DNA from: Beroe forskalii
Lineage: Eukaryota > Ctenophora > Nuda > Beroida > Beroidae
Direction of reading: 5' to 3'
DNA: 64,000 nucleotides
Assembly (NCBI GenBank): GCA_011033025.1
Contig: WFMF01000003.1
Span: forward strand, 1,147,483 to 1,211,482
How positions within the stretch are numbered: the first letter of the stretch is position 1; each line of letters starts with the position of its first letter. The notes beneath the pieces were generated by a model. The model saw only the letters and a program-made list of their open reading frames with translations. It searched no databases and had not been told where the DNA came from. This document shows, in pieces, positions 1 to 64,000 of this stretch. A program made the position numbers and the translations under genes.

Positions 1-656
1 GTGGCTTCTTTACTATTGGATAGGGCTTACTTCCTCATGTAGGATATCGTGTCCTTTTAATCTGTCTAATAGATTCACATGACTTCTTTTTCACAATTTG
101 TCGAACCTTTTTCATTTTTGTGACCATATAATATCAAGTCCACTGTATGTGAAATTTCAAGATGAAATCATAATTTCATACTGGGATATAACCCGAATAT
201 CCAGTGGTGAAAGGCGGTGAAGGCGCTTGAACAAGATACACTATGTTACCCTTTCGACACATAAATAAGTGTTTTTACTTTGACAAACATAAATATATGG
301 CTACTAGAGAATACCTATTTTTACACTTCCGAAATATGCCAATTAGATAATGTCATTATTTTGAAGTGTTATTGGTATCTGAATGGTACTGCGAAGCATT
401 TTCGTTTTGTTTATATCATGTGAAAACCTTTTCAGTATTTTCAGTATTCAATCAATTCTTCAGCAAACACAGTTACGAATTTCTTGGGTTTAGAACTTTT
501 CGACCGAAAACGCTATTTTTTCAACTTTGCTAGCTAAGCAGAACAAAACATATCATCGCTGCAGCTAAAACTATGTGTTACGAGTAACGAAAATGACCAA
601 TGAATAATAATGAAAAATTTTGTGTAATTAAGGGGTGTTATCTCGCGTTGCTAGGT

Positions 657-775
657 AACCATAACGCGTTACCAAGAAACGATAACGCGTTACTAAGTAA
701 AGATAACGTTATACTAAAGAACAGGAACACTAACGCGTTGCTAAGGAACGATAACGCAATGCCATGAAATTTCTC
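657..775. repeat. degenerate tandem repeat with AACGCGTTAC motif
   Basis: Several imperfect units of about 27-30 bases carry the core GATAACGCGTTAC followed by CTAAG or CAAGAAAC. The core contains an AACGCGTT-like palindrome. No ORF of interest runs through it. The rest of 1-1430 shows no gene I can support: two short ORFs (819-1022 and 1148-1402) lack domain resemblance and splice context. A copy of the dispersed CRE element (TGATAATGACGTCA) lies at 1103-1116. Confidence 0.6.
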
Positions 776-1443
776 TAAAACCACCCCATCTTGGCAGTTT
801 GTCAGATGGACCATTTCAGTGAGACTCCATAGTTCACGTGACCTTGGGTGTTGTTATTCCCCTTTGTTTCTCCAAATTACCACTTTCCCATCCCATACAG
901 ATAATTATGTGTGGATTGAGCAATTACGTAATTTACTTTCCACCACGGATAATTTAATGTCTAATTTGAATAACACTTCTTCTGTGCCACATGCTACTTA
1001 TCTGAGCTGCTTGAAAGCGTGACAGATCGACATCACAAGTAGCTCTAAAAGCCACTCTCGAAAAAGCCATCTCTCGTCACCAACGCCCCATCCTCTATCC
1101 CCTGATAATGACGTCACTCCCGCCCCATCTATTCATGTTGTAAAGCTGTGACAAACGAACGCACGCGTCACGCATATGTTTTACGGTTCCCCGGAAATGA
1201 CCTGCCACTCAAGCATATATATATATTCTGTAACGCACTGCTACAATTCTCGTATCCGTTCAATATATATTCACAATCGTTTTACGTTACGAGTCTAGTA
1301 CACCCTCCCCCCTGGCCCTTGCATATACTCCTAGTAACGGTACTTGTCTCCCTTTATATATGCTTGTTTGAGATATTGTGGTCGTACAGCTTGGGGATAT
1401 AACACTCATACAGCATACATATAAGTGGACAATCACAGTTGGA

Positions 1444-1493
1444 CGGTGGTGTTATCGACAAGTGGTGGTGTTATCGACAAGTGGTGGTGTTAA
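1444..1493. repeat. short tandem repeat, 19-bp unit
   Basis: Nearly three copies of GGTGGTGTTATCGACAAGT stand head to tail just upstream of the 25-bp repeat block. Confidence 0.75.
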
Positions 1494-1594
1494 TTCATAT
1501 AACATCATATATTCGTGACAAGCCAACCGTTGAAAACAGATTAGTCTTGTCAACGGTGAGCTATAGTCAGAGTCTCAACCATTCGACCATATAC

Positions 1595-1771
1595 TTGTGG
1601 CATAAATCTCTCTGTTACGATTTGTGGCAAATCTCTCTGTTACGATTTGTGGCAAATCTCTCTGTGACGATTTGTGGCAAATCTCTCTGTTACGATTTGT
1701 GGCAAATCTCTCTGTTACGATTTGTGGCAAATCTCTCTGTTACGATTTGTGGCAAATCTCTCTGTTACGAT
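1595..1771. repeat. 25-bp tandem repeat, about 7 copies
   Basis: The unit is TTTGTGGCAAATC followed by TCTCTGTTACGA. Copies are almost identical; one reads GTGACGA instead of GTTACGA. Because 25 is not a multiple of three, the repeat is open in several frames, which explains the overlapping ORFs that start here; these are not evidence of coding. It ends directly at the candidate exon that follows. Confidence 0.9.
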
Positions 1772-1791
1772 TGCTCTGCTGTACATCATCA

Positions 1792-1918
1792 TGGACCATG
1801 GAAAGGTGGACCTGGAGTCTCAGAGGAGGGAGCTGATGTTCTATGAGGATAAGATAAAGGGAACGGTCAGCTCGTTCATCAGTATCTGGATGTGGAGTAT
1901 TATATTGATCCACCCTTG
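1792..1918 (+). CDS. candidate coding exon, unknown protein
   Basis: An ATG at about 1792 opens a charged segment (MDHGKVDLESQRRELMFYED and onward). Near 1858-1866 the plausible frame changes: downstream, a different frame reads QYLDVEYYIDPPLK and ends at a good donor, AAG|GTAGGC, near 1920. One extra base in the GGG run at 1859-1861 would join the two halves. Codon usage and the acidic/aromatic composition look coding. I do not recognise the family. It could be a first exon, a small complete protein with a sequencing error, or a chance ORF beside a repeat. Confidence 0.35.
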
Positions 1919-2701
1919 AAGGTAGGCGGAAGCAAGTTGGGTAATTAGAGAACTTCCAAACGAAAAAAAAGTAAATTCAAAAAGTTAAAACAATAAAAAT
2001 AAATCGATTTTTCACCAGAACAAGGGAACGGCTTTTTTTGTTGGTCAAAATCAATCTTGTAGTTTATGAACCATTTTTGAAGAAATTCAATTAGAAAATT
2101 AAAATTATATTTTTGTCCAGCTAAAATTACTTTTTTGTTGCTATTTTTAGTCTATTATTCTGCAGAATTAAGCTTGACAATCTTAATGACTTAATATTTT
2201 AATGAGTTATTATCTAATATCATTTTCATTTTAATTATACGTCTTATGTCTACATTTTTTATTAGACGGAGAATATTGGATGGATGAATAATTATCGTTA
2301 TTATAATATTCGATACAATTCATCTTGTTGCTACTGCTGTCTGTAATTCCTTGACAATGTTCTAAGTACATGTTTCTGATTTGCATTATATTTCCGGATG
2401 TCTCAAATCCAAGTATCCACGTGTTGTAATTTATTGCAAACTAACTCAGAATCTTTAGTAATACAGTGCTCTCTTATTGCAATTGCTTTATTGTCTGATT
2501 GTTGTACGGCACTCAGCTCTGCCTCGTCTATTTGGGATTTTCCAGGTTAAATCGATCATTTTTTCCATCGCCAATTTTTCAGGTCAAGTTCATTCTCATT
2601 CTCATAGATTATTCGGCCTAACTCTCTCAAGAAACATCTGAGTGATTTAGACTTTATTATTATAATTAACCATTGTCCCTGTGGAATGCTTTAACGGTTT
2701 T

Positions 2702-2847
2702 AACTGCAGTCTGCGCGTCCTTTGTGCGCGCAGTGTAAGTTTGCGCGGCGTAAGCTTTGCGCGGCGTACAGACATGTTATTTATCTATATGCTCTTTACG
2801 CCGCGCAACTAACGCACAAAAAAACGCACAAACTGCAGTTTGAACTG
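2702..2847. mobile_element. foldback (MITE-like) element with CTGCAG termini
   Basis: Both ends carry inverted AACTGCAG, and inside lie inverted GCGCGGCGTAAG / CTTTACGCCGCGC blocks with the core GTACAGACATGTTATT. A second copy with the same core and order lies at 12177-12301. There is no ORF of value, as expected for a non-autonomous palindrome. The surrounding 1930-4650 region is AT-rich, includes a TA microsatellite near 3039-3053, and shows no supported gene. Confidence 0.75.
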
Positions 2848-4758
2848 CTTCCGCAGAAGAGAGCTTTCATCTCCAAGTTTCTCCTCGTCTTGAGTGTGCA
2901 CCCATATTATTTGCATATGATGCATGGCTATTAACCACCGACCATGCTGTCCATTATCCGGAGCAAATTAACTTATTAAACTCCGACCAGGTGTCTAAAG
3001 AGGTCTTAAAACGTCCAGCTGTTGCTATTAGTATTATTATATATATATATATATGGACTGTGGCAGCATGCCCAAAACTTGGTCTTCCAGTTTATATCTG
3101 GTTCTCGTGTTTTCGCAATTGTTCGGGTACTTCCGATTTGCTCGATTTACTTTGCTAGCTGCTATATTGCGTGTTAACTCTCCACTTGATTTCATTGGCA
3201 CTAAACCAACAATTCACTATTGGGAAATCACCATGGAATGTCGGAATTATGCATGGGCTGCAATGGAAGGTGTTTTGTGCTAAGCGTCTTTTCACAATGT
3301 TGAATTCTCTCATGATGCATTCAAATTCAAACACGATCTTTCCTGTCGTTGAAGTCCCCCTACGGCCTACTTGGATTCATCCTCAGTCTGTGTATGTCTT
3401 CGGGCACATTTGAGTCAAAAACATTAGGACACAACCAAGTGTCAATTTTCTAAATTAATTTTTACCGCGATTGTAAGCTGCTATTCAGCTCGTTCTGCTT
3501 CGATCTTCCATCTACAATCTTGCCATGGAGACTTGCCATGTATAATCATAATTCGATGTACTGAAATCTAAATTTCAACTCATTCTGGTCCTTGATTCTT
3601 TGTTTACTCAATACCCAACTCCAGCTCCAACAATTGAGCAATCTTTTCTTTAGCCCTGGCTGATTTGGACTGTAATTGTTGTGTTTGACGAAAATCAGCC
3701 TGATAAAAACCATGCCAATGAACCAAACTTTACCGGATTAAAAGCCCATCTTAAACCATTGTTTATTGTACCTTCATTTCCCAGTATAATATATTTTACA
3801 TCTAATATATATGTGTACCTACGAATTGATGCTCTGCCCAGTATTTATCCCAGGACAATATATATAACCCATCCTTCATTTTAAATATATATATAGTTGT
3901 GTTTCCACCTTGTTTTCTACCTACTTAAATCCTCTAAGCTGGAAATTGGTGATTTGATTCAATAATATATATCTTTGTTTGTGCAATCTATCTTCGGTGC
4001 GTGATGGTCTCTGTTTCTTAGTTTACAATTATACATTTATGTTTGTTTAGGTCTAACGTGGTACCAGCGTTGAGTCAAGGACAATCATATATTTCATAGT
4101 AAGCATGCGTAATTTGGTTTGGTGGAATTTCGTTATCACAGTGGTATTTCACTATATTTTACTTCGCAAAATCTTGAAAGTTGTCTGATTTTCCAATCAA
4201 TTACTTTTGAAAATTAGAGGCGCTTGTGTACATATACACGTTTTTGTTTTTGTAATTGGACTAAGAAAGAAACTCCGAGAATCAAAACATTTTGTGTTTG
4301 AGCGGAAATTCAAAATATCGATGTAAATTTACAACATTCTATTTTTTCTTTCTGTGAAATGTATCACCTTCCGCTACAAATTTTAGTCACTTTCCGGAGG
4401 TGGTATAGCAAGGCGTTGATCCGTTTTCTAATTGATGAATGATTAGGAAAATAAGCGATATATTTTTTGCCGGACATTTTATTAAATTTTGAAATACGCA
4501 CATGATGACACTATTATGTCAGCTGCTTTTTTGATGTTTGTGCATGTTTCGAAGATGGTTGTTGGTTTATTAGGAAAATTTATCTTTTTCATATTCCTAT
4601 TTAATCTATGCTTTTAGACATATTTATAGTAAAAAATTTATAAAACATAAACATAACGGAGTGCAATGTCAGAGAAATGCGAGTGTGATGCGAAATATGT
4701 GAACTATATATCTGGTATGTGAGACATGGTGGACTCATGATACAAGCCCTGGTGGAAG

Positions 4759-5603
4759 ATGTCGGGCTCTTGCTCGTCTGGAAGCACTCTGGAGATCTTC
4801 CCTACACCTCCTTCTCCTCCTTCACCCTCATTCCTTCCCTCCCCTCCCCAATCCCTTCCCCCTCCTTCACCTCCTCCTATCTTCTCTCTTCCCTTTCATC
4901 GTGACAATCATATTTCCCTTCATCTCTTCCTTTCTCTTCTTATGATTCCCCTACCCCCAATCGCTCCCCGTCCCTCAATCTCTCTCCTTACCAAGATTTG
5001 AATCCTTCTCATAATCGCTCCCCCTGCCAAAGTTTGTCCCCTTCGCTCAATCCTATTGCATCCCCGCATCTCTTCCCCTCCCCTGATCGCCACTTTTCAC
5101 CCTCCCCTCCCGGTGCCTACTGGTCTGAAGCAGAGAAGCGGTCACAGTCCAGCACTCGGAGATGTTTCGATTGCTGCTTCAGAGCATCACACTCCCCTCC
5201 ACCTCCTCCTCCTATTTCACCTCCTGATTTGGTGTACGATCCAAGGACTCACACTGATCATGGCCAGTTTGATCACCATTATGAGACCTGTTCAGACTTT
5301 AAAGATCAGCGTTATTCGTGTTCATGCTGTAGATTGAGACTCAAAGACGATCTGTCTGGCAATGGAAAGGTTCATCCGGGCAAGAATACAGAAAAGGGTG
5401 ATTTCAGTCATTGTATTCATGAAAATGGGAATTCGAATGGGAACAACTTCCACGATTGTAAAGACTGCAGTGCAGATCAATGCGTGAAGCTGGGAGGAGA
5501 GGAGAGCTGCTATTCGCTCGATGTAACGGACTTTAGTGACAAATCCGAAGAGGAGGAAGAAATGATTGTGTGTGGTCTGTGGAAAACTAAAAAACAGGTC
5601 TGA
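4759..5603 (+). CDS. Pro/Ser-rich, Cys-containing hypothetical protein (frame change inside)
   Basis: The segment from about 4905 to 5603 is open in one frame for over 230 codons, and the upstream start (MSGSCSSGSTLEIFPTPPSP) is open in another frame to 5001, so a one-base shift within the C-rich stretch 4830-4905 is needed to join them. The first part is Ser/Pro-rich low complexity. The second part has Cys clusters (RRCFDCCF, YSCSCCRL, HDCKDCSADQC) and an acidic stretch EEEEE before the end, then KTKKQV and a stop. An alternative 5' piece at 4665 (MSEKCECDAKYVNYISG) ends at a GTATGT donor. No known domain is recognised, and the pyrimidine-rich DNA could fake an open frame. The Cys-rich half looks more protein-like than chance. 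Confidence 0.4.
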
Positions 5604-7487
5604 AAATTCATTGCTGCGCGCGAAGATATCGTTTTGATCGTTTTGATTTGATAATAATTCTATCAAGAATTTTAAAAACACTTCTTGAATCACCAAATTT
5701 TAGTTAGGTATGGGTCAATATTTGAATGTCTGAGTCAGATTTTTGACATATCGTAATATGCCAAAAATAAGGGGATATTGTGAAAAATAAGGGGATATTG
5801 TGAAATCGCACCTGTTATGACGACATGACAGATTAGCAGGTGCCTAACTGTGATTTAACTCTGATTGATCTACTCATGACGCGTCAGAAGGAATTACAAT
5901 AGACCACTTTACCCCTTGAGACGGGGGCTGATCAAGAGTCGAGACTCTGATCCTTTCAACTTGATCCTGTGAGATCACACATAAGCAATACTCACATTGA
6001 GATAATACCGGATGTTTAGATTTAGAATTGTGTGACGAATATAATATCACTCCCTAGGCCCTAATCACACCGTTATCACTGATTGCAAATTACTATTCAA
6101 AGGTGGTTAACCTTTATATTTCTTGTTATGAGAGAGATGCCCACAATGAATCACAGTCATCCCTCACAATGAATCAAGTCATCCCTTATGTTGATAAGAA
6201 AAGGGGAACTGCCTTCCTATAATACGAGAGATTCCCTCACAATGATAAGAAAGGGGTAACTGCCTTCATATACTTATGAGAGAATCTCTCACAATATATG
6301 AATTACAGCACGCGCTGATCCCTTATGCTGATAAGGAGGGGGAACAGGCCGGCACGGGCAGCCCATATCCGACCGATTATATATATTTAACTTGTAAACA
6401 TGGAACAATGGGCTCTCAGCCATTACGTACTTAGATTTAGCGAAACAATAAGACAATATATACTTATCTACTGATCCACGCTTAGCTCGGGAATTAGGAG
6501 CCTAAATTCATCCATTTAGCCGGTACTCCTGTATGTGTCTTACTTATCACGCACGATAGATAGGCGGCTGGTTAAGTCATAAACGCACCACTTTTAACCG
6601 TGATGAATACGTCACCATGCCACCGCCTATGTTTTGTGGTCGACATTATAATAATTGCTGAGTGAGGTGAGGGAACGGTTTATAAATTAGAGGAGGAGCA
6701 CACAAAAGCGAGACAGTTGGTTTATTCATGACATTCATAACAATCCTAGCCCGGACATTGTTATATGGAAGTAATAATATGCGAGATTTTAAATTTTAAG
6801 TGGCATATTTAAAGTATTAAGTAAGGTAATATATATGTGGGGCTGTCCGAATCTCGGCTAAGAAGATGGGACTATATTTGGCAGTCCGTTGAAGCACGAC
6901 GTTACATTCTTGAGATACATTTGTTTGCGCGCCCCTTTTCGTTTGGGCCTTTTCTTGCCTCATGTGACATGGCGCCCTCTTCAAAGCTGGTCCCAAACAG
7001 CCCTAACAATGGGTCTAGCAGGCGCGTTTCTTGGTGGAAAAGGAATGAATTTTCATCTAGGGTGAGGCCAGTATTTCTGGTAATTCGGCTGTCCCTGCTG
7101 GATTTGATTATCATTTTTTTATTTTTTTTATTTGGGTTATAGCTTTATAGGTTTAGTTCAGTATCTCTGCAATTACTGATGCAGTTTATACAATTTGTTT
7201 TGTCACGTGAGTAATGTGTCACCAGAACCTTGATAATTCGACTTACTGGGTTAGTTATTGTACAATTCATACAATTGTACAATTTAACAATTGCATTCTC
7301 GCCCATCCGTTGCGCACAAGGTTTGGATCATGGCCAACATGGCCATTGGCCAAAAACATGTACATTTCAGATCGTAGTGAGTGATCCTTTTACGAATCTC
7401 AACCATTCCTCATTCCAGATCAGAGTAACTGCAATTATAACTGCCCCTTCATCAAACTTCAAACGATTCCTGTTTCAGGTGGTGGTA
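5604..7487. other. non-coding stretch upstream of the K2P gene
   Basis: A 23-bp direct duplication (AAAAATAAGGGGATATTGTG) lies at 5764-5805. At 6115-6300 there are degenerate copies of a segment with GAGAGAT, CCCTCACAATGA and AAGGGGAACTGCCTTC. The short ORF at 6837-7142 has no recognisable domain. A possible 3' splice site (CTGTTTCAG at 7471-7479) precedes the K2P start codon, so a 5' non-coding exon may lie here. Confidence 0.5.
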
Positions 7488-10400
7488 ATGGCTCCGATCT
7501 TCGGTTTCTTCGGTAAAGTCGACACCAAAGTGTGGTACTCCCTCATCTTACTGATCCTGCTGGTGTGTCACGTGTGTATCGGAGCCTATGTCTTCCGCAA
7601 ACTCGAAACTGGTTAGTTCTGAAAAGGATGTCGTTGATGATATAGAATATAAAGGCACATTTGTGTGCGATATTATGAGCTGCACAGAAGTACCCAAGCG
7701 CGTCGGATTTCGGAATTAAAACAAAATTTCAAAATACAGAGAAAAGCTCGGTGGATGCCAGCCACCAGCGCATCCAGGAAATCCCCAGAGGCTGAATATC
7801 CCGATATTTATGATTCATTAATAATTGATATTCTTTTCTATTGCAATACGCCTTTCAGGTGAAAAGGCGCTGGCTAAGACGACGGAGACGGCTGATAATG
7901 CTGTTATGTTGAAATATTTCATCAGTAAGTTCTGTTATTTATCCAGAAGATTTTATTACTTCTAGCAGGCTCGTTGAGCCTGCAAATACTCAGCTCACTG
8001 AGCGCTGCCACGCAGCACCTCCTTCGCAAATTTCAAACCCCACAATTCAAATCAACTAAATACTTTTTATCGCATCAAAGAATGCCAATCAGCTCAAAAG
8101 TTACGGAGTAACGTACTCAAAACAGCATTAAACAGAAATGAACGCGCGCGCGCGCAATATGCAACCATAGCAACGCGCGCGCACCTTTTCACCTTTTCAT
8201 TTATTCCATCTCACCTTTTCACCTCACTTTCTCCTCTCCTCTTCTCATCTTTTCGTTTTTCTCCTCACATTTTCCACCCCTCACCCTGTTTTCCCTACTC
8301 CCGCAGTGACTCAAGGGTACCTACGTCCGGACAACCAAACGTACGACGTCCTCAAAGACGAGGACATAGATAAGCTCCTCAGTCTGTACAAGACACGGTG
8401 CTTCAAATCAGATAACAGCGAGACGGACTCCCAGATGTGGAACTTCTGGACTAGTTTGGACTTTGCTTCAACTATAATAACCACTATAGGTGGGTCTAGT
8501 TTGGACTTTGCTTCAACTATAATAACCACTATAGGTGGGTCTAGGGGGGACTTTGCTTCAACTATAATAACCACTATAGGTGGGTCTAGTTTGGACTTTG
8601 CTTCAACTATAATAACCACTATAGATGGGTCTAGTTTGGACTTTGCTTCAACTATAATAACCACTATAGGTGGGTCTAGTTTGATCTTTGAGGGGTTAAT
8701 AACCACTATAATAGGTGGGTCTAGTTCGGACTTTGCTTCAACTATATTGACCACTAATCACTATAGGTGGGTCCATATAGCGTATTATACTATTATTGGC
8801 GCATAATATTTACTAAAGGTTGGTCTATAGGGACTGTGAAGGCAATTTATCACTTTCTCACGAATCAAACCGGATACATCCCTCGGCCTGCACACTTGGA
8901 AAGGACTAAAATAATAAAGTATCCCAAATAGACCCGACGGCCGATTGGCGCGTGTCTACAGTAGGGTGTCAGAATTATTGGCGCGTTTTGAAAATTATGT
9001 GTATTTTGATATGAAATCGCCCATTTTCAATCGTTCATAACTTGACTTCTGATTATCGAAATTACACAATTTAAAAACAGGCTTGTAGAGGAATGTTTCA
9101 GCTTTCTAACGACATCAAATTGACCAAATGAAATTTTTCGGAACTCAAGATACGGTCCCTTAACTTCGAGGCTGTTCTTGACCTTGACTGTTTTTATGAA
9201 GGAGTAAGGTTTTCATGAGTAAATTTTCCGGTCAAAATTTTTTCCAAAAAATGTCTGTCGGAATCAGGGGCAGAAAGCCGAAGCAGAACGCCGAACATAA
9301 GGTCAATATAGCTCATCAGAAAGGGCTATTTCTACTCTAACTAAGGAACCAAAACTTTTCCACATTAACCCAACAGGAAGGTCAAGCGAGGCAATTGAAA
9401 AAAGGTGGTCGAAAAATCGATAATTTGGGCTTTCAACGGGAATATCTCGCTTCCTATTGATAGAAACAGCTTTAAATTTGTACTGAGTTCAAGATTAATG
9501 TATTTTCTTTCGAATGAAATAAAGACGACTTGATTTGATAAATCAGAAGCGAAGATATGGTCACTGCAAGATGTCCGATTGGACAGAATTTTCGTGCAAA
9601 AATAGCACCGCGCCAATAATTATGACACCCTACTGTACGAGTTCGTAATTCAAATATTCCAGGTTACGGAGGCATGGCGCCGAGGACGGACCTGGGCAAG
9701 GTATTTGTGCTCTTCTACATGCTCCCCGGCATGCTCCTCATGATGAGCTACCTCAACATATTCTCCACCTGCATCCTTATACTCCTCAGAAAGGTTTGTT
9801 TTATTCTGGAACATAGTGACGGCATTATCATTGATTCATGTGGCCAGTTAATGGTGTTATGGTTTCGACTCAGAAAGGTTACATTTGTTACGTCATTATC
9901 ATTGATTTGAATGGTCAATAGTTGGTGTAATGGTATCAAGTCTGGCTCATGATCGAAAGATCCCTGGTTCGATTCCCTGCCATTACCGCTTTGAGAAGGG
10001 TGAAAGATTTATCTCTCCCTCTATATACCTATGTGTAGCGACTTTGAGAAATGTAAGTCATTCTGAATTCGCGCAGCACCCTGTACGTGTTTTACTGTTT
10101 AATCAGAATCACGCGCGCACAAATTGTAACCGTGCGGAAATTTCAGAAGACGTTCTCAGAACTCGAGAGATTTGCGTTATTCGCAACAATTCCTGAACTC
10201 AAAATACCACCTCTCTGACTCCACATATTTCAGATAATAAAAATGATCAGAAAAGTAGCGCGGTTCGAGCGGTTGCCGGATCTGCTGGAGCAAGGCATCG
10301 TGTTGCTGATCACTCTGGTCTTCCTCGCCGTCTACCTCGTCCTCATGGCTGTTCTCATGCACCTTAATAACCCTAAAAACGACAGTTTCCCGCAGTCCCT

Positions 10401-11619
10401 CTATTTCTACGTCATTACCATGACGACAGTGGGTGAGTGCGGAGATTGAATCTTGTTTTTTCGCCATTCACCGATATGCGGATGAATTGCTAAATTTTTC
10501 CCGTCAATCATAGTTTGATTAAAAAAAATTGAAGTTGCTCCTATCAGTATCAGTTCGAGTTTTGCTTGGATACTGCCGTAATGTGGCTGTTAAAATTCTC
10601 CTGTGATCTCATAGTAGAGGCAATTTACACCATTAATTTGATCTTTAATCGATTTTCTGATTAGGATTTCCTCACGTATCTCATCCAATATTCAGTATTC
10701 ACCTATATCACCTTTTAATATTTAATTTTACATCACCTTTTTTACTTTTTTCGTTGACATATCGCTCTACTTCACGTCATTGTCATCTTTCACCAGATCT
10801 ATTTTAAGATATCTGTCAACAAACGTCTGTCAAATTATTTGATTTTTAAAAGGAAGATATAAACCTTCAGGATACAATTCAATTTCATCGCGATTGATAT
10901 CTATCCACGATAAAACTCATTTTCATGGACCAATGTGTCAAAGAAAATAACGGCCAACAATTTCCCTTTCCAACTCACAGCTCAAACATTCTTCCCTCCT
11001 CAAGATTTAGTGATTTAACCCTCAGAGACCACTCTTACTCAAATTCTAAGTCACATTCCTACCTCCCCAGGTGTTGGTGATCTAACCCTCATCTTACTCA
11101 CATATTCCCAGGTTTTGGTGATATAACCCTCATAGACCACACCTACCTCGCCCTGATCAGAATCCTGTTCGTGTTCTGCATCGGACTGGTCATGGTGTCC
11201 CTAGTATTCAATGCCATCAGAGAACTAGCAGCAGCTTATCAGAGAAGATTAGTAGAGGTAAGTGGAAACTTGCAGTGTGGTTTTCTAGCGCACAGTTTTC
11301 TAACTTGTTTTCTTGTTTCTTTGTTAGAAAACAAATCAAGCGATGTTCACATGCGCGTAACGGTGCACATGGCACGATTAGCTCTCGAAAATTGCCATTT
11401 TTCACTTAAAATTGAAATGAGAAGTGATTGCCCGGTGCAGCTTGCTCCTAAATATTTGGTTATTCATCATCCTACATCATTATAACCCCGTACTCTCTCC
11501 TCAAGGTGAGTCAGAGAATCGCCATGAAGACACTAGCCGTAGCGAAGCAGCATCGACTCAACCATCATTTGGGAGCCATTGAGAACGGTGGTGATGAGAA
11601 ACTTATCAATGATGACTGA
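7488..11619 (+). CDS. two-pore-domain (K2P) potassium channel, 7 exons
   Basis: Exons: 7488-7611, 7859-7924, 8307-8489, 9663-9793, 10234-10432, 11112-11257, 11506-11619. They join in frame to 963 bases, 320 residues, within the usual K2P size. Family layout is complete: M1 about residues 16-36, an extracellular cap with sequon NQT and a Cys, first pore TTIGYG (122-127), M2 about 138-165, M3 about 188-206, second pore TTVGFGD (from 232), M4 about 246-268, then a short basic tail. Such channels dimerise in the plasma membrane and carry background K+ current. Splice phases match at every junction; introns begin GT and end AG. The start ATG gives a short N-terminus typical of TASK-like members, but I do not assign a subfamily. 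The exons bordering both pore filters have tandem copies of their edges in the flanking introns. No frame break was found. Confidence 0.95.
8451..8775 (+). repeat. 45-bp tandem copies of the K2P pore-1 exon end with its splice donor
   Basis: Copies start at 8451, 8496, 8541, 8586, 8631, 8676 and 8721. Each repeats the last 39 coding bases (SLDFASTIITTIG) plus GTGGGT, the donor. The first copy is the real exon end (donor at 8490). The donor survives in copies 2, 3, 5, 6 and 7, and is lost in copy 4 (GATGGG). Since 45 is 15 codons, the frame stays open to 8806. Confidence 0.92.
8959..9635. mobile_element. non-autonomous Tc1/mariner-like element in K2P intron 3
   Basis: Terminal inverted repeats of about 27 bp begin CAGTAGGGTGTCA on the left, with the matching reverse complement ending TGACACCCTACTG on the right; one internal mismatch is seen. 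The element is flanked by TA on both sides (8957-8958 and 9636-9637). CAGT ends and a TA target duplication are hallmarks of the Tc1/mariner group. The 677-bp body has no transposase ORF, only a short minus-strand ORF (9365-9616) without resemblance to one. Confidence 0.82.
9866..9935 (+). repeat. second copy of the K2P exon 4 donor edge
   Basis: The exon 4 end CTCAGAAAG|GTTTGT (donor at 9794) recurs as CTCAGAAAG|GTTACATTTGT (about 9869-9887), and the following intron sequence (ATTATCATTGATT, then AATGGTGTTATGGT against TTGGTGTAATGGTAT) is also repeated. The period is about 86 bp. Confidence 0.7.
9923..9990 (+). repeat. tRNA-like head with A and B boxes (decayed tRNA or SINE)
   Basis: A perfect RNA polymerase III A box (TGGTGTAATGG, 9923-9933) and B box (GGTTCGATTCC, 9966-9976) stand 43 bases apart, the spacing found in tRNA genes. 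A CTCATGA heptamer between them resembles an anticodon loop with CAT. The T stem has two mismatches and no proper acceptor stem forms, so this is not an intact tRNA. A tRNA-derived SINE head or a tRNA relic fits best. It sits in K2P intron 4. Confidence 0.5.
10992..11150 (+). repeat. tandem copies of the K2P pore-2 exon start with its splice acceptor
   Basis: The true exon start (CCCAG|GTTTTGGTGATATAACCC, exon from 11112) is preceded by CCCAG|GTGTTGGTGATCTAACCC with an intact acceptor (exon-like from 11071), and by a decayed copy near 10999-11035 (CTCAAG|ATTTAGTGATTTAACCC). Use of the 11071 acceptor would run into a stop within about 20 codons. Confidence 0.85.
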
Positions 11620-12176
11620 ACACAATGTAAATGCCTCCCTCACCCATGTGTATACTTCCACTATCGAAATGTGAATCATAAGATTATCAGAAACGCGCTA
11701 GAATAAGCGATCACATGTCTTGGAATTACAATTTAAGTCAAAATAATAATGGCGATGAATTTGTCGTGCGCGATAAGGATATGCTCATGGTTTAATCTAG
11801 AACGTGGCCATATCGCTATGATTGGGATGCTTTCCATGATACCAGCACACACATTCCGATACATGGGTTTATATATGGTGTGAGGCGAGGTCGAGTGGAT
11901 CAGAAAAATATTACGCTTATATGATAAAGCTCACACAAATACATACAGAGAGCAGTTTATAGAAATGTTACGAAGAGAGAAAGTAGAATGTGTAATAAGA
12001 TGTATATTTGTATAAATGTATACAGTCGCACACATGTGTACAATGTACATCCAGGGGAATTGTATATTCATAGATACACACGGAATATTTCCCAAGTACA
12101 ATAGTCAGAAATGGTACATTTAAGCCCGGGCATATATTGTGTATATTGATACTGATTCTATGAAAACTTAAAGTGG

Positions 12177-12301
12177 CAGTTTGAACTGCAGTTTTGTGTG
12201 CGCAGCGTAAGTTTGCGCGTCGTACAGACATGTTATTCACAAGTCTTTACGCCGCGCACACTTTGACTTACGCCGCGCACACAAAACTGCAGTTAGGACT
12301 G
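12177..12301. mobile_element. foldback (MITE-like) element with CTGCAG termini, copy 2
   Basis: Terminal inverted repeats of about 35 bp run from CAGTTTGAACTGCAG on the left to CTGCAGTTAGGACTG on the right, with GTGTGCGC.GCGTAAG inside both arms. The centre has the same GTACAGACATGTTATT core as the copy at 2702-2847. I see no clear target-site duplication. Confidence 0.82.
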
Positions 12302-13188
12302 TCACCGAAAAAGTTTCAAAAGGAACATTTCATCTTGGTAATATTGACAGTTTGGATGTAAGAATCGGTAAGCAAAAAAGAATTGATTTGAAGCTATGAG
12401 TTCTTGTTAGGGTTATGGAATTTGAAGTATGGAGTAATTGGGCCTGCTGCTTATTAATTTTTATTTATTCGCGCAAAAAACATGTACTAATATTATTTCC
12501 TTGAAATTTGCAACAGTGTAAAAATATTGGTGTGGCAGGCCACGCCTTTTATAGTCCAGTTTGTATGTTGAAACGAGAAACAATAGGTATGGCTTTTCAG
12601 TTTCGACAGAGTTCTTGAACGAATCTACAAAATTTGTTTGCCTGGCCATTCAAAATTCATAAGAATAAAACTTTTTTTTTCGAACCGAGTCTTGATTTAA
12701 TGAACGATAGCTTCAAGAAAATGAGTTGTGAAGGCCTGTTGATTGTTATGACATATACTTATAGCACAACAGAAATCTTAGAAAACTGACAGGTTTTCCA
12801 GCGATTCATTAAGCTAATTCCCTGTCCTTTCATCGCCTGAGGATGATTTTATTGATTTTACGGGGCTTTTCAAAGTATTTTAATAAATATTGACGTGTTG
12901 AATGTTAATGAAATCCACCTCCAAAATTGAGATCAGTAAGACCATGGAAACCTGTTGCAACAGAGCACTGATCAATCTCTTTTGGGAAATATTTATTTGG
13001 AATTGGTCCGAATCACATTGTCGATAAAAGCTAAAAAGTAAATGAGTCGCTTACTTATACTAGTTTCTGTGGTGTTTCGACCTTTCCAAGCACGGCGTAT
13101 TACGCCGGGCATGGGTACTTTTTGCGGCACGTGTTATAATTGTTAACGCGCCACGGCCAATGTTCTTTCACTTTTCAGATACCTGTGA

Positions 13189-13404
13189 TGTCTCGACTTT
13201 TACGCGCGGCTTGTGCATATTAAGACGCGCGCTGTTCTTTTCGCGGCGCATGAGTGTTCTTTAATTTGTGATTGTTTTCGCAAAGTAAATACAATAAGTG
13301 CATTTCTGCGCTTTCACACGCCGCAAAAAGGAAAAAAAATACAACTAGCGTCGTATTGCATTTGCACCGCACGTCAGCAGTCAGAGTCGAGACACCACGG
13401 TAAC
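13189..13404. mobile_element. inverted-repeat element with GTGTCTCGA ends
   Basis: The left end reads TGATGTCTCGACTTTTACGC and the right end, reversed, reads GTGGTGTCTCGACT. The interior is rich in GCGC and ACGCGC. A related element with the same terminal core lies at 19570-19734. The ORF over the interior (13213-13428) is not meaningful. Confidence 0.6.
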
Positions 13405-13428
13405 ACTAACTCAAACTGTTTTGCATAA

Positions 13429-13808
13429 GGGGCCATCCAGAAATGAGCTCATCAAAAATCGGCCTTTTTTGAACATACATACATACTATCTCATCACTAC
13501 CTCATCATTTGGGAAAGATACATACATACCCCAACCTCATCTCATCATTTCAAGATTTATGTAACGTCACTCATTCAATATGAAAGGCCGAAATGACGTC
13601 ACTAATGCACTAACAACTAAGTTAGATCATCTGAATTCTAACTTAGGTCCATCATTGGTCCAATTTTACAACGAGTGGTTGATGTCGAAATTTCGCCTCT
13701 AAGTGATGAGCTCATCATTTTGCAAACCTACATACATACTACCTCATCATTTCCAAACCATACATACTGATACATACCCAAGTGATGAGCTCATTTCTGG
13801 ATGGCCCC
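13429..13808. mobile_element. PIF/Harbinger-like MITE with TAA target duplication
   Basis: Terminal inverted repeats of 26 bp start GGGGCCATCCAGAAATGAGC and are perfect over at least the first 25 bases. A TAA trinucleotide flanks both ends, the target duplication typical of PIF/Harbinger elements. The 380-bp body holds inner repeats of CTCATCA and CATACATAC and two inverted TTAGATC/TCTAACTTAG-like segments; there is no transposase. Confidence 0.88.
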
Positions 13809-13809
13809 T

Positions 13810-16800
13810 AACATAGAGTTAGACTGAGACAGTACATTTGCTGTTGCGCGCTTTCACGCGCCACAATAGGTGCCCCTGCTTGGAGTTTTGTACTGCTTCT
13901 TTTCGGTTTATAGTTATAGTTATGGTAATTGGTACTTCTACTGATTGGATAAATGATTTAATAATAATATAATGGCATCACTGAATCAGTTTTTGGCGTG
14001 TTGCGGAATCTGACGCCCCGACAGAAGAATTGATTATCGTTCAGTATCGTAAAGTTTAATTAAAATATGTAGCAGAAGGTTTAAATGATATGAATAGATA
14101 TTTCAGCTGGCCGACCGATTCTTACTCTATCAAGTGGAACAATTTGGTATGTGTAATTTTTATCATATTTTTAACACAAGTATATCTGAGTCTTGATTGT
14201 CTTGATTATTTCGTTTTAAAATTGTCAAAAATGAAATGATATTGAACTCATGTAAGTAACACTATATTATAGTTCGAAAACTAAAAGGCGTTCAAAAATT
14301 GGATTTTGGATTCGTTTTGAAAATGAAATTGAACGGGCACTGCGCGCATTTCGAAATTTCATGCGCGGGCAGTGTCAGTATTTGAATCTCAAATTAAATT
14401 TCATTCAGCATTCGGACCACAGTTTATATTATCTATCTAAGAGCATATTTCAGTCGATCAAATTGAGCGTGCTGACTGCTGCTTGTTTTACTTGGCAAGC
14501 TATTTTCGTTTGCGGTTCACTCAAAATGCACCCATCAGCAAAATTAAAACAATTGCTTGGCAGTGGCTCTTAGCTCTTTGCTTTGATGTTTTTGCATTTT
14601 CAGACGTACATGATCATGACGTTGCGGCAAATTACTTACGAAAAATATATAGACTGCACGGCGATTTTCCAAAAGAGCTAGGTCAAATTTTCGAGTCGTG
14701 AGAAGTAATTGCTTGACATATTGGCCTGTTTTACGCATTTCGTTCGAAAAATATGCGGTTGAATGGACACTGCTCCCCATTCTGAACTGTGATAATGACG
14801 TCACCCTTAACCGCCAATTGTTTTTGTGTGCAGATGATGTAGCATGCTGATGCGCAACAGGATTGAGGATTTCATTATGATTTCGCGAATTGCAACACGT
14901 AGACTTTTACTATTTCCATTCTGCGCACTTTTTCCATGCTGCCTGCTGGTTTGTTGCGTTTCAACAATGATGCTCATCTATGAAGAATCATAGATTAAAA
15001 TTTTCCTGGAAAGTGACACATTTGAGTTTTGGCTTTGTAAATAAAAAGTTGAATTCAGATTTTTCCAGTTATACGTCAGTACAATCATGGTTTAGGGTGT
15101 AAATTACAGTAAATTGGATCAATACACGGATATACAAGGCTTCAGCTGAAATAACAAAATGTGTGTGATCAAGTGGGACAATATTGCCATTCTACTTCTA
15201 AGCGAATTCACGTCATCAAGGGGACACTTAATTCTCTTATAATGACGTCATTCAGTTACGAGTACGGGTCACTCGTGCTTTTCCTAGTATCAGGACAAAT
15301 GATATTGACACGGATTTGTTTTTGTTAGTGTAAGCAGGGGACTTGATTGAATGATGGCCTAGAATAACATTTCGCAGCGTCTCGGAATGGCATTAGGGAA
15401 TAGGGATGTGCCTGGCACGAATGATAAGCAGTCTGGAAGTCAATAATTATCCACTTTAATGTCTGATAATGACGTCATTCTTAACCGCCTATTGAGGATC
15501 TTAATTCACGCGGTATCCTCTCTTCTATAAGTGTAGGGGTCCTTACATCTTCCACATTATTCAGTGTTTGTTTAGCAGCTTTGTACCTACGTGGAATTGC
15601 AAGAGTTCTGTTTATGGGGGAGATTTCTTGGTAACTGTTAATAAGCTTCCGTGAAGTTTCTTCGTGAAACATAAAATAACATAAATATCAAGAATATTTA
15701 GTTTATTCTTTATTTATTTGCGTTGCGTCTTTATTGGGCACATTTGTTTTTTTTGACATTTTTTGTTGTCTCAAAAACTCGCCCCTCGAACTTTCCTGCC
15801 ACAAATTATAATTACCGAAACAAAAGAACGAGTGCATTAAGGCTCATTTCTGTGAAAAGTGGCGCCTTTTCCCGCAATATTTCCCCTTTGTTCCCAATGC
15901 TGGCCACCTCCATGATGTTATATCTCCTGAATAGCCCGTACACTTACACACTACCGTATACTGATACACTCTAAAAGTCACACACGGCGGAGAGGCAGTT
16001 CAGAGCCCAAAACGCCCCATTCAAACCCCTGATAATGACGTCACACTTCGTCACCTATTGTTTTCGTGAAGTACACACCATCCCCCGTGAACAATGTGAA
16101 GCCCCTCCACCAACTTATAGAATGTAAAAGAGTTACACACTAACCCTGCTGTTGAACGTCAATAACGTACCACTTTGTGCTATGATAATGACGTCATTTT
16201 AGCCGCCTATTGAATTTGATCTCACATATATTTGACCTCTTTTTATCTGTTCAGCCCTTGTTACGTACGATCTAATGGTCTTTGTCTTGGGAACGTGTGT
16301 TATATATCAATTATCTCTCTACAGCCTGGGTCAGTCTTTAGTTCTGCGCACACCTTTCCACTACTCTCTGCAGAGTTTGGTGATGTCATCATATGACCAT
16401 ATTTGGGCATGTTTCGTTGATTTTCATCCGTTTATGGTAATTTCATGACGTCACCAACAGCTTCGGCTAAATTAGATTTCTACATCCCTGAGTCTGTAGT
16501 TCTACAACATGGAATTTCTTAATTGGTGTTGTTATAACAATGTTTTTATGAGCGGTGTTTGTTTAATACAGTTCAATCGTTAATTGGAATCCTAGAGCCT
16601 TAAAGTCAAACGTATGGCACAACCACCATGGCTTTGCAATGGCGGTAGTAATAGTAACGGGGGTAGTCTCTCAATCTTGAGTTTGATTTACACGCATATT
16701 TTTCACTTCCATTTAGAATATTTTCTCAGTATTGCTCTAAAGTTCAACCACAGACGAGTTTCTTTACTTCTTGAGTCTGAACTCAACTCCTATTGCTACT

Positions 16801-17667
16801 CAACTCCTATTTCTCTACTAAATACTAAGTCTTTTCGTTTGCCCTTAATCAAGTTAAGCTAATTGGTTGATATTATTATTACGTTCTTCATATTCTGCTA
16901 ATTAATTACTGTCTTATCAGTATTTTTTATCAGGTGCACCCAGACAGTAATTTAAGATTGATCCCGATACTTGAGATAGGTTCTTATGCAATTATCTGTT
17001 TTTAGATTCAAGTAGATATCATGCAATTTAAAATTCCATCTAAAGTGCAAATTACGAAATAGCATCTTGTATTTCCACTGAATCACCAGCCTTATCAGAC
17101 TGCTATCTAACCCTCGTATATCATAGAAATAGAATAACGTCTGCTGATTAAAGTGAGTAATTGGAAACTTAACATTTAGCAGTTTTTAATTAGGGAATTG
17201 TTTCTTGATATAATGGAGCTGAAATTTGAAACACCATGTTCTTATACATATTATAGTGTCTCAATTTTACATCTTCATGTTCCACTAAAGCACTTATTTC
17301 ACTTTCAGTCTCATTTTATGGTGATGTGTCCTTTTTTAATCAGGCCCTGTTTAGTTGAACTTTGTATAATAGGTAAATGGCGTTTCTGTTTCCACTCATA
17401 GTCGACTTTGTCTGTCTCATTTTTAAAAATGTGCAGTCTGAGTCTTGCTCTAAAGATGCTGTGCTGTCAGCTTTCAGTTTTTACAAATAATTGTGGGATT
17501 TTGGGGGAAATTTTAATTTTCTCAATCTCATTTTTTAGATATTTCTGTGAAAAATTGCACAATTTCTAATTTGTGGTGCAATACCTATGCCAATTTTTTG
17601 TTTAAAATCAATAATTTCAAAACTTATTTCCCTTAATCTGTTTTTAGCTAGTTCTACTACTACTATC
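13810..17667. other. non-coding stretch between K2P and PLAC8 genes
   Basis: No exon with family resemblance was found. Four copies of the dispersed CRE element motif TGATAATGACGTCA lie at 14790-14803, 15464-15477, 16030-16043 and 16183-16196, all followed within a few bases by a CCGCCTATTG-like tail. ORFs here are short and without domain resemblance. Confidence 0.55.
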
Positions 17668-18877
17668 ATGGGTGAATGGAAGAGACCACTGTGGGGATGT
17701 TTCGATGACATTGGAGCATGTCTAATCACCTAGACACGTGTCATCTGCAGTTCACCTCATTAAATCATGTTGATGAAGTCACTTTAACCTGCCTATAATC
17801 AGCTTGTTCAGGGCCCATAGGATAGAGCTGTTATTGATTTATTATTTATTCAATTTCCAGTCCAAACATTCTCAATTCATTGAAATTGACGACGAAATTA
17901 TGGGAAAATCATTTTCATTGAATATGGTCAGCAATTATCCACATTGAAATGAATCACAGTGAATTGCATTTGCATGGATCAGCTATGATTAGAAACCAAT
18001 TTCATTGAATATGCCGATTTCATTGAACAGTAATTCATTCCATTGAAATTGACCACTATTTAATTCCACGTAACAGAACGTTCGTTTTTATATTCCAAAT
18101 GATGAAATCAAATTTGGAATAATTTATTACATTTCGTTCAATTTCTGATGTTTCTATTGAATTTTGAATGATTCTCTGACTATGATATCTCCACATGTCT
18201 AATCACCTACTTTGTGCCATGCTGGACGTTTGGGAAAGTGGCTGAGTCAGTCGGAGAGGATTGTCTTATCTACGGTATCTTGGGAGTGGTACCTTTCATC
18301 TACGGTTACTTCAGGTAACAGAAGAAATCGCGCTGAAATTGTTGTAGGTTTTGATTGGCGTTATTTTCCAAGAATTTTTGTACAGTTTTTGAAAATCTGG
18401 AGTGAAAATTTTATAAATTTAGTTCATTTTGATGGAATCCCCTAATTTCTACAAAATATGAACGTGAACGCGCGTGCAACTTATTGTTCTAATTCCAGGT
18501 AACTGTAAGGTGGATGGCAAAAATTTATCAGCGTTATTTTCTAAAAAGTTAAGCGCATAAATTTTCGAAATTGAGGTTGGTTTTTCGAATCATCTTATTT
18601 CTACAAACGCCCAAGGGGAACGCGCGTGCAACATTTTTGTTCAAAATTCAACGTGACCATGTTTTATTCAATCTCAAAATCGACAGTAATTTTCTTTTCA
18701 TATAATTTCTAAACAATATTTTCCCTCCGCAGGCATTTGGTGCGAGCTAAAGTAGCTAAGAAGGCAGGTGTGGACGAGAGTCAGATCCTCTCCCTCCTTA
18801 TTTCCTACTGTCTACCGCTGTGTGGTAACCTACAGGAGCGGACTCAGATGGGAGTCGATGTCATGCCCCGTACATAG
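17668..18877 (+). CDS. PLAC8-family Cys-rich protein, 3 exons
   Basis: Exons: about 17668-17717, 18195-18314 and 18733-18877, giving 104 residues, the usual PLAC8 size. The family order is visible: N-terminal EWKRPLWGCFDD (W then G-L/C-C-F-D), then CLITYFVPCWTFGKVAE, matching the PLAC8 PC.TFG pattern, a hydrophobic turn (ILGVVPFIYGYF), then R..VAKKAG and a closing Cys pair (YCLPLCGNLQE). PLAC8 proteins are small and partly membrane-associated; animal members have varied roles and plant/fungal members affect metal handling and cell size, so function is open. Exon 2 to exon 3 uses GT-AG. The first intron lacks GT-AG: its ends share a 16-bp direct repeat, so the junction is ambiguous, and AT-AC is the only recognised pair. 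An upstream coding exon is possible, since TTTTTAG precedes the start. Confidence 0.85.
18305..18512 (+). repeat. degenerate copy of the PLAC8 exon 2 donor edge
   Basis: The exon end TTCAG|GTAACAG (donor at 18315) is echoed by TTCCAG|GTAACTG near 18495-18507. The following bases of both copies include GCGTTATTTTC and, further on, GAACGCGCGTGCAAC, seen at about 18466 and 18619. This is a roughly 180-bp intron duplication that carries the donor. Confidence 0.5.
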
Positions 18878-19569
18878 TCATCTGTCATAGTTCTCAACAA
18901 ACCTTGATAAATTATCCTGATTCATTATGAGTCAATAATATCCTGAGTCAATACCTGAGTCTGTATGCTCAACATTAGAATTATGTATTGAAGTTAGATT
19001 TGAAATTGTTTCCTCATGAGGGTATATGATCATGAGATTGTCAGTATCAGATTATACCTTTGTACGGATTTCTAAATTGGACTTTTTATTCAGAACTTCC
19101 TAAACTTAATGATTTTCCGGGTTATGGATATTTAACTTTTAGTCCATTTTAAATCTTTATCAATTACGAAGTAACCTCAATATAAATGTCCTCTTTTTTC
19201 CACATCTTTCCCTCGAAAAGTTGGAAGATTTTCCTCCTCATTTCTGTATGCGTTTGTTTAAGTGTTTACTTTGGAATTGGATAACGGTTTGCTTTCATTT
19301 TCAGAGTTTCAGAATATTTACGTTGTATATATTATGCCAGAATACAATATTAAGTTAAAGTACCAGTATTGAGTATAGGGTTATTGGATAAACTTAAAGT
19401 TATATTTTCATCTTTACTATTTACTTAAAACAAATGAAATCTATTACTAATACTATTAGATCATAACATACTGTTTTACTGATTATTCTCGGATTCCAAT
19501 TTCAAATGGGACACTGAAAGTAGATAGAGAAGTGACTTATTCTATTTCTAAGTAGGAGTCTGGGTAAGA

Positions 19570-19734
19570 GTTGTGTCTCGAAATTTTCATGTGCAAAATA
19601 AAATTAAAACGGCGCGCGCAAATGTACTTTCAATTTCAAATTCCCTGCAAAAGAATCGATAAGCACACTTGCGCGCTTCAAAAAGTGCCCGTGCGCGACG
19701 TAGTACGCCGCGCACGAAAAGTTCGAGACACAAC
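19570..19734. mobile_element. inverted-repeat element with GTGTCTCGA ends, copy 2
   Basis: The left end is GTTGTGTCTCGAAATTTTCA; the right end, reversed, is GTTGTGTCTCGAACTTTTCG. The interior is GCGC-rich. It shares the GTGTCTCGA core with the element at 13189-13404. The flanking region 18878-21213 has no supported exon; the ORF at 20686-21057 has no recognisable domain. Confidence 0.75.
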
Positions 19735-21213
19735 CGTGATCCGGTGCCAAACCTCTCAATATTTTTATTCATCCCGGTCAGTTGCTCGAATAATCCCATA
19801 ACAAAATCCAAATGAAAATAGTGCATATTCAGAAAAATATAATTACCAAATAAAAATGTACATAATAATCATTTCAATTCCTTGCCTTCAAGTTCACTTC
19901 TGACTAACGTCTAAGTCACTAAAATCGTAAGTAGGCCGCGCACTGATAGCTATATAAGCGTTTTGTGTGACCACTCATGTGCTGTGCATTGCATGTGCGA
20001 TATAAAACCCTTATCATCTTTTCGATTTAAGTTTAACGCGCATGACCGTCGGCGTCTGCATCATTATGTTCATTATTCAATTTCAATGAAAATAATACAT
20101 CTCAATAATATTCATATCACCTATTCGTGTCCCCTTCAGCTTCGATAAACTAAGTCAAAATCCTAATTTCGTCACTGATTAATGATTACGCAAACGCTTC
20201 CACGGCCTACATTGCACTCGCAGCACGCCGTAAGAAGCAAGCTAAAATATTGGGCCAACACCGCACTATAATCATAATGTTTTACAACTTTCAATCTATT
20301 AAGCTGAGTTATTTAACAATTAAGATAAACTGTTAGACATCAAACAATAAAAAAGTGAATATTAAATGTTGAAGTACCGTGCCTATATAAAAGAAATCAT
20401 GAGTGTAGTGCAAAAAATAAAATTATTATTATGTAATTTTTGAAGCCTAGGCTAAAATTGTACGGATTAAACGCAAATAATCTAACAAATATTTACACGT
20501 GATTTGAATGTTTCCAGTCAATTTCTTGCCTTTCTCCCGGATTATAACTAATAACTTGATGCAAAATATAAAAGTTAAAATGAAATCCGCTTCTAAACAG
20601 ATCATGCTTGGTGAAAAGCAAACAATTATGCTGTAGTTGCCTTCAATGGTCTCAATTTCGATAATAACGATGGTTCTCTTGGCTCTTGCTTTCCGTACTC
20701 CGAAGCTGTCCCAAGTTTAATGTTTATCCTGTTTTATTTCGTGCTGATTTGCATCTGTACAAAACACAACTGACCAAAATTAGGTCATTTAAGGCCATGT
20801 TCAACTTTTCCAGGCAGTTTTATATAGGTCTTTCTGTCTCTTTACCTTCAACAGCCGGTATATTTCATCATGGATCTTTAACTTTAAGTTTCCATGGTAA
20901 TTATGATAATGATAAACACAAACTGTCTCCAATATTACTGATCACATCGAATCTTGACATTTCACTGACCAACACCATTACACTCAGTTCTCAAACCCCA
21001 GTCGAGAATATCAAATATGAGAATATTGTGTCATGTAGCGTTGCTCGCGTAAAGTAAACATGGAAATATCCAAGCTGCAGCCCTGCCTGGAAGTGGATCG
21101 ATGTGGACAGAAACCATTTTAGCCACACTAGCCACAGCCCTGGACAGAGACCATTTGGTGAGAGAGAATATTAAAACCAGACTGCTTGATCCACCTTGAC
21201 TACTCTTGGATCT

Positions 21214-22275
21214 TCAGATCCACTCCTCAGTGACAGTAGCGTGAATAAGGTGCATGTGATGATCTAGACTCTGTTCCCTAGCTATTCTACCGTTGTCAGG
21301 CGTTGTCCCCTCCTCCGAAATGCTGCTGGTCGCACTGGGCGGCACGTGGCATAACCTGTCCGTTGCCTCGTTGTTGTCATTCGCCGTGTTGTCATGCGCG
21401 TTGTCATGGAGATGTGCCGTGTTGTCATGACGACTTGACGCTGCAGTTCCCAGGGAGGACGGAGTAGAACTGGAAGACGCAGAGGGTTGATCCCCACTGC
21501 CATGAGACCGGGAGATGGGTGACGGTGTGTTGGTGACGGATATCTGACGCTTAACAATCGGAGACGATATTATCCGTGCGGGCGAAGATGAACGGTTAAA
21601 CCGTCTTTGGTTGGCCGTATCGTCGCTAGATTTCCGAACACTCCCGGTTGCTTTGAGGCCGAAGGGTCGAGTGGGGGAGCTGAGCAGGTCAGTTCCTTCG
21701 GCGTAGTCCATGTCTGACTCGAGGAGGGCCTCGTTGTAGGCTGCTATCAGCGCGTAATGTTCTCGTGAACTGTTGCTGTCCCCAGCGATGTTGAGGTGAG
21801 ATCAGAGAGATCAGAGTGAGATCAGAGGCAGGGGTTATCCGGGGTCAGTCGCTACTAGAGAGCAGGGATTAACACCCGGCTAAAGAAAAGAATAGAAATC
21901 GGTAATTTGTGAGCCAAAAATACCATAGGCCATTATAGACCCGTATGTCACTTTGGCGGTGGCCTGGCTCTTGGCCAAAGCGACATACGGATCTATGCCG
22001 ATTTTCGACTTACACAAAACCAATAAACGGGATCTACATACTGCACTACACAGTACACAGTCCATCACAATCTTTATCTACTACAATCTACTTTTAGCCA
22101 CATCTCATTACCAGCGATGTTGAGTTCGTTGTTCCACTCCTCTGCCTGCTGTTCCAGCACCCTACTCTCCTCCCTGCTCTTCTTGATCGTTTTACTCGTT
22201 AACTTAGCAGTGTAGTTACCCAGCTTCTCTTCGATGTCACGCTGACTCTTCTTGCAGGACTTGTACGTGTCGTAC
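21214..22275 (-). other. PDE2 extended C-terminal tail (exons 23-24)
   Basis: After the catalytic domain, exon 23 encodes a charged, probably coiled segment ([36 protein letters not shown]), and exon 24 a low-complexity tail of about 187 residues rich in Ser/Thr/Pro, followed by a run of repeats of HDN and NDNN, ending TVTEEWI. Human PDE2A has only a short tail here. The exon 22/23 and 23/24 junctions are each off by one base when canonical sites are used. A coding function is supported by the long open frame and the in-frame join after YDTYKSC. Confidence 0.75.
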
Positions 22276-25200
22276 TTGCGAGGGAAAATAGTAGTTAAGA
22301 GGGAAGTTTAGGGTGGTTTAGAGGGTAGTTTAGGGATAGTTTCATAGTTTAGAGGGTAGGTAGGGTAGGTAAGGTCTTTATCTAAAACAGAGCGTGCCTT
22401 AGCTAGGCATAACTACTTTACTACGAAACAACCCGAGAAAAGTCATTTCGAGCATGGAGATTGAACTTGAAGGACCTTTTTCAAAATTTCAAACTTTCAA
22501 ATCCTCATCAACAGGCAGATAAAGAATAAACCCTGGATCCCTAACTCACTTGACGCAGTTGTGGTTTTCCTCCTGGTTGTGTTTAATAGAAATACTCTCC
22601 CATACTATCCGGTTCACCTCCAGCTGATCCACCACCGTCTGAACTGGTGGCAGCAGTTCAGCTAGCAGGTTGTAGAGTGGAGCTGCTATGAAGTCAGTGA
22701 ACTTGATTTGGAGCGAGGGGATGCACGCTTTCTTCCGGTCGTTTTGTTGGAGGGGAGTGCGGCCCAGCTCCTTTTCCATGTCACCTGAAATACATGGTTT
22801 GATAGCTGATATGAAATATATGGTTTGATATTGGTGGATTAATCATAAAGTCAACTAAATTTTTTTGTATCCGAGCCCTATTTCCAAGTCACCTGAAAGT
22901 GAAATATATGGTTTGATGTCGGGGGTATTTGATTTTTGGTGCACCCAAGCTCTTTATCCATGTAACCTGCAAATTATGGTTTGATTTATGGTCGATTGAT
23001 TGTACTTGATTTTTTGTGCGTCCGAGCTCTTTATCCATGCCACCTGAATATGGTTTAATACTTGTAAGACTAATGGGTACTTGATTTATCCTTCATACTT
23101 CCATAATCCGGAAATCTTCTGAAGCCTCGGTGTTCCACACCTTTGCCTAATCGAAAATTAAAGATCTAACATCAAGCCATGAGAACTTTGCAGTCGAAAC
23201 CAGGAAAAGCGTTGCAGCTGCTCTAACCTACCTCGGTAATGGCATGTGTGCAGTTTGCATTGAATTTCCAAGAATATCCAACATATCCAAGAATATCCCT
23301 AAGATAGCATTTACCACTTTCCTTCCGTCAATGGTCCAATGATCATGGGCAACCTATAAACACCTAGCATAAAGTGGTGAATTCATGTTCCGGTTCAGAA
23401 TTATATTCTAGGGCTGCGTGCAGTATGAATCATCATTTATTCAGCTTGAGAGCTTTTCAAAAGAATGAAATGGGGATTGGAGCATCAAAATTAACGAAAA
23501 TTCAACTTACCCTTGGAGAAGAAGAATTAGATTAGCTATGATAAACATTAACTTACCATCTGATGAGAATTGGGAGTAGAAAATATGACCCATGTTCCCT
23601 TACCTTCTGAGAAGAATTCGGAGTAGATATGATCCATATTCCCTTACCTTCTGACAAGAATTCACTAATCCAGAGTAGATATGATTTCTTACCTTCTGAG
23701 AAGAACTCGGAGTAGATATGATCCCTTACCTTCTGAGAAGAACTCTGAGTAGATATGATCCCTTACCTTCTGAGAAGAACTCTGAGTAGATATGACCCAT
23801 GTTGCCTTACCTTCTGAGAAGAACTCTGAGTAGATATGATCCCGCACGATAACAGAACTCTCCTCAAACATCTTGACGTTTATTGACAGATCGGAGGAGG
23901 TGATGAGGAGGGATTGGAGGAGGAAGTGGTGATGGGGTTGGAGTAGTCGTACCCGTTTACTGACATCTCCTTCTGCTGACTGATTATCCTACGGGAGGAG
24001 AGGGAGGGTTTGTAACATCGATGGTTGCGTGATGGATAAGATTGACTTTGGGGATAGGACAGCCAAAAGAGGGTTCAGATAACTAACAAAATAGAGTGAA
24101 CTCCTGAAAAGTAAAAGATTTGAAATAAGCTCTGCGATTGATCTATATGTACCTAAGATGATGGGCGAGGTCCGTAGCTAAGATAGTTTTTTGGATGTTG
24201 TCCAGACAGTTTCTGTAGTCTTCTGTCTCCAAACTGAGGGGATTAGAGAATGTTCATACCATACCATCAATCCATTAATCAATATAAACCAACACATCGA
24301 AATATTTTGGCAAATTTCCAATGTTTCCATTCAGTCTCACGCCGGCACTCATGAATCACAATGACAAATAATAATAATTTTAAATTTCGTCCAACCCACG
24401 TTTCCATGATGTTACACCCTGACGTGTTGAGAATACAGAATGTTTGAGCGAAGTGGTGCCTCTCCATTACACTTCCTTCTGAGCTGTACAGGCACGCTAA
24501 CACCGACCTGAAAATAGCATCAAAATGAGTTATCTGATTTAATCAATTGAGTTTCACAAAATTTTACTTAATTTTTCTTACAATTTTTTAAAAAATTAAC
24601 TAATCATCTTCTTCGTTCAGGTAGGATGTAATTATGAGACATGCGTAACCATGACAACGCCACGCCATGTGCGCGTTACCACGGCAACGCTGTACCACTC
24701 ACGTGAGCAGCGCGTTAAAGATCACGCGTTACAGATCACGCGCCGCTGCTCACGCGTTACAAGTACGACTGCGCACCTGCTAGCCACCTGAAAGGCATTG
24801 GTAGTCCCCCGGTGGTCGAGATCGTGGCAGAAGCACGCGATGAGCATGGCGAGGGTCTCTATGTCAGTGAGGTACTTGGTGATGTCCACTACTTTGCAGA
24901 TGGAGTAGAAGAAGTGACCGACGCAGAAGGCGTGCATCCAGTTGTGATAGGGCGGGTCTCGGTAACTGGAGAATGGTGATTTACTGAATTGAATTTATTC
25001 AGAATGAAAACTACATTTTTCAAGTCAACATGTCAAGTTGAAATGGGTTATGAGGGATAAAATGGGGTAAAGATTTCGACATAATTTTCTATCATCAAAT
25101 GGAAAATGAATAAAAATAATTAAATTACGCAGCACGGATCAATATCTCAAACTGAAGTCTGAAACTTAACCCCGTTTGACCATGAGTAAGAACCTAAGTA

Positions 25201-28200
25201 GCGTTTGTTTTGAGAGTTGCCACCGGTTTATCAGCCCAATGTCTTGGAACATGTGGTACGCCAAAGCGACGGTCTTAGACTCCTCGTCAACTGATTGATG
25301 GAAATTATAAAATTAAAACACAAGGCCAGCTAATATTAGTCAATAATAGTCGTCTTTACATGTAGTTCCATGGAAAATAGTTTTTAAATTGTCATCTCAA
25401 GACGAAAAACTTAATTTCCTCGGTATCGCTTAAGCACTTTGTGGAATCTAACTTTCAACACTTTCGTAGAAATCATAGCATGAATCTGTGCATGGTAAAC
25501 TGGATAAAATTTGCAAATTGCAGAAAATTCGGATTACGATAAATCATTGAAATTAACATGAACTGTTTATGTTTCGTCTGAGCTTAAATTATGCAGTTAA
25601 ACTGACCGACATAGGTTGGGAAAAGGAGAGAGTCGAAACAGGGTGGAGTGTCACAGTTCAACTTTATCTCTTTCAGAGCGTTATCCAGATCAGTTTGCGG
25701 AACCTAAACGCAAGGAAATAAATTGAAACTGGGGATTATTTCTAAGATAACAGGCAAGTAAATGTAAATCAGTTTCACTCAAAATAACGAATTCATCGCT
25801 TCAGGTAACATTATTTGATTAATTACACTCTCGAATACGCTTGAATTTGCCTGGAAATTAACCATCGTAACAGGAAGAATTATGCAAATTTATCAAGGAA
25901 ATTTACCTGCATATGGTAGATCATGAGATCACTCGCTAGTTTACTCCTGTATTGAGCATCCTGAACCTTCTTGAAAAGTAGTGAGTTGCTTATACTGATA
26001 CCGCAATAAACGCTGAAAAATTCACGGTGTAAGTATCCCAAAAACTATCCCAAAACCCATGTTCAAATATAATGAACATGGTGTACTTAACAACTTAACG
26101 TAATTTCTTCCTTACTTTGTGAAAATGAAGATTTAATAACAGAAATGTAACATAAGATTACAACAGGAATGTGCACAAATTTAGTACCTGAAGCTGAGGG
26201 CAGCCTCCTCGTCATGCCTGGTGAAGTACTTCCCACCAGCTTTATTACACAGCTGTGCGATGCCTATCACACCTGATGGATGGGGAGGTATGATATTGAC
26301 CGTTATAGTAATCTATTGATCTAAATTAGCTTTCAAATGACAAGAGTTTCTCAAATTTCCCGAAATAAATTTTCAAGGTAAGAACTGTAACCAGCGTTTA
26401 GATATCAAACTCACACTCAATCCGTTAAATTCTATTTTAAGTTAAACCATCATAATTCCAACCCACCGGTATCGTCCTTGATGGGGAAGCACAGGATATT
26501 CCTTGTAATGAACCCCGTATCATCATCCACTCCCCGGTAGAAGAGGGGGTGGGAGTACGCGTCTTTGATGTTCAGTAACTTACCCGTCATTGCCACGTGA
26601 CCTGGGGGAGGTGGGTTTGAGGATTAACACTGAGATGGCTAACAAAACTAAGCCTATGAGGGCATAGGGCACACTAAGAGGATACTGGCTAAGGAAGAAA
26701 CGGCTGATCATGATACTCAAAAGATCAAAGCCCGTGCATTGATAATTAAAATTTCAATGAATTTCGTGTGATTAAGACAAACATTCTTCATTCTTTAAAT
26801 CTATGTTTCCCGTCCCAAATCTCCTATAGTACCTGCTATTCCCTTGTTGATTGGTATCCTTATCTCCCTTCCCTTATCTGCTGCTGTCTTACTGTTTATC
26901 TCCTCCTTATCCACCAACGTCCCATCGAACACCTTAGCCACCAGCTCATTCGTTACTTTGTCCACCAGGAAAACCGAGCACATTTCAGCTTGCGTTAGCA
27001 TCCGAGCTTCCTGGGCAAGAGAAGAGTTACTTTTTTGGAACTTTTTTCTTCACCAAATTATCACATTATTTTTGCTTAATTACCACAGTCTACAAAATTT
27101 TTGACAAAATATCACTAAATTTTATTCAAATATCAAAAATTTTTACTAAATTACCATTGCATTTTTACTAAGTTATCACTGATCTGCAGCAAAGCTTTTA
27201 TCAAACCTTTCCATCTTGAACTTTTTTATGCACATTCTTTGCAATTTTGCATGTTTAGCGATGATAGCGATGTTTATAGCGATGATAATAAAATCCTAAA
27301 AATAACAATCCCGATTGATATAGAATAATGGAACCGTCTTCGTGATGAATGATTGAGATTATTTCCTGATGACAGACGGCGACACATATCATCCCTTTGG
27401 TTAGTGTTAGCCAGATCACAAATCTCATGAATTTGTATATTTGGTATGAATAATGCATAAACAAAGCACTGTGAATGTTGCTAAACATATGCTCATATGG
27501 TAAATATGATGCTTCCGTTGATTCAACAAAGGCTTTTATGTATCCCACACGTACAAAAACGAGCTCGGTTTGATGTTATTAGCGATTCACCAATCTCTCA
27601 CTTTTAGCTGCACCATCAGTCAACCACTTAAATCTATGAAATCATCAACTCACCACTCAAATCTATGACAATGACGCCATCAACCCACCATTATAACCCA
27701 TGACAATGACGTCATCAACCCACCATTATAACCCATGAAAATGACGTCATCAATTTACCACTCAAATCATCAACCCACCATTTTAATCTATGACAATGAC
27801 GCCACTAATCCACCATTATAACCCATGACATTGACGTCATCAATTCACCACTCAAATCTGACAATGACGTCATCAATTCACCATTATAACCCATGAAAAT
27901 GACGTCATCAATTCACAACTCAGATTCATAAAAGTGACGTCACTAACCTGCATGATTTCTGAGCAGCACATGCACGTTGTCGAACCGGGTGAAAAGGTTC
28001 TGCGCCACTTTGAGTAATGCCTGCAATTGTAATGTAGATTAAAACCTGAAGAGATGTACACTGTTTTAAATATGCAGATTAAAACCGGCAGTAGCGCAAA
28101 CGGGTGCAGATCGCTTGTTTGTGAGGAGGGCTCGATAAAGACGCGCAATTTTCATGTACTTTCGAAAGAACGTTGACACTTGATGGGCGAACAGTGAATT

Positions 28201-31200
28201 TGCGCGTCTTTGTCGAACGCTCGGTACAATCGAGCAATCTGCACACACACACGTTATGCATACTGTTGTGATGGAAATCAAATGCCTGAGTAACCCCTAC
28301 TGTTGTGATGTAGATTAAATCGCCTTTTGTATGCTCATAAAACATGGCATATACGGAGTCATACACTCGGATAATTAAGTTGATTCCAATGTCCAGATGT
28401 AGTTATACTCTAATGTTGTCAGGGCATTCTCCATATTAGGATAATTACGGATAGCTGGATGTTTGTGGACTCAAGTTCGAGTCCATTCTTGATTTAGTGC
28501 TTCAGTGGATACAAAAAACAAAAATGTCAGGTTAATGGAATGAAAAATCTTCTATTAGGCTTTTGGAATGTGGGAAATACAAATTCGGAAGAAAGAATTA
28601 TCTTATCATCATCTTGTTCTCCTGTTTTACCTGCGTTCTTTCCCTGGAAGATAACTGTTGCTCGAAGGTCAGAGCATTGGACAGAATGGGGGAGCAGAAG
28701 TTCATCGTAAACTTGAGAGCTTCCTCATCTCCCTTGGTGAACGTGCAGTTTGGAATTGCTGAATTGAGGGATATAAATATGATTTAAGTAATCCTTAAGT
28801 TTTGGTGCCCTTGACCTGTTCAAATCTGCCCAAATTCATGTAACTATTTTGTGAGAAGCTAAGAAGATTCAGTTAAGAATGAGAAACAACGTAGCAACAC
28901 AGAAGAGGCGCAAGGAAACTTTACAGTATTTTTGATCATAAACTCACGTGTTGAACTTGAGTCCCCGCTTGTTAAAAGGCGCATATTATTGATTTGGTTT
29001 TGTACCGGGTTTCGGAGAAGAGTGGCAGAGCTATCACCGTCTGGATTTCTCTTCCTGGCATGATGATGATAAATGTTAGGAAACAAGATTTTTAATCAAA
29101 AAATGTTCCTTCAGGCATATCTAACAAAAAGTTTTATAAAGAACTTAGCACTGGTCTCTGTTAGTAGTTTTTGAGACTGGACAAAGAATCTCTGACAAGT
29201 ATTTAGAAGTTTGAATATTAGGATTTGAAAACACTTACCAGTAAGCGTGTCTGACTCAGGGTTGAACCTAGGATCTTTAGCAACATTCACCATGTTCACC
29301 GGTCTGTTAGCTTCAATCAGATGACCGTACAGACTCGATTCTAACTGGAGGAAGGACTGTTGTATTAAACTAATAAGAACAAGTAGTGACATCTTAACAG
29401 ATTAAATAATTGGCAAGTGGCCCGTTTTATCTTGGTGCAGTTAGATTTTTCTCACAATTTCAAACAAAGATGTACTCTTCTATTCAAAATGTTCAATCCT
29501 TCCACATCTCAAGTAAACAGTAAATTTACCAACATCAATGGTCATGTTCTCCAGCTGGAAGCCCCCATCGTGTAAGTGCACACTCAGCTCCTGCTCGTGT
29601 GAGTCTACCACCATCAGGGCAGTGAACGTGGCGTCCGTCGTCTGCAGGGCGGGGAGGTTAATTAAACGTGAGTTGATTAGAAGGTTGGGTCAATACCAAT
29701 TTGAAACTGATGTAGTCAACCCCTTTTAAAATTGAGTCAATAAACATAATAACAATGTAAGGGGGAACTTTGAAATTTTCTATAAGGAAAAAGTGACTAA
29801 TTATAACTGGGTAAATACTTAAGTAGGTGCATGAAAAAACAAGGATGCGATGAAAATGGATGAATGAAGTTGATAGAGGATTTCTGGATGAATCAAGGCA
29901 TCATTTTGATTAAACTAACCTCTTTGACTTGTTTGAGGATGGTCTCGATGAGATTAGCGGAGTTCATCTGGTACAGGTCCACACAGAAGTTGAGCATTTT
30001 CTCAGCCCTCTCGTGGGAGTGTTTGGTGGTCTGGTGAACTACCACCCGCGAGGCAGCGCTCTGCACCTGTGTGGAGAAAATATTAGGATGTGCGTGATGA
30101 TGATTATTATTTATTGAAGAGTTATCATAACTTCATTAATCGAAGTGGGTTTCATTGCTTCATTGATTAGTACAGCACCTGTGAGCAGGAATAAGGATCT
30201 GGGTGTTTGTGAATACTAATAATACGTAGGTACCTAATTATTAAGTTGAGAAGTTCTCTCAACTGGACTAAAGTATTTAGACACTTACGTAGCTCTGCAG
30301 GAGTTTTATGTTATCTTGGCAGGTTATGTTGTAGTTGAGGCTGGTGACGAGGATAAAGCAACCGTACCTCTTACCACCTTGCTTTGAGTGGGGAGATTAT
30401 CACTGAAAGAGGGATGAGTTAGAGAATAGGAGCAGTGTGAAATAGGAATTTTACATAATTGACGGAATCTGAGTCGACACTGAGTCGGCCATTCTTCAAT
30501 GTGGTCATTTGCCAAAAATAGAACTGACGGAATAGTAGGAAAATAGGCATACTAAAAGCTAAAAGACTAAATAGTTATCAGAAGAGCAGGAGGTAGGAGC
30601 AGTGGAAATAGGAATAGGTATTTCAGTTGGCACTGCCCAAAGTACATACTAAAGCTATATCCGAAGTGCAGTAAATGGCATACCAACCCGTAGCTCTGGT
30701 TACATCCTTCACCAGACTCTGACTGGTGTCTATGATACTGCACAGAGGGTCGCTTTGGGGGAGTCCCACTTTGATAAGGGGCAGACTCCCTCGCATAGCT
30801 TCGCTGAAATGGGATAGAGGTTCAGGCTGGAAATTTATATGATTGCTCAAGGAAATCATAAGCAATGAAGACATTTATCATTCATAAAGCCCCAATATTC
30901 ACATTAAAACACCGCCAATTCAAATCTAGAAAATTAGAGAGTGTACTCACAAGACTACGCCAGTGCTGGGCAGTATGGTACCCAGACACCCAGTTGGTCC
31001 GTACAACTCAATCTCTCCTGTGCTTGGGGTCAGCAGGAACATGTGGCTTGCTGTCTGAAAATGAAGAGAAATTTCAGATCCCAGCCATTGAAGGGAATGA
31101 CAAAGATGCCGGCCAAAAAAGCAAATTTGTACGCATCGGGACGTGCGCGTCATCCCTAATTAGATTATTGTCGCCGCGCGCGCCGTGTTACAGTACAATT

Positions 31201-32136
31201 TCCCACGGTTTGTCAGAGACCGAGACAATTTGGCAATCCTCAGTTTGGCGCAAATATCAGTTTGATGAATTTCATCGGTGACTTCGGAAAAATGATCAAA
31301 CAGTTCTGATTTTACGGTTGAAAGAACATTAGAACCTTGAAGACACTTTGTTTGTCCAAGGATGTGGTTCAAATTTGAGATATTTTGTGGCCTGAAAAGC
31401 TAACCGTATCCACTAGACAGAGAACTAATGAAATCCCAGCATAACATTAACATTATCCAGACCACAGTTTGCTAAATGATCAAACCGTAAAACACTTTCA
31501 ACTCACCATTGTGGGTAATATCTTGAGGGCCGTGCTGTGGAGAGCATTGACCAGCGAGCAGTAGTCCAAGGCATCGTTAATTCCCAGCCACACATCGTTT
31601 ATAGTAACGTGGCCAGTCTGAAATGGGAGGAATATTAGAAAACTATTGAATCAAAATGACTTCAGAAACAAAATATCTGACGATTTGGTTAATTTTAAAT
31701 TTAACTTTGGCCACGATGATCTGTAACCGCTTGCATCGACATTGGGCCGATTTGCCTTTAATCAAATGTATGAACTTAGGGATGGACAAAGCTTATTTTG
31801 AACGATTAAATCGCAGCCCTCAGCCCTTCTGCACGTTTCTTCCACTGCGTTTCTGCACTTGCCTTGTATTTGACAGATGCTAAGGTGGACAGTTCCTCCC
31901 CTCTTCCCACTCTCTCCTCCTTTGTCACCTCATCACTAAACCCTCCTCCCTCACTCCTTCCCTCCTCCTCCACCATTTCTCTTATTCCCGGCCCAAGTCC
32001 CTGGTCTCTGATCAGTAATATCGTCATCGGATGTGATGACGTCATCAGTTGTACGTCGACCAAACTTTGAGGAGGTCAAGTATTTGTCTTCTTCATTTTT
32101 CTTAACACAGCCACACAAGTACCATTTGTTTTTCAT
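21214..32136 (-). CDS. PDE2A-like: PDE2-like cGMP-regulated cyclic nucleotide phosphodiesterase, 24 exons
   Basis: Exons from 5': 31863-32136, 31507-31617, 30951-31054, 30688-30803, 30289-30377, 29920-30066, 29530-29641, 29239-29340, 28948-29054, 28631-28758, 27948-28020, 26833-27010, 26467-26601, 26188-26272, 25907-26012, 25607-25703, 25170-25290, 24777-24965, 24400-24507, 24153-24233, 23811-23988, 22550-22784, 22112-22275, 21214-21775. About 1,200 codons, against 941 in human PDE2A. Order: N-terminal domain, GAF-A, GAF-B, HD phosphodiesterase domain, extra C-terminal tail. The family hydrolyses cAMP and cGMP and is activated by cGMP bound to GAF-B. PDE2 identity rests on segments such as [31 protein letters not shown] and GD.EK..G..P....R.KA.IP.LQI. 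The start gives [10 protein letters not shown], whose Cys pair could be lipid-modified. Several one- or two-base frame conflicts occur (see findings). Confidence 0.93.
21781..21800 (-). repeat. copy of PDE2 exon 23 end beside exon 24
   Basis: The last bases of exon 23 (CTCAACATCGCTGG, 22111-22124) recur just upstream of exon 24 at about 21783-21796 (CTCAACATCGCTGGGG). The intron is therefore flanked by a 14-bp direct repeat, as in the PLAC8 first intron. Either the junction is ambiguous, or a donor edge was copied. Confidence 0.7.
22761..23061 (-). repeat. tandem copies of PDE2 exon 22 start with its acceptor
   Basis: The true exon start (CAG|GTGACATGGAAAAGGAGC, exon from 22784) is followed upstream on the minus strand by copies at about 22871-22918, 22941-22986 and 23017-23061. 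The last reads CAG|GTGGCATGGATAAAGAGC and would encode GGMDKELGR in place of GDMEKELGR. The copies include the pyrimidine-rich CAAACCAT tract before the AG. Confidence 0.88.
23505..23843 (-). repeat. tandem copies of PDE2 exon 21 end with its donor
   Basis: The unit, on the minus strand, is ATCTACTCAGAGTTC followed by TTCTCAGAAG|GTAAGG, with a period of about 37-45 bp. The true donor is at 23810. Downstream copies lie near 23762-23800, 23725, 23687, 23643, 23600 and, more decayed, 23551 and 23508. Most keep GTAAG after AGAAG. Each encodes IYSEFFSEG, the conserved EFF..GD segment of the family. Confidence 0.92.
25907..28020 (-). other. PDE2 GAF-B region (exons 11-15)
   Basis: Exon 11 starts [20 protein letters not shown], and exon 12 continues [20 protein letters not shown] with VAKVFDG. 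Exon 13 has [20 protein letters not shown] and [15 protein letters not shown]; exon 14 has [24 protein letters not shown] with the full N-K-F-D-E set; exon 15 has [20 protein letters not shown]. Conservation of the cGMP-pocket segments argues for a working sensor. The end of exon 11 (CTCAGAAATCATGCAG) is out of frame with exon 12: two bases are missing, or one A is extra, relative to the expected LL.EIM.EAR. Confidence 0.9.
27655..27945. repeat. tandem array of CRE-bearing unit in PDE2 intron 11
   Basis: About eight units of 34-40 bp carry ATGACGTCATCAA, then TTCACCATTATAACCCATGA. Six full TGACGTCA palindromes are seen (about 27707, 27742, 27832, 27865, 27899, 27935) plus two TGACGCCA variants. 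The unit is the same as the dispersed CRE element of this window. The last CRE overlaps the donor region of exon 11 (GTTAGTGACGTCAC on the minus strand). Intron 11 is the one following exon 11 in transcription. Confidence 0.88.
28631..31617 (-). other. PDE2 N-terminal domain and GAF-A region (exons 2-10)
   Basis: Exons 2-5 encode an N-terminal GAF-like domain ([36 protein letters not shown]). Exon 6 is the linker helix ([20 protein letters not shown]). Exons 7-10 form [59 protein letters not shown] and [11 protein letters not shown], so the N-K-F-D-E residues of the GAF signature are present. In PDE2 this domain mainly serves dimerisation. Exon 9 reads in frame to SIICAF and then hits TAA; removing one T from the TTTT run at about 28974-28977 restores FNKRGLKF. 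Exon 10 then needs one base less near its CCAAAC start. Confidence 0.85.
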
Positions 32137-33482
32137 CGATCATGTATGGTACATTAGTACACTAGATATATGCCTGTTCGTATAAATTGGATTTTACGGC
32201 AAATCCTGACAAAATTCTTTTCAGACATTCTAAGACTTCAAGCAACGTAGTAACTCAGTCTACATAGTTATGAACTTATGAAGTTGTAATAAAGTAATTA
32301 AGGCAAAGAAAAGGATTCTGAAAAGGTATCATAACTATTGTGGGCGCTTATGTGAGATCGAAAGTCTGCAAAACTGAAAAAGTTTGACAAGAAAAGAAAC
32401 ACACAAATTGCGCCAGTTTTCTTGGTCGAGGTCATAACAAATTCCCCTCCATGATACTTATGATAGGATAGCATTTTTGCACATTTTATCATATTAATAT
32501 TCATAAATTTATAAGTATTTCACTATCCTTGAATCTGAGTATCATATATCTAAGCTGCCAATGAAGCCAATGAACTTTGAAGCAAGCGATATGATAACTG
32601 GGAAGGGATGAAGAAGTCAAGATATTGGAGTTTAAACTAAATAACTAGTACGAGAGAAAATAGTCAGAAGCTTTCGAAAATCTTGTGATTATCGTCGTCG
32701 GCTGAAGGGGTGTGAGTGATTCTTGATAAATGGGAGTATAGATGAGGGAGTGTGAGTGATTTCGAGGACAGTTAGAGCGCAGCACCGGCGTACGTGTTCC
32801 ACTTGACCAGAAACAAGAGTATAGCCGCCACAGATCAGTAAATAACCAATCCTCGATACTTTCAGTTTAAGGAAAATGGTGAATCAGAGAGCCAGAGAGA
32901 CTGTAGGAATGATAAACGGTATCTAAGAGCGGCCTACATAATATTCTTATTAACTCCTTTCCGCGCCTACAAATAATAAATATTTGTCACATTGCCGCGT
33001 TCAGAAACATAAATAACAAAGGTCTCAACACGACACAGAACAACTATAATCTCAGTGTATAGCTAGCCCCATGCCTCATGAGACACAATGACTTTGTGAC
33101 GTCATTAGTACCACCCTCCGTGTGGTTTTGTCGCTGAATACTCACACGTCTTCTGAGCAAATTCTAAGCGACAGTTTTTACTTTCACTGTACAGAAAGTG
33201 GTTGTGGCTAAAGACAATAGATATAGTTTCGCTAAAAGTTAGTTTTTACATGAAAATTGGTTCTTATGGAAGACGAATAAGTGGCTGAAACAAGGCACTG
33301 GCAGTGGCTTGAAATCTAAAATAGAGCACGGACAGTAGCTGAATTAAAGCACACTGGAGGTTTTCTGGATCAAATAATTAAATGGAACAACCAGATCAAA
33401 TGGTTAAATGGAACAACCAGATGGCCTATAAAGTCTGAAATAAAGCTGAAATAAAGCTAGGTGGCTTAAGAGCTAAATGGCT

Positions 33483-34264
33483 CATGAAAGTGGCTGGAGC
33501 AGGCTAAAGTGGCTGGAGCAGGCTAAAGTGGCTGGAGCAGGCTAAATTGGCTGGAGCAGGCTAAAGTGGCTGGAGCAGGCTAAAGTGTCTGGAGCAGGCT
33601 AAAGTGGCTGGAGCAGGCTAAAATGGCTGGAGCAGACTAAAGTGGCTGGAGCAGGCTAAAGTGGCTGGAGCAGGCTAAAGTGGCTGGAGCAGGCTAAGGT
33701 GGCTGGAGCAGGCTAAAGTGGGTGGAGCAGGCTAAAGTGGCTGGAGCAGGCTAAAGTGGTTGGAGCAGACTAAAGTGGCTGGAGCAGGCTAAAGTGGCTG
33801 GAGCAGGCTAAAGTGGCTGGAGCAGGCTAAAGTGGTTGGAGCAGGCTAAAGTGGCTGGAGCAGGCTAAAGTGGCTGGAGCAGGCTAAAGTGGTTGGAGCA
33901 GACTAAAGTGGCTGGAGCAGGCTAAAGTGGCTGGAGCAGGTTAAAGTGGCTGGAGCAGACTAAAGTGGCTGGAGCAGGCTAAAGTGGCTGGAGCAGGCTA
34001 AAGTGGCTGGAGCAGGCTAAAGTGGCTGGAGCAGGCTAAAGTGGCTGGAGCAGGCTAAAGTGGCTGGAGCAGGCTAAAGTGGCTGGAGCAGGCTAAAGTG
34101 GCTGGAGCAGGCTAAGGTGGCTGGAGCAGGCTAAGGTGGCTGGAGCAGGCTAAAGTGGCTGGAGCAGGCTAAAGTGGCTGGAGCAGGCTAAAGTGGCTGG
34201 AGCAGGCTAAAGTGGCTGCACAACACAGGCTAAAGTGGCTGGAGCAGGCTAAAGTGGCTGCAGC
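33483..34264. repeat. 19-bp minisatellite, about 40 copies
   Basis: The unit is GTGGCTGGAGCAGGCTAAA. Variants include AGACTAAA and GGTTGGAGC. It is preceded by looser copies of a TGGAACAACCAGAT unit near 33380-33410. It lies upstream of the PDE2 first exon. No coding meaning is seen. Confidence 0.97.
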
Positions 34265-36137
34265 ACACGGCTCTCATTATGAACGCATATTACGGAGATT
34301 AATATGGGCGCGCACAGCCACGCCGCACTTTGTGATGACGTCACTATCACGCGTTTAAATGGAGAATTATCCATTCAAATCCGCCTATTTTCCGTACAGA
34401 GCAGATAAAGAGCTCTCCCTTCCACTATAGCTGCTATTAACCAAATTTTCGACGACCTAAGGAGTGGAGACAAACGAACATATGATTAAACTGACCTATG
34501 ACGTCACAATAAGAGGTCTAAGTAGGACTAAGATGGCGTCAGAGAGACTAAGATTCACGCTCAACCGCTCAACTACACTAATCCTCAAGAAGAGCTCAAG
34601 ATTCGAAGACAGTACGAAGATCCGAGTCAAGATGGAATACGTTATAAAGGCTGCACGAGATAATAATAAGTGATTAAGAGTGACGTCATTATCATGGAGT
34701 TAAGACTAGTGAATTATTGACGTTTTACGCTGTATTTTCTCGCGAGGCACTGTAGTATATTTTAATAACAATAGGGTAATGGTGTTCTGTACTCCTGCAT
34801 CGAGTTACTAACTACCCTCACCTGTAATATAGGGCAATATACCAACGAGCCTGTAACATATATAAACACGGCGTGATATGACGTCATCAACGCTCTATTC
34901 TAATCCCTGATAATGACGTCATGAGAGGTGGTGTACTGCTCAGATAGAGCTTGTAGTACAGACATCTCGGCAGCAATGCGACTAACACGCACATACACAG
35001 GGTATAACGCAGGTGCAATATAAAGGACGCTGGAGGATGAAAGGTTTGATGTCGTTAACGCTCCATTTTAAACCCTGATAATGACGTCAGATGTTTTGGA
35101 GACGGCTAAACCTCTGGGTAGTGTTTGGGTAAATAAAGCGGTTATATAGAATAATTCAGTATATAATTTGACGAGAGTTTATTCAACCCTGGTTTAGGTT
35201 TACAGTAATTACTACATGCACTGTACTTACACATGTTTATTTCGCCACGTAAAATAGACAGTTGGAGCGCTGTCATTATCATGGTTTAAAATGGAGAATT
35301 GATGGTTTCAATGAGCATAGTTTTCAAAATTAATAATTCTCGCTAAGAACCGAAATGTTAAAATTCAGAGCGCATAAATCAGCACACTTTTCTGTAGATC
35401 ACACTCCTCACTAAATAACTCCTTTGTCACTAAACCCGTTGGTCATTTGGATAGCCAAAATACATCAATCTGAGGTTTGAGAACACCACATAATTGACCG
35501 CATGCTCAACCATCTCAAGGAGCTGAGCTAACATATCTGAGAATTTCAAAGGCTCTTGATTCCAGCTTCGTGAATCAGCTATAATTCAGTCAACCCCTTT
35601 TTAACTCGCAGCCATCAGTTATTTCAGGGAATCTCAAGGGCGTTTCTAGATATTTTTAACACGTTAAATATCCACTTTTAACATGTTGAATATCGGTTGA
35701 CTACCCAATGGGAGCTGCCAGCACACTTATTAGTTACGTCAATCCTTGACCTGATCACAGAACGTCACCCCTGGATGTCCACGAAGTTACCTACGCAACA
35801 GATACCTCAGGATAGCGTCAATAGATCTCCCTCCAGCTCTGAGACTAGAATATACGGTCCATTCCACAGAAAAATAGGCGGCATGACGCTGTCAATTCAG
35901 TAGCTTGAACTATGATAATATTATACGTTACTTTTGGGGTGGGTTTAGTCTGAGTTGGCATGGGCGATGAAAATATCAATAACGGCGCGGTCCTTTGACG
36001 CTGTTAAAATATGTGTAGAGATCAGTGGATCTAATATTATGTTCGGTTAATTCTATGAGGTTCCATATGGTAGGTGAATGGTGTTGAGTTGTAAAGGTGT
36101 GATCTTAGAATCGGTGTCAAAGTAGGAAGATGTCACA

Positions 36138-36542
36138 CAAACTGGTGTCAAGGAGAACTGGTGTCTCGGAGAACTGGTGTCAAGGAGAACTGGTGTCAAG
36201 GAGAACTGGTGTCAAGGAGAACTGGTGTCAAGGAGAACTGGTGTCAGGGAGAACTGGTGTCAAGAGAAACTGGTGTCTAGGAGAACTGGTGTCAAGGAGA
36301 ACTGGTGTCAAGGAGAACTGGTGTCAAGGAGAACTGGTGTCAAGGAGAACTGGCGTCAAGGAAAACTGGTGTCAAGGAAAACTGGTGTCAAGGAGAACTG
36401 GTGTCAAGGAGAACTGGTGTCAAGGAGAACTGGTGTCAAGGAGAACTAGTGTCAAAGAGAACTGGTGTCAAGGAGAACTAGTGACAAGGAGAACTGGTGT
36501 CAAGGAGAACTGGTGTCAAGGAGAATGAGAACAAACTGGTGT
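36138..36542. repeat. 16-bp minisatellite (AACTGGTGTCAAGGAG), about 25 copies
   Basis: Units are nearly identical, with variants such as GTCTAGG, GTCAGGG and AACTAGTG. Because 16 bp shifts the frame, three peptide repeats alternate and long ORFs arise by chance (36130-36528 and 36177-36449); these are not genes. Loose copies (AACAGGTGTCA) continue to about 36770. Confidence 0.96.
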
Positions 36543-39500
36543 CAGATTCAGATGAAGTACTGAAATAGACAGCAAAAATGGTGTCAATGTGACCTGAGGC
36601 TAAGATTCAACTCAACTGATGTCAGTCTGAACAGGTGTCAAAACAGCAAAGATAATTTCAGTCGCCACTATTAGGATAGGTCTTTGAAAGTGGGAGTAAT
36701 TATTACTTACTCTTATTGATTGCCATAGTATTATCAAAAAGAGTATGATCAGAATGCACAGGTGTCTTCGAAGGAGTAAAAACTAAAATATAATTTTGTG
36801 GACAGGTGTTAAAGAACGAAATGGCATCGGGATTACCAATTACACTTATTTATAGCCTGGAGTAAGATAACTTATCAATAGATTAATGAACAGTGCCTGA
36901 TCAAAGTAGTTTTACTACATCAACAAGTGGTTTCACTACATCAAAAAGTCACGACCCCAAACGTAATTCAATACTTCTTGAAGAAAAACACTTTCCTGAG
37001 CTCAAAGAACTCAAAACACAGATCGTATGGCATAAAAGTTCAAAGAATTGAGGAAGAATTTGATCTAAACTAAAGAGGCACACGAGGCATCCCCGGCAAG
37101 ATTATTAGCAGCAACGCACTGGAATTTGTTTTTATATAAACACAGGAAGAATGAGGCTATTGTAGGTTGATTATAAACTCCATTCATTCCAAAGCACTGT
37201 ATCTGTCGAATAATAGACATCAGTAAATGACATCATTATTTCTGTTTAAAACAGGGAGTATTGATGACGTAACGTCGCCAATAATTAGCGTTATATCCCC
37301 GCTGTGTCGAGGTTATTACGATCGGTCTACCAATATCCTTGTATACCCTGTCACTGTATGATAGAATTGGGAAGGATTTCCTGCTCTCTCAATAAAATTG
37401 GACTGTTCGACATCATCAGTTCACTGTTTTAAGCCCTGGAAATGATGTGATTCTCATTCACTAATCACAATCGCAGAAACAATCACTGATAATAAGATGT
37501 TCTAATACCTATATCTTATTCGCTGGTGAGATGAACTATCGAGTGTTGTCAGATCATACATTGTCTGATAATGAGATATTGGGATGAGATATTGGGATGA
37601 GACATCAAGCATCCCAAAGAGTTATATATAGGTAGGAAGTTCTGAAGTTGAAATGTTTGACTGATACGAGAGATTTCAATGATTCAATAATTCGCAGGAT
37701 TTAATAATTTCCAAAGAACTAAATTTAAGTTTTTAATAAAAATATACCCATCATTGTTTTTGAGTGAGCATATTTAATGGATCAAAGAAAGTTATCTAAA
37801 TAGTTCCATAGTTGTCTACAAAACACAAGTTTACTATTTTCTCTACTGCTAGTTACTACAATAAACTGCAAGAAGAAATACTGCCAGAACGCATCCAGCT
37901 AACTATTTAACTAATTAACTCCATGTAGAAACGAGAAACGGAAGTATGAAGTGTCAGATATTTGGCATGGAGATATTATACTAGAACTTCCAGGCAATGT
38001 AAGAATAAACCAATGGGATGCAGAAGATCTCACCAGCAGAAAGGAATAATGTTGGAATATCTTTTATATCAAAACTGCAAAAAGGGATAATGTTGAAATT
38101 TCAAATAATATCTTAGCTGAGTTTATAATATCTAACAACCTACAAAAGATGGCTCAAACGGTAGTATATTTTCTAGGTCGGAAATCATCTCACGACCATG
38201 ATTGCCTAATTACTCATTTCATGGGCCTTGATACCTTGATACCATTACCAACAAACTGCATTGTACGCTCAACAAAACCTGCAAGATTTCTTGAATTACA
38301 GCCAGCTGTGAGCAGTGCTTGGTACACGATTGTTACTTAGTTAGTAAAAAAGTTAGTTAAAATTGAGTTATAGATTTGAGGATTGTCGTATAATTCGACT
38401 ACGAAATAACGATAACAAACTTTTCCCAATTGTTATGACACCTGTACTTTTCTTATGATAACAGCAAAGTCTTCCGGTTTTTATAACAAACTGCTGGGCT
38501 CATGATTCCTATAAATTGTTTCTTGATAAATTATTAAATCAATCAATTGAAATTATGATTGGGCAAACAATATAAGAAACAAAAACTATAAACAAATTAT
38601 GATCAGTTTTTATGGAACAAATGTGTTTAGGACGCCGGTAAAGTATTTTAGTATAACACTTATGTTACTACTTTACTATTGCTATTAAAACTTTGAAATG
38701 GTCAATGACCAGTCGTTGTCCGTGACTCTCTAACTAAATGAGCTCTATAGTCATTGGCCGTAGTAAAATAGTAACTGTTAAAGTTGTTAGGGTTGTTGGG
38801 GCATCTCATTTACAAAATTTGTTTCCATTCTTAAGAATAGCGAATTTCTTACGTTACAGAATAACAACGATGATATAGTACACTTGGGTATGGAGAAACT
38901 GCTTAACCGATGGTTGAAAGGCTACTGATCTTTCCAAAGATAGAAATCCTTATAGACGAAAATGGACCCTGGACATCTTTTAAAACCTTAAGGTCTTGAG
39001 CTATAACTCAGATACACTGCAATGTAACAAGAAATTCTTGGAACATTGCAGTGCATCATGGCCAAGAATACCAGAAGGCTGCTGCTGAGTACCCGGACAA
39101 AGCAGAAAAAACTGTCGTGAAAGCTGGCAAACGGAGTATTGCAAAACCTAGTGAGATAGTGAGGGCTGGCAAACGGAGTATTGCAAAACCCTAACCACAG
39201 ACAGAACACAGACTACATTAGCCTTATACGGCACTGCAAAGAAAACATCCTGACTTCTTTGAGCCGGTAGTTTTACGCGGCAACAATATATAAATTGCCG
39301 CTTAACCTCACGGCTTTCGTAGTTACTTACAGCCTTTCAGAGCAGTAAACAAAAGTACATTAGCGTCCGGGGGTTCAAAGGTCAATTGATCCAATATTTC
39401 ATTATATGTGGAGTGAGTCTATAGTTGTTTTAAGTCAAGACACACAATATTAAAAGAACAAAAGAACCAACAAAACATTCTTTACGAGCTCAAAAAGTGA

Positions 39501-39902
39501 AGGTCTCTTTGATGAGTCATCATGGGTAGAATTGAATCTCGGCCAATAATATTTGGAAATTAACAACTGAGTTATAATTATGCTGCTCCGCTGGACTACT
39601 GTGTCTGACTTCATATATTAGATCTTACGTCACTCCAACATTATAAAGTTAAGAAAGATGTCTGGGAGTTTTGAATATGGACGAATAATTGTGTAGGTAC
39701 TGAACAAGTAAAACGCAAATTCTCCTGATGCTGCAATGCTGTAACAGCGGGGAATGTCAGTTGAGAGTTGATATTAACACATCAAGCGAATGACAAAACC
39801 CAACTGAAGATTGGCACGAATATATGTCGGCTAAAGTCGCAACGTGACCAAATCGTGATATGAATCGTACTGTAGTGCACATATATTACCTAATGTGACA
39901 CC

Positions 39903-40192
39903 AGTTGGAAAGTTAGACAGCTTATCATATGCGGTAAGCTAAAATACAACGTTTTGAATCTTACAACGCAAATATCGAAGGTGCATTACCTTAGCCATAG
40001 ATTCCTTTGACATTGACCAATCATTGTGCGGTTTAACTGTAACCTCACGCTCTGATTGGTCAATGACATAACGATTTCGGGAATCTTCGAGTAAACTAAT
40101 AAGCTGCAGATAGCAATGTGACAACAGATGAAAAGTTAGACAGTTTATCGTATGCAGTACGCTAAAATATAACGTTTTGAATCTTACAACCC
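39903..40192. repeat. palindromic CCAAT-containing element with flanking direct repeats
   Basis: The core holds TTGACATTGACCAATCA and, inverted, TGATTGGTCAATGACA. It is flanked by two direct copies of a roughly 62-bp segment (AAGTTAGACAGCTTATCATA and AAGTTAGACAGTTTATCGTA), both ending ACGTTTTGAATCTTACAAC. Relatives lie at 42362-42470, 51170-51330 and 52440-52575. Confidence 0.7.
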
Positions 40193-41489
40193 AGCTAGTC
40201 GTAATGTAAAATATTATTCAAATATGTTTTACTTGCACAGCTGTTATGAAATATTAACTGAAAGCAGTGTCCGATAAGGTGTTGTTAAAAGCTAAGTTAG
40301 AGCTGGACTCAAACGAGCGAAAAGCCGAAACAATCTCTACACCGCATAGGAGTAGGAATATTCAAGATGAGCGAAATAGAACCCCCAAATAGAACATATA
40401 ACGACTTTTCGAAATTCAGGCCGACAAACGCGCCCTACCATCCCATTTTTGTTATGAAATCTCCCATGGCACCTACTTCTCGAAATTTTCGAAAATCTAC
40501 AAATAGTGAAGCAGGCTCGGGACCGCATATCATAGAAGAGTATAAAGTTATAAAGATGAGCGAAACCGCATAGAGGTTGGGCGAGTTATTAATGATTTGA
40601 AAATTGAAAATTATATTTTCATTTATGTAGCACGTACAAAATAATCACCATGGAACCATGTGAATATTATGTAATAAATTCGGGTTTATGTTCATCTCGT
40701 ACGAAGTAAATACTTGGACGGAAAAGCATAATTTAGATTTTGAAATTCAGAATTCAAATATTGCTCAATCATTTTCTGCGATTCTCCGGGCCCAAAATAT
40801 TCATAATCTGAATACTTTCTCCATAGGAAATTTCAAAATATGATACATTTTGATTGAGACCCTCGAACAAGTCTGAAGGACTGGTAGTCGTCATCAAACC
40901 TCAAATGCCTATAAAAACAAATAACTAGGTACCTAGGTACCTAAAATATAGGATTTCCTGAAGTACCTACTAAGTATTCCTGAAGTTCTGATCACAAAAG
41001 ATCCAAGCAAAACACCCAACAATATGAACCGAGTTTTGGTGGGGTCCACAAAAGCTTCTAAAGTTCTAAGAAATGAGCGTTATATCTCTTTTCAGTTTCA
41101 CTCACACGTAGCCTACGTAAGTTAAGATCACAAAGAAAATGACGTCATTATTAGGGTTTAGAATGATGAAAAGATGACGATATTTTCGGAAGGCGGCATA
41201 TATAAACAAACTGTTCCTCCCAAATGTTACGGTGGTTGACAATAGAGATAAATCTACACAATAAATAATCACAAAATACTCAACAGATGATTCAACATCG
41301 CCAAAACACCATTCTAAACCCTGATAATGACATCACTCTCGCTCCTCTATTCTATATTAACTGACAAACAAGACGTGTTTATATCTGCGTTCATCTTCTT
41401 CATGTTGGGCACAATATAATGTGGGTGTGTTTGAATATAACTCCAGGGTGTCATAAAAGGTCACATAGCAACATGAAGGGTGGTTTAGA

Positions 41490-41531
41490 TGACGTCATTA
41501 TCATGGTTTACAATGGTGAATTGATGACGTT
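41490..41531 (-). repeat. dispersed CRE element, reverse-strand copy
   Basis: Read on the minus strand it gives ACGTCATCAATTCACCATTG, then TAAACCATGATAATGACGTCA, a full copy of the 43-bp element. Another reverse copy lies at about 52772-52811 and a partial one at about 35273-35309. Confidence 0.8.
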
Positions 41532-42213
41532 GAATGGTCTATTTTTGCCTTACGAGGCTTATATTGCGGGAGCTCTTAACAGTTTCATGTTATTAATGTG
41601 CGCTCCACTTAGGTACCTACACGAGAGTGAAATGTGAATTCACTATACACGAGTATGAGATGTGAATTTGCTATTTTTGTCATAATACTCAGGTCTCAGA
41701 ACAACAAAACTACTATGTGTATGATAATGAACTCGATTAATAGCTTATAGCTTAATATAATGAGTCTCCAATCATGCAAATTGCAAGATGTTAATAGCAC
41801 GCGTCTCCATATCAACAGCAACTATAATAACATCAATATCAAATATCAATCACTAATTATTTTCATTTTCAAATAATTTCATCCACTGAACAGAAGCATT
41901 GGTAATTGGTAGGATCATTCTACTAATGGTATAAATACAGAAGACCAATTGCTCAAATTGACATGGGATCGAGATCAAATCGTCTTCACTTAGGTACCAA
42001 ATCAGCTAGGTATCTTTATGAGATATTAACCCTACAATATCTAGAAGATATTCCAGCATCATATAGTATCTACCATATAATGTCAGGAGACTAAACCAAG
42101 CAACGTTACATCTTTGTGAAAACGAACAGAAAGCTTTGAAGGTAAAACTTGGGGATATTACACTTGTGATACGGGAATCTTGTCTCACAACAATTACTAA
42201 ATGATAGGCAGTG

Positions 42214-42255
42214 TGACATCATCAATTCACCATTCTGAACCTGATAATGACGTCA
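42214..42255 (+). repeat. dispersed CRE element, plus-strand copy
   Basis: It reads GACATCATCAATTCACCATT, then CTGAACCTGATAATGACGTCA. Similar plus-strand copies: 34879-34921, 51512-51553, 56547-56589; partial ones end at 35089, 55892 and 58052. Confidence 0.85.
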
Positions 42256-42361
42256 CTTCTAAGTGTTTGTTGTAAACACGAGCTCGTGGACGGCTGTCAT
42301 CACGAAAATTGAGCTACAGTGCTACCCCAGAAGCGGCGCAAGAGTTTCATTAGTATCAGCG

Positions 42362-42470
42362 GCATATACTAGCTTACCCATGGGTTCATTCGACATTGTC
42401 CAATGAGCGCGTGAGTTGACGGGTAATCTCACGCGATGATTGGCCTATGCCTTGGCTTGTTCGAGATCCT
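42362..42470. repeat. palindromic CCAAT-containing element, copy 2
   Basis: It has TAGCTTACCCATGGG at the left, then GACATTGTCCAATGAGCGCG and the inverted CGCGATGATTGGCC at the right. It resembles the element near 39990-40080. Confidence 0.55.
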
Positions 42471-44833
42471 ACACAAATATTCATAATTCATGGCAGTAGT
42501 GATTGAAATCATTGTCAGGGGTCAATGTAGGAAATAGGGATATTCACTGAACTGCTAATAATTTTCTGTGGTGGTTCCTATAGATGAACTTTTACGAGCA
42601 TAAAACCCCTCGTAGTTGCTCGGTGAAAAAAGGAAGCTTGAAAATGGTTGGAATTAGAAAATTAAACGTTGACACGATTTGTCACCGATAGGTAAACAAG
42701 AAAATAATACCATCTCATTTCTTCATCTTGAAAGCTGTGCCAGTAACACCCTAGCCGTGCGAGGGCCTAGGGCGTTTAAAGTGAGAAAGTATTATAATGC
42801 TCGATGGATTGAGGAAGTAACCCTTTAGATCAAACCAAGGTAGCCGAGAAATTTGGTGAGAGATCTCATGAATATCATCAGATATTCTCAGATATAACGC
42901 GCGAAGGTGAAGATTATAATTGGAACTACAATAAACTGCGATTATAACGATAAAGTTCATTAATACCAATACTACTAGAGCTTATAAGAAAGAATATGAG
43001 ATATTAAGTTCCAATAACATAGAATCTTACAATATATATTAATGCTAGCAATCACACATATAGCTGCCCCAACGAAAGTAGATTATATTGAAAAGTCATT
43101 TGTTGAGGAAGCACCTGGTCTATATTATATATGTTACTGAGTATATCGCCTAACAGAAGATTGTGACGTCATTAAGATAGCTAACAATGGGAAATATTGC
43201 TGACGTTGAAACATGTCTCTACAACTATCTTTTGAGATTGAGCTTATTGAGGAGTTATTGTATTGGGATCATTTCGATCAGACGACTACAAAAGAACTGC
43301 TTGTCCCTTTGTGACGACATTAATATTTGACATTACTTTTTGCATACGTTTTTTTGTCAATATAATGAAGGCCCCTTTAGCACAAGTAACAAAATAATAC
43401 CTCACTTTGGGAGCTGAGTACATAACCGTCGAGACGAAGTCAACGCGGTTGCACTGCTCGAAAAGCGTGGTATTTGGTTTTTGGATCAAGGGAACTGAGA
43501 AATTTGATAGAGAGCTCCAGGAGTATTGTAACAAGGCACCGAGAGTCTTGAGTATTATAAAAGGAAGTTATAGCGAGTGAGTCGCCATTCTAAGCTCTGA
43601 TGATAATAACTCTGAAAATTCTGATAACTTCGACTAGGATCTTATATAATCAAACTCCTTTCAATAGGTACATAACAAGCAGGAGCAGAATACAAATGAT
43701 AGCTTCAACAGTTCAAAGGCCACAGTATATGAGCTGAAACCTCACAGCAGACGATCAATAATTATAAGCCATCTCGGTGTGTGAATGAAAGTTGCGCATA
43801 TGATTTTTCATACTACGTCACGAGGCGACGACAGATCGATTTGTAGACTTTATAATTTGCATTTTGAATGAGGAACAATGTACAACTGGTATGGTGTGTC
43901 GTCAAACGAGCTGCTTTTCAACGGCTTAAAGCAGACACTTTCTGAAGAATAGAAAATTCGCCCTAAAATATCTTGTGCTATTATATCATATAATGGATGA
44001 TAATCATTTCTTAAAGTTCGAAGTTTGGTTTAGAAATTCAAGCTTTTTAATAAGAACAACATCAACTGCGCGAGTACCAGCGGCGGCAATGCTTCGCGTT
44101 CTTATTAATATCGACACTGTTCACGCAAAATACGCGGTTTTTCGTCACAATCCCACCATTTAAATCCCTGATAATGACCTCACTCCAAACCATCTGATGG
44201 TATGTGTGCTGAGGCTAGGCGCTATGCAATGTGATAACTTAATTAAAAACTGAAGTCTCCACAGGCCTCTACGGATGCCTACAATGGAGTCTTTATATTA
44301 TATGAGCTAAACAATGTTTATATATGTGACTATAAACACTGCTATGTCCTAATAAATTGCTTAAAAAGCCAGGCATATGAAACTTTGCATATATAAAGGA
44401 CCTCTAACGTGTATATAAGGTGATACAAACAATCTGGGACTTGAAGAAAGATTGTCTAGCCCAAACTACACTTATAGTAAATCGTAGATGGGCTAGACAT
44501 ATGAGAATATACAGTAACATTTTGCAAATGAAGGACGGTTAAAACACATGATAACATACTGTACTGCCAGCGCGATTTAACCCTCTTACCTCTATGCCAT
44601 ATTCATCTGCCCCGCCAATGAGGACCTATGCGTGATGCTGGCAGGGCAGCGTCGTCAATTCGACATATCAACTCATGATGATGACGTCGATTTTAACTAC
44701 CTGCTTTACATTTGAGCGCGACCTTCATTATGTATCATATACTAAATAGTTACTACTCAAACTGCGCGCACACACAAAATAGGCAATTCAAAACTTCATC
44801 AACTGACTACATCTCACTATGAAAATGACGACA

Positions 44834-44888
44834 TTTAACCGCCTATTTCTCTTGTGAGAGCGTATATCACGAAAAATAGGCGGTTAAA
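44834..44888. repeat. hairpin of the CCGCCTATTT motif
   Basis: TTTAACCGCCTATTT and its reverse complement AAATAGGCGGTTAAA stand 25 bases apart. The same motif follows several dispersed CRE copies (for example near 15480 and 16200) and recurs at about 44935 after ATGACGTCATTT. Confidence 0.8.
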
Positions 44889-45482
44889 TTTTCAACAATT
44901 TGGCAGCGCGCGTACTGTTAATGACGTCATTTCGACCGCCTATTTATTCTGAGCGCGAGCGCATGTCACTATTTACTATGTTAGTAACTTATCAAGGCAG
45001 CTGGTGCAGGTATATTATAGGTGTTCAGACAAAGGTGGTGTAATTGTATGTATTTCTGAGGAGAGAGATAATAATTTCTGACGATTTCTGAGGAGAGAGA
45101 TGATGATTTCTGACGGTTTCGCGATGCTACCAGTTATCTGATTAGGTTATAGCACCTGTTGGATTATGTGTTAGGCGGTTTTAAACTTTACAAAACTTCT
45201 TTATACGACCAAATTTGAGCACTGAGGATGTATCGAACTTCGAATTTTTAATTAAAGACCATTAACCTTGCGTTTTACGTCGCAATCAGAGGAAAATTCG
45301 AATTTACTTCAATCATCGGTTGGAAATGACGCTGTTATCTGAATTTAATATGATGGAATATGGTTATGTACTTATGGACAATTCGTAAATTTTTTGTACA
45401 CCAGGGTTATGCAAAATGATGATGCATATTCGGAATTAATGATTGCGTTTAACCTTCTATATAATATGATATGATGTAAAGT

Positions 45483-45832
45483 TCACTCTGACACCAGTTA
45501 ATCTGACACCAGTTACTCTGACACCAGTTACTCTGACACCAGTTACTCTGACACCAGTTTACTTTGACACCAGTTTACTCTGACACTAGTTTACTCTGAC
45601 ACCAGTTTACTCGGACACCAGTTACTCTGACACCAGTTACTCTGACACCAGTTTACTTTGACACTAGTTACTCTGACACCAGTTTACTCTGACACCAGTT
45701 TACTCTGACACCAGTTACTCAATACTCTGACACCAGTTTACTTTGACACCAGTTACTCTGACACCAGTTTACTTTGACACGATTGGCACGAGTTTACTTT
45801 GACGCCAGTTTACTAATAATCTGATACCAGTT
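45483..45832. repeat. 15-16-bp minisatellite (CTGACACCAGTTTACT), about 24 copies
   Basis: Units read CTCTGACACCAGTTA or ACTTTGACACCAGTTT. The core TGACACCAGTT is the reverse complement of the AACTGGTGTCA core of the array at 36138-36542. Confidence 0.95.
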
Positions 45833-46736
45833 TATATCCAAATTAACTTTCATTTATTTTCAATTTTCATACTCATAGATTGGAGATAATTTAAAAGTTA
45901 GAATAATAGAATAATCAATAAAAATCTAACCTCTTCTTCAACTACAGCATCCCCATTCATCACGCAATAGTTTCCATTGTCAATTTCTAAAACATGTGGG
46001 GTTACTACAACAAATAACACGATTCAAAAGATAAGTGCGGTTATTTTTTCCATAAAAGTGAGCAATAAAAACACCAATGCGAAAAGCCAATCAAAGCAAA
46101 GTCGTCAAGGTACGTCGACAGAAAATAAAAACGATTCAAAAAACTGACATGAGAATGTTACCGGTTCGAAGTGAACAATAAAAGCTTAAAGTCAAATGCA
46201 AATTTTATCAACGTCATGAAGGTTTGTCGGCACAAAGAAACCATCGTGACGTCATAAAGATAAGGTGGTAGAAAGACAATATATATTATGACGTCAGCGA
46301 ATTTAATACCTCCGAAATGAATACTTTTAATAAATATATTATTTCTCACACACCACGGCGCTAGAACTGCAAATTATATCCGGAATGATTACTCCTAATT
46401 TGCAGGAAGATGGAAATCACGAACCGTGGAAATATCATTAACATTGGAATATATTTCAGATGAGGTTACTAAGATTGATTTGGTGTATTATTTGAAGTTT
46501 GAGTGCACCTTATCTCTAACACATTAACGTAGCCAAGTTGAGCCTTCTGTAGGTCACACCCATTACGAACTCTTTCAGACGTCACCCTGTTGTGTTTATA
46601 CTTATAAACCTGCTCAAATTTTATGCCACAAGGTATGAAATCCGAGGCTTATAAGCAATATAAAGTCCCAGGGCTACGCCCTCTGGTTTATCAGTTATGG
46701 CATAAAATATACGAGCAAGTTTACAACACATATAAA

Positions 46737-49345
46737 GGCTCCCCAACACAGTCCGGACTGCATGAGTCACCAAATAGCTCGCCTTTGCTAGTTAAATGAC
46801 TGCACGCCATAGCAAGTGGATTTTGGCATAATTACATTATTGCAGGACTTGCCTTAAATGATGCATGCTTTCCATAAGACATATTGAATAAAGCATGCAT
46901 GTGGAAGCAAAAAAGCTCATAAAAAGTTGAGCAGTTTTCTTATAGTCGGAGCAGTCTTTTTACAAATGACTACATTCCTACCTTTGACATGTAAAGCAAA
47001 CTCAACAGACGCATGTTTTTCGTTATGGGGTAGTTGTCACGAGGCCTTGCCAATTCCACCCCTATGCAAGAGGAAATATCACATGCATTCTTTTTCCTAG
47101 TGGATACGCTGGCCTTCATTATCATATGCATGCTTTTTGTACAACATTGACCTACACTTGTGATCTCGTACAACAGATGCATGCTTTTTGTTATGGAGTA
47201 GTCGTGCCAATTCCACCCTATGCAGGAGGAAATAACAAATGCATGCCTTTTCTTTCTGTATGTAGGCTTAAATTATCGTATGCATGCTTTTGTGTATCAT
47301 TCACATATTATATCTCTGCAATCTGGCACAACAGATGCACGCTTTTGGTTATGGAGGTTAACACATAGTTAAGCTTACTCCATTCCTATGCCGGACGTTA
47401 TAATACGTGCATGCTTTTCTTTGCGACCCTTCATAACATATGCATGCCTTTTATTATGGAGTAGATGTCACGAGATCAAGCTGACTCCATCCCTTATATA
47501 CGGGACGTAATATCACATGCAGGCCTTTGTTTTCGTAGGTGTATGAAATTATCATAATATGCAAGCCTTTGGTTAGTACTTAGTGCTAATCAAATTGAAA
47601 CAACAGTAGAACTATACATAAACACATATCATATGCAAACAAATATTTATATGTACCTACTTTAAATGCTCTTATGTAGAAAAATTTACATCGTAGGTAC
47701 CATCTCTGCAGGCTCAGGTTTCTGCATGCATGCTTCCGATTAACAGGGACGACACATAATTTGATCACCTGTAGTTGAGTAAATAATTTATATCTTTTGT
47801 CGTGTGTAAGTACATAGGTACAACACCATACATTCAACACTTTCACACTCACACTCAGCTGATCTATCCCTGTTCTGAAATTTAAATAAAAACAATGTAG
47901 AATTAACGGCTAAATACTTAAATACAAAATTACGCTGGTCCCTCCCCAGAAACTTAGAGTGAGAACCTAATCTAGCAATAATAGAAATAGAATTATTCCA
48001 CAATAAATTATTCCACAATAAATTTATAATTATATAAATGTATAAATACACCTCCTAAGATAGGTACTTATCGAACCTTTAATTTGCCTTAAAAGCTTAT
48101 ATGCCTCTGCCCTTTCCCCTACGGAACAAATATGTATAATAAGAGGCATATAAGAAATTTGGACCGAAAGAATTTGAAACGACTAAATATGTTGCTGCCC
48201 AAAATCTTTGAAACTCTTCAAAAAAGTTGCAGCGATTCGATCAACTCACGTGATTGTGTTGCAATTTTATACTTGTTTATTTATTGACCATTTAAAAACA
48301 TAAATTTAATTAGGCAAATTGAATCAGACAGGCAAATCACTAATGACAGGTTGTAATTTGGGGATTTTTCGGAAAATTCCCATTTTTCACACCATGACAG
48401 TTCAAAATGACGTCATTATCATATATGTTAACTAGAGTAATGACTTGAGAAAGATCCCCAAATTGCACCCTGCCAAAATTTTACTCCACATTAATACACC
48501 TCCTAAGGTACCTAAAATATTTTTCTCGTACGGGAGATTGGAATAAACTTCAGAACAGGGGTAGATCAGCTGAGTGTGAGTGTATGGTGTAAATGTAATT
48601 ACACATGACAAAATATATAAAATCATTTACTAAACTATGTGTCGTCCTCTGTTAATCGGAAGCATGCATGCAGAAACCTTAGCCTGCAGACAAACCTTAG
48701 GTTTGTCTTGATTAGCACTACGCACTAACCAAAGGCTTGCAAACGATAACTTAGGCCTGCATATACACTTCTACACTTAGAAAAGGCATGCATGTGATAC
48801 TTCGTCTTGCATAGGGGGTGGAGTCAGCTTGATCTCGTGACATCTACTCCATAATAAAAGGCATGCATATGTTATGAAGGGTCGCAAGAAAAAAGCATGC
48901 ACGTATTATAACGTCCGGCATAGGAATGGAGTAAAGCTTAACTATGTGTTAACTCCTCCATAACCAAAAGCGTGCATCTGTTGTGCCAGATTGCAGAGAT
49001 ATAATATGTGAATGATACACAAAAAGCATGCATACGATAATTTAAGCCTGCGCATACAGAAAGAAAAGGCATGCATTTGTTATTTCCTCCTGCATAGGGG
49101 TGGAATTGGCACGACTACTCCATAACAAAAAGCATGCATCTGTTGTACGAGATTGCAAGTGTAGGTCAATGTTGTACAAAAAAAAGCATGCATATGATAA
49201 TGTAGGCCAGCATATCCACTAGGAAAAGGCATGCATGCGATACTTCCTCTCGCATAGGGGTGGCACCCTGTAACAAAAAGCCTGCATACCTTAACATCAC
49301 TTATATGCAGTCCGGAGTCCGGGAGGGAGCCTATATAAATTACAT
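46737..49345. mobile_element. large foldback element with GCATGC-studded arms
   Basis: The left arm (about 46737-47880) and right arm (about 48538-49345) are inverted copies: for example CAACACCATACATTC with CAGCTGATCTATCCCTG near 47820-47875 matches in reverse GATCAGCTGAGTGTG with GTATGGTGT near 48567-48592, and ACAGTCCGGACTGCAT (46754) matches ATGCAGTCCGGAGTC (49305). The central loop is about 650 bp. The arms carry ATGCATGC with a following T-run every 40-100 bp (at least 12 times on the left), in longer units that include TTATGGAGTAG and CCTATGCAGGAGGAAAT. No transposase or other gene is seen. Confidence 0.85.
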
Positions 49346-51169
49346 TCCCAAGGCTACGGAAAATTACGTCATTTCGACTGTTTGAAATGAAAGAATTCTG
49401 ACGCCCCACTGCTCATTACCCAAGTGCAGCTTTTATGGTCGTGGCTGTAAATATCATAGGAACGGATAGGAACGACGAAAGAGTGATAAATACGAATTGA
49501 CTAAATTCAGTGAAATACAAATTAACCGTAATAATATTCTACATTAAATACCGTACAATTTTATGCCGTTCAATGAATATCCAATACTCCAGCGAGTATA
49601 ATACGTACATATGAAACGATGAAGAAGAGTGAAACCTGATTGCAGGTTTTGGATGGTTCAGATAACAGATTTGATTATAAATACTTCTGCCAGAAAAACG
49701 AGTTAATTTTGTGAAGGAGTAATTTCATTAAACACCTTCATCAAGTACAGTATGTCGAAGCGGTGGTAAGGTGTCATTAAATTTCCATTAAAAAGCATTA
49801 AAATGACTTCACTCCAAACCACCTATTTAATTCCAGCCCGGAAAATCTGCGATAAAATTTGCAGGTACTCCTCTATCATTAATTTGTATTCTTATTGAAC
49901 GTTGTGCTATTCTGTTAATTGCTTAATTGTTTTCTTTATTTTTCCTAATTTTCCTTCAAAGGTTATTATTTATTTTCTTTTAAATATAATATTTAAGTAT
50001 TCAAAATTGAAATTGTAACGAACCGAATAACTAAATAAGCAAATTCCCGTTCTTTCCGAAAAATCACTTTCACCATATATGAAGATATGATAAAGCTTCT
50101 ACGAAAGCATACTCAAGAATGTAAAAAGATAACCGTGTTTTGGATTAAATGTCCACTAAAGAATAAAGGATGCTTCAACGTTATGGATTCCTTTCATCTA
50201 CTCAAGAACCAGTTTTACCACTTCACATATCTTCTTTCCACCTTTCCATCAATGAATACAAAGTTTGCATAATATGTCGTCAGCAGCTTTCTAACTTATA
50301 ATTAAGTATTAATAAGAAGATGCGTAAACGAGAAAAACGATTGAACAATCAACCGATCATTCAGTTCAAAACCTCCTGGCAGAATCTCAAAACGTAACAA
50401 AACCTACGTATAAAATTCAAACCAGCCAATATAAGATAAGCTTTCTGATATTTATGCGAGATGGTCAGTTTTTCTCGAAATTATATATCACCTATCATAT
50501 TCAACTATTCAAGACTGTTTTCGAGTTATCTGTCTTACAATCTAACTATCGTAATTTAAGTAAGATTGAAATTGAAAGGAGACAAATTTGATAGTTTTAC
50601 TATAAGTATAGGAGCTTGAGAACTCAAACATGATTAATTACCATCCTTATATTTTATTGCATCCGTGATTTAAGAGAGAACTTTACTAAGTTACTGATCT
50701 CGCTAGCTTTAATATAAATAAGTACTTTAATGATATAATACTGAGTAATGAAGAATCTTGATCTACTTAATGGTGAGTTAGTCCCTGCTTCCTCATTACA
50801 AACTATAAACGGATTTATTGAACTGTGAAATGCTTAGATAGGTACATCTAAACATACTAATACTCAGCAATTTCTACAGAAGGTAAATTCTATCTGCTTC
50901 ACTTCGCAGCGTTACCATGTTTTTCCTGATTGATTGATTGCAAACCCGGAGGGCTTTCAACCACAAAAACATCACATCAAGAATCACACAAACGTCAGTA
51001 CACTCTACAGCAATCAAGTATCGACATCAACTCATCAATACCAGCACCATGCACGGATATCTACCTACATCATGAAAATATGAAATATCGGAAAATTATC
51101 CTACATATAGAAATCATTAAATTTTATAAGATGAAACTGAAGAAAAGGCATAAAATAATTCCCTAATTA

Positions 51170-51330
51170 TCGGCAGCACATTAGCTTACGCCTTACCCAT
51201 ACCATCCTAAAATCATCTTGATAGTGACCAATCAGCGGTCGATTTCAAAATCAAATCAGACGCTTATTGGTCGATATTTACCTAGATGGAACTATGGGTA
51301 AGCTGCTAAGTTACGCCGCAGATGATATTA
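51170..51330. repeat. palindromic CCAAT-containing element, copy 3
   Basis: Termini TTAGCTTACGCCTTACCCAT and ATGGGTAAGCTGC with TAAGTTACGCCG form imperfect inverted repeats. Inside lie GTGACCAATCAGCG and the inverted CGCTTATTGGTCGA. A fourth copy lies at about 52440-52575, with TTGTCCAATCAACGTGCG and CGCGCTGATTGGTCAATG. Confidence 0.7.
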
Positions 51331-51715
51331 GCTGAAGTATAAATTGTATTGAACCGTATTGTTTAGAACAAACTACCACCATTTTAACTACCACCATCAA
51401 TATCCACTTTATACCATAGATTGTACCTATTGAGGGACAATAATAACGTACAAAAACAAAACATGGCGATGGTATCAAAGGGTATATCAGTTGTGCCTGA
51501 GAAACAACAGATTTAACGTCATCAATTCACCATTGTGATCCATGATAATGATGTCACTGTCAACTTGATCAATTGACCAATACACAACCAATAGTAGTAG
51601 AGTAGTAGTAATACTTAGTAAGGCAGGGAAACTTCTTCATTAATCAACTGCTTGGGTATTGAGTCTTATAATTAAAGAGCATGGGCTGGTCTTGAGGGCT
51701 TCGTCCTCATTATTT

Positions 51716-52290
51716 AGACTAAAAGTTAAGCATCAAGCACCATGATCAAACATCAAACATCAAGCAGTTCAAGCATTCAAGCATCAATTTACCCTCACGA
51801 ACATCACTACTATCAGGTACTATAAACATCAAATTTGAGATAGGTATTTAGTACCTAGTGTATAACGAGATGTTATATTGTTATATAGATTTATAGGGTG
51901 AACCATGATCAAGCAGTTCTAGTGTCTAACAACGTCAATCTCACCTTTTTGTGAATGTATGTCCTTTATACACATAGGAACACTTATCAGGATACGCACG
52001 ATTTGAAGGTATCAAATATAGGAGAGGTCACGATTCTTCACATGGTTTTTTAGACTAAAAGTTAACCATCAAGCACCTTGATCAAGCATTCAAGCATCAC
52101 ACATTAAATCAGCATTTGCCAGATTCAATATTTCAAATGAAGATAGGAAAGGTCACAATTCTTCACATGGTAAAACACCTGCAGGCGTAAGGTAAGAGAT
52201 TGCACACACTATTGGAAATGAAGAATGGGCTGGGTTTCATTAGTTCATTAGACTAAGGGTCAAGCATCAAGCAGTTCTAATAGTGTTCCA
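51716..52290. repeat. degenerate CATCAAGCA repeats
   Basis: Three clusters of CATCAAGCA, GATCAAGCA and TTCAAGCAT recur with a longer unit that includes GACTAAAAGTTAA and GGTCACGATTCTTCACATGG. No gene is seen. Confidence 0.6.
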
Positions 52291-54957
52291 TAAGTTTGAG
52301 ATAAACGACTGTTAACAATACCTAGTAGGTAAAACGATCGAACTCAGAAAGATAAACGGTCCGAATAGCAATGAAAGTGTGACATGATAAACGTAGCTCA
52401 AATAAAGAAATAATAACAAATGCGTATAAGCATGCCGTCAGATTCCGAAATTGTCACGACATTATGCCGTTTTGTCAATTGTCCAATCAACGTGCGAGAA
52501 TAAGGTGAACTTGCGCGCTGATTGGTCAATGCCAAATATAGCTATGGGTAGTAAATTCTAATGCACCGCAAATGATAGTTCACTAAATCATTGATTTGTA
52601 AAGGAATCCTTAGGAGCGGAGCATCCATCACAAAACATAACAAAATGTCATGATAAACTTACTGCTGATATTGCAGGGCAAACTGCAGGATTATACAACA
52701 AATATTCATTTTTTAACATCTGATCTGTTACTGCACTTGGCGCTACGCGCGCATAATACGCGATATTAGAATGATGTCATTATCATACTCTAAAATGGTG
52801 AATTAATGACGCGATTTCGCCCAAATTTCGCATGCGCGTAGCATAAACTTACAGCTAATATCTACAATAAACGCTTGATATATACGTACAAAGAAGGTGT
52901 AAGGTAGTGTTTAAACTAGAAGATTATAAGCTGTGAGCTGATTGATTAATATGTTTGATATCTAATATATATCTCATCATCATCGTTTCTTGACAGACAT
53001 TGGGCGCCAAGATATATAATTAAATATATTTACGTAGGAGCTTCGCTTAGTGACGTCATCACATTTATAATTATAATTATAATTAAGATGTGTGCGGGGG
53101 AAGGTTATTTGGCACAGAGTTACAATGTTACATTCCCTGATATACCTGACAACCTGGCAGTGTGTTCGTATAAAAAATTAATAATGTTACTTGGTGTTTT
53201 AATATTTTATAAAGATATAAATGATCAAATACAGAATTCCATAAAATTGAAAAAAATTGTACATGAAACTTCCTAATTAGAAAAAAATGACCATCAAAAA
53301 GCCGATTGAGTATGGAAATTTCTAATCTCGTCGGAAAAAAGAAGAGAAGCTATCATTCGGCAGCAAATCTAATTAAACTCTGCAACACACTTCTTTACTC
53401 AATCAAACTTCAGGCCAACGATGTATAACCAAAGATATCGATGAAATTCATTTTGTCTCATTGGGCGTCAAACTCAAAAGTTTAATAAAAGTTTAAACAC
53501 GTAACACCCATCAAAAGATTTACAGGTTTTCAGTCTCTGTGGGGTCAAAACAAACATGGGAGGGCCCACGACCCTATTGGTCAAACTCATTCCACCCCAG
53601 GATTTGATTGGACAAGAACATTATTTTGTCATTTATATTTGATTGATTGGAAAGTAAAATAATGAATTTTGATATTTTCGAGGGTCAATTCGATTGTCAA
53701 ATTTTGACCCGTGATATGGATAAACTTCGTGGACGTTTTATATCGTTAATCGATTGAGGGCCCCATCATTTAAAATTTATATTTATCTGTGTTTTACTAT
53801 TTGATGGCTGCTTACAATGCAAGCATCTTATAAAGAAGTCACTAAGGAATATTCAATGTATGCTGTAGGTTGAGGGAAATCGAAGCAAATTCCATAATTC
53901 TAGCTACCTTAATTACAGTTGTTTGACCGACAAAATGACGCTCCTCAGCTGTCACTCAGCCGACATGTTATGATGACAGCGGACGTTGACAAACCAAATT
54001 GACCGAGCTCATTGACTCATCGAAAGCTCTGATTCTTAGCTCTTTAACATTGTGACATATATAAGCCATAACTCCATAAGTGACGCGTTTTAAAAGGTGT
54101 GTCCAATGAAATTTTTGCTTTGCGGTGATGGCTTACATACATACATACATATATTCGACAGCTATTATAGTTTTTTGTGTTGAGGGTGTGACATAGTGAC
54201 TTACGTAAATGAACTATGTCACTAACAGATTGCTAAAAACTTTCAAACACGTCATCTCAATCAGTTAAATTGGAAAACTGGTTACTTTGTTCCCAATCCA
54301 ACCGTGGAAAACTACTTTTGACCAGGAACTGGTGAAATGGTGTGGCTATTGGCTCACAAAAATGGAAATTGTAGACTTCAGCAATACCTTGGAGGACGCG
54401 GCGCCGGATCATAATCAAGATGACCGTCAGACATTTTGTTGGGTGTTTTTGAGCTCCTAGCATTGTCCTCTTAGAAAAGATATCATCCTGAACTTCCCAA
54501 GTGCACAATAACCCCAATATATAGTACTCACGTAGAGGGTAGCGCTGTTTTCTGAAGAGCTGTGACTTCCTACTTTGTTATTAGTGTGCTCCAAATTACG
54601 AGGTCCTGCGAAGATTTAATTGGTTAATTGATTGCGGAATTAATTAGTGAATTGATTGATAGCGGATTGAACTGATAGCGGAGTGAGTTGATTGATTGCA
54701 GAGTGAGTTTATTAACTCAACCATTGTCGATGCATGGTTGGGACAGAAGACAGGGCATATTTGGGGTACAGTTTGAACAACTATGGCCCAACTATGCCCC
54801 AGGTAGGCCCCAACTATTCATCGGCATTGCTACATTAGACCAATTTACCGATATATGAATATAAGAAATATCTTGAAAAGAAACTCACGGATAGTAACAA
54901 GAGTTCGGCGAAGCTTTGAAAAGGAGAAACCATTACCCATCACATCCTGAGCCAAAT

Positions 54958-55400
54958 CATTGAACTTGCATTCAACTGCAGTGGTAACAGTGATTAGAGG
55001 TTACAAATCATTGAACTTGCATTCAACTGGAGTGGTAACAGTGATTAGAGGTTACAAATCATTGAACTTGCTTAGAACTGGAGTGGTAACAGTGATAAGT
55101 GGTTACTTAGTAATTGGAGCAGTTTTAAGTGGATAAGAAATTCAGCTGAGAAGAAATTGAACTGATAAGAAATTCAGCTGGTAAGAAATTCAACTGATGA
55201 TAAATTTAACCCAATATAAATTCTAAATTCAGATGGCAAGAAATTCTACTGATAAGAAACTAAGCTGATAAGCAATTCTACTGATAAGAAAGTAAACCGA
55301 TAAGAAATTCAACATTTTGATGAAATCAAGCTGATAAGAAATTCAACAGATTAGAAACTCAACTGATAAGAGATTCAACGGATAAGAGACTCAACTGATA
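54958..55400. repeat. 57-bp triplicate followed by GATAAGAAATTCA repeats
   Basis: Three direct copies of TCATTGAACTTGC, then GTGGTAACAGTGATTAGAGG, run to about 55108. They are followed by about 15 loose copies of CTGATAAGAAATTCAA to 55400. Confidence 0.8.
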
Positions 55401-56716
55401 AGAAATAAAATGAGGCACTAAACTGAATAGCGATCAGTTTAACGACTAAAATATGAAAATCTGTTATCTAACTCATCCTATCCAATCAAATACTCAAATA
55501 CAAAAAACCTCATATATGGATGCAAAGTCCTGCGATTAGCGATCATATATCTACAAAATCTGAGAGATTACCTACAATTAAGCAGTTATAGGAACCGGAT
55601 ACAGGAAGCGTTCAAATATTGGTTCCCTAAATACGCCGCTGGTATAATTTTCCGTGCAAAGTGGGGGCATTTAAAAACACTATATATTAACCGCGACCTA
55701 ATGTTGTGTGGTAAAGTCTCAGGGAGTGTAAACACTAAATACCGTGGGGTAGGATCTTTATATTTGATATTTCACGCAGGTCCAAGAATACCATATGAAG
55801 TTTTGGAAACCTTTTATAACGATCGTAAACGCGAAAAATAAACGCCCGTTTCCGTCATCAATTGCAAATATCAACCTATGATAATGACGTCACTAAATCC
55901 TGCATGCTTCCCGAGGACGGCCGGTAAAGCTGGGTGGCACAGTATAAATGGGATAATTGGCTCCCCCAGTTTCGGAACACCTAAACCCCGCAACAGCTCC
56001 TGACGCATGGAGCTATATATTCGTCTGTGTATCAGAACATGCAGGTGTGTGGGGGTGCTGCAGGAGAGGCAAGACTAACGCAGGTGAGTGGGATAAACTG
56101 ATGATGTGGGATAAAATGATGATGGGATAAAATGATGAGGGGTGTAATGTGCATGAAATGATCATGCAACACCCGATTATCAAGGATAGGAGCCTGCTGC
56201 AAATGCCACCAGAGTTAACTTCTTTATAGTTAGTTATAATATCATGATATGGGAACGAAGGTTTCTGTTTTAGGGTTGAATCATAGATCCGATTTCAGGA
56301 GAGATATGATATCAGCGTTCGAGCAGCATTGATCAATAAGTCAATAGTCGAAGCAAATACATCTAACGTACATATCAAATCTTCCAAAAGGACTGTCAGA
56401 GCATTAAAACGAGCACCTACTCAGTGTGGAAGCAATCAAAGATATGCAATATAGCTGTCACGGTCCAGTAACGGGCATAGGCAGTTGCAATCAATACACT
56501 AATACACACACTCGCTCTCTCGTTCAAATCATATATACTCGAGGTGTGACGTCATCAATCCAGCGTTTAAAACCCTGATAATGACGTCATCAAGTCACAG
56601 AATATATCGAATATATATATTAGGATTGTAACCAATCAAACTCCATCCCTCTAGTATATTAAACTGGAAACCAATAAACCTGTGTGTGTCGAGGCTATGT
56701 GTGAAGTATATTAATC

Positions 56717-57180
56717 GCAGGTGTGAATTGGTCAAGGTGCACTATGAACAGCGTGTTTTAGAGTACCGACTACCGCTTTACAAAACGCTGACACATAGTA
56801 AATTGAAAAAATTGAGAGTCAAACGAACATAAATACTTAAATACTGACAGATAAACACGTGGACAGACAGACAAAGAGAGATTGCCATTCTTAAGAATGA
56901 AAAAAATATTAAATTGATTGAGCACGATACAAATATTAATCGTAGGTGTGAATTGGTCAAGGTGCACTATGAACAGCGTGTTTTAGAGTATCGCTTCACT
57001 CCGCAAAACGCTGACACAGTTCACAGAAAATTGAAAAGTTAAGAACATTTGAGAGTCAAACGAACAAACACATGTACGTACTGACAGATAAACTAACACG
57101 TGGACAGACAGACAAAGAGCGACAACATACGCCATTCTCAAGAATGAAAAAACTTATTAAATTGATTGAGCACGATAGAC
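56717..57180. repeat. tandem duplication, unit about 225 bp
   Basis: Copy 1 (about 56717-56939) and copy 2 (about 56940-57180) share GGTGTGAATTGGTCAAGGTG, GAACAGCGTGTTTTAGAGTA, CACGTGGACAGACAGACAAA and TTAAATTGATTGAGCACGAT. Short ORFs in both copies (56770-56967 minus, 57072-57368 plus) are not conserved between the two and look accidental. Confidence 0.85.
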
Positions 57181-60100
57181 GTACACTATACAGACATCTA
57201 TACATATATACAATCTATACACGATTGAGCTATCATTACGTCTGCGAGATAACCTCAGACGATATCAGTTTGACATACAGTGCCATGAAAGTTTTAGAAC
57301 CCCCTGCCGAAAGCGCTAGTCTAATTAAAAACGTACCATACATGGTGTATGATAAACACTATATATAAAGTTAGAAATCATAAAGTTAGAAAGGTATAAA
57401 CTTGAAAACTCTTGGGATGAAATTACTCAGACTTCTCTTGATCTCTCTTGACTTCTCAACGCTCACGCACGAACGTCTACACACATTATTTGCAAAAACT
57501 CCAAAGTTAAGCTGACAACTTATTAGAATAATTCGCTAATTTGGCAGCTGTAGGTACTACCATGCACGATTTATCAGAACAGATTTTTATCAGATCTCGA
57601 AAATTCTCTGTCAAAATCTTTAGAGCGAAGGAGCCATTTTTTATTCAATATTTTACTTAATTGAACGTCGGTGTTTTTCAATTTACGTTTAGGAATGGAC
57701 CAAAATAGATTTTGAAAATAACGACCCGAGCAAGTTATTTGCGTCGAAATTATATTATCGATCTATCGCTAAACTTGAGTCCTTCGAGCTCCAACTGAAC
57801 TCTGAGCTTCCTAACAGCTCATATAAAGAAATAATCAAAGTGAGTGCGCGAAATTATATATAGGTGCCCATAGAAAGCAATAATATCAAATCTTTGGAAG
57901 AATTGTTTTATAGCTCTACCTTCAAATTGCTCGGAACAAATGCACAACCACTCTCTCTTATACGTCTAACATCACATCAGGTAGAGTATATACGAGAATA
58001 AATGACACTTCCGCATCATCAAAACACCATTCTAAACCATGATTATGACGTCACTCTCGACCCTATATTTCTTCTACACGCATCTAGTACTATAATACAA
58101 GAACTTGTTACATATAAGCGCAGTGTAAGATGCTCGTGGTATCGGCATATATATGCTGTGTAATATGATTAAATTTGCAAGAAATTGCGCTCTGAAATGA
58201 AGACAGTATGCGCATGCGTAGGGTGAATGTGTGTGTATAAGTCTACGGTTGAACCGGCTCGAGGTTACCTATAGCTCTTTAGGTAATATTGCAGTCCAAT
58301 GTAGGAATACTAGGTATTCAGCGTAGGAAAAAACGGTGAGAAATAATTAATTCGCTATTTGTCACACCCAATGGTTTCGAATGGGATAAAGATGCAAATT
58401 CTCCCGTTGTTTTGCAATACATTATAGCTATAAAAGTATAAACGATCAAAAAAGCTGCTTTTATCAACTTAAGGACTTATCACGCAAGCAACTACTTAAC
58501 TATACTATACAAAGACAGACGTTCATTAAAAACGATCTTAAAAGCACGAAAATCACACTTGCGAAATACCATGTGAATATTAGCATTCCTGCGGCTGAAA
58601 AACGTCATATATTCCAAGTTATAAACCCGAACGAATACTCCAATACATACATCATACGATTCCGTATATACAAGATATTATAATATCGTAATTAAACTGT
58701 TATGCTTCTAAGAAATGCATCATTTGTAGCGTGCAAAAGGTTAAATACTATACTCTACCCCACACTCGAGCAAACACACTCGCGTCATTACCATGTTGTA
58801 AAGCGGTCAAATGCAACGCCGGTCAGTGATACCCTCTCAGATCTCTCAGGGTTAAGGAGTTGGGTAAATATATTGCAGATTCTGAGAATTCCAAGGCAAT
58901 ATATTGGGTGATCTGACGCAGAGTAAATTTGCAGGTGTTGTGACGTTCTGAAGCGGTTAGTTTGCACCCACTCACTAACGTTGATTGGAATCGAAGATTG
59001 GAGCCCGCTGCTTACTTCAATACTTCTTAGTAGAGTTTAACTGTATAAACACGCTCATATTTACTGTCGCAACTGATGAACCCGAAGGTGTAGCCTGAGT
59101 AATTTAACACGCATCCTGCGGGTTTATACCAAGTTGCACCCAAAGTGAGTGGGTTTTTAACTTAAAACTCTATGAATCTAGAAGGCAGACATGCAGGGGA
59201 AGGAAAACAAGCGGACCTATGAAAGGTCCGGGGGTTCTCCTAGTGTGGAAATGGGAACGGGATATGCATCTCACGCATAGGTCAGGGTGTGGTTTACGGT
59301 TTGTGTTAAACACAACCTTGAGCGTTGCGTAAGGTAAGGTCATGTTAGGGTAATGTGATTTCGAATTTTTACGTGAAGTGTAGTAAGTTAAGTTTTACGA
59401 CTTAAGGAACACTCCCGAGCCGGCAAAGTTGATCCATGACATTTGAGTGGATGGGAACGAGTAACTTACCAGAGGCCGCGGCATAAAATTAAAACCACTA
59501 CACGAAAGTACAAACATGAGATCAGGTTAATGAAGTAACCAGTAAGTCCACAATTACCCAAATAATCGCGTACCTAATTAGTCCACAATTACTTAAAATT
59601 GACGCCATGAATCACTCCCTCCTAAGGAACATATAACCGCGCTCTAACTGGAGTTTAAAGGGTACCCCACCACAGTGCGCTGCGTGACTTGATTAGCATG
59701 TCCTGTGACAGTTGACAGGGTCTAGAGAGGGAGGCGACGCATTAGACCTTATTAGGGAGCAGCCATTTAATATATAACACAGTGTTTCAAATTGCGATGG
59801 GTTACGGGTGCCTTGATACATACATATATATATAGGTACCTCCGTGAGTATATTTATTTCGATTTGAGAGAATCGTATTATTGAGGGAAACCAAGAATAT
59901 ATCTGTTGCATTACATGATAGAGACTTAGAGCTTGAGAGAGGTAGTGCTGCATTTATTTGGGAGAGAGATGACATTATGAGACAGATACTCAGATATATT
60001 GATGCTGACTGAAATTTCATAACAGGTACATGACCGAATCCGAGTAACGGTGAGATTTGCGCTTTTATAATACCTAGGTACTCTGTTCATGGTGTTCCTA

Positions 60101-62625
60101 TGTGGATTTTGAAGAGAATATCAAAAACAGAAAACCTGGGCAGTATCCAAGAATACCGACCACTCCATCGAAACTTACCAGCTGTGAATGAACCAGAACA
60201 GATTGCCATCGATAAGGTACCTAATTTCATCCTGTCTTTAAGTTTTTAATGAGTCATAAATCATATTTTATACATATCAGATACGACAGCTTTGCGATAA
60301 CAGAAGTTTAAGGGAAAGAAAACGAAATTGAGAGTCAAATATCATATCAAAGATCAGTTCAAAATTCTAGACTCTTATCAATGCCAATCTTGCAGCAAGT
60401 TTATGTGGTATGCTGACCTATTGGTTAAGATACGTTTTGAAAATAAGTGCCTAGGTGAATACTTAAATATTTGAACGATCTCGAAGGAGTCAGGTATGAT
60501 TAAACGTAAATAGACTTGAAGAAATTAGTCAGAGATGAAATCGAATGTCAACAGCAAGGAAATGTCTCCCTCCTAGAGTCTTAGGGATTATATAAGAACT
60601 TAATACGGTTCAGTGTAGGTTCTGGCGGTGCAGTGAGATAGGCAATGGGCTCCGTACAGGCCATTGCAACGTCAATGTGATTAACTATGATAACAGTCAC
60701 GATTTAGATCTTAATTGGGTAATTGAAAGTAGCATATTATAGCATATTTAAGTAGGTTCACATGCACATCGAAGATTGAAGAACACATTTTGATCATGAC
60801 ATACTCAATACTCAAAGTATGAGTTCAAACATGAAACTCAAGAAGAATCTTGTCAAGACGTCTCATTGCATTTTATCTAATATCTATTCGCAACTGAAGT
60901 CATGTCAACTTCATGCTTCCAAATCCTGTTAGGATATCCATTCAAATACCAGATTACCAGCAGTGAGCTGCATGGCAACTGGCTATAAGTAGTTAAACTA
61001 AGAACATGAACACGAGATAATCATTATGAGCAAAAATCAAATCACAACGAATAAAATTCTAAAAAAATGAACACTTACATACCTGACACCTTTGTCGTCA
61101 TGAAAGCAGTTATCACTTTACATGACGAATGCAGGTGATGCAGATGGAATGTTAAAACTTTTCCCAAATATCCAACGCGAAATCACTTTAATTAATTGAT
61201 CCTATAGTTGCAGTGAGAGTACTTCGTGAGATAGTGAGAATGACTCGCCGCGCGCTAATTGTCAACGAATGAGCGCGCGTTATTCTCATGACTGACTGTG
61301 CAGATGGGACCACCATTGTATTTGTCAGGATCAGCCATGGCCGTTGACTGGTACTACAAGTTCTGCTAAAGCATGAAGCCAACCGTTTGCATGGCGTAAA
61401 AATTCTTAAAAAAGATTATCAGCTTCTTAAGCCAGCTTAGGTTGGGATTGTCAGGCGTTGCCTGACCCCTCGGCCTCGCCAACCGCGCGCGCCCGCGCCA
61501 CGACTCGCAGAGTCATAACGGGTATTGCCTGACCCCGCGTAACCCCCTTGACCTGACGACGTCAGACAAGGTACAGTGGATAAGCGCGCCGCGCAACGCG
61601 AACAGGGACATAGATATACGTGTTTAACTGTTTAGCAAACTATCATGTATCAGCGACAGTGAATGTCGGCCGTTGACATGGACACTAGGCTTTAGAAATT
61701 GAAAGAAAATATGTTGTTCATCGATGATAGACCCTTCCGCCCTTCCAAGCTGCATCAGCAGGTCCGATCTGGTATCACCAGGCAAGGAATTGAAGTAGTA
61801 AAGAACTGACTGTTGAGAAAGTTCAGCCATGCCAATATGCCATTCACAACACTTAACACTCTACTCAAAATCAATTCAATTTCCAAAATCACTTCCATTG
61901 ATTTCTATGTCCAATCCCCCCTAAACTGTGATGCTCAGAATTCTGAAATTCTGGGTGGCCCAGCCTTGCAGTTGTAACTTTGTAAGCTGTGAGCAGTATG
62001 GTGGGATGAAACCTTTCTGTTCTCTCCTGTTACCTGCTGATGGAAAACCTAATCGCAGTTGAGAAGGGGACCTTGTATATGCAGGGTAACTGGTGATGAT
62101 CACAGTTTAGTCCCTTCCTTCTCCACACTGATCCTTGGATTAAAAAATCGATATTCAGTGTTTGTTTCATGTTTTTCACATACACCTATATAGATAAGAC
62201 ATAATTGGTGTGTATATCATACATTTCAATGCAGACAGTACAATGAAGCACTAATAATGATTCAAAATTCAGTACTTCAGTGGTACATTATCAGTGCAGA
62301 AAAGCATAACATGTAGTGTAATGCCTGGTAATACATAGGATCCTTTTCAGTGATATTTCTATTCATATACCATACTTTTCCGAAAAAGAAATTTTAGTAT
62401 GTCTGTTAAACGTTTTGATTGATCACTTGTATGAGATCTTTATGGAAACCATTATTAGAATTGAATTACCTCATCATCCCTTAAATAGCCTAAATTAGTA
62501 TTAACTCTTGATCTTGGTATCTATATCTTGGTAAGTATATTATGCAGCTGATAATTTTTGCACTGTTTATTGTTTTTAATTATTTGTTTGAATTTTGTTT
62601 AACATTCACTTCTCCATATTCATAG

Positions 62626-63807
62626 ATGGTGGATGATCATGATACATCAAGTTCTTCTAAACCATGCTCTAAAGATGAAAGGTAAATTAACTCATAGACC
62701 CATATACAATGTAAGCCACTCTCTAGGTAGTGACTTACTAGCTAGTGCATACATATGGGCTCTATTTAAGTTCAAGCTCAGAATCAATAATGTTTTAAAG
62801 ACTTGAAATTTCTTACATTCTATTGAATAATTTCTGAGGATTTTTGATTATCAATATACACTTTTATTCAATGATTAATTATCTGGTACATCTCGGCCCT
62901 GCCACTTTGAAGTATTTTTTAAGTTTTAACTTGATTTAAACACTGCAGGACAATGAATGGAGAGATGTCAGGTCAAGGATCACATCAGAAATCCAATACA
63001 AATAACCACTTGTCAGAACATTATCCTGAATCATGTCATTCTTCATCTTTTGAAGGCAAGTAGGCATTTTATTGATACTAGTCCTTAATGATGCATAGAT
63101 AATTATTCCTAGGAATCAAAGTTCTTTGAATACTTAAATAGATACTATACTGTAAGTGAATTGTCACCGCAATTAGCCCCAAGCCCTGGTACTCCATTTT
63201 TGTCCCAGGACCTTTCTTTATACTTTCTAGTTTTCTTCAACCTACACTCTCATTTAAAAAGTGATCAAAAATATATATTTTGGGTGTGTTTGTTAATAGT
63301 TTACAAGACACCTATTTTTAACATAATTTGGGGGTTTAACAAAGATATCCCTATTTTTTAACACACAATGGCATTTCAATATGACATTATCATCATGTAC
63401 AGTAGAATAGGTAATTTAATGTAGATAATCCCCATACTTTCAAACCCCCTACATTTCCATCCCCAGAATTGTTGTCCCACATAGAAAGGTACCACTTGCC
63501 CCCTGTCCAAATCTTAGTTATAAATTTCTTAAGTTATGTTGATGAATTGACATAACCAACAAAGCTCATGCCAGTGCCATAAACTTTCTTCATGATAATA
63601 TAATACCTATAATGTAATACACATCGAATGTACTTCTTTTGTCTAAATGATGTTTAATATAGGAGGAGGGTCAGCCACTAGCAGTCACTCTCGCCGCATG
63701 GACACCAGCCACAACACAAGCAACAACACAAGCAACAATACCAGCAACAATACCAGCAACAATACCAGTACCAACACCAGTTATTACCAGAATCATCAGT
63801 CATCCGG
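62626..63807 (+). CDS. N-terminal exons of a Ser/Asn-rich protein (runs off the window)
   Basis: Exons 62626-62681, 62949-63055 and 63663-63807 join in consistent phase. The start ATG follows CATAG, so a 5' untranslated exon may precede it. The predicted peptide is hydrophilic: MVDDHDTSSSSKPCSKDER, then a Ser/His/Asn-rich part, then GGGSATSSHSRRMDTSHNTS and repeated SNNT units. Exon 2 ends GAAG|GCAAGT, a GC-AG donor; the others are GTAAAT and GTGAGT. No domain is present in this part, so the family cannot be named. The next exon lies beyond 64000. Confidence 0.6.
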
Positions 63808-64000
63808 GTGAGTTGTAATATTTTAATTCAATCTGTCTTATCTAGGGTCGTTTTTGATAGCATGAAATTCTAGTGAATTCAGGTTATTTGATCAAAATTT
63901 AATTAGTTATTCAGATATAGATGAAGCAATGGCCCTGTTGGTCATATTTCATAATATGTTGGTGGTCAGTGTGTGTATGTTATAATAAAAGAATGGTTGT

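Follow-up and report, generated by a model that had tools for sequence, protein, structure and literature searches.

In the 64,000-nt stretch of Beroe forskalii DNA analysed here (the window), one intron of a PDE2 gene carries multiple copies of both of its exon edges. This anatomy is real and recurs at several other genes of the genome; it has the look of ordinary local duplication that splicing puts up with, not of a novel process. In the reading we prefer, with a probability of roughly 0.75, local duplications that straddle a splice junction are neutral or slightly costly, and they persist since splicing at the site next to the exon yields the same mRNA as before.

The PDE2 gene is situated on the minus strand of the window. 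Among the best 120 of 1319 protein matches its closest relatives were P0001 (78% identical over its best-aligned segment) and P0006 (69%); the remaining ones were 48–55% identical. The intron (23810–22785, 1,026 bp) separates two exons delineated from ORFs and splice sites, one at 23811..23988 (exon 21 of the first-pass annotation) and one at 22550..22784 (its exon 22, starting with DMEKELGRT). Peptides ...EFFSEG and DMEKELG... flank the intron; the G codon is split as G/GT (slash, splice junction) and yields a single G in the peptide. Across this junction, where the exon 21 peptide matches P0006, the relative reads EFFSEGDMEKQLGR, without an insert.

The authentic donor, GAAG/GTAAGG, is located at 23810. 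Seven extra copies of the exon end follow, with GT at 23766, 23729, 23692, 23647, 23603, 23556 and 23510, giving eight GTAAG donors confined to the first ∼300 bases of the intron (donor array, 23505..23847, minus strand; TRF array, 23552–23839). Identity of the copies to the exon edge ranges from 1.00 down to 0.73. The tandem unit lies across the donor, combines ∼30 exonic with 7 intronic bases and is present in eight copies from 23810 to 23510, which is the structure of an exon–intron-boundary minisatellite. At the opposite end, upstream of the authentic acceptor CAG/GTGACATGG (exon start 22784), three extra copies of CAG plus exon start begin at 23043, 22966 and 22892 (22784..23057, minus strand). 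These are acceptor-spanning duplications, in which intron end and exon start are repeated upstream of the authentic exon; they are 71–79% identical to the authentic edge and confined to the last ∼260 bases of the intron. A separate repeat search recovered the same four acceptor places. All copies, donor and acceptor, are inside one already existing intron.

Junctions were scored by comparing a 40-base junction window with the adjacent 1 kb, which for PDE2 is nearly the whole intron. The PDE2 donor scored 72 against 20.1 ± 2.7 in 60 dinucleotide shuffles (z = 19), and the acceptor 46 against 18.7 ± 2.8 (z = 9.7); in both cases 0/60 shuffles scored as high. Together with the reading of individual copies, these scores confirm what the first-pass annotation had noticed, that both exon edges are multiplied within one intron, with about eight donors and about four acceptors (counts that include the authentic site). 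In the donor array identity to the exon drops with distance from it (Spearman −0.87); in the acceptor array the gradient is reversed.

A second copy of the 3′ part of the gene was found on another contig (C132:4–1991), 81–86% identical to window positions 20955–22976. The homology stops within the same PDE2 intron, and a PF00233 search detected no other PDE exons on C132. Between the two copies exon 22 has 16 synonymous and 0 nonsynonymous differences, and exon 23 has 3 and 0, respectively. The acceptor copies at 22966 and 22892 have counterparts on C132; given the 16 synonymous differences in the adjoining exon, these acceptor copies are old. Ten bases of the acceptor copy at −108, including its CAG, are missing from C132, which counts against a need for that acceptor.

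Two other features of the gene were observed. In the last PDE2 intron (window 21783–21795, minus strand) there is no AG where C132 has TTGCAG/GGGACAG; instead, the last 13 bases of the upstream exon are joined directly to the start of the downstream exon, as in a spliced junction. Conversion by a cDNA or a spliced transcript could have left such a segment, and so could coincidence. Near 23935 and 25169 (minus strand) PDE2 exons that are conserved elsewhere along their length appear to lack one base of a homopolymer (CCCC and GGGG), which breaks the frame or a splice site; this may be either assembly error or decay.

A K2P gene on the plus strand of the window shows similar arrays at two junctions. 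The donor array (8451..8830; exon end ...TIITTIG) has a 45-bp unit and eight sites, at 8490, 8535, 8580, 8625, 8670, 8715, 8767 and 8819; GT is kept in 7/8 (lost at 8625), and identity to the exon drops with distance (Spearman −0.89). At the acceptor (10990..11140; authentic exon start 11112) there are two extra copies, at 11004, where AG is lost, and at 11071. Donor sites at +45, +90, +135 (the one without GT), +180 and +225 are in frame and would add 15-residue repeats, most of which carry the TIITTIG sequence of the filter; sites +277 and +329 do not keep the frame. Such extra repeats would presumably interrupt the selectivity filter.

Of 34 window junctions typed, one was absent from the sequence and 33 were scored. 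Four of these (12%) carry copies, two in PDE2 (donor and acceptor) and two in K2P (donor at 8490, acceptor at 11112). Since such cases were the ground for choosing the window, its 12% is an ascertained rate. Independent loci were fetched by protein families PF00520, PF00233 and PF00118. The 121 exon matches have 242 edges, 103 of them with a confident splice site and enough flank (102 unique). A strong junction-spanning copy was detected at three of the 102 junctions (2.9%), on contigs C300, C456 and C307. All three are in the PDE family, to which the PDE2 gene of the original observation also belongs: 3/33 in PF00233 loci versus 0/69 in ion-channel and chaperonin loci (0/27 and 0/18 in two PF00520 sets, 0/24 in PF00118 loci). 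One further junction, on C172 (L048), scored 34, below the threshold; with a threshold of 34 the count becomes 4/102 (P 0.07–0.27).

In C300, a gene that we take to be PDE1-like, the donor following ...LMEEFFIQ has five further copies. By eye, this array and the PDE2 donor array of the window are at the same protein position within one base. The trend of identity with distance is not significant in C300, and its copy at +507 reads GTGGGT where the exon edge has GTTACT. The PDE acceptor on C456 has nine further copies with a 38–39-bp unit and no gradient of identity with distance. AG is kept in all nine as found by alignment; this alignment was separate from the CAG-containing pattern that produced the list of ten sites. 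The PDE donor on C307 has one further copy, 147 bases away. The C172 junction, the one among the 102 that is just below threshold, has a 24-bp donor unit present three times. Exon-derived copies read out at four loci (L035, L036, L038 and L048) all span a junction; for the L036 donor the script call fell 61 bases inside the array, and the correct junction was placed manually. Overlapping duplicates flagged at L037 and L047 were not counted as exon-edge copies, and those flagged at L059 and L071 were taken only as far as the background estimate.

Intronic minisatellites at L034 and L059 start at or beside a splice site, with exon sequence not clearly included. Inverted gene copies were seen within single contigs, in C307 (197–201 kb on the plus strand, 249–250 kb on the minus strand) and in C558 (175–178 kb plus, 214–217 kb minus); possibly these are hairpin joins or haplotype misassemblies.

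The background for these counts is the frequency of nearby copies on one side of arbitrary noncoding positions, 0.9–2.1% by group of loci (0.9–1.0% in L004–33, 1.8–2.1% in L034–49, 1.3–1.7% in L050–79, 1.3–1.5% in all), with the reservation that some loci overlap and neighbouring positions are not independent. In noncoding DNA of the window's genes the rate is 1.9%. A looser null, in which every neighbouring copy on the chosen side counts and the threshold is unchanged, gives 6.7–7.8% in introns of window genes and 11% in multi-exon loci; it counts the interiors of arrays and so overstates the expectation, therefore the one-sided null was used. Since one-sided copies already occur at this frequency, the rate at independent junctions does not clearly exceed the repeat density of introns: 3/102 is not distinguishable from 1.3–2.1% (P 0.15–0.36). 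The window alone (4/33) is above the null (P 0.001–0.005), as is the pooled count of 7/135 (P 0.002–0.024); in both values the window part is ascertained. The sample of 102 junctions is compatible with a several-fold genome-wide excess and with background alike, and neither shows nor excludes such an excess.

Motif counts were also obtained. Genome-wide, triplets of AGGTAAG at 22–52 base spacing number 1567, versus 509 for the reversed motif GAATGGA, while single AGGTAAG is the rarer of the two (26,844 versus 32,401); both triplet counts are inflated, as the matches listed concentrate in a few long satellites. When triplet arrays on contigs C1–C121 were counted by eye among the matches listed, AGGTAAG had 9 and the control 6 (P = 0.19), a comparison of few arrays. 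AGGTAAG occurs in 1/115 TRF arrays (353 kb) versus 0.56 on average for its anagrams, a comparison with almost no power. Splice cores of diverged copies have 4 mismatches where 11.8 are expected (P = 0.0035), a value inflated by alignment trimming and by non-independence of the copies.

The first-pass annotation had suggested tandem growth of exon–intron boundaries as a general process in this genome. That part of the suggestion which concerns the copies themselves holds: they span boundaries, are local, are mostly head to tail and recur. Specificity for boundaries did not emerge, with 3/102 near background and PDE genes as the only family affected among the independent loci, and its own yardstick, repeats at splice sites against intron repeat density, gave no distinguishable excess in those loci.

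The preferred reading, local duplication tolerated by splicing, would work as follows. Short local duplications with spacings of about 24–150 bp would arise throughout the noncoding DNA of this genome, probably in most cases by slippage or unequal exchange. If a unit straddled a splice junction, a spare exon edge, donor or acceptor included, would be added to the intron. The spliceosome would be expected to stay with the exon-adjacent site; the mRNA would then be unchanged, so that a near-neutral or slightly costly duplication could persist and expand. Selection would hold the exon copy intact while spare copies drift, and the copies would thus come to resemble exon edges that erode toward the intron interior. 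Any duplications wholly within an exon would alter the protein and be removed, so that the junction-spanning ones would remain visible.

Several observations are in line with this reading: P0006 has no insert at the junction, the independent rate fits background, the copies are local and, everywhere except in C307, head to tail, identity to the exon drops with distance in the PDE2 and K2P donor arrays, the exon-derived copies read out at four loci all span a junction, acceptor copies have persisted in the diverged C132 copy, the sister of the C307 gene shows an empty site, and human CBS has the same anatomy. Others count against it, namely the window and pooled counts, the concentration in PDE-family loci, the shared array position of C300 and PDE2, the conservation of splice cores (a biased measure) and the distance gradient, which is missing from C456, runs the other way in the PDE2 acceptor array and falls short of significance in C300. 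As the origin of the PDE2 units, a dispersed transposon or introner was considered and rejected: a search of the 216-Mb assembly with the 1,439-bp region, ignoring simple repeats and very common words, returned only the region itself and one partial gene copy, and the units therefore do not look dispersed.

Exon–intron edges could instead be mutational hot spots, with a master at the exon kept intact by purifying selection, repeated duplication that yields fresh copies and introns growing inward from their ends. The excess in the window and in the pooled sample speaks for this, as do the decay of identity in two donor arrays, the involvement of both ends of one PDE2 intron and the threefold-repeated AGGTAAG, abundant though the single motif is rarer. 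We nevertheless consider hot spots unlikely, as the independent junctions do not exceed the null, nothing was detected at the 69 junctions outside the PDE family, and neither the by-eye array count nor the TRF comparison separates AGGTAAG from its controls.

A related idea, to which we give a slightly lower chance, makes exon edges protected seeds of intron growth: as selection keeps the exon copy perfect, duplication would restart repeatedly at the edge and push older exon-edge fossils inward, and copies with AG/GT would perhaps be tolerated through a recursive-splicing ratchet, in which splicing to such a copy would restore a donor available for a further round of splicing. This idea agrees with the window excess, with the 3/33 among PDE-family loci and with the decay gradients.

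Retention of the copies as working alternative or redundant splice sites, providing in-frame isoforms or robustness, seems quite improbable. In its favour, GTAAG is intact in all eight PDE2 donors, GT in 7/8 K2P donors and AG in the nine aligned extra C456 acceptors; four K2P donors (+45, +90, +180 and +225) have open frames adding 15-residue repeats, and the PDE2 donor at +81 is open as well. Yet among the 32 PDE2 donor–acceptor pairs just two keep the frame, namely the exon-adjacent pair and the combination of donor +81 and the authentic acceptor, and the other 30 contain a stop. The first-pass statement that copies still encode the conserved peptides is consequently true only locally, since splicing in most of the copies would introduce stops. 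None of the nine distal C456 acceptors shares the frame of the authentic one, the CAG at −108 is missing on C132, and in K2P one donor copy has lost its GT and one acceptor copy its AG, besides the presumed interruption of the filter. The core-conservation test is biased by trimming, and the +507 copy of C300 departs from its exon edge. Selection for redundant splice sites, as proposed at first pass, finds no support, given the 30/32 pairs with stops and the loss on C132.

Some cases might be insertions that duplicated their target, not slippage, C307 being the candidate; we give this explanation very little weight. On C307 (248200–251020, minus strand; L038) a 45-base donor edge is directly repeated across the junction around ∼100 unrelated bases, a stretch whose translation, we believe, resembles a piece of LINE RNase H. 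By eye, the sister gene on the same contig (L037) has a single donor edge and no such stretch; after its donor edge comes sequence like that after the partner's second copy, which makes it an empty site. C307 took a different route from the other arrays, where no foreign sequence was recognized between copies. That the extra copies are assembly artefacts is hardly credible: the one-base homopolymer errors apparent in two exons of PDE2 point to some noise in the assembly, but the copies differ by substitutions and in several spacings, two acceptor copies are matched on another contig (about 81% identical there), and similar copies occur on C300, C456, C307 and C172 and in K2P.

Comparable structures are known in human genes. 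A 31-bp VNTR of CBS, c.1444_1467+7(16_21), has 16–21 copies at the exon 13–intron 13 boundary, with units differing by substitutions (PMC2630376, PMC1395315); as we read the variant name, the unit has 24 exonic and 7 intronic bases. More repeats are associated with lower enzyme activity, in a source where the boundary repeat is described as non-coding (PMC5188458). The PDE2 donor unit and its eight copies are alike in design; the CBS repeat is polymorphic in people, whereas the PDE2 array is known from one assembly and its outer units are diverged. A junction-spanning duplication in CBS creates two close splice sites, with normal mRNA since one of them is strongly favoured (PMC2630376). This acceptor-spanning duplication (844ins68 type) has one extra copy, in contrast to the three old, diverged copies of PDE2. 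Both the donor and the acceptor kind thus have a published precedent in human CBS, as polymorphisms.

In genes of human segmental duplications, tandem repeats at exon–intron boundaries were described in 162 alignments, with 27 intron modifications after manual inspection (PMC2812944); there the repeats alter intron structure between recent paralogs, whereas PDE2 keeps its frame if the exon-adjacent sites are used. Duplication across an intron–exon boundary can also supply extra splice signals, and duplication has been studied as a way in which introns are gained (PMC4974935, PMC3443670, PMC2891723). Unlike that route, the potato RdRp case included, the PDE2 copies are inside an existing intron, and no new intron was seen. 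A full-text literature search on ctenophores, with the Hormiphora genome paper among its results, listed no description of such arrays, which is not proof that none has been published.

Junction arrays of this kind are natural experiments in splice-site choice, in which eight donors or ten acceptors compete and the protein tells the winner. They also present a concrete route of intron lengthening, with introns carrying fossils of exon edges. If a several-fold genome-wide excess is true, exon edges would become a recognized source of intron growth; at background rates, the arrays would be a neat illustration of how selection filters duplications.
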